Origin: Onthophagus taurus
Lineage: Eukaryota > Arthropoda > Insecta > Coleoptera > Scarabaeidae
Length of the DNA: 64,000 bases
Direction of reading: 5' to 3'
Assembly: GCF_036711975.1 (NCBI RefSeq)
Contig: NC_091966.1
Span: forward strand, 8,811,501-8,875,500
Under the pieces are notes generated by a model. The model was given only the letters and a program-made list of their open reading frames with translations. It did not search any database and had not been told where the DNA came from. Positions 1 to 64,000 of the stretch are shown in pieces (within the stretch, counting starts at the first letter, position 1; every line of letters begins with the position of its first letter). A program made the translations under genes and the position numbers.

Positions 1-627
1 CGTCCAAATATTTCGAAATTTCTGGTATATCATAAGATTGCTTGACTTGTTTAGGAATAGCAGCAACGGCAGCCGTTAACATAAATTGATGCTTAACAAA
101 TTCATCTTTTAATTCTTTTAAGAGAATAGAAAAATTTTCTTTGTCTTCTTTTACCCCTCCTCGAGCTGTGGGATACTCCCAATCAAAATCTAAACCATCA
201 AAACCGTAAGTTTTCAAAAACTTTACTACGTCTTCAACAAGAACTTTTCGTAATTGTGGATCGGAGGCAACTTTAGAAAAACGCTCTGGGGATTCAGTCC
301 AACCACCGATAGCTACTAAAGTTTTTAATTTCGGATTGCGAGTTTTTATTGCATTAAATTTATATAAAGCACCTAAAACAATTTAAATTAATATAAAAGA
401 AAAAAGTGAACGAAAATGTTACCTTTTCCAATATCTAATTCAGGATCTTGAAGTCGAATAGTTCCGTTTGAATTAATCCCCACAAAACTATAAATTAAAT
501 GGGTACAAATTGTTGGATCTAAATCATCAATGTCGTATTTTCCAATCCCTGGTCTGTAAACGGCCCAACTCGCGTAATAACACGTTACGGTCATTGCTAA
601 AAATTTATGTTTAATTGATACAATCAT
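1..627 (-). CDS. GH18 chitinase or chitinase-like protein, 5' part, runs off window
   Basis: Two exons are visible on the minus strand: about 596/627 down to 423, then 372 to 1, joined by a 50-bp GT-AG intron. The reading frame continues across the junction (DIGKG-ALYKF). The N-terminal strand CYYASWAVYRPG and the segment LVAIGGWTES are GH18 hallmarks. The catalytic motif FDGLDFDWEYP has all acidic residues, including the proton-donor Glu, so it should be able to hydrolyse chitin, unlike imaginal-disc growth factors. The family cleaves beta-1,4 GlcNAc chains in cuticle or gut lining and is secreted. The start is uncertain: ATG at 627 gives a poor signal peptide, while a good acceptor (tttttag) at 597-598 just before an ATG at 594 suggests an upstream signal-peptide exon not identified here. 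The 3' part lies beyond position 1. Confidence 0.85.
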
Positions 628-2006
628 ATTTTAACATTAATTTATTTTAATATATACATTTTGATGTGGATATGTAGAATTGGAAACAAAGTAAAATAAA
701 TAGAAACTTATAACACTTCATTTCTTAGGAGACTTTTAAAATTTCACACACAAAAGCGAGGTTGATTGGAGAACTATGAAAAATTACTTGTTGCTTTGCA
801 AATTTTCTTTAACAATTTAAAGTATTTCAGCTACTTTAGTATGTTCATGTGGAAACACCTTACTATTGACTGCAATCTCCTTTCGAGAATTTAACTGTAA
901 ATACTAACGCAAATTCCTTTGATAAATTATATGAAAAATATAACCTTTGAAATGTTGATAAGATTTGTATTTATTAAGAATTGTTTATATAAAACGTGTT
1001 GATCACTGTAAGAGTACTAAGAAATGTAATTAATAATCTTTGAAATTGAGTTTGATTCTATTTGACAAGCTTCACTTAAATTGTTTGTAAGTAGATATTG
1101 CCGCAAAAACAATTTTTACACCCGAGAGAAATTATTGGAATGAGGTGCTTCTAAGAATCGTAACAATTATTAAAATACTTGATAATATTATATTGTATTT
1201 GTTTTTGTAATTCGCGACTGTAATGAAAGCTATAACAGTACTCAAACGGGTGCTGTAATGAGACTCCTTACAGCATCCGATGCAGTAATGAGATTTTAGT
1301 AACATATTATGGAACCAGTTCAAGTTGGTGACATTGGGTCATTAATTCTTCTAGTTGTCAATGTGACAATTTTTGTCTATGGATGTTTAAACACGTTCTT
1401 AGCATCGGATACAAGGTCCACAATGATGAGGACCTTGAACAATGAGCAATTTCTCTTATTTTGGGAGGTGTACATGAAACATTTTTTTCAGGTGCATACA
1501 TTTTGTGTTTTGACAGTTTCTAATTGTCAATTCAAATTTCTATTTTCAAGTGTTACTGTGTTACCAACCGCTACATACCTATTTCCCTACATTGTCAAAA
1601 TTTATTTTATTTTTGTTAATAAAAAAGGATAAAAACACGAATTACAAATAATAGCATAAAAAACACGTTTCATAAGACTTAAAGCACTCATTCATTAAAA
1701 AACTCGTGGCTTCGCCACTCGTTTTTCAAATTGAATTCGTGCATTTCAAGCGTGTCTTACGAAACTTGTTTTTTAATATATTATTTCACTTTTCAAGCGA
1801 TAACTTCATAATGAAAGTGAAATATACAAAACAAGATTTAAACATCTATACTTTACTCTATGAAAATGCTGGTTCTACTGACTCAGTCCATGAAGTGATA
1901 CTTTTAGATCAGATCTACGACATCTACCTAATTATTAAGTTGCTCGTAGAGTAATTTCGTTTGTTATTTATGAAAATGAAAGACAATTTTCTTATAGTGA
2001 ATAAAC
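628..2006. other. intergenic, no gene recognised
   Basis: AT-rich DNA upstream of the chitinase. Short open frames here have no recognisable motif. A near-palindrome around 1698-1727 (ctcgtggc-ttc-gccactcg) and a segment at 1240-1300 repeating tgtaatgaga-like words look like old transposon debris, but no element boundaries were found. Confidence 0.5.
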
Positions 2007-3125
2007 ATTTTATTAAATTATATATTGTCCATTCTGGTCAAATACCTTTTGCCATCTTTCTGGCAATAGCATGAATCCACGTTCGTAAGGGTGCGTTTAC
2101 GTTGGTGCTGTGATAAACAATAATAGCGATGATACTAGCAAAACAACGATATTGTTGTCATAGTTTTATAAACTATGACAAATATGTTAAAATGTCACAA
2201 GTTTGACAGCCGACTAACTATAAGAGCGACGCTAATTGTATTCCCTATTTTCTTTGCTATTCACACCTGATGGTCGGCATTAATAGGAAATTTATACAGA
2301 AAAATGTATAATTCTATATCTCTAATAGTAATACTATTTAAATTAGATTGCGACAAAGATACGTTTAAAATATTTTCAGCAGATTCTTTTGGTCTTCCAG
2401 TATTACTTGGGGTGATATTTCTGCTTTGGTTGTGCTTGTTTCTTGAACGTGATGGTCAATGCTTTCTCTATCAATGACAATATTATGTAGCAAACAGATA
2501 CACTGAACAATATCATCAGCTACACCTGTAAATGTTTGTATCGCTGTTCCTAGAATTCTCCACTTAGTATACAGTATTTCAAAAGCACATTCAACAGTTC
2601 TTCATGCTCTTGATAATATAGCATTAAAGTAGTCTTTATTTGTATCAATTTATTGTCTTCTATAAGGTTTCAATAGATTAGGGAGAAGTGGAAAGGCTTC
2701 TACCTATGATAACATGGGGTACAGTGATGTATATTCCATGAATTTTGCAGGGTGTTGCCTTAAGTGTTGATAAAAGTAATGAAATTCTCCAAACGTATAC
2801 CGTTTGGTATTTATTATATTATGAAAACGGCACCTAAAAAGCAGAGATTGTCACTATTATCAACGCTCCACTATAAACAGCATCATAGAAATGAATTTTG
2901 CGCAGCTCTTATTGTTTATCGCAGCTCTTGTTCCAATATAAACACCTGCATATAAAACTATGGCAACAATTTCGTTGTTTTGTTAGTATCGTCGCTATTA
3001 TCGTTAATCGCAGCTCCAACGTAAAGGTACCCTAACATTTTAGTGTTTTGCTGCCAAAAAAACTGATCTAGGTGATTTTTGATCTCTTCATTTGAAGTAA
3101 AGGTTTTTGCCAGGTATCTTTTTTT
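2007..3125 (-). mobile_element. mariner transposase C-terminal remnant, interrupted by Harbinger
   Basis: On the minus strand, about 3120 to 3036 encodes KTFTSNEEIKNHLDQFF, and 2088 to 2014 encodes ERGFMLLPERWQKVFDQNG followed by a stop. Both strings match the end of mariner-type transposases (the LPERWQK block). The two pieces become adjacent when the Harbinger at 2089-3032 and one copy of its TAA duplication are removed, giving SKTLKCYERGF across the junction. The upstream part of the transposase (catalytic DDD region) was not recognised, so this is a dead fragment. Mariners move DNA by cut and paste at TA sites. Confidence 0.75.
2089..3032 (-). mobile_element. PIF/Harbinger element, non-autonomous, with TIRs and TAA duplication
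   Basis: A 944-bp element flanked by TAA on both sides (2086-2088 and 3033-3035), the usual Harbinger target duplication. The ends form inverted repeats of roughly 85 bp (2089-2173 and 2948-3032), starting GGGTGCGTTTACGTTGG on the left and GGGTACCTTTACGTTGG read inward from the right. On the minus strand, about 2750-2370 encodes the tail of a HARBI1-like transposase: PLLPNLLKPYRRQ-like, TVECAFEILYTKWRIL and CICLLHNIVIDRES. Frames are broken and the N-terminal half is absent, so it cannot move by itself. Confidence 0.85.
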
Positions 3126-4089
3126 CCGTTACTTGGTTTTATGAATATCGGCTTTCAAAGTACTGCTAGTCTTCTTTACTCCATGATCTTTTACCATTAA
3201 CTTTCTTGTACTGACCGTAAACTTTGTCGTTTACGCGATTTGGGTATTGCAACACCAATACTGTGATATTGGTTGCATATTTGCAATGATGATGTCGGAT
3301 ACGATAATTGGACCGCGTTATACATCACTTGATTAAGTGACATTTTATCGTTTTTTAGAGATTTTCATGCTTTGTGGTAGGTAAAGGTGTAATTTATCTT
3401 AGAAAAAATGCAGAATACCGAAAGACCTAAACTACCATTTGTTTTAAAGGATAAAGCTAAGCGCCAATCACGTTATACGATTTCAAGTCCGATTTACATC
3501 ATACTTTTTAATTTATTTTTAATGATTGTTAATGAATTTTTTAATGATTTTTAATGAAGATTACAAATATGTCAAAATTGAGGTTGACATTTTAAAGTTT
3601 GAAGTTAGATATCATATAATAGACAAATGGACAATTTCATGATGTTCTTTCATGATGTATTCTTTATTAAAAAACTTTTGAAATGAGTCCAAACATGACG
3701 CACTTATCTCAAAAAACAAAAAAGTTGAGCAAATTGAGGTTGACCTTTAGGTTGACATTTTAAACTTGAAGTTAGTTATCATATAATAGAAGTTTTATAA
3801 CTGAAGTTAATCTAGTGTTAGTCACTTTTCCGCACTTTCTTTTTATTTTTAACGTGTGATGATTCTTGATTTTTTCCCAAGTCTCTTAATATTTCTTTTG
3901 TTAAAAAACTGCGTTCTTAAATTTTAACCTGTAAATTTGTAACACTTCGTCCTTAATTTCATTTTACAATTTTTTAAACTTTAATATTGTAAATTAGTAA
4001 TCAATAATTTGATTTCGACATTGATATGTGATTTTTTTTAACAAAAGAAATATTAAGAGACTTGTTTGTAAAATGGATAAGATGAGAGA
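3126..4089. other. intergenic with a small internal duplication
   Basis: No gene seen. A segment of about 50 bp reading attgaggttgacattttaaa, followed by gaagttagatatcatataatag, occurs at about 3573-3623 and again, slightly altered, at 3733-3788. The repeats are about 160 bp apart. Confidence 0.5.
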
Positions 4090-4902
4090 TGTTAATTTAT
4101 TTGTAGAGTCTCCGAAGATGGCTAAGGGCCGAAACTAATTAGACTTAAATTCTATATAAACTAAAAACCAGTTTAAAAGTACAAAATCAAACTATATTAT
4201 TGACTCATCATTTTGACTCTAGTATTTGTGATTAAATTTATACCACAACTTACAGAAACATCCTGTATAATCTTGTGATAGCCGCCATCAGTGTTCTGTG
4301 ATAAAAATAGACAGACACGAAACAATTTTCAATACTTTGAGTCTGTTTATTCTGAGAAGTCTTATATTTTTAGAGATGTGAAAACAAAAATCCCGTTTTT
4401 CTCAACATTGGTCATTTGTCACTTAGTCGAGTGATACATAACGTGGTGGAATTAATCAATAATATTTAATAAACTAATATTATATTAACTAATATTTACA
4501 GAAAATAATTCCTACATTAGAATTTGAGTTACCATTCATAAAAAAGTATGTCGACGATATTATTTTATCTATACCTCATGGTTTTGAGGATAGGGTCCTT
4601 AACATTTTCATTAGTTTTGACAATCATATAAAAATTACTAAAGAATGTGAAAAAAAAAAGTTTTGTACCTTTTTTAGATACCAAAATTATATGACGTCCT
4701 AACAATCAATTAATACTTGACTGATATAATAAACCAACTTTCCCAGGCAGATATATTCATTTTAATTAATTTCACAGAGTTAAGTATAAAATTAATACAG
4801 TTTGGAATATAAAACATAGAATTGTCAATATTTCGGAACCACAACTGATCCAAACCAATTTAAATAAGTTAAAGAAAATTTTTGTAGATAACTCATACCC
4901 TA

Positions 4903-5650
4903 CTATCCGTGCAAAAAGTCAAGGCCCCTCACTTTAGAGATCGATATCTTTTATAGTTTTTAAGTTTATTATAATCAGTGAACATATCTGCGTATAACAT
5001 TTTAATTTGGAAATTTTCAGGTCCGCGGTTTTTCTTTTATCGCGAGTTAAGTGAAAAAAGTACCCGATTTTTGAGAGTGCCAGCAACTTTGTCTACTTTG
5101 CGATTTTTTTTCTCCAAAACTATTTGATTTATTTCTGTTTCTCTTTAATATGTGATTCCATTAAATCGCTCATAAAAAATTAGGGAGATCTAATTTTGAA
5201 AAACTGATAACGGAATTCGACAACCGATACTATTTGACATATTTTGGTCAAATCCGCGAGGAAATCTACCCAGCCGTTTTCGACATAACGACGTCTTACT
5301 AAACCGTAATTTTCCGCAAAACTGTATGGAATATCGAAAAAATAAAATATGCCACTCATTAAGAACACATCAGACTACCACCTGTTCAAAATTAAAATTT
5401 TTTCATACTATAGTTTTCGAGAAAAAAAATCGCAAAGTTGACAAAGTTGCCTGTACCGGTAAAAAATCGACTACTTTTTTCATTTAACTCGCGATAAAAA
5501 GAAAATCGTGGATCCGAAAATTTTCAAATTAACATATGTTACGTAGAAATGTTCAGTGATTACAACAAACTTTGTCGCAATTTTTTTTATCGAGCGGTTG
5601 CGAAGATATCGATCTCTAAAGTGAGGGGCCTTGACTTTTTGCACGAATAG
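4903..5650. mobile_element. foldback MITE, 748 bp, TA-flanked, inserted in the Penelope-like element
   Basis: Long inverted repeats of about 250 bp (roughly 4903-5155 and 5400-5650). The outer ends read CTATCCGTGCAAAAAGTCAA on the left and CTATTCGTGCAAAAAGTCAA inward from the right. The flanks are TA at 4901-4902 and 5651-5652, as expected for a Tc1/mariner-type insertion. No coding capacity is seen between the arms. Its insertion splits the Penelope-like RT from the GIY-YIG part, so it is younger than that element. Confidence 0.8.
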
Positions 5651-6506
5651 TAGTAAATTGTTAAATAAATTATTGTTTAATGTAACTCCTAATAGGAATC
5701 GTGTTGACCTTCAGTCACAAGACTCTTTAAATTAATAACCTACAAAAAAATCACTTACATACCGGAGTTAACAGATAAACTGATAAATGTGTTCAGAAAT
5801 CATCAAATTAATCAGAATTAAAAATAAGAGAATATTATCCCTTCAAATTGGATTAAATTTTTTCTAATTTAAAAAGTAAAATTCCTACAGATTATCAGTC
5901 TAACGTCCCTTGTGGTAATTGTAACAGTATTTACATAGGCCAAACTTGTTAATGGTAGAAGAGAAGATTAAGCAAACATAAAAGCGATGTTAGAAATTCA
6001 ATAGGAGGTTGTGCCTTAGCACAAACACAGTATTAACACAGGTCATGTTTTCAAATTTGATGAAACTGCAATATGAGATAAAGAAGACAATTACCACATA
6101 CGTTTATTCTTAGAAATGTTTCACATCTCCACTCAGGAATCCACAGTTAATTTCAAAACTGATCTATTAGCACCATTTATTCTTTGATTTTCGACTTTTA
6201 TAAAAATGATCAATGTTGATTGTGTAATCCATTTTACCAGTATTATAAATGTAATCGAAGAAAATATAAATTAATTGATTTTGTACCTTTTTACTGGTTT
6301 ATTCTTAAATTCGGCTTGACAAGTTTCATCTTCAGAAGCGTCGTTAATTTAATAAACCAGAGTTTAAAAAACGCACGTGCACTTTCAACAATTGTAGAAT
6401 TTCCAATACTTTCTGTCACAAATCAATGACGGATATACATTATAAATTAAAGTTTTGTCTACAGATGATTAAAATTTTAAATAGTAACACATTAAAATTT
6501 GAGATA

Positions 6507-6571
6507 AAGATAAAACGAACGGACATTAGAAGTTCAGACATTACACTTGTAATGTCTGTTCGTTTTATCTT
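6507..6571. repeat. hairpin with 22-bp arms
   Basis: Arms at 6507-6528 and 6550-6571 match with a single mismatch (aagataaaacgaac-g/a-gacatta). Nested within is a second small palindrome, cagacattacacttgtaatgtctg. It lies at the distal end of the Penelope-like element and may belong to its terminal repeat. Confidence 0.6.
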
Positions 6572-6620
6572 AATAACCAGCTTCTTAATAAACCAGTAAA
6601 AAAGTACAAAATTGCTCTTT

Positions 6621-7209
6621 GTTTTTGGTGTGTTTTTAGTTTTAACTTTTTTGACTGTTTTTAGATTTAAATTTTGAATTTACACATTTCAAATTTTAGG
6701 TTAAATATAGAAATTAACTTGTTGCTTTACTCTTGCGCTTCACGCTTTTCATTGTATTTTACACGTAATTTCATCATGTCGATCGTTTCGCGTGATTTTT
6801 TTGTGCTTTTACTTTATTTCATCGCAATGCAAATTTTTAGTTATATTTTGATTGAACAAAAATCTCCTGCTAAATTATAATTAATTAACACACTGTATGC
6901 TTTAAGGCAGTGTTTGGATTTTTCCCATATCTGGTATCATTGATTTTACAGCAGACATCATAAAATCTTCAGTTTAAATTTAATTTAACTTCAAAGTAAG
7001 CTACAGTAAAACTTTTCTAGTTGAAACATCTTTTTTTGTTTCTAAAAGTCTTGTAATTGATAAAGCGGTTCGTCGTAAATATAAGACGCATTTAATTTAT
7101 TTTTGTGTAAATAATTATATTACTCATTATTAATTGCATTCTAACGTATAAAGTCATAAAATTTGTTCCCTAAAACATCATAAATTAATAAATCAGATTA
7201 ATTCGTTGA
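6621..7209. other. intergenic, upstream of LipA
   Basis: AT-rich, no gene or repeat recognised apart from the LipA core promoter at its end. Confidence 0.5.
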
Positions 7210-7243
7210 TATAAATACATCCCATTTTATGCAATAAGTCAGT
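7210..7243 (+). promoter_or_regulatory. core promoter of LipA (TATA box and initiator)
   Basis: TATAAATA at 7210-7217 and an arthropod-type initiator TCAGT at 7239-7243, with 31 bp from the first T of the TATA box to the A of the initiator. The ATG follows 13 bp after the initiator, implying a very short 5' leader. Confidence 0.65.
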
Positions 7244-7255
7244 ACCAATATCAAA

Positions 7256-8221
7256 ATGTTTAAGTTAACAATCGTTGTATTATCCCTATTTTTGGGAATA
7301 AGCTTAGGTGATGAAAACGTGAAATTTATTTATTATTCCGGAGCAGGAGCTCCAACCGTCCAGCTTCAAACCGTCGATATTTCCACTGTGGACATTAACG
7401 CAGGGAAAAATGTTAAAGTTATTATACATGGTGCTTTCACAGACAGTAATGCAGATTGGTATAGTCCAATGATTAATGCTTATTTGGGAAAGGGATACCA
7501 AGTTATTGCCATCGATTGGGGGAAATATGCTAAAAATTTATTACAGTTCGTTAGTAAATCTGATCATGTTGGAAATCTTGTTGGAGAAATGATTGCTAAT
7601 TTACAAAGTACTAAAGGAATTAATTTTAATAAAGTTCATATTATTGGTCATTCCATGGGAGCTCATGTTGCTGGATATGCAGGTAATTTAAACAACAAAA
7701 AATTTAATGAAAAAAAAATTATTTCTTGCTATTTTAGGTCGTAAAGTTATTAGTACAACTAATTCACGTATTGCCCGAATAACTTCATTAGACGGTGCTG
7801 GAACATCGATTTTAATTGGTAAAACTCCCTTATCCTCTTCAGATGCAGACTTTGTCGACTGCATTCATACAAGTTATAAAGATAAATTCGGATCAGTCTC
7901 TTTCTTTGTAAATGGAGCTGAAGATCAACCTGGATGCAGTTCACTTTCAAGTATGAATTTTAATATAAATATTTAAAAAAAAATTATTTTAAAATATCTT
8001 TTCTTTTAGTTGATTGTAGCCATAATAGAGCCCCACCTTATTTCACCGAAACCATTAACAGCAATGGATTCGTAGCTACGCAATGTGGAAGTTGGTCCAG
8101 TTTTACATCAGGATCTTGTAATGGAAACGAACAAGTTGTTATGGGAGAAAATGTTCCATCTTCTGCTTCGGGAGATTTCTATTTGCGTACTAATAGCCAA
8201 CCTCCTTATGCAATGGGTTAA
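7256..8221 (+). CDS. LipA: secreted PLA1/pancreatic-lipase-like protein, HGA type
   Basis: Exons 7256-7682, 7738-7950 and 8010-8221 give 283 residues. Residues 1-18 form a signal peptide. The catalytic triad is Ser133 (GHSMGAH), Asp161 (TSLDGAG) and His218 (DCSHNRAP); the spacing fits phospholipase A1-like lipases with short lid and beta-9 loops, and there is no C-terminal PLAT domain. Two family motifs differ from the norm: HGA (58-60) where most members have HGW or HGF beside the oxyanion hole, and SLDGAG in place of GLDPAG. Both introns are phase 1. The closest relative in the window is LipB, about 80 percent similar over exon 1 by eye and arranged convergently. Lipid ester hydrolysis outside the cell is the likely activity; the substrate is unknown. 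Confidence 0.9.
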
Positions 8222-9109
8222 AAAAAATAATGAACTTTGAAATAATATTGAACTTAACTATGTAAATGAATTATATTAAATAATAAATGAAATTTGAACA
8301 TTAGTTTATTGTTTTATATCATACCATGTATTATTCCCGCTTTGACAGAAAAATTGTTTATAACCGAGCATATTAAACATTTAAAACCAATACTTGTGTG
8401 CAAACTCTATGACCTGTACATGACTTAATCTATCAAAATCAATTTGAATGCCTTTGTAATAGTTTCAGAAACTTCAAAATGTAGTTATTGCTCTTGCTTT
8501 TTTTAGGATGGTGATTCATCATTAGGTATCATACTGCTTTAGAATTCACCATTTGTTTAAATCACACTCGTTAATACTAGATTTGGTGTAATTTAGTCAA
8601 ATGCACGTTTTCTCTGGAATTGTGTTCTGGTTTGATGGACTCGATGATCGATCGTAAATCTAAATTCCTTAGTAACAGAGAGTTGAGTGTTACGCTTCTC
8701 AAAGTTTTAAGAAACTTATGGCGTTTTTCTGATTTCTACTAACATTTTCTGTAATCAGTTAATAGAAGTTAAGAAACTTTTATTTTATTTTGTATCACTT
8801 ATTTGTGTGTAAATATAAAACCAAAAACTGAATTATCTCGTTTTGAATAACGAAATGTCAGTTTTACATTAATCAATTTCATAAGACGGTAACAAAATTT
8901 AATGGAGCGTTACTTCGGTTGACTTTAGAACAATTTGGGAGTATTATAGAAAAAAATATAAATTGTACCAAAGAAAATCATATTTTATAGCTTACAAATC
9001 ATGTTATCATGATGAAACTTGTGAAACGCACAATTTTAGTGTCACACAGGACATTTGACGGAAGGAGAGCCAATTGAGAGATGGTGCTTATATTGTCAGG
9101 TTCATTAAA
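8222..9109. other. intergenic, no gene recognised
   Basis: Begins with the LipA 3' UTR (AATAAA-like word near 8280). A stretch at about 8836-8970 (ttttgaataacgaaa ... tattatagaaaaaaa) resembles 40561-40682, so both are probably copies of one unidentified old repeat. Confidence 0.4.
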
Positions 9110-9300
9110 AGTTGGAGACTTGGATGAATGGAGTACGTGGAACGAATGAGTGATGATTAGACAACAAAGTGAGGTTGGAGATTGCAGATCAGTGGGTTGA
9201 TGACCAAAGGGCAAACTGAGAAAAAGACGAATGGATGATGTGGAGGAAGATTTGAGAAGGTCAGGAGCTTGGAGGTGAAGATTTGGTAGCTCGCAACCTC
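9110..9300 (+). mobile_element. LINE 3' tail fragment
   Basis: With frame changes, the plus strand encodes an ERMSDD-like stretch, then KLRKRRMDDVEEDLRRSGAW. This resembles the basic tail (GRPKKRWMDDVEEDL) that follows the reverse transcriptase in many insect LINEs. No RT core is attached, so it is a 5'-truncated, decayed copy. Confidence 0.55.
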
Positions 9301-9338
9301 AGCTAAATGTAGAATAAAAATGTATGATTTTGCTCAAT

Positions 9339-9535
9339 TAAGCCGAGGTTGCTTGCGGCCGAGGCGCTACAATTAATACCATATCAAGTCAATCCTGTTT
9401 TGCACATATTAGATCGACTTAATCAGAGTATAAATACTGAGTATAAGTACAATACAGAGCATGTTTACTAATTTTGGGTTGTTATTATGTAGGTTTACAT
9501 TGCTTATTTAAGCCGAGGCGTTACTATTAACACCA
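9339..9535. repeat. two copies of a taagccgagg motif
   Basis: A segment starting taagccgagg, running through gccgaggcgctac and ending attaataccatat at 9339-9384 recurs in shorter form at 9509-9535 (ttaagccgaggcgttac, then attaacaccatat), immediately before the LINE. It may mark a duplicated flank. Confidence 0.4.
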
Positions 9536-10873
9536 TATTCTGTTAACGGATATTGCTCTGACCCTATATCAGTTCCCTCGGGTGTCCCTCAGGGTAGCCA
9601 CCGCGGACCCTTGCTATTTAATCTTTATGTTAACGATATTTTCAAGGTTGTGAAACATTGTCAATGTCTAATGTACGCAGATGATCTCAAGCTTTATCTG
9701 CGTATCTCCTCTCCGTTGGACTGCTCTAGACTGCAGACTGACCTTCTCAGGATTTCTGACTTTTGTACTAAAAACCACTTGACCCTAAATCTGTCTAAAT
9801 GTAATGTTATTTCTTTTTCGAGAAGGAAGAATACTGTTCATTACGATTACAACATCGCTGGCGTAAACTTAACACGCGTTTCCTTTATTAGAGACCTTGG
9901 AGTGACTCTTGATCCCAAGCTTCTCTACGCACAGCACATTGACACTACTGTTAATAAGGCTTGGCGTATGCTCGGTTTCATTATGAGATCCACCTCTTCC
10001 TTTGTAAGCGTTGACGCGATTAAAAATTTATATTTCGCATATGTTTACAGTATTCTTAATTTTTGCACTGTAGTTTGGAATCCCCAATACTTTATTTATA
10101 TTGACCGAATTGAAAAAATTCAATCTAGATTTTTGAAATATCTAAACTTTAAATCTTCCATACATTATATTAATTATCATTCGTCTTGCAGATCTTTTCG
10201 GTTAATGCCCCTTCGACAACGTCGCCTGTGTAACGACACATTATTCTTCTACAAGGTTTTACACAATATGTGTGATTCCACAGTTCTTTTGAATTCGGTC
10301 AATATTCATGTACCTCCCCGTCTTCTTCGCTTTAATTTCTTGTTCTGTACGCCTATTCCGTGCACCAATGCTTTTCGAAACTCCCCTATGTTGCGAATGA
10401 CTCGTCAGGCTGATAAGCTCGATATTGATTTGTTTCAGCATTCATTTTCTACGTTTAGGCGCATACTTTTTAATGCAGTCAGCGAATTACCTCCTTCGTT
10501 TTGGTAGCTCGTTGGTTTCTGTTTTTGTATAATGTTTAATTTCGCCGTTACTATTGCTATTAGGCATTGTTTTATTTTATTTTACTTTTTGGCTTTTTTG
10601 CTTTATTGTATTATTATTATTGTTTTATTTTCTTTTATCTTTTTTTTTGTATATATATAATATCTGAATTCCGGTGTTTTTAGTTTAAGTTTAATTTTAT
10701 TTTTAATTGCTCGCCTTAATTTTGATAATTTTGATTTTTTCTTTATTCATTTTTCCTTGGTACACGTTTTCTTTTTTTTATTGTAAATTTTTTTCGTGGT
10801 ACAGATCATTTGGGTTTGTCCTGTTTCTGTACCCATAAATTATAAATAAATAAATAAATAAATAAAATAAATA
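9535..10873 (+). mobile_element. LINE (jockey-like), 5'-truncated, with reverse transcriptase C-half
   Basis: An open frame from about 9535 to 10507 covers the C-terminal half of a non-LTR reverse transcriptase: SGVPQGSHRGPLLFNLYVND (motif 4), then CLMYADDLKLYL with the catalytic YADD, LTLNLSKCNVISF, and LGVTLDPKLLYAQHI in the thumb. The frame from 9611 is uninterrupted for 298 residues, so the copy is fairly young. The N-terminal RT, endonuclease and ORF1 are missing, typical 5' truncation. The 3' UTR runs to a TAAA-repeat tail at about 10845-10873. Clade is tentative: jockey-like from sequence feel, not from a search. Confidence 0.85.
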
Positions 10874-11289
10874 TCAATCCAACCCTGGTTTATCGTACAA
10901 TAATTGTTATTAGTATAGCTGCGTTCGAGATGCTGTAGTGAGAATTGACAGTTTTGAATTGACGTAACATTAATTTTGGCGCTTCGACCGTAAGCGACTT
11001 TGTAGCTTCATAATTAAGCAAAGTCAGCCTCTGAGGCTCGTTACTACCATCTTCTGGTTAAGCTATCTATGGGATTATTACTATGGATACGGCTATTTCA
11101 CGCGCTCTGATTGGCTAGTAGATGGGTTTATCTATCAGATAAATTTAACTAAACGATGGTAGTAATGGACCTGAGTCAAGTTTAACTAAGGTTGCTTGTA
11201 ACCGGAGCTCTGCATTAGACGTTACTCAATTTTGTATCGATGCTATGGGAATATTGGCTTAAGCAGACAGTATAAAAGATTTTACATAA
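10874..11289. other. intergenic with a weak inverted repeat
   Basis: No gene. Around 11036-11168, ttactaccatc and gatggtagtaa form short inverted arms embedded in a larger imperfect match (ctgaggctcgttactaccatc against the reverse of gatggtagtaatggacctgag). A small foldback element is possible but its ends were not defined. Confidence 0.4.
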
Positions 11290-11375
11290 ACATTATTGGT
11301 GTGAGCGAAATCAGATGGCTCAGGACAAGAAAAACGGGCATTGATGATTATATCATGTATTAGACAGGTAACAAC
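11290..11375 (+). mobile_element. LINE endonuclease fragment
   Basis: Encodes ISEIRWLRTRKTGIDDYIMY, resembling the SEVRW block of the apurinic-type endonuclease of LINEs. Only about 85 bp is recognisable. Confidence 0.4.
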
Positions 11376-11599
11376 GACCTTCAACAAATGTAGTTATCAC
11401 TAAAAATTAAAACCATAATATTTTTTTTCTTTTTGGCTTAAAAAATTCATTTTTCCGAGTGAAATTTAAATGAACTTGCGTCATGAGACAACGCAGTAAT
11501 TATTTGTTTTCTTTTGAGAATAAAGCAATCAATAGTTTACTTGAAGCAAGAGAGCTGGCCACTAACAGAATAGAATGCAAAAGATTTTTGGACAATACC

Positions 11600-11990
11600 C
11601 ACTAGTAAGGCAGAAAGGGTGATGATTGGGAAATCACAATGAACATGTTTCCAGTCATAGCCTTGTAAGATAAAGCATCCATTTTATCCCTTTATGGGAT
11701 TTGTAATCTTTTACCAATACTAACAATTCAAGAAATCGTAAATACTGGTCAACATCCAGCTTTTCCCATAATGCAACTTTCTTACGATGACCCTGCAACA
11801 TCAGCTATGGTTAGCTTCAATGAGCAACTTCGAGTTCTATTCTTAGCTGCATTAATTGCCGTTCGATGAACATTAGGTTCATTCGACCCACGATGTTCAA
11901 CCGTTATAAATTTAGCATTGAATTTGTTATCTACTACAATTTCAGATGAAATACCAAATTTGCAAATAATTCTATATAATTCTATGTGAT
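11600..11990 (+). pseudogene. unrecognised coding relic
   Basis: About 105 codons read with coding-like composition, not intact. It includes LYGICNLLPILTIQEIV, QLSYDDPATSAMVSFNEQL and FLAALIAVR. I do not recognise the family. It could be a retrocopy of a host gene exon or part of a mobile element. No poly(A) tract or target duplication was identified. Confidence 0.3.
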
Positions 11991-12132
11991 ATTATGTGAT
12001 TATATTTGATTATATCTGTTTTAGAGAAGGAGTTGTTTTTGAATCCTACCAAAACGTCCTGATAAATTTTGTATGGAATTATAATTAAAGGTAGCATTAA
12101 GCAGTTGAAAACAACTTATTGTTTTTAAATAA

Positions 12133-12348
12133 TTAAATACGTTCAAAATTGTATAGATGGATTATATAGATTAAATGATATGGAAATAACAACTTAATAT
12201 CAATAACACTCCATGTTTTGTGTATTAATATTGCCAAATTGATTTAATAATATACAAATGAATAAATATATAAATTCTCATTGAACCAGAATTAATTTAA
12301 TCCCTCTTAATGTTTATAATCCATCTATACAATTTTGAACGTATTTAA
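12133..12348. mobile_element. 216-bp MITE with 34-bp perfect inverted repeats
   Basis: Arms 12133-12166 and 12315-12348 are perfect inverted repeats containing acgttcaaaattgtatagat. TTAA sits at both outer edges (12133-12136 and 12345-12348), compatible with a TTAA target duplication, in which case the element proper starts ATACGTTC and its repeats are 30 bp. The interior is AT-rich and non-coding. Perfect arms suggest recent insertion. Confidence 0.65.
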
Positions 12349-12774
12349 TCCACTTTTCTTTCTCGAATTTTACTACTACTTAAAATTAATAGATTACAAT
12401 TTTGATTTATCATGTTAAATACTCATAAAAAGATAATTTTAAAAGTGTTCATAAAGATTTTATCGTGTATTATCTTTTACGTAAGTTAATATACATCAGA
12501 GAGTCGAAATTGTTACGTTTCCCTTGAGAGAATTTGCGTGTGTGCTTCCATTCATGAGATTTAAGCAATTTTCTAACCAATTTTACTGGAGATTTTACGG
12601 CATTACAACGTTTATACATAAAATTTATACAAATTAATCAAAACAAAAACAAGCAGACTATTATTTTTGTATTTGTTATTATATTTATTTTGTTTTTAAA
12701 TAAATCTACATACTTATATATATACATATATATATACCATGTTGTTATATTGTTATTTTAAAAAGAATATTTTT
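12349..12774. other. intergenic, 3' flank of LipB
   Basis: AT-rich, with a (TA)n-like tract at about 12713-12736. Nothing else recognised. Confidence 0.5.
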
Positions 12775-13750
12775 TTAACCCAAAGCAAATGGAGACTGGC
12801 TGTTGGTACGTAAATAATAATCCCCAGAAGATGAGGAAGGAGTATAAGCCCCCATAATAACTTTTTCGTTTCCATCGCAAGATCCGGATGTAAAAGTCGA
12901 CCAATTTTCGCATTTTGCAGCTACGAATCCGTTGCTGTTTATACTTTCAACGTAGTAAGTTGGAGCTCTATTATGACCACAATCAACTTTAAAAAAATTA
13001 ATTAAATTAATGAGATACTAAAGATTTTAGTTGTATAATTTATACTTTCTAAAGAACCGCATCCGGGTTGATCTACAGCACCGTTTACGAAGAAAGAAAC
13101 CGAGCCGTATTTATCGGTAAAACTTGTATGGATAGAATCGACAAAGTCCGCATCTGATGGAGATAAAGCGGTTTTTCCAAGAATAACAGTTTTTGAAGCA
13201 CCATCTAAAGAGGTTATTCTGCCAACACGTGAGGAAGTTTGGCTAAAAACAAAACGTGCTAAAATAAAGAGAAATTATTTTAAACGCATTTTCGACATTT
13301 TATTAACATACCTGCATATCCGGAAACATGAGCCCCCATAGAATGACCAATCAAATGAACGTTACTCAAGTCAACTCCTTTAGTCTTGTGTATATTTACA
13401 ATCATTTCACCAACTAAGTTTCCTACATGATCAGATTTACTAACGAATTGCAATATATTTTTAGCATATTTCCCCCAATCAATGGCAATAACTTGATATC
13501 CTTTATCCAAATAAGCATTGATCATCGGATTATACCAATCTGCATTACTGTCTGTAAAAGCACCGTGACAAATAATTTTTACATTTTTTCCAGCGTCAAT
13601 ATCAGCGGTGTTAATATCGATGGTTTGAAGTTGTACGGACGCTGCTCCCGATCGGGAATAATAAATAAACTTCACATTTTCATCGCCAAATGTAATTCCC
13701 AATAAAAGGAACAAAGTAATGATAGTTAACTTGAACATTTTTATTTTCAT
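12775..13750 (-). CDS. LipB: secreted PLA1/pancreatic-lipase-like protein, HGA type
   Basis: Exons 13750-13312, 13258-13046 and 12986-12775 encode 287 residues from the first ATG. A second ATG at 13738 aligns with the LipA start (MFKL) and would give 283, the same length as LipA, so it may be the real start. A signal peptide follows. Triad numbered from the first Met: Ser137 (GHSMGAH), Asp165 (TSLDGAS), His222 (DCGHNRAP). The residue before the His is Gly, not the usual Ser. As in LipA, the motif near the oxyanion hole is HGA and the Pro after the catalytic Asp is missing. Exon sizes 2 and 3 (213 and 212 nt) equal those of LipA. It sits 4.6 kb from LipA, tail to tail, with LINE and MITE insertions between them. 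Confidence 0.9.
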
Positions 13751-14339
13751 ACTAACGATTTCAAAAAAATAATGTTTTTATAACGACAAATTAATCTGAG
13801 TTAATTTATTAATTTATGGTTTTGCTATTATCACCCTTTTTTGATTTATGGCTATTTACGTATTAATGGGCAAATTAGATTGTCGTTTGAATTTCTAGAA
13901 TTGGTATATATTATTTGTCCGCTCATCGCGACTATTGTTCGCAAATTATATTAATTATATTATCGTGTACAAATACATCATAAACATAAAAATATAATAA
14001 ATCAGAAGTTTAAAAGTTAAAAAAAAAATGATATTGCAAATGATAAAACCAAATCTTAATCCTCTTAATCCGTATTTTTGAGATTAAAACGTGGCCTTGA
14101 TCTTGATTTTTTTATCGATTTCAAATTTATTTCGTTTCAACAATGATGTAGATAACGTTTAAGTTTAGATTTAGCAGTTTTGATAATGTAACTATACTTC
14201 AAAATTTGAAGTAGAACTTTTCTTTAAATTCTGTTTTGCACAATTAAAAAAGTTTTATGTCATTTTTTAGTGATTTTTTGGCTGTTATTATCAAGAATAT
14301 AGCATTCATAAAAGAAATCTTACAGTCATATCTAAGGTA
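13751..14339. other. intergenic, upstream of LipB
   Basis: AT-rich. No gene or repeat recognised. Confidence 0.5.
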
Positions 14340-14800
14340 GCTTAAACAGGGTGTGGTAAAAGTATCCTTAGTTTTGAAGATGATAAACCAAAGACTTTAC
14401 GTTATCCACAAAATGAAATCTAATGGCGTTAAATCATATAGACGAGGTGGACCAACTCTCGAAATTACTGAACTTCTTCTACAATAGATCAATTATTTGC
14501 TAAGCTGTGAGGTATGATATTGGAAGCACATATCACTGATGTCAGGTCTACCCAATTCTGGCCAAAATCATCTAACATGGCACAATAGCGAACTCCATTG
14601 ATCGTAACATTGCAATCACACTTCCGGCTGAAATCTACACCACACGTTTTGTGGTTGTAATGGAGTCTTTTAAAGCACTGTGACTGTCCAATCACGTATA
14701 TTATGCTTGATAACAAAGTAATTAAACCAAAAATGAGCTTTCGATGAAATCCAGGGTTCTTTTTCAATCTTTAGCCCAATCTAAAAAACTTTAGCGCATT
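14340..14800 (-). mobile_element. IS630/Tc1-mariner-type transposase fragment
   Basis: On the minus strand, NPGFHRKLIF, then NVTINGVRYCAMLDDF resembles the NPDFHRKIIFSDEAHF ... VTVNGERYRAMLTDF order of mariner-related insect transposases. Further on, PPRLYDLTPLDFILW matches the block carrying the last catalytic Asp (PDLTPLDFFLWG). The pieces lie in different frames and the SDEAHF block is eroded, so this is a dead copy. Confidence 0.65.
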
Positions 14801-15559
14801 AAATGATTGATCAATTTTAATTTGATTTCGTGGGTGTAAGCCAAGAAAAATGTGGTTTGAATTCCCAATTCCCCCGAATTACGTGAAATCGACTAATTTG
14901 GCTTATTCTGAACTTTATATCGAGTATTTTTTGTACCCAATGCATTGCCTTATTGGTACAACAACATCTAACAGTAAAGGCGGTCCTGGATCAGCGTTCT
15001 TAAACTTACAACCACCGACTCAGAATTGTGGCAACAATTTTTAATATTATATAAACGTTGCTCATTCGTGACCTTTAACATGATAAAAATGTTAACATTC
15101 ACTGACATTTTGAATTTCCACCAAAACTTACTTTGTTGCCCAAGCTATGTGGTGTCACTTCGTTCTATTGAAATCGGACATCCTCGAAACTATATTCTTT
15201 AAAAGCTAGATGATTCTGCTGGATATTAGTTGGGTTGCTTTCATTCCGATACCACAGATTGTGCTTGTAAGCACAACCCAAATGATGGAAATATGTTTCA
15301 TCACTCTAGTAAGCAACTCAACTGTGCCTATCAGACTCTCTCAGTTTATGATTTTTCGATTTTTCCCTATTTTTATGAAAACTGCAAATCATACCAGTTT
15401 TTGCTAAACTACATTTACTATAGTTTTTGCTAGAACGCAGCTGAAGTAAATCCGTACTTGAATATACTCTGATGATGTCATGAAACATTACGAAAATAAG
15501 TAAAAATCGGAACTAGACATCTGACTGAGTATTAAACATCATCATCATCATCATAATCA
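14801..15559. other. intergenic, no gene recognised
   Basis: Short open frames at 14850-15044 and 15210-15433 have coding-like words (for example SVYDFSIFPYFYENC) but no motif I can name. They may be fragments of a decayed element. An ATC trinucleotide run lies at 15538-15552. Confidence 0.35.
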
Positions 15560-16600
15560 ATTCTTTTTATGCCCATAAATATTAAGGTTGTCCCCTGGAG
15601 TTCTCTATTCAACTCTGTATTAGCTACCAACATCATTGACTTCGTTCAGAATTTGCTGTCAGTTGCCATGATCTCTCTCACGATATCGTTCCACTTGACT
15701 CGGTGTCTTCATCTCTAATTTCTACTTTCCGTCGTGGCTTGCAACATCCTTTTACATGTATATTGCCCTTTATCCTTATCATATGCCCCTACCATCACAG
15801 GTTAATATCCTCCACTATTTTTTAAATGGGGTCGTGTTTAATTTATCAGTTCTGGCCACCCTAAGGACTACTTCGAATATTACTTTTCCATCCTTTATGT
15901 TCGGATCTTCTGTCTTTTTGTCATAATCCAGTTTTCACAGCCATGAATCAAGTTAGAACAATATATATTGTTCTGCAAACCACCATTTTTGTATTTCTGG
16001 TAATTTTAAAGTAATTATAAAGGATCTTCTGTAGGATTGGAATACTTTACGCGTTGCCCTTATTCCACTGCTCAGTTCGTCATCCAGGGTGCCTTTAAGC
16101 TTATTACGAACCTTAGATATTTGTATTTGTCCGCCTGCTCTATAATAGGTCCTTCTACCTGCAGAGTTATCACATTTTTTTTTTAGGTAATTCGCATTTT
16201 GTAGGTTCAGTATTCCAACATTCCAAGTAATATTGTAGGTTTCCCTAAGCACACAGTCCCACATCATCAGCAAAAACACATAGTTCAAACCACATCGGTT
16301 GCATTCGATAACACCCCACGCTATAATTACATCCATTGTGACAACAAATAGCAGCGAGTGCTGAGTCACTTCTCCTTGTCTTACTGCTTTTTTAGTTTCT
16401 AACTCCTCAGAATTGTGGTTGTTCGTTCTTATCTACTTAACAGTATTAGCGTAGAGGCTCCTGACTACTTCTATCATATCTCTACCCGTTCCATTAATCT
16501 GTAGACTTTCCCGGATTATTTGTGGCTTTAAGCTACCAAAGACCTTTCTTCATCTGTGGAGCGTTACTATTGCGATCGAGGTAGCCCTCTAATATGCGGT
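15560..16600 (-). mobile_element. LINE fragment with reverse transcriptase
   Basis: On the minus strand, in order: SLYANTVK and AVRQGEVTQHSLLFVVTMDV (degenerate motif 4), CVFADDVGLCA (FADD active site), then YKYLRFVISLKGTLDDELSS (thumb), YGCENW-like and TTPFKK pieces. The order matches the RT C-half of an L2/CR1-like insect LINE. Frame changes are frequent; no poly(A) tail or target duplication was found. Confidence 0.65.
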
Positions 16601-17113
16601 ATTCAGAAGGATCTTTGATGTTAATATAAACAGCTTATAAACAGTCAATGTTGACAATTCAAGCAACACCCCACAAATTTAATTTTTAAGATTTCGTGCC
16701 ACCTAGTCTCGAAATTACATAACAGCTATTCAGCGTTTGGCGAGAAATGCGAATCTTGCTAAAGCAGTGTCACAACACAAAAAGCCTCTCCAGGTCCAGT
16801 CGGTTTTTGCGGATTATTTAGATGGCCGAAGTTTGTAACAAACGGCGCTACAGCTCAAATCGACCTCTGGCCTCCTCTCTCTAGAGGTTTTGTAACGCTG
16901 TGTCCTTTTAGGAGGAAAGGCACCTAACTACCACTAACGACCTAGGAATTAAGTAACTTCCTAAGTTTTACCTAGGATTAATAGTGTTTAGTGAATCCGT
17001 TTGAAATACCCTATGGGCTTCTATTGCAGTCTTGATAAATTTATAGTCGTTTTTGTTTCTTAAGGTCTTATCATTGTAAGTTGAGTAGATTTAATTTTTT
17101 CTTGTTTCTTTGT
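16601..17113. other. intergenic, no gene recognised
   Basis: Slightly less AT-rich than the surroundings around 16750-16950 and possibly TE-derived, but no motif or repeat boundary was recognised. Confidence 0.4.
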
Positions 17114-17362
17114 TTAGACTTCTAAACTTTTGCAGAACGATCTTTCAGGTTTAGAAAGAACATCGTGTGTACACCATACAATGTCGCCTGGGTATTTTAT
17201 GGGTCGTTCACTGTAGCCATGATCTATGTACAATTGAACTTTTGTAAAAACAACGTTTTCTTTCCAAGATCTCACTTTGACCAACATTGAAGGAAGATGT
17301 GAACATTTTATAGTGACTACATTTCCCGAAATAATATATAACATATATAATAACATCCTCAA
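17114..17362 (-). CDS. hypothetical 82-residue ORF, function unknown
   Basis: Opens with a hydrophobic stretch (MRMLLYMLYIISGNVV) that could serve as a weak signal peptide, followed by a polar part containing YIDHGYSERPIKYPGD and three later Cys or Cys-like positions. I do not recognise it. It may be an exon of an unseen gene or a chance frame. It lies about 740 bp upstream of the opsin on the opposite strand. Confidence 0.2.
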   Translation of the reverse strand: MRMLLYMLYIISGNVVTIKCSHLPSMLVKVRSWKENVVFTKVQLYIDHGYSERPIKYPGDIVWCTHDVLSKPERSFCKSLEV

Positions 17363-18097
17363 AGACTAAAAAATACGAACAGTACTGTAGATACAGTTAA
17401 TTATGATACAGATAGTGATGAAAGAGTAATCAATGTATTTATAATAAATAAATCTAATAATTTAATTGGGAAGTTTTTAAAGAACAAATTGCTTTTCTTG
17501 GAGGACATAATTAATCCTAAAAAGCATGAAACTTCTATGTGACTCAATAACCACTTCTCTCAATAACCACTTCTCAATTATTATTTTAAAAAAATGCATT
17601 TTTCAACAAGTTTCGTACTCACTTATTGTTAGTACCACATCTTCAGGATAAAACCTGATTATAAAAAAGAAATTACAAAGCGTAGCTTCCTCGTTACTAT
17701 AATTTAATACGTGCCGTATCATAAACTAAATCGCTCTTCTTGGAAGTAACTAATTGGTTAGAACAGGACATAATTTGGTTGCTTGGTTACCATTTTCCCC
17801 AACCGACGATACTTCGTCCTGAATATTCACCAGTTTTCAGTCACTCAAAATAATTACGGTGAAACGACAGCATGCGCTGTTCTACCGATATATTCCAAAT
17901 TCATCTGTGGCCAGTGCATTCTCTTCCGTCAGTGCAGTGCTCCAAGATGCCTCAACACTCTCTTTTATAACTTTCACGTTTTCTCCTTCAGTTTTAACAA
18001 ACTGAAAGAGAAATAGAAAAAAACTTATTTTAAGTCGCGGTTAAAATAAGAAACTGAAACTTGACGATTTTCATTTTTGGAGGCGGTCCACATAAAA
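17363..18097. other. intergenic, upstream region of the opsin
   Basis: No gene recognised. It should hold the opsin promoter; no clear TATA box was seen close to the ATG. The short frames overlapping here show no motif. Confidence 0.45.
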
Positions 18098-21000
18098 ATG
18101 TTGTTAATGAACTCGATTAAAAATAACAGTAATAGTACTAGTATTAATAATGAAAATGCGCTTCAACGTTTCAATGCGACGTATCCCGTGGACGATTGGT
18201 TGAAATGTTGTTTCCTCACCGTCGACTACATCAATGAGATGAACCCGCACTGGATGCAATTCGAACCTCCTCCGAGAATCGTGTATTATATTTTAGCCGG
18301 AGTTTATTTGGTTGTTATGATTATCGGAGTATTTGGTAACCTTACTGTTATCGGTATATTTTATAGGTCAGTATGTTTATAAAACATTTAACTTTCGATT
18401 GCAATTATTGCTAAATTAACTTAAATTACAATTTGTTTATTTCATCACTGATAACAATTTTTTTAGATGTGCGGCGTTGCGAACACCAGCTAACACACTT
18501 ATTATGAACCTGGCTTTCAGTGATCTTTTAATGATGGCTATGATACCTTTATTGCTATATAATTGTTTTAATTATGGACCTGCTATAGGAAGAACAGGTA
18601 ATACAAATTAGATTTATTGTTGTGTGTTTTTGTTCAATTAACTGGAACTAAATGTAGGAATTAGTCAGTTATAAACCTTGAATTGAATGGCTTCATTAAA
18701 ATGGTATTTAAAAATTCGACGTTGTGTTTAGATTTCTTACGTGTAATTTTGTGTGGAATGGAAATTAGTTATTATCATATACATATAGTTATATTGTTAC
18801 TAATTAGATAACAAAATTCATTTTAAATAAGTACAAAAACATACTTTTATTGGGATAAACAGTTTATAGCATACTAAAATCTTAAAAAAATTAATTATTA
18901 CTATTCTCAATGAAACGAAAAATTTTAATGTCAAAGATTAATATAAAAACAATTTATCTTGTAAATTGTAAAAAATATGTTATTAAAAATGTTAAAATAC
19001 AGGATGATTCAAAAAGTTGGTTGTTACAGGATGTTCAGTTTGGAAAACAAAAGATTTAAAGGATTATTTTAGATTTACTTGTTTGCATTAAGATTCATTA
19101 CCAGTTATTTCCATTTTCCGTTTTTTTTTTGAATGTTTCTTTCTAAATCTTGTATTCAATAATATTATGCTTGGCGTCTAAAAAATTAGTATTTGCAAGT
19201 AATGACCGTCTTTTAATTTTCCTTCAATTCAGGTCAATTCAGACTTTTTCTTGAAATCTAGAGTCTAGTAGTGCTCGGAATGTTCAACCTATAATCTATG
19301 TAGTGTGATTCCAGCCATCTGGAATCTGAAATAAATGTTGTATAATTCTTGATTTTTTTATGATCTTTGGAGTCACTTTTCAGTACTTTAGAGTTTAGAC
19401 AGAGTAATTACAAACATATCCTTGTAGTTTAAACTGTAATATGATACTTTTTCATTAAATCTGGCGTTTGACTTCTATAATTGCAGTCATCTTTATGAAA
19501 TATAGAATCTGAAGAATTTGCTTGTAGTTTAATGTTTACCCAGTGACATTGATAAAATTTGATTGCTATTTGCACTTTGGCCAGTTAATTGCAGCCACTT
19601 TCCTGCAATTTAGACTGTGGCCAGTTAATTACAGCCACTTTCTTGCGGTTTAAAGTTTGGCCAATGTAATTAGGAATTTTTTTGGAATTACATCAATATT
19701 GTAAAAATGTAATTTAGAATATTACTAGTGTAAATCTTGACATTTTCTTGCACTGTAGAGTTTTTTAGGCTCATTTCTAACATGTTCTAAGAAAGGTTGG
19801 TCAGTTAATTACAACCATTTTTTTTGCAATTTAAAATTTTGCCAGTCCCTTTTCAAGAATTTTCTTTCAGATGGTGCAATTAACCAGTGCAATTACAGAC
19901 GTCTTCTTAGAATTTATAGTGGGGAACTGTAATTGTAGACATTTTATTGCAATTTAGAGGTTTATATCATAATTCCATGTTTGTTCTTGGAGTTGGCCAG
20001 TATGATTTCAAACATTTTCTTCCGATATAAAGTTCGACCAGGGTAAGATGTAGATATTTTCTTGCAATTTACAGTTTGTCCAGTGTAATTTCCATCATTT
20101 TCTTGCAGTTTAAACTTTGGCTAGTATAATTTCAGATTTTATTTATCAACTCTAGAGTTTGGCCAGTATAATTGCTGATATGAGTTGTCCAGTCGAATTT
20201 TAAACATTTTCAGTAAATCTGAAATTTGATTAGTGCATATGCATATATCTTTTGCGATTTAGAGTCTAAACTGTGTGATTGTAGAGATATTCTTATAGTT
20301 AAGGTTTGGCCTGTGAACACTTAGATTTTTAGTGGTTTAACCAGTATAATTGCAGACTTTTTCTGGTGATTTAGAGTTTGATCAGTTAATCGTAGCAATT
20401 TTCTAGCGATTTAGAATATTATTGACGTAAATCTAGACATTTTTTTAGCAAATTAGAGGTTTTAATATATATTCCTAACATATTCTTATAGTTTCCAACG
20501 TAATTCTAAATATTTTGTTGCAAATATTTGTTAACCTTTGGCCACTATGATTCCAGACTTTTCTTCGAATCCAAAGTATAACCAGTGTAATTGCAAACAT
20601 GGTCTTAGAGTTTAGAATAGGGCAGCGTTATTGTAGACATTCTTGCAAGTTAGAGTTTAATTGAATATTCCAGGTATGTTTTTAGAGTTGGGCAGTGTAA
20701 TTTCTCATATCTCCTTGCAGTTTAAAGTTTGAAAAGTGTAATTCCAGTTTATTTATTTTAGTAATATAGAGTTCTATTGGTGTAGTTGGAGAACACTTGC
20801 AATTTAGAGCTTTATGCCAATGTAGTTCTAAACATTTTCTTGCAGTTTAACGACATTGTAAGTATTTTTTGCTGCTTAGAGTTTGGCCAGTGTTATTGTA
20901 GACATTTTCTTTAAATTTAGAGTATTACCAATATAATTACAGACATTTTATTGTAATTCAAGGTTTGGTCAGTATAATCAACCATTTTCTTACAATTTTT

Positions 21001-23391
21001 AATTTATCTGTGTAATTCTAGACATATTCATGCAGTTTCGAGTATTCAATTGTAATTTTAGATATGTTCTTATAGTTGATCAGAATAATATTATGCATTT
21101 TCTTACAATGCAATATTTGTTGTGTAATTGCAGACTTTTTCATGAAATCTGTAGTTTAGCCAAAGTAACTGCAGATATTTTCTTCAACTCATTGCTATTT
21201 GGAGTTTAGCCAGTGTAATTCCAGACATTTTTTTGTAATTTAAAATTTTGCCAATATAATTGCAGATTTTAATCAGTGTAATTCTATAAATTTTTATCGT
21301 GCAGGGTTTTCCAAGGTAATTCAAGACACGTTGTTAGAGTTGTTACTATTTCTTCAAATATCAAGTTGAATCGGTGTAACTGCTGACATATTCAAAGAAT
21401 TTAGAAATTTGTCACTGTGATTCCAAACTCTTTCTCTAAATCTGGAGTTTGGTCAGTGTACTTCTAGACATTTGTCTGCAACGTAAAGTTTGGCCAGTGA
21501 AACCAGACAATTTCTTATGCTTTCGAATTTGGGTAGTGTAATTCTAGGTATTTTCTTGCAGTTCAGAGTTTTCCAGAATACATTTTTTTCAAACTTTTTT
21601 TGCAATTACAAATTTGATCACAGGGTAAGATGTAAACATTTTTTTGTAATTTAAATTATTTCGATGTAATTTCATACGTTTTTTGTAGCATTAATTTTCG
21701 CTAGAGTGAGAAATTGCAGACAATTTCTTGCAATTTAGAATTAAACAATGCTATTCCAAACATTTTATTGCTATTTTAAGTTTTGCTAATATGATAAAAT
21801 ATAATACATTTTCTCAAAATCTGGAAGTTGAGCAGTCTAATTGAAAACATTTTTTGCAATTTAATGTTTAATCAGTGTATTGCAGACATTTTCTTGCAGT
21901 TTAAAGTTTTGCCAACTTCAATATTATAAAAACGCATATATGTATGAGACATATGAAGCAATAATTGCAGAAGGAAAATGAATGGTAATTTAATTGCAAC
22001 AACAGCGGAATCTTAAACGAACTCAATCAGTTCATTCAATGCCTCGTTGGAAGCTCCAAAGACCCCAATAAGAATATCTGAATCGAACAAAACGTGATTC
22101 AATTAAATAAATTGTGCGAAAATTTATAAAATAATTGGATTTGGATTAGGTCTCCACAAACAACTATCTATCTAATCTAATTATCTTGTAATTAAGCAGT
22201 AAAAACATAAATAAACAAATCTATATAAAAGCAGAAAATAAATATATCTTTATGAAAATTGTTATTCTTGAAATTCTGAATCTCTCAATAACAGAGCCAC
22301 GATCCAATCAATTTAGAATTTCAAACCGAACGTCATTAAATTTTATTTCAATTCTTATCTAAAACTCCTTTAAACTGTAATGATACCATTTAAGTGTATC
22401 TTTAAGAGAATTATAACGTTCGTTTAATCTCAAATAAAATATGACAAATTCTTTTCCAAAATGAACTTCTTAATTAACTCATACCAACATTTTTAATTAT
22501 AATTACATAATACTATTTACACAAAAATATTAAAAAATATTTGTTTAAGGTTGTAAATTATATGGATTTATGGGTGGTTTAAGTGGAACAGTTTCGATAT
22601 GTTTATTAGCAGCTATATCCTACGATAGATTCTACGTAATAAGATTTCCTTTGAGAAAGTTAATAAATAAAGCCCACATTTACCCTCTAGTCGGGTTATC
22701 GTGGATTTACGGCATCGTATTTAGTATTATTCCAGTTTTAGACCTTGGATTTGGGAGTTACGTCCCGGAAGCGTATTTTATTAGTTGTAGTTTTGATTAT
22801 ATCACTCCAAGATTCGACATAAAAATTTTTATTCTTTCTTATTTCGTCGCTGCCTGGCTCGTCCCGTTTATAATAATTACATTTTCATACGTTAACATTA
22901 TTTGGGTGGTGGCAAGATCGAGGAAAGTAATCACCAAGAATTTATCAACGAAAGAAACTTATATTCACATGAAAAAAGAAGTGAAATTAAAACAAGAAAT
23001 GAAATTAGCCGTAACTGTTTTATTGGTGGTTTTGTTATGGTTTGTTGCTTGGACTCCTTACGCCACCGTTGCTTTATTGGGAATTTCAGGAGAATCGGAA
23101 TTAATAACTCCGGCTGTTTCTTTAGCTCCAGCTCTTTTTTGTAAAATGGCGAGCTGTCTCGATCCGTATGTGTATGCGTTTTCCCATCCGAAAATTCGAA
23201 AAGAAATCGATTTTATGTTATCGCAAAATTCGGCGACACGATTTTTTTGTCCGAGAAGAGTTTTGGAAAGAAGATTTACTCAGAGAATGAGCGAAAGGAT
23301 GTCGCAAAGTATTGAAGCTATCGAAGAAGTTGTCATGGTCACTTTACCTAGTGAGGAAGCACCCACACCACATATTTCACATCATATTTAA
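18098..23391 (+). CDS. r-type opsin (visual pigment-like GPCR), divergent, possibly Rh7-like
   Basis: Exons 18098-18366, 18467-18597 and 22550-23391 encode 413 residues with seven membrane segments. The retinal Schiff-base Lys is Lys332 (ALFCKMASC) in TM7, which separates opsins from other GPCRs. A Cys135 (GCKLYGF) to Cys213 (SCSFDY) disulphide is expected. The sequence YVPEAYFISCSFDYITP matches the conserved extracellular loop 2 of arthropod rhabdomeric opsins, and WTPYA and SHPKIRKEI match TM6 and helix 8. Departures: DRF (159-161) for DRY and DPYVY (338-342) for NPxxY. An upstream in-frame TTG at 18077 is not a likely start; ATG 18098 has a good context. The divergence points away from the standard LW and UV eye opsins; Rh7-like is a guess. 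Intron 2 is nearly 4 kb and repeat-filled. Confidence 0.9.
19230..21915. repeat. degenerate tandem repeat filling the opsin intron, unit about 41 bp
   Basis: An approximate unit, tttggccagtgtaattgcag followed by acattttcttgcaatttagag, recurs throughout, with heavy substitution and small indels. By length about 60 units fit, but many are barely recognisable. The degree of decay suggests an old array with no recent homogenisation. It lies wholly within the intron at 18598-22549. Confidence 0.8.
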
Positions 23392-23793
23392 ATTTAAGAT
23401 TAAAAAATAATTAATAAATGCGTAGAATGTAGCTTATGATTTTGAATATTTATAAAAAATAAATATCGATGTAAAATGAGTAACGTTTTTGTGATAATTT
23501 ACCGCAGAAAAAGGGGATTTCTTTATAGATTAATTATGATCTCATGCATTTAGTGGTTTATAAATACTTGATAACTTGTTAATGGAAGAACGTAGATGTA
23601 GTTTTGTTTAGGAATTATAAAGAAAACATTGTTCTCTAATTTAGTTAATTCAGGTAATTTAATTTTTTATCTATTACTTACGTCATACCTATTTATTTAT
23701 TTTTCAACTTTATTTTATTTTAAATAAATCTCCAAATTAAATTTAAATATTTACTAAGCTAATTAAACCATAAAAATGAAAGATAAATCTCAT
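23392..23793. other. opsin 3' flank
   Basis: Contains AATAAAT-type polyadenylation words near 23410 and 23458. Nothing else recognised. Confidence 0.5.
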
Positions 23794-23825
23794 TATATAC
23801 CCAGGAAGATATGGAACATTTCAGT
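23794..23825 (+). promoter_or_regulatory. core promoter of LipC
   Basis: TATATA at 23794-23799 and TCAGT initiator at 23821-23825, 29 bp from the first T of the TATA to the initiator A. The start codon is at 23878. Confidence 0.6.
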
Positions 23826-23877
23826 TTTTGCTTAAAACATTTTTAGGCATCAAAGAATATTTTTAGAAATTTCCAAA

Positions 23878-24916
23878 ATGATCTTACTTTATGTTTTGGT
23901 AACTTTATATAGTGGTAAGTAAAACATACTTAGAATTTATATAGTTACTTAAATTTGTTACCCATAATGTAGGAAGTGCTTTGGCACAAAGCCAAGTGAA
24001 ATTTTATTACTATTCGTCGCCAACTACTGCGGTGGTCCAATTAGAGGCGATTGGCATAGCAGCTGCTAACATTGATAATACAAGACCATTAAAAATTATA
24101 TGTCATGGTGCTGACGCTAATATTAACGTAGATTGGTACACTCCAATGATCAGTGCTTATTTAAATAAAGGATATCAAGCGATCGCTGTTGATTGGGGCG
24201 AACTAGCTTCATCTGCTGAAGTTGTTAGTTCGATTAATTTAGTTGGAAATCTAATTGGAACTTATATCATTGCTATTCAAGAAACGTTTGAGTTTCCTTT
24301 GGAAAACATTCACTTTATTGGACATTCATTAGGTGCTCATATTGGTGGATATGCAGGTAAAAAATATTAATGAATAGAATTTTGAATACATTTTTAATAA
24401 AAATTTTATAGGAAGATTAGTAAGACAAGTCGTAGGTACAAATTTTGCTCGAATAACCGGCTTAGATCCAGGAACCGATTTAACATTAAACATATTTGGG
24501 AGAACCGTTATGACACCATCAGATGCTGATTTTGTGGATGTTATACACACCATGGCTGGAACTGGAGGGATTGGATACTCAGTTGGTACAGCTGATTTTT
24601 ATCCAAACGGTGGTGCATTACAACCAAATTGTTTAAACATTCTTAATCGTAACTTTTCCCTTATTCTTTCATCAACAATTTTTATTTTATAAACTTTTTT
24701 TTAGTTGTATGTAGTCATACAAGAGCACCTTGGTTATTTATAGAAAGCATCAATAGTAGCGGTTTCCTATCTAGGAGATGTGACTCATGGTTAAATTATG
24801 CTTTGGGATTATGTAATGGAAACTCTGTTGCTCTTATGGGAGATAGATGTTCAACTTCAGCTTCTGGGGATTATTATTTATCTACAAATGGTAATCCACC
24901 ATATGCACAAGGATAA
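23878..24916 (+). CDS. LipC: secreted PLA1/pancreatic-lipase-like protein, HGA type
   Basis: Four exons: 23878-23914, 23973-24356, 24412-24648 and 24705-24916, giving 289 residues. Exon 1 is a 12-codon signal-peptide exon (MILLYVLVTLYS), and the cleavage region SALAQS is in exon 2. Triad: Ser131 (GHSLGAH), Asp159 (GLDPGTD), His224 (CSHTRAP). It has HGA in the oxyanion-hole region like A and B, but keeps the GLDP of the main family, making it intermediate between LipA/B and the rest. All three introns are phase 1. The exon 3 donor (aatc|gtaact) was chosen because it keeps the phase shared by the family. Expected role: hydrolysis of an extracellular lipid ester. Confidence 0.9.
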
Positions 24917-25479
24917 TAAACTTATTTCAAAATGAATAAATAATTTCAAATTGCATATATAAATACTTCTTTTCATTAAATTAATTTTTTTTTATATTCA
25001 CATCCTCGTTTTCTCACACTTCCTTGTTACTTATCTATATTAGATAACATTTTTAACCTTGATGTAAATAAAAATTAATATTTCTGTAACGCTTTTTGCA
25101 AATTTTGTGTTTTTCACAGAAACACATTTATTAACATTATTGTTACAGGAAATAATTGCTAAAACGCAGGTCTTTAAATATAACACATTTAAATAAACGA
25201 CGTGAGATAAATAATACTTAACGGATGTCCACAGTTTTACTTTATATTTACAGGACTATTCCAAATTACACATTAATCAAAGTTATAATCTTTAAAGACG
25301 AAAACAACTTTAGGAAATAACGCAGCTTTGCAAAATGTTGTGACATGCTGAAAATGTTCCAAAACTTATTGTAATCATCTTCAAGTGGTTATAGCTCATT
25401 TAGGAAGCAATCTTGGATTAGGAAACGTTCATCGAACTGGCATGAAATTAGATCTAGCATATGTGGTGCAACGTAAAAG
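24917..25479. other. intergenic, no gene recognised
   Basis: AT-rich flank after LipC. A polyadenylation word AATAAA lies near 24934. No element recognised. Confidence 0.5.
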
Positions 25480-25880
25480 AAATAAATAAGACATTATTCC
25501 GTTAAAGACATAAATAAAATAGCCAAAACAAATATAATAGCCAAGATGCTATGTACTTCGTCAAAAAATAGGCACTATTAACTAAATTCATAAAGAAATA
25601 GTAGCCAAGAGGCAATCTACTTCGCTAAAGAGATAGTAATTGAATTTGCTTACTGCGGTGGAACAACCACCATTATTCAACTTTATCAAAGAAACAGTAA
25701 CCGAGGTTCTTTGCTGCAAAGGCATTACAATCTACTTCGTTAAAGACATAATCGCCAATGTTACTTGCGTGATACAATCTAAATTGTTAAATACATGCTG
25801 GCGCAAACACTGTAATGTACTACGTTAAAAAGATAGTATCCTCTGAATCTTTACAATTGTCGCAATCCACTTCAACCGAA
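25480..25880. repeat. degenerate repeat with an acttcgttaaagacata motif
   Basis: Phrases such as tacttcg(t/c)taaagacata and atagccaagatgctatgtac recur about five times at uneven spacing. A decayed tandem repeat is likely. No coding sense. Confidence 0.5.
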
Positions 25881-25939
25881 TATAATAATAATATATAATA
25901 ACCGAATATTAGGATAGGTCAGTTTTCTGTTGGACCTCC

Positions 25940-26420
25940 AATTATAGCGTGAAGTATACTACTAATATTACTTGTAGAAGACCAAATATAGCTTATAAAA
26001 TGCCAGATTTTGTTTGCAGAAGACTAAAGACTTGTAGAAGTTTTGATACAGCTTGTTAAGGACTAAATATTATTCGTAGCAAACTGAATACAACTTGCAA
26101 AATACTAGACATTGCTAGCAAAAGACTAGATACTGCTTGAAAAAGACTACACATTGCTCGCAGAAAACTGAATACATGTAAAGGAGTAGGTACTGCTTGC
26201 TGGGGACTAAGTATTACTCGTAGAAGAATGAATATAGATTGCAGAAACTAAATATTGTTTGTAGAAGAACGGATGCTGCTTGCCAAAAACTAAATTGTGC
26301 TTGAAAAAGACTAAATACTGCTTCCAAAAGACTATCACTTTTGGAAAATTAGATACTGTTTACAAAAGACTAAATGTCATCTAATATCTACGAAAGACTA
26401 TGCTATTTGCAAAAGATAAG
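25940..26420. repeat. degenerate tandem repeat, agactaaatactgcttgcaa type
   Basis: About 15-20 imperfect copies of a unit of roughly 20-30 bp such as agactaaatactgcttgcaa. Highly diverged, with no clear boundaries. Confidence 0.55.
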
Positions 26421-26429
26421 ATACATAAT

Positions 26430-26720
26430 ATCTAGAATGTTAGGGTTGGTCAATTTTCTTTTGAAACCTCAATTATAGCGTGAAGAAAGCCTAAATACAG
26501 CGTGAAGGAATGTTAGAATAGGTCAGTTTTCTTTTGAAACCCCAATTATAGCATGCAGGAATATTATGATAGGTCAGTTTTCTTTTGAACCCCCTATTAT
26601 AGCGTGAAGGAATGTTAGGATAGGTCAGTTTTGTTTCCACCTGTTAATCAATACGAAAAAAAAAATTGAATAAGGTTAGTTTTGTTTATGGCTGTCAATC
26701 ACCCCGGAAAAGAATATTGG
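26430..26720. repeat. short array of about 50-bp units, ataggtcagttttc type
   Basis: About four units built from ataggtcagttttcttttga, aaccccaattatagcgtgaa and ggaatgttagg, then two units with aaggttagttttgttta. The same words build the 122-bp array at 39439-39950. Confidence 0.65.
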
Positions 26721-26849
26721 GTAAGGTTAGTTTTTCATAATTTTCGAAATTTATTTTAAAGTTTTATTCGCTTTTGTTATAGTTTGACATTTTTGAAACA
26801 ATTTAACATTGACATAACCTTACTACCCAAAAATGTAATGACTTAAGAA

Positions 26850-26955
26850 CATAAAAACTAAAACTAGAACTAACAGTAGCATTATCACTAGAACTAATAG
26901 TAGCATTTTCACTAGAACTAACAGTAGCATTATCACTAGAACTAACACTAGACAA
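26850..26955. repeat. tandem repeat, actagaactaacagtagcat type
   Basis: Four units of about 33 bp, actagaactaacagtagcat and a short remainder, ending next to the Penelope-like remnant. The tag-aactaac words belong to a family also seen at 49420-49755, 51450-51545 and 55015-55200. Confidence 0.65.
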
Positions 26956-27330
26956 GACACAGTTTCCTCCTGTGTTAATGGGGCGCTAGATCGATTGATA
27001 ACGGCTATTTTGATTAGCAAGTCTTTGTTCTTCTTCTTGTAGGAGCGGTAGTCTAACGATTCGAACTTCTTAATTTACTTGTCCCGATTTTTTTGGTATT
27101 CACGTTCAGCCTTCTCCATGGTTATTCTGTCTATTTTGTCCTAGTCTTCTCTTGCCATAGAATTGGAAAGTGAAAGGTGGAGTCGTAGTAACCTCTCACT
27201 TATTTGCTGCAGATCTTTAAAAGTTTTGTGAATTCTTTCTCATACTTTGAGGAAAGTTTGCGTTACCTTCTTCTCTCTGCATCTTCGTAGGAATTCCAAG
27301 CTACTTAATAGCTTGCGTTGTCTAATCTGA
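26956..27330 (-). mobile_element. possible Penelope-like element N-terminal fragment
   Basis: On the minus strand, KAEREYQKNRDK, IKKFESL and then VINRSSAPLTQEE resemble the conserved N-terminal stretch of Penelope-like proteins (KF..L, then VVNLSS.PLS..E). Only this piece is recognisable; the RT is absent. Confidence 0.4.
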
Positions 27331-27992
27331 AGAAGGATACAACATGGCTTACGTGTTACCATATTTGAGGTATTCTGTCAACTATCCTCGTACCAGCATG
27401 GAAGTCATATTATAGTTATCATCCCTCAATATTTAGCATGAGGAGGTGGTATCTTACACCACTATTCATTCTGTTTTCGGATCTGTTTCTATTACAAGTG
27501 AGAGTATATTGTGTGTTCAAATAGAATTTTTAATTTATTCCGTTTCTTCATTATTATCAATCAAGTACTTTGCGAAATTATATTTGGTCATGTTTGTATG
27601 ATTTCTTAAAATTTTTTGTAAGGTTACTTTGTTATTGAAAACAACATTACTAATAATTTTTTTTGCTGTTTTCAAAATGATTGTCATAAAAACTTATTAT
27701 TGGGACCCATTAAAATTCGAAAAAAATTAAAGTTAGACTTTTACAGCAACAACTCCATATCATTAGTGTTAATGTTTAAGAACTATATTCAAACTTGGGA
27801 ATCCCAGCTATTTATATGTTTATTATTCTAAAACTGTAATTTCCAATTACGACAGAAACTTAAATTATCATTTTTTTATAATATTTACACAATTATTTTA
27901 AATTGCGTTTAAATCAAAGTCAAAGTTCACCTCAATCATAACATTTTAACTTGTTTAATACAAAACAGTCTCTCGTAATCGTTGTAATTAAA
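27331..27992. other. intergenic, upstream of LipD
   Basis: AT-rich. No gene, repeat or clear TATA box recognised. Confidence 0.45.
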
Positions 27993-28955
27993 ATGTTCTC
28001 TCTTCGAGTAATAATTATAGTTATACTTCTTGGTTTTACGATAGTTTTAAGTTCAAAAGCTCCAGTAAAATTTAATTATTACAATTTTCCCCAACAAAAA
28101 AACGATTTAAAAATATACCACGGTTTAAAAATAATTTGTCACGGATTGAACGGTTCTAGTGAGTCGGATTGGTATTCCCACATGATTGATGGATTTCAAA
28201 AGAAAAATTTTTCTGTCATTGCCGTTGACTGGAAAGATTTAGCAGATGATGGTTACATAGATGCGATTGTTGCAGCTTCGAATGTAGCTGAAAAATTATC
28301 TAAGGAAATTTTAGATGTATCTAAAAAGTATAGTATTGATTTAGGGAAGGTGCATATAATAGGGCATTCTTTGGGTGCTCATATCGCCGGATACGTAGGT
28401 AAATATTATAATTAAAAAATTAAATGGTTACAATTTTGGATTTTTTATAGGAAAATCGATAATAGAATCTCAAGGTGAGAAAATCGGACGAATCACTGGT
28501 TTAGATCCAGCAGGTCCCGGGTTTCATTCATTATTATCAAACGCTAAACTTTATAAAGACGATGCTCACTTCGTCGACGTCATACACACAGATACGGATT
28601 TTCTAGGAATTAGCTTATCGATAGGTCATGCGGATTTTTATCCTAACGGGGGGGCTTTGCAAACCAGTTGCGACGTAGTAGATGGTTATTATTTTGACAT
28701 ATAATAACAAGATTACGTTTTAACATTTTTAAAAAATTTTTAGTTGGATGTAGTCATCGATTAGCACCAGACTATTTTATTGAAAGCTTAAAATCTGATA
28801 GTTTCGTTGCAAGAAAATGTGTTACTTATATTTGGTACACTTTGGGATTTTGTCATAACAATGAAAGGGCTTACATGGGATTTGGATGTAATCGAGAAAC
28901 GAGAGGAGATTTTTTCTTAAATACTAATTCTAAACCACCATATGGAAAAGGATAA
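27993..28955 (+). CDS. LipD: secreted PLA1/pancreatic-lipase-like protein, HGL type
   Basis: Exons 27993-28398, 28451-28684 and 28744-28955 encode 283 residues. The ATG at 27993 starts a strong signal peptide (MFSLRVIIIVILLGFTIVLS); the frame is open further upstream but only from a TTG. Triad: Ser126 (GHSLGAH), Asp154 (GLDPAGPG), His218 (GCSHRLAP). The oxyanion-hole region reads CHGLNG, so the aromatic residue normal at this place is Leu. The stretch between strand 1 and HGL is about ten residues shorter than in LipA. It lacks the signal-peptide intron of LipC and E-G, while the mid intron and last intron are present in phase 1. Diverged from all other members, with no close paralogue here. 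Confidence 0.9.
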
Positions 28956-29865
28956 TTTTTTAATCCAGTATTAATTTTTTGTTGTAATGATAAATTGTCT
29001 TATTGTTAGGTTATTTAAGATAAACAAATATTTGAAAGATAGTTTTTATTAATTACCTATTATATTATAGGTAACTACTATTATAAGTATCTTAATCAGA
29101 TAAAAACAAAAAAAATAATATCTAAAAAATTGAATTTCTATTTGCATTTTTTATTTATCAATCGTTCTTATCTTTTCCGGAGGTAATGCCGCAAGATTAG
29201 AGGAAGTAAAGAATCTAGAAGAAGTTATTATATGTTATAGTGAAGCACATAACAAACTCTAATGACAGACTTTTGATAGACGTCCTTGTTATGTACCACA
29301 TTTATTTTTGTTTGTTTGTTGTTTCATTGATTGCAAATAAATTCTTGAAAATCATAAATATATAACATATCTGTATCTATTTCAATCAAATACAATCGTT
29401 TTAATAGCTATATAAAAAGAATCTAAGAATCTTTATCATTCACAACATTTATACAACAATGTCATTTTCTTAAAATTCCCATTTTATTAATTTTGCTTCA
29501 AATTTCTATGAATCTCCACAAATTTTCGTAGAATTAATTACAAAGTCAATATTGAAGTGAATTAAATTGCATTTTCGAAAATTATTGTCAATTTATGACA
29601 AATTGGTGCTTTGAAGTAGTTCAAAACGCAACACCATTGTTATTAAAACGCTTTTGTTATGAAGGCGTTCATTTTTATTAATTATGTATTATTTGAATTG
29701 ATTAATTAATATTTTCGAGTGCACGGGATTAAGATTTTAGTTTGATGTCATTTATAAAATAAATAGAAAAATGTAGTACAAAAGAATGGTATTACGCAAA
29801 CTGTCTCCTTATTATTAATGTTAGTTGAGATAAGCAAATTAAATGAAAAAAACTGTGCCACATAG
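28956..29865. other. intergenic between LipD and LipE
   Basis: AT-rich. No gene or repeat recognised. Confidence 0.5.
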
Positions 29866-29901
29866 TATATAAACCGGGTGAGTTTGCTGGAGGAATCATA
29901 A
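29866..29901 (+). promoter_or_regulatory. core promoter of LipE
   Basis: TATATAAA at 29866-29873, with a TCATA initiator-like word about 30 bp downstream (29896-29900). A leader of about 50 nt precedes the ATG at 29951. Confidence 0.6.
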
Positions 29902-29950
29902 CATTCCAACAACAGCTTATTGTGCAGACATAATATTGCAAACGATCATC

Positions 29951-30943
29951 ATGAATCGTGTAGTATTCTTTGTGGCACTCGGTAAGATATCAATTAGTTT
30001 TTAAATAATTGTTTTTATTAGTTGTTTAATTAATAGCTGCCGTTGCTTGGGGAAAAACTGTTAAAGATGAGGATGTGAAATTTTACCTCACCAATAGCAA
30101 ACTTAGTTATGAACAAATCTCAACCGGAACTGGAACTTTAGACATCAACCCTCAAAAACAAGTTAAAATCATCTGCCATGGTTGGGTTGATAGCATCGAT
30201 TCCGACTGGTATGTTGACGCCAAAGCCGAATACGTCCGCCGTGGAATGACCAATGTTATTGGTGTTGACTGGGGTACCCACGCCAATGGTCTTTATTCAT
30301 CAGCTGTAAAAGCATCTCAACCCGTTGGAGAAATAATTGGAAAATTAGTCTTGTACTTGCACAATACCTATGGCGTCCCATTGTCTCAAATTCATTTGAT
30401 CGGACACTCTTTGGGTGCTCACATTTCTGGATTCGCCGGTAAATACGTCTTGGCAACTAGTGGAAAACGTATCGGAAGAATCACCGGTTTAGATCCAGCT
30501 GGACCATCCTGGGAAAAGAAGGATGCTGACAGTCGTTTAGCTGTTGGTGATGCCGATTTCGTTGATGTCATGCATACCGATGGTGGTAATTTGGGTCTTG
30601 ATGAAGTTATCGGCGATGTTGATTATTACCCCAATGGTGGAGTTTCCAGACAAAATGGCTGTGGAATTTTGGCAGGTAAGAATTAATCGGTCTTTTAGAA
30701 TTTAGTACTAAAAAAAATTTTTCAGTTGGTTGCAGCCATAACCGTGCTCCCAAATACTTCTATGAAAGCATCAACAGCAACGGTTTCGTAACTGTCCAAT
30801 GCTCTAGTGAAAAAGACTTCAACAATGGAAACTGCGACAGCAACCCACGTACTGTTATGGGTGAAAATGTTGACACTTCTTTAAGAGGAACTTTCTACCT
30901 TTCCACTAATAAAGAGGCACCTTTCGCAATTGGCACACTTTAA
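29951..30943 (+). CDS. LipE: secreted PLA1/pancreatic-lipase-like protein, HGW type
   Basis: Exons 29951-29981 (signal-peptide exon, MNRVVFFVAL), 30037-30675 and 30726-30943 give 295 residues. Triad: Ser135 (GHSLGAH), Asp163 (GLDPAGPS), His228 (GCSHNRAP); the oxyanion-hole region is HGW, the usual family form. The middle intron found in A-D and H-J is absent, so the GxSxG and Asp segments share one exon. Codons are richer in C- and G-ending forms than in neighbouring lipases, which suggests stronger selection and high expression. AATAAA at 30947-30952, only a few bases after the stop, implies a very short 3' UTR. A good candidate for an abundant secreted, perhaps gut, enzyme. Confidence 0.93.
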
Positions 30944-31204
30944 ATGAATAAAGTTCAATAATTTTTGTTTCATACAATCTTTTACAGTTTAAAGCATATA
31001 AAATAATAAAAAATAATTAAATAATAAGGTTTGTGGTTTTATTACAAAAAAAGACCGAAAATATAATCCTGCACAAGATAAATTGATGATGAGTACAGAA
31101 AATTCATTTTTTATGGTATTCGCTGTGTGGTGGAAATCTTAAAAACTGTCTTCGCCATGTGTTTTTTGCCGATATAAGTGAATAAAAAAACAAGGTGAAA
31201 TTAA

Positions 31205-31640
31205 GACAACACATTTTATGTCTATTTGACGAGTATTTACAGCTATTTTTATTGCTGCTTCTCGCATCCTAATCACCAGCGGCCCTTACCATTCCAATCA
31301 TCTTCACCCAGTCCTCTCCTCTTCATCTCCACATTGATATTCTGGATCCATTTTTTCCTAGGCCTACATCTTTTCTTTCTTTCTGCTGGCACCCAGTTCC
31401 AAACCTTAAGTGGGAATCTCTCTTTATTCATTCGGCGTAGATATCCATACAATTTTAGTTGCTTCTCATTTATAGTATCTATTACTGAGTTTTCTGCCGT
31501 CAATCTTCTTCTTATTTTCTCATTTTCAACTTGGTTCAGCATGGTTATGCTACAGCATCTTCTCCAAAACATCATCTCGGCTGCTACCAGTCTTCGAGTT
31601 GTGTCTAAAAATATTTTTCCTCTGCCAACTTTCCTCGTTT
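31205..31640 (-). mobile_element. LINE 3'-end fragment
   Basis: An open frame of 100 codons (31575-31273) encodes NEKIRRRLTAENSVIDTINE, QLKLYGYLRRMNKERFPLKV, then RKKRCRPRKKW. This is the connector and tail region after the RT in many insect LINEs (EEIRRR ... KQLKWFGHLLRM ... GRPRKSW). No RT core is left. Confidence 0.75.
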
Positions 31641-32340
31641 GTAACTACCCCAAGGTATTCGTACTGGTCTACATGTTTTATTATATTATATTATAACACA
31701 TCCTGTTATTTTTTCAGTCCTTCTTGAACAAGACATCCTGACAGAACAAGTTATTTGTGGCACATTTCACCAAGAATAACCACCACAAACTGAAGTAGGA
31801 ATTTACGAAACTTACCCTAAACATCTTATAGCACTTTATAACTGTGATTTTTGTAAATTGAGGTTATGTCATAACTGTCAAACATCAATTTGGAAAAGTA
31901 GATGGCACTATTTGCGATTGAAATGCAGCACGATGGTTAAATTTTGAATTAACATGTATGAAATACAATTTATAGATTTCGAATAAAATTATTTAAAATC
32001 AACATTCACTATTTACATCATTATTTATAATACATAAATTGAAATTGTCTCCGCTTGAGGCGTCATAGTTTCTTTGTTACAAACATTGTGCCAACTCAAA
32101 TAAAATAATTATAAACTATTTAATAATTAATATTGAAATTAATTTGTTTTTAAACATATAATTTTCATAACTTTGAATTTTTTAAGTAATAAATATTATT
32201 CAATAACACTTTTATTTTATTATAATTACAACCGATAGAGGGCGACATTTAAATATCAGAATTTGACAGTTATTCCAGTGTGTCATACTTAGATTACAAG
32301 AAAGTTATTAATGTTAACTCCTAATAATCGCGTAAAAACG
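31641..32340. other. intergenic, upstream of LipF
   Basis: AT-rich. No gene seen. No canonical TATA box was identified before LipF. Confidence 0.45.
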
Positions 32341-33333
32341 ATGGATCTGCTGTTTATTTTATTCCGTAAGTAGTTTTATTGAAATCACCTTTAAATTTAA
32401 ACCAAAAAAAAATTGCAGTATTCAACAAGTGCTTTACTGCTAACGGTGGTAATTTACAAGAAGATGTAAAATTTTATCACGTTACTTTAGAAAGCAATTA
32501 CATAGAAGTCGAATTAAACACTACGGATTTATTAACTTGTACTCACGACCAAGAAATTAAAATTTACGTTCACGGTTGGTCAGATGATATAAATTCGGTA
32601 ATATTTTCGAATTTCGTTGAAGAATATCACAACATCGGTTTCGACAATATTTTCGGCATCGATTGGGCAAAACCAGCAAAAAATCGCTATTCGGCTTCTA
32701 TCGATGTAGTTGAAGAAATCGGTTATTACTTAGCCGATTTTATAGAATCGTTAAATGTTAATTTAAACGTTAATTATTCGCAAATCCATTTAATTGGTCA
32801 TTCTTTGGGGGCTCATATTTGCGGTTACGCAGGGCAACGTATTAAATTATTACAAAAAGAGTTGATCGGAAGAATTACTGGGTTAGATCCTGCTGGACCG
32901 AAATTTCAAAAATCTCCGCCAAATCAAAGATTAAGCATTGATGACGCTTTATTTGTGGATATAATTCATACAGATTCGGGAAGTTTGGGTTATGACGGGT
33001 CATTAGGTCATGCTGATTTTTATCCAAATGGTGGATCAAATCAACTTGGATGTGGAATATTTGAGAGTAAATTTGAAATCTTATCATTTAAAAAAAATAT
33101 TTTTTTATTGGTTTTTTGCAGTTTCTTGCAGTCATAATAGAGCTCGAGATTATTTTATAGAAAGTATTAACAGTGAAGTATTTCTTGGGGTTTCTTGTGA
33201 TAATTACCTCAAATTTGAGAATGGGGATTGCGATAGTAATGATGTTGCTATTATGGGTGAGAATATTGATAGAAACGTTAGAGGAAACTTTTACTTAAAA
33301 ACTAATTACTCAAGTCCTTTCGCTATAAATTAA
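32341..33333 (+). CDS. LipF: secreted PLA1/pancreatic-lipase-like protein, HGW type
   Basis: Exons 32341-32365 (MDLLFILF, signal peptide start), 32419-33066 and 33122-33333 encode 294 residues. Triad: Ser137 (GHSLGAH), Asp165 (GLDPAGPK), His229 (SCSHNRAR). The HGW region is followed by SDDINSVIFSNF in place of the DWY/FWY found in the others, so a conserved aromatic pair is lost. It has the same three-exon plan as E and G, all introns phase 1. The last residue of the xCSHNRAP motif is Arg in place of Pro. The first exon is short and its hydrophobic run continues poorly into exon 2, so the signal peptide is weaker than in other members. Confidence 0.85.
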
Positions 33334-33561
33334 CTTTATTTAATTATATTAAGTTAGCGTAGTATTTTCTAATTTGATCTAATTCGTCTTTGTTCATTTA
33401 AATTTGTAAAAACAAAGTATTTAAATAAAACCACCAGTTTTTATCAGACTTTTCAGATTAATGGCAAAATACAATAAAAAGAATTAACTTATCTATGTTA
33501 ATTCTTTAAAATAAGACGGATTATGTTAAAGAAGTAACTTAAGCATGGCTTAAAAATATCC

Positions 33562-33569
33562 TATATAAA
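33562..33569 (+). promoter_or_regulatory. TATA box of LipG
   Basis: TATATAAA, 36 bp before the ATG at 33605. With a start about 30 bp downstream (near 33592) the leader would be only about 13 nt. Confidence 0.55.
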
Positions 33570-33604
33570 TGGGAAAATACAAAATTTTAGTTCAATGTAA
33601 CAAA

Positions 33605-34704
33605 ATGTGGTGCTATTTGTTTCTTGCTTCAGCAATCGTAGCTTCGGGTAAGTATAAATTTATTTATACTAATCTTACCGTTAAGGTATGCTCAAACCGC
33701 CTCCGCCTACCATAAACCAGCGAAGATCCCTTCATCATTCTGTTTGACCAATTTTTTCTAGAGTATAAATTCATTATAATCATCACAAACTTTCTTCTTT
33801 TCTTTTTTAAAGCTTACGCAAATGTCAATGCGGATGATATGCAATATTTTATGACCAACGATAGAGTAAGATTCTTTCAAATCCGTTCTGGTCAATTAGA
33901 TAATTTGGGTGTTAATCAAAATTATGAAGTGAAAGTTTTATCGCACGGTTGGATTGATAACGTTGATTCTAGTTGGTATGAGCCAACGAAAGATAATTAT
34001 CTTAGAAGGGGTGGTGCTACCATAATAGCCATCGATTGGTCACGTCATGCTGGAGGACTTTACAGCACCGCTATAAGCAGATTGGAAGCTGTTGCTAATC
34101 ACGTTGCCGATAAATTGATGGAGTTTTCTTCTGTAACCGGAATTCCGTTGACTAGATTCCATTTAATTGGGCACTCTTTGGGTGCTCATCTTTTCGGATT
34201 TGTTGGACAAAGAATTTTAGCAGTTAGAGGAGAGTTAGTTGGCAGAATTACTGGGTTAGATCCTGCTGGGCCGGCCTTTGAAAATAGAGATCCGAGCAGA
34301 AGATTAAGCCCCGATGATGCTTGGTTTGTTGATAATATTCATACTGACAATTTAGCCGGTATTGCTAGATCAATTGGACATATTGATTATTATCCCAATG
34401 GTGGATCAAGACAAAACGGATGTATCATTATTGGTAAGCATTTTAATCTTATTAGATGAATCTTATTAAATTAAATTATTGAAATTTAGGTTGTAGCCAC
34501 AACCGTGCCCCACTTTTCTTCTTCGAATCAGTCGTTAGTAACGGATTTATCACTGTCCAATGTAACAGCAGATCCGATTTCAACAACGGAAGATGCAACA
34601 ACAACGCCAGGACTGTTATGGGTGAAAACGTTAATCAAAGCTTAAGAGGAGATTTTCATTTAAATACTAATTCTAGAACACCATTTGCTATGTATACTTT
34701 ATAA
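33605..34704 (+). CDS. LipG: secreted PLA1/pancreatic-lipase-like protein, HGW type
   Basis: Exons 33605-33647 (signal peptide MWCYLFLASAIVAS), 33813-34433 and 34490-34704 give 292 residues. Triad: Ser136 (GHSLGAH), Asp164 (GLDPAGPA), His225 (GCSHNRAP). The HGW motif is preceded by Ser (LSHGW) where others have Ile or Val plus Cys/Ile. It shares with LipE the fused exon 2 and the C-terminal features NNAR/NPRTVMGENV and the ending ...TL, so E and G look like sister genes. Its stop codon is 116 bp from that of LipH on the other strand, so the two transcripts probably converge with overlapping or abutting 3' ends. Confidence 0.92.
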
Positions 34705-34820
34705 TTCATTAAGTATTACAGAAAGTATTTTAATGTTAAAGGTATCAATAAAAACAACAATAATTCTTGCTTTCATGCATATATTTAAAAAACCTTTTTT
34801 TTTGGGTAAATAATTACATT

Positions 34821-35892
34821 CTAACCTTGAGCGAACGGAGAAGTACGTCTAGTAGACAAGTAGAAATCACCAGTAGTTGAAAAATCAGTAAATTCACCCA
34901 ACAGATTCTGTGGGTTAAGTCTGCAGAGTCCAAGATTGTAATTAGAGTAACTACCACAACGTCTAGCAACGAATCTTCTCGAGGTGATGCCTTCGTTAAA
35001 GAATCTTGGTGCTCTGTTGTGACTGCATGGATCTAAAATTACATAGAATTACGAGTGTTGGAAATAAGCTTTTTTAATTGTATTACAATAAAGGCATCCT
35101 GGTTGAACAGCCGAACCACCGTTTGGCCAAAAGTTAACGTGTCCCAAAGAGCGGTTAATGCCCAAACCACTTAAACCGGCATCCGTGAGGATTGTATCAA
35201 CTCTAGCAGCATCAGATGAATCTAAACGATTCCTACTGAGGGAGGTGGTGAAACTTGGACCTGCTGGGTCTAAACCACTAATTCTACCAAGAGTGGTTCT
35301 AAAATTATTCCTAAGAGCTTTACCTGCATTATGAATCAACAGAAAAAATAATAAATATCTATCTTTTTAAAATGTATATTTAATTAGATTACCAGTAAAT
35401 CCAGAAAGATGGGCACCCAAAGAGTGGCCAACCAAATGAACGTCATTGATAGAAATTCCTTGACTATTTACTAATCCGTTGATAAATTGAGCGATAAATT
35501 CTCCAATGTCAGAAAGACGACCAACTGCAGTTGGGTAAGTTAATTGGGCATGTCTGGACCAATCAATAGCAATCACATTAGCACCAGTTCCTACATACGC
35601 GGTTCTAGCACCACCATACCAGAAAGAGTCAATACTTTCGGTCCAACCGTGAATAAGAATTTTAACGGGTGCGTTTCTGTCGATGTTATTTCCATATTGA
35701 TTAATTCTTAATTCTTCCCTATTGGCACGTCCATTCCATAAAAAGTATCTAATGTCTCCGGCCGAAACGCGGGCATACGCTAAACAAGTTATTTTAAAAT
35801 ACGTTAATTAGTAAATGAATAAATAATAAAAATATATTAATATTCTTACCGCCGCAGACGCAAAGGAGTAAGAAAGCAAAAACCTTCCACAT
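34821..35892 (-). CDS. LipH: secreted PLA1/pancreatic-lipase-like protein, duplicate of LipI
   Basis: Four exons: 35892-35850, 35779-35393, 35323-35087 and 35032-34821, encoding 292 residues. Signal peptide MWKVFAFLLLCVCG. Triad: Ser134 (GHSLGAH), Asp162 (GLDPAGPS), His227 (PCSHNRAP), with HGW at 58-60. The segment TILTDAG replaces the IIHTD of the other clades, and [17 protein letters not shown] is shared with I, J and K. Exon lengths (43, 387, 237 and 212 nt) are identical to LipI. The last two exons and the intron between them are about 97 percent identical to LipI, while exon 2 is only about 88 percent identical. TATAAATA lies about 50 bp upstream of the ATG. Confidence 0.93.
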
Positions 35893-35941
35893 CGTCTTTT
35901 TTGAGGTAGACAACTATTAACTACCAGGCGAAAATGCTTCC

Positions 35942-35949
35942 TATTTATA
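35942..35949 (-). promoter_or_regulatory. TATA box of LipH
   Basis: TATAAATA on the minus strand, 50-57 bp upstream of the LipH start codon. Confidence 0.5.
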
Positions 35950-36374
35950 TGTGTTGTAATCAGCGAAGATCTGATTACATGTCGAAATTTATAAATAAAT
36001 TTATTAAAGATAAAAAATATAAGTGTTACCGATTAAGTTGTCATCTTCACATTCAATACCAGTTATTTCCAATGAGAATTGGTTTTTAATGTTAATCATG
36101 TTGTTAGTTCAAAAAATATATTTGCAATAGTTTCTTTTACTATCTTGATGGAAAATTAAAAGATATATTGCGCTTACTAACTTATTTATTAATTATTATG
36201 TACAATACAACATTAACAAAATAATAGCAAGCTAGTCAAAAATCTGAAGAATGAAAGAAAAGAGTCTGGAAGTATCAGTCTAATAGTGGAAGAAGAATGA
36301 CGAGAACATTATGGACAACTGCTTACAGATGTGAGGTCAGAATTCAAAGAACGTATAGACGAGGTATAGATAGC
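35950..36374. other. intergenic, no gene recognised
   Basis: AT-rich at first. From about 36250 there is purine-rich sequence that probably belongs to the LINE debris that follows. Confidence 0.4.
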
Positions 36375-36830
36375 ACGGGCCTCATGTTATAATGAAAGCC
36401 CTGGCAGATATTTTTAATAAATGTTTCATACATGGACAAAACATTCCACAAGACTGGAATTTGGCATACATTAGTTCCCTATATAAGGGGAGTATATAGG
36501 AGTGAATAATACATATAGAGAAATAAAGTTACAAGCGAACAAAACATCACGTCTAGAACATATTCATAATGAAGAGATCATAAATAGAATCTGCACTACA
36601 ACGGATAGAATGGAGGCCAGACAACTGATATGGACACGCCAAGCAAATAAGAGATGATACATGGAAAGTAATAAACTGTTTTCCGAAACAGATAAGGAAA
36701 AGAGATCGGTGAAGACATGGATGGAAGAAATCAGAAATGCAATGAAAGACAGAGCCACTGGGGAGTAAGAATAGCAAGAGGAGAGAAAATGGTGATTGAA
36801 ATAACGATGCAACAAAGGCTGTAGAGTCCT
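36375..36830 (+). mobile_element. LINE fragments (RT N-part and C-terminal tail)
   Basis: The plus strand at 36390-36490 encodes ALADIFNKCFIHGQNIPQDW followed by AYISSLYKG, the palm entry of a LINE reverse transcriptase. The next piece (36540-36780) encodes SRLEHIHNEEIINRICTTT and then a TWMEEIRNAMKDR-like tail. The catalytic centre between them is missing, so this is an internally deleted copy. Confidence 0.65.
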
Positions 36831-36849
36831 CTCTTTATGTACATATATA

Positions 36850-37375
36850 GAAATCCTTTTTTAAACAAGTACTAGTTGTGTGAGGCAGAACAGATGTTCA
36901 CAGAAACATTAATTGGGTTATGAGAAGATGTTTCTCAGTGGCAGAGACGGAAATTGTGACAGCAGGACCATTAAATACCTAGGCATTACTTCAGATCATA
37001 GAATCTCCTTCCACGAACATCTCAGGTTTGTTAGTAACAAAGCTGCAAATGTGAATATTATGCTTAGTCATACCATAAATTGATGAAACATATTGCATTG
37101 TATGGATTGAATCATTTCAATGCATAGAAGATGCGTTCTGCGCATACTCTTTATTTTTATTATGTTTATATTATGTTTATATTCTTTTATTTTTGTTGTT
37201 CGGCTTTATACACATGAGCTTGAGTTCTTCGAGTATATGTTAGTTTTATGTTATTTTTTTTTTCTTCTTAAACAGCACAGATTGTTTTGTTTATATTTAA
37301 GTATACTGTTTGCAGCTTGTATTTGGGCCTTTGTTGCCTGTTAGCTGTATTTATAAATAAATAAATACTCGATCT
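36850..37375 (+). mobile_element. LINE fragment with TAAA tail
   Basis: About 36940-37070 encodes DSRTIKYLGITSDHRISFHE and VSNKAANVNIMLSHT, matching the thumb region (IKYLGVxLD ... HL ... KA) of an R1/jockey-type RT. It ends in a TAAATAAATAAAT tail at about 37353-37366. Distinct from the preceding fragment. Confidence 0.6.
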
Positions 37376-38124
37376 CTGAATTGATGATGTTAGTGATAAT
37401 CGGAGTACCATTGACTGTCATGTTTAAAAAAAGCAGATCAAAGCAGATCTACGACACAAAAGATACGATAGGATTATTAACGGCTTTTAAATGAATCAAA
37501 ACTAGGGATAAGTGGACACCCAAAATAATATCGAATTTACCTTTGGTGAGAACATGAATGAAATTCCTCATAGACGAATGTTTCCATATTCATGTTGAGA
37601 CGCCCCTCAAGCGCGCACAATTAATTAAGGTTAATCGTAGATACAGATCACCGTAGCATCTATTGTATACCAACCTGTACATAGTCACTTTTGCGAACAG
37701 ATTCAAACGGTGTGTAATAATTATAGCAATTTAGCCAAGCTTTATGTCAAGCATCTATTGCTGTAAGCTGCACACTCAATATTATTGTATGAAACAGAGA
37801 CCTCATCAGGGATGATTAGAGAAGAAAAGTGGAAGTAGTTGTAGTGGCTGGTATCGTCCCCATTAATGATGTTATTGTAACAGCAGCATTTGGAATCTAG
37901 AACAGAAGAGAGAGGGCAAAATGAAAATGATATTTGCAAAACTTAACAGAACAGATTGGACTACGAGGAAGAAATTTGTCTAGCCTTTTTAAACAGATTT
38001 ATTAATATACTTTGTATTCTTTCTCATTATTATACCTCTTATTCATTACTTAACATTAAGGGTTCTAAGTTCTAACCCTATTGACATTTGATATTATACC
38101 CCACAAAATATTATCAATTTATTA
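37376..38124. other. intergenic, probably old TE debris
   Basis: A piece at 37580-37650 reads IHVETPLKRAQLIKVNRRYR, which looks like a LINE tail but is too short to assign. Nothing else recognised. Confidence 0.35.
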
Positions 38125-38352
38125 AGAAGGAAGAACTTCTGCAAGTATTTGCTGAAGTGTTTCCACTCAAACCGAAACTTACGGAAGTCTGCTTCCAGAA
38201 GTAGTTTGTAGAAGTTATCACGACGAACTTGCTGCAAGAAATTGCAGACGTGTTTCCACACAATGTGAGTACAGCTTGCAGTAGTTTGCTTTTTTTACGA
38301 ATGACAGTATAAAAATGTCTTGTGGCAAAATAAGATTGGCAGCTGCCATCAC

Positions 38353-38647
38353 ATGGCAGCATATTTAATTAAAAAGAAACAAATTAAAAAAAAAAAAACA
38401 AAAAGAAGTGTTTGGGTGAAAAATTGGGTGCTGCGGCGCGTTGATTTAAGTTTCCAAAATACATTACTTGAAGAATTGCGGACCGAAGACTCCATACAAC
38501 TGAAAAATTTCCTGAAAATGTTTAATGATGATTTTGAATACATTTTATCTTTAATTCAAACAAGTATTCAAAAGCAGGATACTAAAATGAGATTGGCTAT
38601 ACCTCCCAAAGACCGGCTTTTAGTTACTCTTCGATTTTTGGCAACAG
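38353..38647 (+). pseudogene. HARBI1-like transposase, N-terminal exon only
   Basis: MAAYLIKKKQ, a lysine run, then RSVWVKNWVLRR, SIQLKNFLKMFNDDFEYILS, LIQTSIQKQDTKMRLAIPPK and DRLLVTLRFLATG. This matches the N-terminal region of Harbinger transposases (FRMS...FD.LL..I...I.KQ.T..R..I...E.L..TLRFLATG). A donor GTAAGA follows GCAACAG at 38647, the usual first exon end, but no following DDE exon is present before the partner ORF. Confidence 0.7.
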
Positions 38648-38733
38648 GTAAGAAAAAAAAAAACAAGAAAAACGATTATATATCCGTATTTTCTTATTCT
38701 TACCAAATTATCTTCAGTTTCTTTGGGTACATG

Positions 38734-39046
38734 AGGTGATGTCATGTATTTCATGTCATTATAAAACTCTCATTTGCTAACATATACATCATCAGCACTT
38801 TGGCCACTTTTTTTTTCTTTTCTTTGTTTACTTCTTGACCAAACTGCGTTCGGAGGTTGTGCAATTTCCTTTTGACCTCTTCTTCGGATGCGTCTATATC
38901 ATTGGCTATTGCCTTTAAAGCATTTTGTTTTTTAATTTTATTCTTATAGTCTTTTGAGGACGTGTCCCATAATTCAGGATAACTTTCTTATTTTTCAATT
39001 ACCAAATGTGTTTTTTCACTACTCCAAACGAATTTCTTTTTGTCCA
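38734..39046 (-). pseudogene. MADF/SANT-like partner ORF of the Harbinger element
   Basis: Starts MDKKKFVWSSEKTHLVIEK, then YPELWDTSSKDYKNK, ALKAIANDIDASEEEVKRKL and HNLRTQFGQEVNKE, a clear MADF-type DNA-binding domain (LW...Y.....R..AW..IA.....E.V..K...LR..F..E). It carries an early stop and a frame change in an A-run, so it is not functional. In active Harbingers this protein helps the transposase bind the ends and enter the nucleus. Confidence 0.65.
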
Positions 39047-39438
39047 TTTTTATAAATTTTGAAAAAAACTCAAAAAAAAAACACAAAACAACACTGAAAA
39101 CAGAAGAGAATACCACAAACCGTTTACTCACGTATACCCGACTTCTTCTGCAAGTCTTCAAAACACTTATAGTTCACAGCAAGTCGTTCAAGTTACTTCC
39201 AGCAAGCAACAAACACGTGTTTCCACATAATTGCTGCAAGTAACTTCTGCAAGCCGTGACTTCTGGAAGTCGACTTCTAATACGTGTTTACACGACAAAA
39301 ACTTCTGGAAGCAACTTCCGCAAGAAAACTTGGTAGTGGACACACGGCTTTAGTTCTAGTTTTAATTGTTTTCAGCGCTAAGTTGTATATTTTTAAGATT
39401 CGGGTTTAGCCCTGTGTCTTCAGACGCTGAATGTTAGG

Positions 39439-39950
39439 TAAGGTTAGTTTTGTTTACAAACATTAATTATACCATGAAGTATTCTTTGGCAATTAGTAAT
39501 GGCAATTATAGCGTGAAGTTTTCTTTTGTAATGTCAATTATAGCGTGAAGGAATGTTCAGTAAGGTTAGTTTTGTTTACAAACATTAATTATACCATGAA
39601 GTATTCTTTGGCAATTTGTAATGGCAATTATAGCGTGAAGTTTTCTTTTGTAATGTCAATTATAGCGTGAAGGAATGTGAGGTAAGGTTAGTTTTGTTTA
39701 CAAACATTAATTAAACCTTGAAGTTTTCTTTGGCAATTTGTGATGTCAATTATAGCGTGAAGGAATGTGAGGTAAGGTTAGTTTTGTTTACAAACATTAA
39801 TTATACCATGAAGTTTTCTTTGGCAATTAGTAATGGCAATTATAGCGTGAAGTTTTCTTTTGTAATGTCAATTATAGCGTGAAGGAATGTTAGGTAAGGT
39901 TAGTTTTGTTTACAAACATTAATTATACCTTGAAGTTTTCTTTGGAAATT
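39439..39950. repeat. tandem array, 122-bp unit, about four copies
   Basis: The start word taaggttagttttgtttaca occurs at 39439, 39561, 39683, 39773 and 39894, giving spacings of 122, 122, 90 and 121. Each full unit contains aattataccatgaag, two aattatagcgtgaag-type words and ttctttggcaat. The 90-bp unit is a deleted copy. Copies are very similar, so the array is fairly young. Confidence 0.85.
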
Positions 39951-39951
39951 A

Positions 39952-40293
39952 TACTCTGTTTTTAAACGGAGAATGAATGCGAGGAAGGTTCACACACAGG
40001 CAATTTTGATTTTGAAGGTTAGGTTATTGATAATTCGACAGTTCGTGTCATTGTTGTAAATTTTGTTTAAACCCTTTTGCGTCTTCAATTTAATTGAGTG
40101 AAATCTGTTCTTTTTAGAACATGGTGACCGTAATAGTCGTTCACAACAAATTTCACAATAATAAGTAAATAAACAAATAATAATTATTATTAATTTAAAT
40201 TTACCGCCAAAATATCTAGTGATATTTTCTGGTGATTTTTCCTAATGTAAATCTGGCTTTCGCATTTATTCTTCCTGGTTTAAAAACAGAGTA
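39952..40293. mobile_element. 342-bp TA-flanked MITE
   Basis: TA at 39950-39951 and 40294-40295. The ends start TACTCTGTTTTTAAACGGAG on the left and TACTCTGTTTTTAAACCAGG inward from the right, with the similarity continuing about 35 bp. Non-coding interior. The TA duplication and simple ends suggest a Tc1/mariner-mobilised element. It abuts the end of the 122-bp array. Confidence 0.7.
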
Positions 40294-40295
40294 TA

Positions 40296-42600
40296 GTTAA
40301 TGTAAATTTTTTTAGGGTTTCTGTTGGTATTATCTAGGACCCTTATACAATTTATGTTGTTTTCCTGATTTTTAGTAACATTTTCAGTAACTAAATAGTT
40401 GAGGTTAAAAAACTAATACATTTTTAGATAAATACGATTTTAACAAAGTACATATTTGTTGTAAAAACGTGCTACAAAGTAATTAAATAGAACAAAACAC
40501 CTTTTCTAGGTATATAAATGGCAAATAAACACCCTATAACATATTTTATGCACCTTTCCTTTTTGAATAACGAAAGCTCAAACGTCAGTGTGACATATTT
40601 ATTTCAAAACATGATAAAACAAAACTCCCTGTTAATTTTGCCAACTTTACAACAATTTGACAGGTATTATAGAAAAAAAATAAACTTATACTGACTTCAG
40701 TCATTAAATCTGAAAAACAACCGATATTTTTTCTAAATTTCGATTTAGATTACTGATTATTAAATCATGAGATTAAAAAAAATGATGTTTTTTACAAAGG
40801 TCAATTACCTTTTAAAGTCATCTGATTCTTTTATCAATATAAGCCACTCAGGATTTCTATATAAAATACCAAAACTGTGGTAAATTCGTTTATAAGTATT
40901 TCGAGATGTTGACTGTGGACACATATTCTTGAGATTTGAAATCTTTATACCGCTTTAATGTTTATCTCTTCCCCACTATTTGTATTGCAAAATATAATAC
41001 AAAACATGAAGCGTAAAAGTTAATATATTTCATGATTATAACTTACATTTAGGGTGATTAAGGTGGTGAGAGGTCCAGAACATATATTCCTGCAACTACT
41101 CCTACGGTTGAAAATTGAGTAAGAAGTCCTTTTTTAGAATCATCCTTGACTACGTAATTTAAGGCCGCACATCAGACGATGGATGCGAGGACTAACATGG
41201 GTCTTATCATAGTTTTGTTCTACGTTATAAATACGAGCTCCATTTAAAACCTTCTGAGATTACAAAAAGTTATTACACCTTGAGGGTAAAGGTTAGATGA
41301 TTGTCACAAAAGTAGGAAGATTTAGGTTCAGTCTTCTTAGAGTTAACCAAGATTTCGCTGCATCCTATAACAGAAAATGATTTTTATCTGATAATAATCT
41401 GAATTTAAATTCTTACAAAACAAGAGACCAAATTAACTGGAATTTGGAGTTTATCCTTAAATGTCTACAACCATAACAGCGCCAGATACCTATCTACTCT
41501 ATATGTAAAGAGTAAATTATTGAACTTCCAAGTATGGGTTAAAGTGGCGAAATAACCGCCAGATATTCAAACTCATTGATGTGGTGTTTCTGCCATTATG
41601 TAACACAAAGATTTTTTTAGTTCCAAGAGGTATAACTATTGTTCAATGTTGCGGATTTTCTATGTTGCTAAAACCTTTAATAAAGAAACGCAAATAGATT
41701 GCGAGGGCCAGGCAGGACAACATCTTCTCTTTAAAAGATTCTTAATTTGTAAGAAAATTCTCAAACGTTTTTGGATAATCACGTCACATTTGTGGAAATT
41801 AAACACTCTTTTGAAATCCTTAGATATAGTTTGGACATCATCTAGAAATAGCCAAAATTCTTTTTAATCTCCGAAATAGTTCTTTTACGTCTTTGTAAGT
41901 TCTCTAGAAACTTCCTCGCTCCGTTAGAAATCGTTAGAATATGTGTTCTTAAATTATCTGAATATAACTTAAAAATATCTGAAACTTCTTGAATTCCTTA
42001 AAAATACTTAAATACCTTGCATGGGTAATTCTTATAAGTTTACTGGAAATCATCACCACCCTTATAATCCATTAGATGTAGCAGAAACACAGGATTTGAT
42101 GAACAGCTTTGATGAAGAAGTCGAGGAACTCCAAAAGTAGTTACCCAAATAATTAGCAGAAAGATGCGATATCTTCTAGAGATGGATGAAGAGAATAAGA
42201 TACCATATACAAATGGTTTAAATAAACAAGCCAAATGGTTTTTGTCGTACCATAACTTAAACTTTCATATTGAAACTAAAAATATTAATAAAAATATTAA
42301 TGAATAATATTAAGATATTAATCTTAATTAAACTAAAAGATTAAATAATGTCTATCGAATCTAATAAGGTAGAAATTATGATGGGGATCTCAAAATATAT
42401 ATTATATTATATTGGGAAGGAGCAAATATATTTCGATGATAAAATAGAATCATCATCTTTACTTTGGAATCTTGTTACTCTTTTGATCATAAACATCAAA
42501 AAAAAACATTACACCAAATTCAACCCGTATGCTATTTATTGATATACATGTCATGTATACATATTTCACATATTTTAGGATACAATGAACGACTTAAGTT
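40296..42600. other. long intergenic stretch, no gene recognised
   Basis: AT-rich. A segment at 40561-40682 resembles 8836-8970. At 42150-42240 one frame reads RKMRYLLEMDEENKIPYTNG, coding-like but unassigned, perhaps from a DNA transposon. Other short frames show no motif. Confidence 0.4.
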
Positions 42601-43671
42601 CTAACCTTGAGCGAAGGGAGAAATACGTCTAGTAGACAAGTAGAAATCACCAGTAGTTGAAAAATCAGTAAATTCACCTAGCAGATTCTGTGGGTTAAGT
42701 CTGCAGAGTCCAAGATTGTAACTAGAGTAACTACCACAACGTCTAGAAACGAATCTTCTCGAGGTGATGCCTTCGTTAAAGAATCTTGGTGCTCTGTTGT
42801 GACTGCATGGATCTAAAATTACATAGAATTACGAGTGTTGGAAATAAGCTTTTGTAATTGTATTACAATAAAGGCATCCTGGTTGAACAGCCGAACCACC
42901 GTTTGGCCAGAAGTTAACGTGTCCCAAAGAGCGGTTAATGCCCAAACCACTTAAACCGGCATCGGTGAGGATTGTATCAACTCTAACAGCATCAGAAGAA
43001 TCTAAACGATTCCTACTGAGGGAGGCGGTGAAACTTGGACCTGCTGGATCTAAACCACTAATCCTACCAAGAGTGGTTCTAAAACTATTCCTAAGAGCTT
43101 TTCCTATTTAATTATCCAATAGAAAGGAAAGTATTAAAGTTGATATTTTAAGTGTGTGTTTAACTAAATTACCAGTGAATCCACAAAGATGGGCCCCCAA
43201 AGAGTGACCAACACAATGAACTTCATCGATCGAAATTCCTTGGGTGTTCACCAATCCATTAATAAACTGAGCGATAAATTGTCCAATATCAGGAAGACGA
43301 TTAACTGCAGTGGGGTAAGTTAATTGGGCATGTCTGGACCAATCGATAGCAATGACATTAGCACCACTTCCTACATACGCGGTTCTAGCTCCAGTATACC
43401 AGAAAGAGTTAATACTTTCGGTCCAACCATGAACAAGAATTTTAACAGGTGCGCTTCTATCGATGTTATTTCCATATTGACCAATCCTCAATTCTTCCCT
43501 AGTAGCACGTCTATTCCACAAGAAATAGTTGATGTCTCCGGCAGAAACGCGGGCATACGCTACACAAATTATTTTTATTATTAGATTACGATTTGATGGA
43601 AAATTTTAAAATGTATTAATATACTTACCGCCGCAGACGCAGAGAAGTAAAAGAGCGAATATCTTCCACAT
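42601..43671 (-). CDS. LipI: secreted PLA1/pancreatic-lipase-like protein, duplicate of LipH
   Basis: Exons 43671-43629, 43559-43173, 43103-42867 and 42812-42601 encode 292 residues, the same lengths exon by exon as LipH. Signal peptide MWKIFALLLLCVCG. Triad: Ser134 (GHSLGAHLCGF), Asp162 (GLDPAGPS), His227 (PCSHNRAP). Differences from LipH concentrate in exon 2 (for example CVGHSLGAHLCGF against LVGHSLGAHLSGF, adding two Cys). The first two introns have diverged, whereas the 54-bp last intron differs at only one base from that of LipH. A TATA box lies about 50 bp upstream. It is separated from LipH by LINE, Harbinger and MITE insertions, so the duplication predates at least some of those. Confidence 0.93.
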
Positions 43672-43719
43672 TGTCTTGTTTGGATGTAGACTACAATACC
43701 TGGATGAAAAACAATGCCA

Positions 43720-43727
43720 TTTATATA
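43720..43727 (-). promoter_or_regulatory. TATA box of LipI
   Basis: TATATAAA on the minus strand, about 50 bp upstream of the LipI ATG, the same relative place as in LipH. Confidence 0.55.
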
Positions 43728-44129
43728 GGGGGTAATCTCAGGTGTTTTTTTGCTCAGTACGAAGATTTGGTAATCGATCAAGATTTAAAAATAAATTATC
43801 TTATGATAAGAAACGTGTCCTTCAATCAAATAACCCTTAAATGAACTTTAAAATTAATTTTCTTTATATTGCATGTAATGAGATCTAAATCAGGAGATTT
43901 CTGAGCAAGCAAAGGTAAATTCCGTTCTGATTCAATCTAGATTTTTATCAACAAATCAGTTTCAAGTCTTTCATGCACAATACCAGATGTGTCCAATTCT
44001 TATATTTTAAATAAGATTTTTTAATAAAAAATTAATTGTAAAAGGTGATTAAAAAAATAAGATTTTTAAGTAAGACTTTTAATTTATTCTTGATACATTT
44101 TTAATACAATTTTAAGTCAATTTAAGAAG
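43728..44129. other. intergenic between LipI and LipJ
   Basis: AT-rich. Nothing recognised beyond the LipI promoter side and the LipJ 3' flank. Confidence 0.5.
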
Positions 44130-45128
44130 TTATCCCCGTGCGAATGGAGCTTCAGCGTTAGTAATTAAATAAAAATCTCCGGTAAGTGTATGATCAGTAA
44201 ATTCCCCCAATAAGTTTTGCTCATTATTCCTGCATAATCCAAGGCGATAATTTAGAAAGCTTGAACACCGCGTGGATACAAATCCTTTACTTTTAACACC
44301 TTCGATGTAAAACCAAGCTGATCTGCTATGACTGCATAAAACTAAAAAAAAACAAAGAAGTTAATTATTACAATACTTGATTGTAATTCCTTAATTAACA
44401 TTCTGAACATCCCGGTTGAATAGCTGATCCACCATTTGGCCAAAAATTTACATGTCCAACTGAAATACTAATCCCCAATCCCAACACACCAGAATCGGTG
44501 TGAATTACATCTACTTTATTTGCATCGTTAGAATCTAAACGATTTTCCCTTGAAGCTGTTGCAAATCCTGGTCCTGCTGGATCTAATCCTGTTATTCTAT
44601 CCACTTTTTTACCGGTACGTGATTGAACTGCTTTTCCTGCGAATAAAACAAACAAATAAACAATTCTAATTTTATTTTAAATCAAAATTTACCTGTAAAT
44701 CCTGTTAATTGTCCCCCTAAAGAATGGCCGAGTAAATGAACTTGATTTAAATCAACTCCTTCTAAATTAACCAATCCGAGAATAAATTGAGCAATGTAAT
44801 CCCCAATAATAGGCACTCTCGCCATAGAAGTTGAATAGATTTGTCTTGAATGTTCAGACCAATCGATGATGACCACATTGGCGTTTAATTCATCCACGAA
44901 GACGTTTATTGCGTCTAAGTACCAAAAAGCCTCTATATTATCCATCCAACCGTGGACTAGAATTTTCCAAGGAACGTTTCTAATTAGATTTGTTCCGTAA
45001 TTGTTTATGGAGACTTCTTCGTTGCTTGTTTTTGAGTTCCATAAAAAATATTTGATGTCTTCAGGTTGTACTTCAGCAAAAATCGGAGGTGCAAATACAA
45101 ATATTACAAATAACACCGCAATCTTCAT
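44130..45128 (-). CDS. LipJ: secreted PLA1/pancreatic-lipase-like protein, GHSLGGQ variant
   Basis: Exons 45128-44693, 44636-44400 and 44341-44130 give 294 residues. Signal peptide [18 protein letters not shown] lies in the same exon as the core, so the signal-peptide intron of H, I and K is absent. Triad: Ser136, Asp164 (GLDPAGPG), His229 (LCSHSRSA). The nucleophile elbow is GHSLGGQ where nearly all relatives here have GHSLGAH; the His two places after the Gly is replaced by Gln. The Ser itself is kept, so activity is still possible. The segment DVIHTDSG is the E/F form, while [12 protein letters not shown] is the H/I/K form, so it looks transitional or recombinant. Confidence 0.92.
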
Positions 45129-45823
45129 TATGATTTAATGAAATATAAATTTTAGTCTAAAAATCGGATTTATATTGCGAGTTTTAATCACTTTTAAAAT
45201 TAACGTTGGATTATATTAGGATTATGAAAGACGAATCTTTTAAAATTACTGATAAGAGTTTAATGTTAAATTTTGTTTGTTTTAGTGTTTGCTAGCACAA
45301 AACATTTTTTATCTCGTAAATGATTCCTGTTAGCAATTTTTACTAGGTGTACTTTTTGCGTAAAAACATTAATTAATTAAAAATTGTGCCAGACGTAATG
45401 ATAAAAACAGCGGTGTAGACGTTATGAGTGCAGAATGTAAATATCCTGATATTTTAATGCATTAGCACAAAAACTTTTTTATCTCAAGAAGGGTTAATCC
45501 GAGAATTTTTACCTAAGAGTACCATTTTTACATAAACTATATCTAAAAATTCAAAAACGTACTAAAATTATTATTTAATAAATGGCGTAGATGTTGCAGG
45601 TTGTTAAATGACTAAATATTCCAATTTTGTGGTTTTTTGGTGATTTTTAGTAGAAAACATTTTTTATTTCGTAAACAATTCTTGTTTAGAAGCACTTCTA
45701 ATAGTACTTTTTTGCGTAAAAAACATTAAAATTACAAACAAATTATTCCAACTTTTATTCTAAAATATTGTTGACAATGAAAACTACATGATTCTTTTAT
45801 TAACAAATTACATTCAACTAATT
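45129..45823. other. intergenic between LipJ and LipK
   Basis: Contains three diverged copies of a phrase ending in aacattttttatctcgtaaa (about 45301, 45470 and 45656), each followed by a gcgtaaaaacatt-like word, so a decayed repeat of about 180 bp. A TATAAAT on the minus strand near 45165-45171 probably serves LipJ. Confidence 0.45.
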
Positions 45824-46832
45824 TTATCCTCTAGCGAAAGGTGACCTAACATTCGTTGTTAAATAAAAATCTCCTGTAACTTGAAAATTTGTTCTTTCAC
45901 CCATAATATTTCTTGGATTATTTCTACACGTTCCCCAAAAGTATTGTGTATAAGAAGAGCAAAGAGTAGATACAAAAAGATCCGACAAAATTCCTTCAGT
46001 AAAATATATCGGTGCCCTATTATGACTACAAGGATCTACAAAAAATAATGAATTATATTTTTTTAATATTTACTTTACGACAAAACGTACAATAGAAGCA
46101 TCCTGGTTGCACAGCTATTCCACCATTTGGCCAAAAATTAACATGCCCCAAAGACCGATTAATCCCAGCTCCTCCAATTCCGGCATCCGTAAGAATGGTA
46201 TCAACCCTTTCAGCATCGCTTTTATCCAATCTTTGTGTACTAACGGCGTTTGTAAATCCGATATCAGCTGGATCTAACCCAGTTATTCTACCTAACGTTC
46301 TTCCCCCCATTCTTTGAGTTGATTTACCCGCAAATCCAGCTAGATGGGCACCTAAAGAATGTCCAAGAATGTGAATCCTGGTCATGGGTATTCCTTGGGA
46401 TTCGGATAACCCAAGAACAAATTTAGCTACGAATTCTCCTAAATTAGGAAGACGATTTATCGATATCGCCACAATTTGTTGGGAATGTCTGGACCAATCT
46501 ATTGCGATTACGTTCGCCCCGCTGGCCACGTAAGCTTGTCGTGTATTTGAGTACCAAAAAGAGTTAATATCGTGCATCCAACCATGGATTAAAATTTTAA
46601 CTGGGGCATTTCTATCAATATTATTACCATAATTATTTATGCTAATTCTTTCTTGATTCGTATCTCTATTCCATAAAAAATAACGAATATCATCAGCTTG
46701 GACATTTCCATGTACTAAATTATTGTGGAAAATCTGAATTAATATTGACGTTTAAAATAAAGAGATATAAACGTTCTTACCAAAATTTACACCTACAGTT
46801 ATTAATAAATAAAATACAGAAATTTTCCACAT
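45824..46832 (-). CDS. LipK: secreted PLA1/pancreatic-lipase-like protein, HGW type
   Basis: Exons 46832-46781 (MWKISVFYLLITVGVNF), 46714-46091 and 46035-45824 encode 295 residues. The first donor was taken at the GTAAGA after TTTTG; an earlier GT in the same region is a weaker match and would shorten the exon without changing the phase. Triad: Ser137 (GHSLGAH), Asp165 (GLDPADIG, a change from GLDPAGPG), His230 (PCSHNRAP). The middle intron is missing, as in E, F and G, although by sequence (TILTDAGIGGAGINRSLGHVNFW) this gene groups with H and I. Intron loss has therefore happened more than once in the family. Confidence 0.92.
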
Positions 46833-47389
46833 TTTATTCTTATTGTTTGTTTCACTTATTTTTTGTTATCCAATCTCGATCGCTCAAGTATTCTTTACGT
46901 TAAAAATGATCGAAAGTGTTTGTATTTATATTTAGTTAATCAAATGCGATTAATATCAATTTACTTATCGAAATCCTACGTAATCCTTAATAAATAAGAT
47001 CAAAAGAGACAAATTAAAAAAATTATCTTAAAAAATTTTCTATTTAAAACTTTCTTCTTCGAATATACTGTATCTAATAAGCAATTTAAAAAGAAATTAC
47101 TTAAAATTTTAAATATAACTCTAAATAAAGTATAATCTTATTCAACAATAATAATTATTATTTCATTAATATAACTCCTCCAGAAGATGTTAAGAGAAAC
47201 ATTCTCTAGCTCCAGAAAAATTCGAAGATAGAATACAATTCGAAGCATCAATAAGTGCTACCGTGCCTACAAACAAAAATGATGAGTTAAATACTACGCA
47301 GACAATCGAAACTCAAGATCTATCGCACTACTATAAGACCAAGAATAACATATGAATACGAAGCCTGGGGGAACGAATATTTGGGAAGC
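46833..47389. other. intergenic, upstream of LipK
   Basis: A TATAAATA on the minus strand at about 46922-46930 is a possible LipK TATA box. The rest is AT-rich, with LINE debris beginning near 47290. Confidence 0.45.
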
Positions 47390-47975
47390 ATTTGTGCAGG
47401 TGGAAAATAATGTTTGATAGTCTGGAGAGGAGTGTGTATAAGATGGTGAAGAGTTCCAGGAGAGATATTGGAAGTGAGTCCTGGGGTTGAGCAGGGAGAA
47501 CCCGGGATACACTATGACAGAAGAGTTTAAGCTGGAGAAGATGAGGGTGGAAGCAGACAGAAGGGCGATAAAGTACAAGGATGGGCTAGTGCAGCGGAGC
47601 GACTTTAAGATTTTGAGAAAATGTTGTAGGGAGATTAATAAAGAAGGGAAAATTATATTAGAGTAGGATACTCAACAGAGGAAATACAAAGAAGAAGGAT
47701 CAGTACAGTGGAAGGAGCTGGAGAGTGGAGATACAGACGTGGAAAAGCAGGGTTCCACGTGACTCATGGAGGATGAGGAACGAATGTGTGGATTATGTGG
47801 GGATGATTGGGAGAGAATTGAGCATATGCTGAGATGTAACGACTTAAGAAAGGGAGGTATGGAGTGGGAGCGCGTACTGGGTGGAGAGGGAGAGAAAAGA
47901 GTGGATGGCGGAGGTGAAGGAGAGAAGGAGGAGTGGGCATTAAATGAACTGGTGTATTATATGTTGTAGCTAGTA
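47390..47975 (+). mobile_element. R1-like LINE C-terminal fragment
   Basis: Encodes EEFKLEKMRVEADRRAIKYK, then QRSDFKILRKCCREINKE, QRKYKEEGSVQWKELESGD and a Cys-rich finger ERMCGLCGDDWERIEHMLRC. This is the region after the RT in R1-type and related insect LINEs, ending in a CxxC...H...C knuckle. The RT is missing and frames change. The fragment is GC-richer than the flanks. Confidence 0.6.
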
Positions 47976-48119
47976 TGGTTTAATTGTATACAGAATACTT
48001 CTGGTATGTGAAGAATAAGAATAATCCACGAAAGAACCAACTCATGAATAGTGCAAAGTACGACACCTAAAAGCAGAGAGATCACTACCATGTGCAAGGC
48101 ATCTGGAAAAAAACAGGGA

Positions 48120-48330
48120 GATAGATGAGTGAAGAGAATTGAAGAATGGACACCACAGGTACAGAGAGCTAGAGTAAGACCAAAGAAACAATGGATGGAT
48201 AATGTGATGAAGAACATTTTAACGCTTTTATGTACGAATGTGGAAGCAAGCCAAAGTAAACAGCAGATTTTAGTACTGGAAGAGGAAAAAATGCTGAAAT
48301 TGTTGTTTAATTGATTTTTAAATGAATCAA
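48120..48330 (+). mobile_element. LINE 3'-tail fragment
   Basis: Encodes RIEEWTPQVQRARVRPKKQW then MDNVMKNI, the W.P.G.R.RGRPKKRWMD tail seen in many insect LINEs. About 200 bp only. Confidence 0.5.
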
Positions 48331-49419
48331 AAATCAATGTAAAACTTTATCTTTACAATATTATAGACATCCTAACGACATAATTTCACGTGGTATAAGC
48401 TTGGAAATGATGTGTTAGCTTATTTATGTTATTAATCTTATCTCAGCATGATGAATAAACTTCCTGAATAAACTAATACACTCTCTACAATTTGTGGCTG
48501 TTAACTGATCTTTGATGGAACCTTTTCCATTAAAATATTAAAACCATATCATTGAAATTTTCGAAATTGGCGAAACAACAAGGTTCGGTTACAAAATCTA
48601 TTGCTACAGTGTGGAAAGCTATCAAAAAGTTTCCTACTATCAAGTTACTTATTGCATCCATGTTTGTCCAATATTTCAAACTATTTGTATGAAGAACATC
48701 AGCTATGTAGTCAGATAAAACACCTCTCTCGGGTAAGCAATTTACTTTAACTTTTTCTGTAACTGCAAAGACACAACTACGTTTTAACGATGTATCTTTA
48801 TTTAAAGCGCATGCATATATGTATGACGCAGGTTCTACATACTTGTTGTAGAGTTATCGTGTTTACATAACGCTCGCTAAAAATAGTCAAAATAGATTCA
48901 GAGGCACTCAAACCGTACACATTCATCAAAAACTCGAGGTCGAATTACAAAAATTCTTTTGATATGCTTCGTTTACGCTAGAAGAGTGTTCCTCAATGTG
49001 CGAATTGAGAAGAAGGCTCTATTGTCGTTGGTTGAAAAATCAAAATGGAATTAAAATGGCAATAAGAAATCATATGATTATTCCTTTTTTATTTTTTTCT
49101 TCCCTAGTAGGATCATGGATATGTTCTTTCAAATTAATCTGGAGTTTCAAACTCCCCCATCCTATCTTCGGTGGGAACGAATACGAGCAGAAACATGAAT
49201 AATAATAATAAACCAAAAACAAAACAATCTAATTGTAACAGAATATGTACATATCAAAACAATGGTGCAAGCTGGGGAACTTCAAAATGCTTTTCTGGAA
49301 AGGGAGAGAATAGAAATAGTGAGTGAGATGAGATTGCTCAACGCTACCTAGCGTTACATATGACGCTATAGCTATTTGGTTGTTTTTCAATGCTTGATTA
49401 TAGTATATTTTTATTGAAC
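48331..49419. other. intergenic, no gene recognised
   Basis: AT-rich. A 68-codon frame at 48996-49202 has no recognisable motif. Nothing else supported. Confidence 0.4.
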
Positions 49420-49755
49420 TAAAAGTAGAAGTATCACTAGACCTACAACTAGAACCATTCTAATTTAGCCGTACATCTCTTAAGACGGCTAACCCCAAAT
49501 GTTTTTAGTTCTAGGTGTATTGTTAGTTATAATACTAGTGCTAGTTCTAGTTTTAGATGTTATTCAGTGCTAGATTGTTGTATATTTTTATTGAACTAGC
49601 ATTACAACTAACACTAGACAAGTTTTTAGTTCTAGGTCTATTGTTAATTCTACTTTAAGTTATTATTTATGTAGATGTTTATTTTACATTGAACTAAAAC
49701 TAGAACTAACACTAGACCTAGAACTAGAACTAGAGACATTCGGGTTTAGCCGTAT
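49420..49755. repeat. ctagaactaacactag-type repeat cluster
   Basis: Many words of the type actagaactaacactagacc and their reverse complement tagttctaggtctagtgtt, interspersed with cattcgggtttagccgt / aagacggctaaaccc. The arrangement is inverted rather than purely tandem, which suggests stacked copies of a palindromic MITE. Related clusters lie at 26850, 51450, 55015 and 57225. Confidence 0.6.
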
Positions 49756-50077
49756 ATAAATCTAAATTATCATTTTTTAATATTACAATTAAATTATTTA
49801 TCATATCTTAAAAGCAATAAAATTTTCCTTTGTTTATTAAAAAGTTTATTGGTGGCATGAATCGTGATAATTTATTTATCTTTAATACTTTGCTGGTGGC
49901 GATTTAAAAAGGTTTTATCTTTTATTTTATCAAAATCAAGACTTGAAAATGTTATTTGATATAAATTGATTGATGTGGTGATTTAAAAATATTTTTAATT
50001 ACAATCAAAACAAAACGAACTTGAAAGTAATTAAAAATTCTAATAATTTTATTTTTAAATTATAAAAACGTTACATC
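49756..50077. other. intergenic, 3' flank of LipL
   Basis: AT-rich. Nothing recognised. Confidence 0.5.
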
Positions 50078-51251
50078 TTAAGTATCTCCTAATCCGAACG
50101 GTGATTGCGACGATGTACTTAAATAAAAATCGCCTTTTACGTCTAAATAAGTTTTATCTCCCAGTATATTAACCAGATTATTGGAACATTTTTTATTCGT
50201 ATAATGTAAGAAGTTGTCACATTTTCTTGCAATAAAGTTTTTCGAAGTTATACTTTCTTGAAAATAAAGCGCAGCCCTGTTATGACTACAAGGAACTAGA
50301 AATCAATCATCGAATAAAAATGAAGGTGTCAAAATAAATTTAAAATTACAACGTAGACATCCCGGTTGAGAAGCTATTCCGCCGTTTGGGAAAAAATTAA
50401 TTTGCCCAATGGTGCGATTTAAACCCATTCCATTTAATCCAGAATCTGTAAGAATTGTGTCAACATGTACAGCATCATCTTTAGATAATCGTTTTGTATC
50501 TTTTATATGATTAAAACTTAACCCTGTAGGATCAAGACCCGTTATTCTCCATATTTTTTCATGATTTTGAGAAAACATTTTTTTGCCTATATCAAAAATA
50601 AAGAATTCGGGATAAACATCAATTAGGTTAATTTTAATTTTTTTGATACTTCAAAGTGGTAAGATAACGTCATATTGAGGTGTTATCGTTTATTAAAATC
50701 TTTTTAATAAGTATTGATATTAATTCCTCTTTAAAAAACACTTTATTATAATGGTTACCTACAACTCCAGCAATATGAGCACCAAGACAATGGCCAATCA
50801 GATGAAATTGTTCTATAACAATCGTTTTCGATAATTCAATAACAAATTGAGTTATTACTTCTGCTATAAACGGTATTTTATTGACGGCGTTATTAAAATT
50901 CGTTTGCGCTTCTAAGCTCCAATCCACCAAAACTACATTAAATCCTTTTTTAACGTACGCACTTCTCATCGGGGAATACCAAAAAGTTTCGTTGTCTCCA
51001 CCCCAACCATGTATTAATATTTTCACTCCATCTTTTTCATAAAATTTTTTTCCATTGTCTTCGACGTTTACTTTATAGTTGTTCACTTTTGTGTTGTACA
51101 GATAAAAGGTTACTTCGTCGTCTTTAATTTTAGAGTTATCTCCAGCTATAACAGGATTTACTGTTATATGTTTTTGTTTTCTTTGGATGGCAACCAGTTT
51201 GGAGTTTACATTAATTAAAAGTAATATTGTTAAGCATAAAGTTTTCCACAT
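50078..51251 (-). CDS. LipL: lipase-like protein with Cys in place of the catalytic Ser
   Basis: Exons 51251-50759, 50586-50350 and 50295-50078 encode 315 residues, the longest member. Signal peptide MWKTLCLTILLLINVNS, then an extra, basic and polar stretch of about 25 residues before the first core strand. The nucleophile elbow reads GHCLGAH (Cys155) where the other eleven have Ser; Asp183 (GLDPTGLS) and His248 (PCSHNRAA) remain, as does HGW. The codon is TGT, one change from a Ser codon. Splicing and frame are intact and the rest is well conserved, so it looks like a maintained gene and not a decaying one. Either it has lost hydrolytic activity and binds lipid or a protein partner, or it works as a thiol variant. 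No TATA box was recognised. Confidence 0.9.
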
Positions 51252-51597
51252 GAAAAATATTCATTTTAATTTTGTTTTTGTCAAAATGACAAAGCTATTT
51301 TGTTGTCATTCTTATCTTATTTGTTACATCAATCTTTAAAGAGAAGGTTAAGTTCAAATGAATTTATAGAACTCGATTGTTAAGTGGTATTATAATGTGG
51401 TACACTAATGTAATGTGGTCTGAAGATGTAATGTGGTTAATCCCTAAACTTTCTAGTTCTAGGTCTAGTGGTAATTCCAGTTTTAGTTCAATGATAAATA
51501 CACAACAATCTAACGCTGAAAAACAACTAAAACTAGAACTAACACCCGCACACTGAGAGAAATGGATTGTACTATGCACTAAAAATATACTATAAGG
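51252..51597. other. intergenic with ctagttctag-type repeats; left target duplication of hAT composite 1
   Basis: Holds a cluster of tagttctaggtctagtggta / aaactagaactaacacc words at about 51450-51545. CTATAAGG at 51590-51597 is the left target-site duplication of the following element. Confidence 0.55.
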
Positions 51598-54500
51598 CGT
51601 AAGTGGTATCCATAACGTCGATCGCAAAGCAGTTTTGAGTCGATCGCCAAGAAAATCATGTATCTGAAATATCTATATCTGGGCCTCAGAACAAAAAAAA
51701 GGAAGGTTACTTTAAACCCTTCGGTCAATCTTGGCAAGACATTTATATAAAAAGTCGATTTTGATCAAAAATTAGTGGATACCACTGCTCTAAATCGATT
51801 AAACGTCAAAATTGTTGATTTTCGAAAATTAACTCAATCATAACTTAAAAACTAAAAGCGATGGAGAAATACTTTTTATACATAAAACCTTAGTAATGGG
51901 CCATAAAGACTAAATCCATAACAAGATTGAACCCAATTATTACCATTTTTTATTTATAAGCTCTAAACCGATTAAACATCAAAACTGTTGATTTTCGAAA
52001 ATTAACTCAATTATAACTCAAAAACTACAAGCGATGGGGAAATACTTTTTATACATAAAACCTTAGTAATGGACCATAAAGACTAAATCCGTAACAAGAT
52101 TGAACCCAATTATTGCCATTTTTTATTTATAAGCTCTAAATCTATTAAACATCAAAATTGTTGATTTTCGAAAATTAACTCAAACATAACTCATAAACTA
52201 AAAGCGATGGGGAAATATTTTTTATACATAAAACCTTAGTAATGGACCAGAAAGACTACATCCATAAAAAGATTGAACTCAATTATTACCATTTTTTATT
52301 TATAAGCTCTAAACCGATTAAACATCCAAATTGTTGATTTTCGAAAATTAACTCAATTATAACTCAAAAACTACAAGCGATGGGGAAATACTTTTTATAC
52401 ATAAAACCTTAGTAATGGACCATAAAGACTAGATCCATAAAAAGATTGAACCAATTATTACCATTTTTTATTTATAAGTTCTAAATCGATTAAAATCAAA
52501 ATTGTTGATTTTCGAAAATTAACTCCATCATAACTCATAAAATAAAAGCGCTGGTGAAATATTTTTTATACATAAATCTTGGTAATGGACCATAGAGAGT
52601 AGATCCATAAAAAGATTGAACCCAATTATTACCATTTTTTATTTATAAGCTCTAAATCGATTAAAATCAAAATTGTTGATTTTCGAAAATTAACTCAATC
52701 ATAACTCATAAAATAAAAGCGCTGGTGAAATATTTTTTATACATAAATCTTGGTAATGGACCATAAAGACTAGATCCATAAAAAGATTGAACCCAATTAT
52801 TACCATTTTTTATTTATAAGCTCTAAATCAATTAAACATCAAAATTGTTGATTTTCGAAAATTAACTCAATCATAACTCAAAAACTAAAAGCGATGGTGA
52901 AAAACGTTTTATACATAAAACCTTAGCAATGGACCAGAAAGGCTAGATCCATAAAAAGATTGAACCCAATTATTACCATTTTTTATTTATAAGCTCTAAA
53001 TCGATTAAACTCAAAATTGTTTATTTTCGAAAATTAACTCAATCATAACTCATAAAATAAAAGCGATGGGGAAATATTTTTTATACATAAAACCTTGGTA
53101 ATGGACCATAAAGACTAAATCCGTAACAAGATTGAACCCAATTATTACCATTTTTTATTTATAAGCTCTAAATCGATTAAACATCAAAATTGTTGATTTT
53201 CGAAAATCAACTCAATCATAACTCATAAAATAAAAGCGATGGTGAAATATTTTTTATACATAAAACCTTAGTAATGGACCATAAAGACTAGATCCATAAA
53301 AAGATTGAACCAAATTATTACCATTTTTTATTTATAAGCTCTAAACCGATTAAACATCAAAATTGTTGATTTTCGAAAATTAACTCAATTATAACTCAAA
53401 AACTACAAGCGATGGGGAAATACTTTTTATACATAAAACCTTAGTAATGGACCATAAAGACTAGATCCATAAAAAGATTGAACCCAATTATAACCATTTT
53501 TTATTTATAAGCTCTAAATCGATTAAAATCAAAATTGTTGGTTTTTGAAAATTAACTCATAACTCATAAAATAAAAGCGATGGGGAAATATTTTTTATAC
53601 ATAAATCTTGGTAATGGACCATAAAGAGTAGATCCATAAAAAGATTGAACCCAATTATTACCATTTTTTATTTATAAGCTCTAAATCGATTAAAATCAAA
53701 ATTGTTGATTTTCGAAAATTAACTCAATCATAACTCATAAAATAAAAGCGATGGTGAAATATTTTTTATACATAAATCTTGGTAATGGACCATAAACACT
53801 AGATCCATAAAAAGATTGAACCCAATTATTACCATTTTTTATTTATAAGCTCTAAATCAATTAAACATCAAAATTGTTGATTTTCGAAAATTAACTCAAT
53901 CATAACTCAAAAACTACAAGCGATGGGGAAATACTTTTTATACATAAAACCTTAGTAATGGACCATAAAGACTAGATCCATAAAAAGATTGAACCCAATT
54001 ATTACCATTTTTTATTTATAAGCTCTAAATCGATTAAAATCAAAATTGTTGATTTTCGAAAATTAACTCAATCATAACTCATAAAATAAAAGCAATGGTG
54101 AAATATTTTTTATACATAAATCTTGGTAATGGACCATAAAGACTAGATCCATAAAAAGATTGAACCCAATTATTACCATTTTTTTATTTATAAGCTCTAA
54201 ATCAATTAAACATCAAAATTGTTGATTTTCGAAAATTAACTCAATCATAACTCAAAAACTAAAAGCGATGGAGAAAAACGTTTTATACATAAAACCTTAG
54301 TAATGGACCATAAAGGCTAGATCCATAAAAAGATTGAACCCAATTATTACCATTTTTTATTTATAAGCTCTAAATCAATTAAACATCAAAATTGTTGATT
54401 TTCGAAAATTAACTCAATCATAACTCAAAAACTAAAAGCGATGGAGAAAAACGTTTTATACATAAAATCTTAGTAATGGACCATAAAGGCTAGATCCATA

Positions 54501-54855
54501 GAAAGATTGAACCCAATTATTACCATTTTTTATTTATAAGCTCTAAATCGATTAAACTCAAAATTGTTTATTTTCGAAAATTAACTCAATCATAACTCAT
54601 AAAATAAAAGCGATGGGGAAATATTTTGTATACATAAAACCTTAGTAATGGACCAGAAAGACTACATCCATAAAAAGATTGAACTCAATTATTACTATTT
54701 TTTATTTATAAGCCCTAAATCAGTGGTGGCCATAACGTCGATCGCCAAGAAAATCATGAATCTGAAATATCTATATCTGGGCCTCAGAGCAAAAAAAAGG
54801 ATGGTTACTTTAAACCCTTCGGTCGATCTTGATCAAAAATTAGTGGACACCACTG
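51598..54855. mobile_element. composite hAT-type element 1: MITE, 173-bp array, MITE
   Basis: Flanked by the 8-bp duplication CTATAAGG (51590-51597 and 54856-54863), the size made by hAT transposases. The right end is GGACACCACTG, and the left begins near GTGGTATCCATAACG, slightly altered at its first bases. The left module (51598-51787, about 190 bp) is a complete small MITE, ending GTGGATACCACTG. The right module (54721-54855) is a shorter version starting CAGTGGTGGCCATAACG. Between them lies the tandem array. No coding capacity. The single outer duplication suggests that the whole composite inserted as one unit. Confidence 0.8.
51788..54720. repeat. tandem array, 173-bp unit, about 17 copies
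   Basis: Successive copies of the word attgttgattttcgaaaatt lie 173 bp apart (51811, 51984, 52157, 52330 and on; the second copy has one change). Each unit runs through taactcaatcataactcaaa, aaactaaaagcgatgg, atacataaaaccttagtaat, gattgaacccaattattacc and ttatttataagctctaaatc. Some units are 2-4 bp shorter. Variants with shared changes (for example ataaatcttggtaat with actcataaaataaaa) recur in an alternating pattern, which points to amplification of multi-unit blocks. Confidence 0.93.
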
Positions 54856-54863
54856 CTATAAGG

Positions 54864-55779
54864 TATAATACGTTTACTACGAACAGTGACAGCGAGACGA
54901 GATTGTATTCAGTACAATAAATATAATACATTGATTTGCTGCATGTATACAATGAATTGCTGCATGTATAATATTTTTTCTATAATACGATTCGTACAAT
55001 CTATTTCTCTCAGTGCATTAGAACCAGCACTAGACCTAGAACTGGAAACATTCGGATTTAGCCGTCTTAAGAGACGTATGGCTAAACCCAAATGTTTCTA
55101 GTTCTAGGTCTGATGTTAGTTCTAGTGACAGTGCAAGTGTAAAACTAGAACTAACACTATACCTAGAACTAGAATCATTCGGGTTTAGCCGTCCTTAGAG
55201 ACGTTTTTATAATAAATTGCCAGTATCTATAACCGAATTAAATATAAAGAATTTTAATCGTAATGATAAGGATATGTTACTCGAAAATAAATTTTATAAA
55301 GTACCTGACGTGCGAAATTGCTAAGTTTAAAGATTATTATTATTATTGTTGTAGAACTAATGATGTATTAAATATAAAATATTTATAGTGTGACTTAAAA
55401 ATATTTTATCCGTTCTAACTAGGTTTTATTCTAATTGTATATCTTAAAAATAATTTTTAATTTTTTATTTATTTTTAAATTTAAATTTAGTGTCGCCATC
55501 TAAATACTAAAATCTTAATTTTCGTAGTTCACCTCTTAACCGTTAGTATCGCTACCGTTAGAGCGGCCATTTTTGTTTGTAACTGTTTTGAAGAAGTGGG
55601 GAGGTTGTAATCAAAACGATTTCTAAAGAAAATCTTACCTAAAGCGATGAAAAATTAAAAGACTTAAATGTTTAAAAGTGCTATGAGTTCACCGTGGACC
55701 CACCCTTGTACCTAACCGATATACTTTACAGTACGTTCCCAACCTTTTTCATAACGTTCGAGTTTGTCCGACGGCAATC
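54864..55779. other. intergenic and presumed 5' UTR/promoter of Polycomb
   Basis: At 55015-55200 there are again tagttctaggtctgatgtta / aactagaactaacac words with two gtctta-agac palindromes (gccgtcttaagagacg). From about 55540 the sequence is less AT-rich (gttagagcggccatttttg). No TATA box was seen, as expected for a housekeeping-type regulator. The ATG at 55780 follows. Confidence 0.5.
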
Positions 55780-58700
55780 ATGGAACTTCACGATGATCGC
55801 GTTTACGCCGCCGAAAAGATCATCAAGAAACGAACTAGAAAGGTATGTATGTTTACGTTATGTATCATTCGGATACCTTTGTATTTTATCTTGTATTTAG
55901 TATGCACCATCAAAGCTTTTCCGTGAGTTTACGTTTGGATTTGTTTTGAGGTTAGTTTAGTTTATGTCTTTGTTTTTGTTGAGATTTCTTAAAGGTTGTG
56001 TATATAGGGTTTATGTATGGGTTTAAAAGTGAAATAGATATTTAAAAATGTAATGGTTATTAGATTTTGTTTTAAAAATACATCAAAATATAGATGTTGT
56101 TTAGTTTTTTGATTGACAACCTGTTTCTAACCTATTTAAAATTAGCTGTCATTATTTGACAGTTAAAACCTAACCTAATTTAATAATTTTCAGCGTAGGT
56201 ACAAGAAAGGACAAAGAACCAAAATTAAATTATGCATTTAATTTAATAATAAAATTAAAAGTTAATTAAATATTATTAATTGGATCAAAATTTTGATTTG
56301 AGTTCACCAGCTCGATCTAAGTTAATTTTGTTGAAGTTAAAGATGTTTGAATTGAACTCATTCACCTGCATGCTTATATGAATGAAGTTCAAAATATGTT
56401 CCTGTCATGTTAAAAGAGAGAAAAACTGATCACCTTGTTGGATCAAAACATCCAGAACTAGATGTTCAAGGGTGATTTCCAGCAAGTACCATGAAGAGAG
56501 CTATAGAGAGGCTATAAACTGCCTGGGTGCTACTGATACAGAGATATTGATGTTTAGTCTTTGAATAAACAAGAATTGTTTAGGTTGGGTTGGGTTTGAG
56601 TATTAAATAAAAATAACATCTTGTTTAAATTTCTTTTTTGCGCTTACATCTTAAGTGAAAATTGACCCAGTTGGTTGCCATATTCTCTACACCACATACT
56701 TTTTTTATTATGTCGCTTTCAAGTCATTTATATCTTTACATTCGGCTTGTTTTTTAAAAATTTAGAGCAAAACAAATTATGCGTTTAAAATTTTTTCTTA
56801 TAATCGTCCATGTTTCTATCAACTTTGTTATCTCCAAATATATACCCTGATATTGCTCAACAACTTCAACTTAATATTTATAACCATCATCCCCAATATC
56901 TTCCAATACAATTGCTAACCTTTCTCAACAATTCTTGCTATATTTCGCAACATCGCTTCTGACATAACTCAATATAATCTGTAACATTACTCCACTACTA
57001 CAGTATCACCACTACCTCACTCATTGTCTTCTACTTCATCTATCAACAACTTCCTTAATAGAATGATGAAGGTATCATTCTATGGCACCAAATAGTTCGT
57101 GACGTACCAAGATGGTTCCTAGAATTTCCAGGAGTATTCTGGATTCTATCAACAAATTCACCATCAGCTATCAAGATTGTTATTGATGTAGTTAAATATT
57201 GTCTCTGATCTTTATCGAGTCGCGCTTCTTTCAAGGCGGCTAAACCCGACTCTTTTTAGTGACCAAAACATGAAAAAAAGGTACTTCTGGAGATGCTCTT
57301 TTCTATGCTGCTAGATTACAAATGTGTCATCCACGTGACGAAACCATAACTTTGGTTTCCACGGACTCTTCCTTAACGCTTCTTCTTCAAACATCTCCAT
57401 GCAGAAATTGGTGATTACAGGTGACAAAGGTAATCCTATGACTGTCCCTTCGCATTACTCGTAAAATTCTTCTTTGCAGCCAAAATATGACAATGATATA
57501 TGGACGTATCCAAGAACAGGGACAGTAGCGCAGACGTTTTAATCATGAACTGTATCAAGAATAGAAGGAACCGGATATAGTGACAACTATATATTATATG
57601 ATATAAGGTCCCTCGTGATATCTCTCAACATGAACTCTGATATTTTTCAACATGTCTCTGATAACCTAGAATATCGTTTCTGACTTCCATGGTATCCCAC
57701 TACACTTCTGCGATTCTTAAACAAATTTGTTTTAAAATACTTCTTATTTCATGATATCTCATTTTGTTCTAGAGTTCTAATTTTTCTTATTTATGCGCTA
57801 TCGACTTCGAAAAATGGGTTAAATTAAAAACGTATAAAAAGGTCTTTATTGATAATAATATATTAAATACATTGTATTTACTATTTTGTGCAATGTACTT
57901 TATTGATAAATATTTTGGATTAATTTTTTGATGTAGATGGGTGACATTCCAATTGATCAACAAGTCTTGTAAAGTTAGGTTTGTAATCACTGATGCATAA
58001 TCGAATAGATGCCATTAAGTGGTCATCAGTCAGAAAAGTCCTAAATTGCACTTTGATGTTGTTCATTTGAGAAAGCGCTGCTTCACATAGATAAGTGGAA
58101 CCAAAAAATGTAAATATCTTCATTGCCACCGATCTCAATAATGAATATATTTCTTCTGGTAATAAATTCCAAAAATTATTTTCATTTGCACGTGCTTTTA
58201 CAATTCTATCTGATTGTATTGTTAAAATTTCTAACTGTAGAGCTGATGAATTCATTTGAAAAGTATGAGCTACATTTGATGAAATATTTTCGTTATCGAA
58301 TTCTCCAAAAGGAAATGAAGTAAATTCGGTTGAAGATTATTGAGATTTGTAATCATTTCTCAAGTTCTTGATTAAAATTTTCAAGTTCAACAAAACATTT
58401 TAATATTACATTCACCAGTAAGTTTAATATGTTTTTCTAAATATGGAAAATATTTAAACTTTTGCTTTTACAACTCAATAATATTTTTTCTTTTTCCTTG
58501 TAATTGTAAATTAAGCGAGCTGTGAAGGCCCATAAAATCCGTAAGAAATGCAATTCTTTTTACCCATTCTGGATGTTCCAATTGTTCATGTTTTTCTCCC
58601 AATGTGTCCAAAAATGCAATAATGCCTGCAAGGCAAAAGATTTAGAAATCTTTCCAAAAAGATTCTTCGGCTGAGCCACCTAACATGACAAAAAAGACGC

Positions 58701-61700
58701 CTCCTTAACTTCGCGCTCATTATTATAAATTATGCAATGAAATGATATGAAATCAGGAAACAGTTCATTTTATTTGCAAAGGGGTAAAAATCCATGATTT
58801 CCACCAATCAATTCTTTTTTCGGCAAATGACATAAAAGTTGCCATCATATCTGGACCTCGCGTTTTCCGCGTTTATGAAGTATTGTTAAAAATTAGTTAA
58901 GTATCAACGATATCTGTTGACTCGTCAAACTCCAACGAAAGAAACGGCAACTTTGTATGTCATCTTCAAATTGTCGTGTTGCATTTTTATTCATATCTTC
59001 AATACGACGAGTTACAGTTCTGCAGTTGGAAATTTCTCGCTGCCCTCAAAAAAAGCTTCCTTAAAAATTCACGATAAGGCTTTCTATGTTTTGCCAAAAC
59101 GTTTGTTAAGATATAATAGTTATGATAGCCTGTTATCGATCATTGTCATAATTTTCTGCAACATTTTTAGTACAAAGTGAAAACAAGTCTCTGTCGCAAT
59201 GAAATGTATTCATTTGCCTAATGAACAACAATATTCGTTATTTAATGAACAGTTTTCATTGTGTAATGAACAATTTTAATTGTTTAATGAACCATATTTA
59301 CTATTTAATAAAAAAAATTTCCTTAATAGAATGAAACTAATCTTTGTCTTAATGAATTATTTTTCTTTATTCAATGAATGAATTCATTAACATAGTGAAA
59401 TTGTTTCATTGTACCAATGAAGTGGTCTTCATTAATACAATGTAAGTACTACTGTGTTTTCTGATGTATATTAGGAAATAACATGTAGTTCCAAAATTTA
59501 TCTGTTTCTCATTGTTGTCATTATAATTACTTGAATGACTACTATAAGAAAAGACCAAAGTTTCAAGACTACATCTATACGAGTCACAAAAAAACGCTAC
59601 TCGACCGTGATAGTTTTTGACAAGGTATAATTTTGTGTGAAATCAGCAGAATAATTTATTTATATACTATTTCACGTTATTGTTATAAAGATAAAGCAAA
59701 AATTTTGAAGCAGAGTTGGTTATCTGTTACTGAAAAGTATCAAATCTAAATTCTTCTTCCTGTATGTTTTCATTGGTGGTGGCACTAAATTTTTATTGCT
59801 GGTTGAACACATGGCAAGGTTGCTGCGATATTAAAGTTTTTAGCTTCATCTATTGATATATCGTTAAAATTATCATTTGATATTAAGGAGTTTATAGAAG
59901 ATGCATTCGTAGAATAATGAACCCGAATGACATGTCTTTTAAAAGAAGCTAAATTTTGAAAACCCAGACTACATTCCACCTGAATGTGAAATTTGAGTTT
60001 GATTATGAAAACGTTTGAAATGGTTACTTAGAGATTGCATAACATAACATAAAGCATAACATGTTTGTTAATTTGAAAAGGTTGTTTTGTACCTAATTTC
60101 AATTTCAAAAAAAAATATTTTGCAATTAGTTCAATAGGTAAAGCTACCTATACAAGCTCAAAAAAAGCGAAAAGGGTTAGATAGCTATTTTTGTCTTACC
60201 TGTAGACACTATATATTTTTGGAAAAATACACACTTCTTCACTCAAATGATCACTGATACAGATGCCACAATGCGATTAGTTCACCTGATCTATGGTTAT
60301 AATATGTTATAAATAGCGCAGTGGTCTGACGATAAAGAAATCGCTCACTTAAATTCGCGGAATACGGCGGTGTAGCCAGTGCCATCATATTATGAATAAC
60401 ATATTTTTCAGTGTCCATAAGTGTCAAGATACGGGGTTTAATCAAAACATCATAACATTGAGGTTTATTGTATCATTTAATACACGACATCTCTCAATAT
60501 CATCCCAGTTATCTCTCAGAATAAAGCCTAACACCTATAAATCCTTCCAACATAATCTTTTTGGTCATGATAGTTTTTAACATCGTCCCGAATAATCTAG
60601 AATATCGTTCCTGGCCTCCTCAATCCCTCTACAGCATTACTATTAGCTTCCCACGTAATCACTGATATATTTCAAAATTATCCCAACATCAACATTTACC
60701 CCACAATCTATCGTGATCGTTTTTGATATCGCTAAACATTGTTTACGGTATCTCTCAACATCGTTTATAACATCAAATTAGTTCATGATCTTACCCGTGT
60801 CTCATCATCTTTACTAATAGCTATAAACATCGTTTTTTAAATATCTGAACATCCTTAACAATCTCAAACATTATCTACCTATGGTATCAAAATCGTTCGT
60901 CACATATCTAAACATAGTTCCATCACTCAACACAATCGTAGCCTCTCTCTGAAGAAATTTGTTATTTCTCATCATCTATTAACATCGTCCTTGGTATCCT
61001 TGAATATCAGGTCTAGCCTTCGTCAACAGCATCTATAACAGTGGTGTCCACTAATTTTTGATCAAGATCGACTTTTTATATAAATGTCTTGCCAAGATCG
61101 ACCGAAGGGTTTAAAATCGCTTTTAGTTTATGAGTTATGATTGAGTTCATTTTCGAAAGTCAACAACTTTGATGTTTAATCGATTTAGAGCTTATAAATA
61201 AAAAATGGTAATAATTGAGTTCAATCTTTTTATGGATCTAGTCTTTATGGTCCACTACTAAGGTTTTATGTATAAAAAATATTTCCCCGTCGCTTTTATT
61301 TTATAAGTTATGATTGAGTTAATTTTCCGAAATCAACAATTTTGATGTTTAATCGATTTAGAGCTTATACATAAAAATGGTAATAATTGGGTTCAATCTT
61401 GTTATGGATCTAGTCTTTATCGCCCATTACTAAGGTTTTATGTATAAAAAGTATTTCCCCATTGCTTTTACTTTTAGAGTTATGATTGAGTTAATTTTCG
61501 AAAATCAAGAATTTTGATGTTTAATCGATTTATAGCTTATAAATAAAAAATGGTAATAATTGGGTTCAATCTTGTTATGAATATAGTCTTTATGGTCCAT
61601 TACTAAGGTTTTATGTATAAAAAGTTTTTCCCCATCGCTTTTAGTTTTTGAGTTATTATTGAGTTAATTTTCGAAAATCAACAATTTTGATGTTTAATCG

Positions 61701-64000
61701 ATTTAGAACTTGTAAATAAAAAATAGTAATAATTGGGTTCAATCTTGTTATGGATTTAGTCTTTATGGTCCATTACTAAGGTTTTATGTATAAAAAGTAT
61801 TTCCCCATTGCTTTTACTTTTAGAGTTATGATTGAGTTAATTTTCGAAAATCAAGAATTTTGATGTTTAATCGATTTATAGCTTATAAATAAAAAATAGT
61901 AATAATTGGGTTCAATCTTTTTATGGATCTAGTCTTTATGGTCCATTACTAAGGTTTTATGTATAAAAAATATTTCCCCATCGCTTTTAGTTTATGAGTT
62001 ATGATTGAGTTGATTTTCGAAAATGAACAATTTTGATGTTTAATCGATTTAGAGCTTATAAATAAAAAATGGTAATAATTGGGTTCACTCTTGTTATGAA
62101 TATAGTCTTTATGGTCCATTACTAAGGTTTTATGTATAAAAAGTTTTTCCCCATCGCTTTTAGTTTTTAAGTTATTATTGAGTTAATTTTCGAAAATCAA
62201 CAATTTTGATGTTTAATCGATTTAGAGCTTGTAAATAAAAAATAGTAATAATTGGGTTCAATCTTGTTATGGATTTAGTCTTTATGGTCCATTACTAAGG
62301 TTTTATGTATAAAAAGTATTTCCCCATCGCTTTTAGTTTTTGAGTTATGATTGAGTTAATTTTCGGAAATCAAGAATTTTGATGTTTAATCGATTTGTAG
62401 CTTATAAATAAAAAATAGTAATAATTGGGTTCAATCTTTTTATGGATCTAGTCTTTATGGTCCATTACTAAGGTTTTATGTATAAAAAATATTTCCCCAT
62501 CGCTTTTAGTTTATGAGTTAGGATTGAGTTAATTTTCGAAAATCAACAATGTTGACGTTTAATCGATTTAGAGCAGTGGTCTCCACTAATTTTTGATCAA
62601 AATTGACTTTTTATATAAATGTCTTGCCAAGATCGACCGAAGGGTTTAAAGTAACCTTCCTTTTTTTTCCTCTGAGGCCCAGATATAAATATTTCAGATT
62701 CATGATTTTCTTGGCGATCGACTCAAAACTGCTTTGCGATCGACGTTATGGACACCACTGATCTATAATATGGCGCCCCTAAACATCTTTGCTAAAATCG
62801 TACATCTTTCCTGATATTATATCATGATATCTCTAATCATCTATTTTTCAATATTGTTCTTCACCGGCATACTTTATATTCTAGTCTATATTGGTCTTAA
62901 AGACATGTGACATGCTTATAACCACAGTCCAAAATTTGGCCAGACAAGCTGGTTTCAGGAAACACTATAGTTGTGCTTCCGCGTTGTTTGATCTAAATGG
63001 TGTCATCTTTAGGTTTCTTGATAAGTGAACTCAAAAACTTCAAGAATTAATAAATCATGATCTGTTGTTATTAAAATTGTGTTACAAATGAATTAGTAGT
63101 ATTAGTAGGTTCTGCAGCCTAACTGCCATGAATTGGTGATTTTCATTGATGGACTTTTTGCACCCTGAAAATTCTTTATGATGCACTTATTTGATTTATT
63201 TTCAATTAATATATCTTATGGTTCAAAGACTCAATGCAAAATTTTATTAATTAAAATTATTGTTTCAATTTTTATTAATTTTTATTATTTTTTTAAAAGG
63301 GTGTGGTGGAATATTACGTAAAATGGAAAGGTTGGGGTCCAAAACACAATACTTGGGAACCAGAAGAAAATATTTTAGACGTTCGCTTGATAGATTTATA
63401 CGAACGTTCACAAAGAAATGAAGGCGCCAAACGAGGTCCTAAAAGAAAACATCCGGATCGTTCTCAAACGACAGAAGAAGAAGTTCGACAAAGTGGTGAA
63501 GAAAGTCAAGATGAATCTACGCATTCTGTTAAAAAATCACCAGAATTACCAGCTTTAGAAGACGACGATACTCGCGTTGACGAAGATTTGGATACTCAAG
63601 ATGCAAAATCTGTTGATACAGATAACGAAAATAATAGTTCGAGTAGTGAAGATCGAAGACCAATTTTGGAGCGCTTAGAACCAACTAAACGTAAAGCGGA
63701 AGTTTTATCGAAAGAATCCGGTAAAACGGGGATTAAAATAACGACGAGTCCGACGGTTAGTAGTCCTCCACCTTTGAAAATCTCTAAGATTCATAAGGAA
63801 GAGGAGGATGCTTCAAATTTAGCGGTTTTACCAGCTACGACACCTAAATCTAACGCTGATAAAAAACCGAATGCTTTAGAAGGCTCTTTACCACATAGTA
63901 CACTAAAAGAACCTGCTTCTCCAAAACCAATCGCTTCTAGAACAAACGATAAACAACAAGAGAAAAAACCAGAAGTTAAACATAAAAATACCAGCCATAA
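55780..64000 (+). CDS. Pc: Polycomb (CBX) chromodomain protein, first two exons, runs off window
   Basis: Exon 1 (55780-55842) encodes [20 protein letters not shown] plus Lys. After a 7.46-kb phase-0 intron, exon 2 begins at 63300 (after ttttaaaag) with [13 protein letters not shown]. The chromodomain spans about residues 7-60. The H3K27me3 aromatic cage residues Tyr8, Trp30 and Trp33 are all present, and [20 protein letters not shown] matches animal Polycomb/CBX proteins. After it come a basic stretch ([11 protein letters not shown]), acidic and Ser-rich low-complexity sequence, and [18 protein letters not shown]. Polycomb reads H3K27me3 within PRC1 to keep developmental genes silent. The C-terminal Pc box is not reached, as 233 codons of exon 2 are still open at the window edge. 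The intron holds a hAT relic, Penelope-like and LINE scraps and the second hAT composite. Confidence 0.93.
56800..57240. repeat. degenerate aatatcttcaacaat / acatcgcttctgac repeat in the Pc intron
   Basis: Imperfect copies of a unit of roughly 25-30 bp built on words like acatcg(c/t)ttctgacata and tctcaacaa. Similar material resumes at 57600-57730, 60460-61030 and 62770-62870, so an old array seems to have been split by later insertions. Confidence 0.5.
57280..57540 (-). mobile_element. Penelope-like reverse transcriptase fragment
   Basis: The minus strand encodes [40 protein letters not shown] and then FVI. This matches the MGSPLSP..A...M...E.....P....W.RYVDDTF block of Penelope-like RTs, including both catalytic Asp. 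Flanking parts are absent. Confidence 0.65.
57917..59175 (-). mobile_element. hAT transposase relic (ZBED/SCAND3-like)
   Basis: On the minus strand, reading from high to low coordinates: [35 protein letters not shown] (the first catalytic Asp region), [37 protein letters not shown], then an intact C-terminal frame (58255-57920) with [20 protein letters not shown] and [19 protein letters not shown], the hAT dimerisation domain. The N-terminal zinc finger is missing and the upstream part has stops and frame changes. Whether this transposase relates to the CAGTGG-ended composites in the window is unknown. Confidence 0.75.
59215..59450. repeat. degenerate tandem repeat, tttaatgaacaattttcatt type
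   Basis: About eight imperfect units of 25-30 bp such as gtttaatgaacaattttcat. AT-rich, non-coding, in the Pc intron. Confidence 0.6.
59785..59979 (-). pseudogene. C2H2 zinc-finger-like fragment
   Basis: Encodes [20 protein letters not shown] followed by HYST, a single degenerate C2H2-type finger (C...F....F.RH...H) followed by a Ser/Asn-rich stretch. Probably part of a mobile element or a retrocopy; no adjacent coding exons found. Confidence 0.35.
60460..61038. repeat. degenerate atctctcaacatcgtt repeat in the Pc intron
   Basis: Units of about 25-30 bp around words such as tatctctcaacatcgtttat, catcgttcctggcctc and aacatcgttttttaaatatc. It continues the pattern of 56800-57240. The hAT composite 2 is inserted in it, its left duplication ATCTATAA at 61031-61038 lying within this repeat. 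Confidence 0.5.
61039..62760. mobile_element. composite hAT-type element 2: partial MITE, 173-bp array, MITE
   Basis: Flanked by the 8-bp duplication ATCTATAA (61031-61038 and 62761-62768). Terminal inverted repeat CAGTGGTGTCCA at the left (61039-61050) and TGGACACCACTG at the right (62749-62760). The left module (61039 to about 61112) is a partial MITE (ACTAATTTTTGATCAAGATC and onward); the right module (62574-62760) is complete, starting CAGTGGTCTCC. The array between is the reverse complement of that in composite 1. The structure is the same as composite 1 in inverted orientation, and the duplication sequences differ, so these are two separate insertions. Confidence 0.88.
61113..62573. repeat. 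tandem array, 173-bp unit, about 8 copies, inverted relative to the first array
   Basis: Same unit as 51788-54720 read from the other strand: atgattgagttaattttcga, aatcaacaattttgatgttt, aatcgatttagagcttataa, ataattgggttcaatcttgt and ccattactaaggttttatgt. The unit pair at about 61430-61760 reappears nearly unchanged at 61780-62290, so a block of two or more units was duplicated. Confidence 0.92.
62925..63050 (+). mobile_element. LINE reverse transcriptase scrap
   Basis: Encodes [20 protein letters not shown], resembling the QxGFRxxxSCxxAL block of LINE RTs. About 100 bp, in the Pc intron. Weak. Confidence 0.35.

What the first reader, a model, noticed from the sequence alone, without database searches (positions are those of the whole stretch)
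51598..54855. A 173-bp satellite-like array packaged between hAT MITE modules and moved as one unit
Seen: two loci 6 kb apart in the window have the same plan (small CAGTGGT...CACCACTG MITE, then many 173-bp units, then a second MITE module), in opposite orientation, each with its own different 8-bp duplication (CTATAAGG here, ATCTATAA at 61031/62761). Known: hAT transposases make 8-bp duplications and recognise CA-TG type ends. Inference: a tandem array trapped between two MITE ends became a transposable composite of 1.7-3.3 kb, a route by which satellite DNA can spread along chromosome arms. I do not know of a described element matching this one.
Basis: partly seen in the sequence, partly recalled or inferred. 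Interest (0 to 1): 0.8.

Follow-up and report, generated by a model that had tools for sequence, protein, structure and literature searches.

The report
Satellite array carried by paired transposons
A block of repeated satellite DNA sits between two copies of a tiny jumping gene and the whole package appears to have jumped as one piece, a concrete case of how satellite DNA can be spread along chromosomes.

Summary
Window composites A (51598-54855) and B (61039-62760) belong to a genome-wide family: two direct copies of a short hAT MITE (M) enclosing a 173-bp array. At least one inner junction is present at 114 loci on 9 contigs (hand-filtered from capped lists); 50 left-right pairs span 3 to 46 units. 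Of 24 composites with both outer ends scored, 16 have an exact 8-bp target duplication and 20 at most one mismatch; of 552 non-cognate pairs, 0 and 21. A lies inside a high-copy repeat of about 200 bp; three unoccupied copies that I read hold one CTATAAGG and no composite. A second composite has two such empty sites; a third search found none. Letters of the two inner ends agree in 16 of 16 composites. M is a deletion derivative of a hAT element. On contig C1, 24 of 25 marked array loci have M or a remnant. A 2019 review speculated about this route (PMC6947457); this looks like a clear instance. The founding step, the transposase and present activity are not shown.

The parts
51590..51597 (+). 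left copy of the 8-bp target site duplication of composite A (CTATAAGG)
   Evidence: sequence; single copy in the three empty sites read
51598..51787 (+). left MITE (M, long type) of composite A; first bases altered (CGTAAGTGG for CAGTGG)
51788..54720 (+). 173-bp tandem array of composite A (17 units); starts at unit position 1 (CTCTAAAT) and ends at position 8 (CCCTAAAT)
54721..54855 (+). right MITE (M, short type, inner end CAGTGGTGGCC) of composite A
54856..54863 (+). right copy of the target site duplication of composite A (CTATAAGG)
51551..55015 (+). high-copy repeat of about 200 bp (ends CACTGAGAGAAAT / ATTTCTCTCAGTG) interrupted by composite A; 39 of the 43 rows are other copies whose match spans the insertion point, three of them read letter by letter
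61031..61038 (-). target site duplication of composite B (ATCTATAA on +)
61039..61115 (-). right MITE of composite B; the inner part is deleted, the outer 77 bp are kept
61116..62573 (-). 173-bp tandem array of composite B (8.4 units)
62574..62760 (-). left MITE (187 bp) of composite B, inner end next to CTCTAAAT of the array
62761..62768 (-). other copy of the target site duplication of composite B (ATCTATAA on +)

Best explanation
The element is a non-autonomous hAT composite, or macrotransposon. A hAT-derived MITE (M) came to lie at both ends of a stretch of an older 173-bp tandem array, at the array's own hAT-type target word CTCTAAAT. A hAT transposase then used the outer 5' end of the left M and the outer 3' end of the right M, cut out everything between, and reinserted it with a new 8-bp duplication. 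Copies multiplied to about a hundred loci in at least two subfamilies. The inner ends drifted away from the functional end sequence, so the composite became the unit that moves. The cargo array gains and loses whole units in place. Shown: architecture, family size, target duplications, empty sites, linkage of the two inner ends, hAT relationship of M, and one array that differs in length between two copies of the same insertion. Inferred: the founding insertion(s), the identity of the transposase, loss of inner-end function, and how copy number rose.
For: Both inner junctions recur at a fixed phase. Outer 8-mers: 16 of 24 exact and 20 of 24 with at most one mismatch, against 0 and 21 of 552 non-cognate pairs; among the 20, T at position 4 in 20 and A at position 5 in 19. 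Empty sites for A and for C7:18042008-18043747. Left-inner and right-inner letters: T with A in 8, C with G in 8, no mixed composite (Fisher p 1.6e-4); the right-outer letter follows in 15 of 16. Left and right Ms are distinct: nearest neighbour on the same side for 64 of 65. Right inner end has A or G at position 9 in 39 of 39, left outer end has T in 35 of 37 (the M of the C8 array-M-array locus is counted in both). Arrays of the two M subfamilies differ slightly (0.0673 within, 0.0688 between; 2 of 2000 label shuffles reach this). A 742-bp copy keeps both M ends, a transposase fragment and an exact 8-bp duplication; a relative of the fragment passes the hAT dimerisation cut-off. Two paralogous copies of one insertion hold 3 and 6 units.
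Against: Whole-sequence distances of left and right Ms do not correlate (Mantel r -0.16, 14 pairs, 3707 of 5000 shuffles reach it). Four of the 24 scored composites have 2, 4, 6 and 8 mismatches between the sides, three of them with poorly recognised left ends. Of 68 array rows, 28 were cut by the end of held DNA; of the 40 held on both sides, 23 had both outer ends recognised and 17 did not. One array of 25 on C1 has no M. One of three empty-site searches found none. No intact transposase with M-like ends was found.
Confidence: 0.9

Rival explanations
1. One MITE captured or grew a tandem array inside itself (as proposed for miDNA4 in Xenopus), and the two modules are simply the two halves of one element.
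For: Elements of this kind are known (PMC12628747, part 1 of the section); outer ends and 8-bp duplications would look the same.
Against: Both modules are whole MITEs with their own 5' and 3' ends in direct orientation, M occurs alone with target duplications, and the array begins and ends at an 8-bp word repeated on both sides, as expected for MITE insertion into an array. M and the unit show no similarity above chance (371 and 59 of 500 shuffles reach the observed scores on the two strands).
Confidence: 0.12
2. Founding-route variant of the best explanation (not exclusive with the later movement as a unit): only one M inserted in the array, and unequal exchange within the array duplicated it, giving M-array-M, which then moved as a unit.
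For: Left Ms and subfamily-1 right Ms read AAG where four of six solo Ms (L094, L095, L096, L102) read AAC; solo L100 also reads AAG. One locus, C8:5385672-5387647, shows array-CTCTAAAT-M-CTCTAAAT-array with no outer M.
Against: Left and right Ms differ by an indel and several letters: the long stretch is in 25 of 37 left and 0 of 39 right Ms. Two insertions into different units at the same preferred word would explain this too. The C8 copy already carries subfamily-2 right letters, so it need not be ancestral.
Confidence: 0.4
3. MITEs inserted independently beside pre-existing dispersed arrays; nothing moves as a unit.
For: hAT target preference could bring Ms to the same array word again and again.
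Against: Outer duplications match across the array, the empty sites read lack array and both Ms together, and the inner ends are linked.
Confidence: 0.02
4. A terminal-direct-repeat retroelement (LTR or TRIM) or a Helitron carrying central repeats.
For: The modules are direct terminal repeats; Helitron-type elements often carry central repeats (PMC12628747).
Against: 8-bp duplications at TA-centred words, inverted CAGTGGTG/CACCACTG outer ends, and a transposase fragment between M ends.
Confidence: 0.02

Closest known systems
[quoted passage not shown] passages and legend seen)
   Same: Tandem repeats between two DNA transposons, mobilised through inverted ends of the two, likened there to the transfer of genes in bacteria.
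   Different: The review says 'we can further speculate'; here a genome-wide family with target duplications and empty sites is seen.
Macrotransposition of linked Ac/Ds elements in direct orientation in maize (Huang and Dooner 2008; seen only as a reference-list entry in PMC3744419; content recalled)
   Same: hAT ends of two neighbouring direct copies mobilise the DNA between them.
   Different: As recalled, single events at marked loci; here an amplified family with a satellite as cargo.
Xstir / Xmix MITE and miDNA4 in Xenopus (described in PMC12628747, part 1 of the section, and PMC9659126, passages)
   Same: MITE joined to a tandem array, array length variable.
   Different: Xstir units may derive from the MITE interior and miDNA4 is a Tc1/mariner MITE; here the unit is not detectably related to M, the ends are hAT, and each side is a whole MITE.
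Tetris in Drosophila virilis (PMC4079207; outline, abstract and passages)
   Same: Non-autonomous DNA transposon with internal tandem repeats of about 220 bp and 8-10 bp duplications.
   Different: Foldback: repeats lie inside long inverted repeats, and its authors suggest Mutator; here one array lies between direct MITE copies.
Helitron/Helentron and related elements with central repeats (PMC12628747, section; PMC10048060, passages)
   Same: Dispersed short satellite arrays carried as the core of a mobile element.
   Different: Rolling-circle elements; here cut-and-paste ends with 8-bp duplications.
Tandem accumulation of a hAT MITE at inversion breakpoints in Atlantic cod (PMC12368964; outline and abstract)
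   Same: Repeated insertions of a hAT MITE close together.
   Different: The MITEs themselves are tandem there; here two MITEs enclose another repeat and move it.

Membership tests
hAT superfamily (ends and target) | 8-bp target site duplication | tested here: met
   16 of 24 exact, 20 of 24 with at most one mismatch; non-cognate pairs 0 and 21 of 552; empty sites with one copy
hAT superfamily (ends and target) | Short inverted ends of CA..TG type | tested here: met
   among Ms found by a fuzzy match to these ends: outer left CAGTGGTGTCC in 27 of 37, outer right ACACCACTG or ACAACACTG in 30 of 39
hAT superfamily (ends and target) | TA-centred target (Buster-type, recalled) | tested here: met
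   among the 20 with at most one mismatch, T at position 4 in 20 and A at position 5 in 19
hAT superfamily (ends and target) | Related hAT transposase | tested here: met
   the 742-bp copy with M ends holds a fragment with no credible Pfam hit of its own that is 41% identical over 96 residues to a 562-aa frame scoring 23.6 bits on PF05699, cut-off 21.4
hAT superfamily (ends and target) | Intact autonomous partner in the genome | tested here: inconclusive
   listed copies at least 64% identical to the fragment have frames of 43-210 aa; long frames (up to 651 aa) occur in relatives 52% identical or less; lists are capped and exons are scored apart
MITE | Short, non-coding, inverted ends, solo copies with target duplication | tested here: met
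   6 of 12 sampled non-junction M sites are solo copies of 146-207 bp with matching 8-mers, 4 exact and 2 with one mismatch, read by eye (lengths)
Composite transposon / macrotransposon | Two whole element copies flank cargo, and the duplication lies outside the pair | tested here: met
Composite transposon / macrotransposon | Transposition of the pair observed | not testable with these tools
   needs strains or an assay
Foldback element | Long inverted terminal repeats | tested here: not met
   modules are in direct orientation
Helitron | No target duplication (recalled) | tested here: not met
   8-bp duplications
LTR / TRIM | Direct repeats with TG..CA ends and 4-6 bp duplication (recalled) | tested here: not met
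   CAGTG..CACTG ends, 8-bp duplications
Classical satellite DNA | Long arrays in heterochromatin | tested here: inconclusive
   paired composites hold 2.9-46 units (50 pairs); unlisted arrays and missing heterochromatin in the assembly cannot be excluded

The most novel reading that the evidence does not exclude
In this genome the 173-bp satellite exists almost only as cargo of a hAT composite whose inner ends have decayed, so that transposon pair plus array has become one selectable mobile unit. It plants expandable satellite arrays in chromosome arms and decays into M-free arrays or solo Ms; satellite dispersal here would be transposition rather than recombination.
Probability: 0.55. Interest if true: 0.72.

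Novelty: new variant of a known kind. Interest (0 to 1): 0.62.

Why it matters
How satellite DNA reaches scattered sites along chromosomes is an open question; the reviews seen here point mostly to Helitrons and recombination. This family gives a cut-and-paste answer that can be tested site by site: target duplications, empty sites, linked end variants, and an array that differs in length between two copies of one insertion. It also shows a MITE pair acting as a composite transposon in a eukaryote, an arrangement that one review treats as speculation for tandem repeats.

Tried and rejected
Array derived from the MITE: local alignment of M with the unit is at chance on both strands (371 and 59 of 500 shuffles reach the score). 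C1:18056766 as an autonomous element because a hAT dimerisation domain lies 3.4 kb downstream: the 851-bp piece read around that domain has no M match and its protein looks like another family to me, so the nearness is probably coincidence. C3:16216481: no M match in the 861-bp piece read. Pfam and PDB searches of the M-linked transposase fragments gave no credible hit. Left-right distance correlation was not significant. Position-specific likeness of first and last units was small (0.068 against 0.071 and 0.072). An empty-site search for C7:33145055 found no copy spanning the junction. Promoter-like scan and single-strand DNA fold of M added nothing to the argument (z -2.54). Direct and inverted repeat search around A's flanks found nothing new about A. 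Age was not dated.

Full report
What is there. The window holds two composites. A, 51598-54855, lies between two copies of CTATAAGG; B, 61039-62760, lies in reverse orientation between two copies of ATCTATAA. In each, a MITE (here M) is followed by units of 173 bp and then by a second M in the same orientation. TRF counts 17.1 and 8.4 units. In B the second M keeps only its outer 77 bp, and in A the first bases of the left M are altered. The genome (G000, 290.8 Mb in 33 contigs) is unnamed. The window carries lipase-domain and rhodopsin-type receptor reading frames, so I take it for an animal and guess an insect.

The inner junctions recur. The pattern M-end|CTCTAAATCGATTAAA has 127 hits at up to three mismatches against 6 for reversed controls, and ..AAGCTCTAAAT|M-start has 131 against 3. 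Each list shows only 100 places; dropping 12 and 18 that looked like array-internal words, I kept 88 and 82. At least one junction is thus present at 114 distinct loci on nine contigs; a few weak matches among these may be false, and unlisted ones are missing. One search pairs 51 left junctions with a right one; one pairing is the C8 array-M-array locus, and two left junctions at C3 share one right junction. BLAST of held DNA (67 merged stretches) shows in most of them the same plan: left M, array starting at unit position 1, array ending at unit position 8, right M; truncated and missing modules also occur. As read, left Ms are 78-207 bp (median 178, n 37) and right Ms 83-181 bp (median 165, n 39). 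Fifty pairs give arrays of 2.9 to 46 units, median 11.3; 29 of 50 lie within 0.06 of a whole number of units after subtracting 8 bp. The 8-bp overlap in phase is what a target duplication of a MITE insertion into the array would leave, and CTCTAAAT fits the target preference found at the outer ends.

The composites move as a unit. (1) Target duplications: of 68 array rows, 28 were cut by the end of held DNA; of the other 40, 23 had both outer ends recognised and 17 did not. For window A the script misread the 8-mer because of the altered left end (5 mismatches); I entered its 8-mers by hand, and likewise C3:24440880, whose two ends lie in two loci. Of these 24, 16 are exact and 20 have at most one mismatch; the other four have 2, 4, 6 and 8 mismatches, three of those with poorly recognised left ends. 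Of 552 non-cognate pairs, 0 are exact and 21 have at most one mismatch. (2) Empty sites: window A sits inside a high-copy repeat of about 200 bp. Of 43 rows matched by its joined flanks (40 of 137 candidates scored), 39 are other copies whose match spans the insertion point. Three that I read keep one CTATAAGG and nothing of the composite. Composite C7:18042008-18043747 (1,740 bp) has two spanning copies at 93 and 94% identity, each with one GTATATAT. One further composite, C7:33145055, gave no spanning copy. (3) Linkage: 17 pairings had both Ms read. One is the C8 array-M-array locus. In the other 16, the inner letter of the left M and the inner letter of the right M come as T with A (8) or C with G (8), never mixed; the outer letter of the right M follows in 15 of 16, one reading G (Fisher p 1.6e-4). 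The widest of these spans 7.9 kb. Against this, whole-sequence distances of left and right Ms are not correlated (r -0.16, 14 pairs, 3707 of 5000 shuffles reach it).

What M is. Twelve M 5' ends from the exact-match list that were not at a listed junction were sampled. Six are solo MITEs of 146-207 bp with matching outer 8-mers, four exact and two with one mismatch; two are composites with a damaged or shifted left junction (L092, L099); one is a 742-bp hAT deletion copy (L097); three are other or longer copies (L091, L098, L101). The 742-bp copy has both M ends, an exact CTGTATAA duplication and a 134-aa open frame. A 108-aa part of that frame has no credible Pfam hit itself but is 41% identical over 96 residues to a 562-aa frame that scores above the PF05699 hAT dimerisation cut-off. 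Listed copies of the fragment at least 64% identical have frames of at most 210 aa, so an intact partner was not found.

Inner ends. Position 9 of the right inner end is A or G in 39 of 39, while the left outer end has T in 35 of 37 (the M of the C8 locus is counted in both sets). In subfamily 2 the left inner end mostly reads ACACTACTG instead of ACACCACTG. I infer that the inner ends have lost or reduced function; this was not tested.

Life of the array. Units differ by 5.8% within and 6.9% between loci (523 units, 68 arrays). Nearest neighbours lie in the same locus for 181 of 523, against about 8 in label shuffles. So arrays travel as mixed arrays, with some local duplication. Arrays of the two M subfamilies differ a little more from each other than among themselves (0.0688 against 0.0673; 2 of 2000 label shuffles). 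C8:17966433 and C8:18424367 share both flanks (95 and 97% over about 150 bp) and the same right-side 8-mer, so I take them for copies of one insertion; they hold 3 and 6 units. On C1, two unit patterns mark 26 clusters. One is a different repeat with 358-bp spacing that shares only short motifs. Of the other 25, 23 have a listed junction or M 5' end within 2.5 kb, one has a truncated M, and one (C1:1169949-1172874) has none. The M-free array and the solo M L100, which joins a left-type 5' part to a right-type 3' part, look like decay products. That is inference from single cases.

Origin. An array-CTCTAAAT-M-CTCTAAAT-array locus without outer Ms exists (C8:5385672-5387647), so M does occur inside the array at this word. 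Its M is of subfamily-2 right type, so it need not be ancestral. Left and right Ms are distinct (nearest neighbour on the same side for 64 of 65 modules of at least 125 bp, three odd ones left out), yet left Ms and subfamily-1 right Ms share a letter (AAG) that four of six solos lack. Two insertions, or one insertion plus duplication, both remain open.

What is known. MITEs and other DNA transposons with tandem repeats are well documented (PMC12628747: abstract, one section and part of another; PMC9659126, PMC10048060, PMC2872659 and PMC4079207: passages). A 2019 review speculates that tandem repeats between two cut-and-paste transposons could be mobilised through inverted ends of the two (PMC6947457, passages). 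Direct-orientation hAT pairs move the DNA between them in maize (reference-list entry seen in PMC3744419; content recalled). Eight searches of the paper library (listings of 3 to 25 papers each) showed me no described family of this build; they cover openly licensed PubMed Central papers only.

Verdict. I file it as a new variant of a known kind: a hAT macrotransposon with a satellite as cargo.

Noticed in passing
window 51551-55015 (interrupted by composite A): A high-copy element of about 200 bp with ends CACTGAGAGAAAT / ATTTCTCTCAGTG; 39 other copies among the rows (40 of 137 candidates scored).
   Followed up: partly
C8:17966433-17968737 (L085) and C8:18424367-18427201 (L086): Inverted segmental duplication containing what looks like the same composite insertion, with arrays of 3 and 6 units.
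   Followed up: partly
L103 positions 523-1935 (C3:6306248-6307660): A different 189-bp tandem array (7.5 copies) lies close to the 742-bp hAT deletion copy.
   Followed up: no
C1:4654700-4657500 (ends read as L108, L109): A repeat with 358-bp spacing shares only short motifs with the 173-bp unit, suggesting a wider family of related satellites.
   Followed up: no
C6:19520365 (L100): A solo MITE with left-type 5' and right-type 3' letters and an exact ATCTATAA duplication; may be a composite collapsed by recombination between its two Ms.
   Followed up: partly
window 7256-51251: Six of eight reading frames scanned have a lipase domain (PF00151), on both strands; the other two are a rhodopsin-type receptor frame (22570-23391) and a reverse transcriptase frame (9611-10507).
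   Followed up: no
window 39429-39950: Tandem repeats with periods of 90 to 212 bp, different from the 173-bp unit as far as TRF shows.
   Followed up: no
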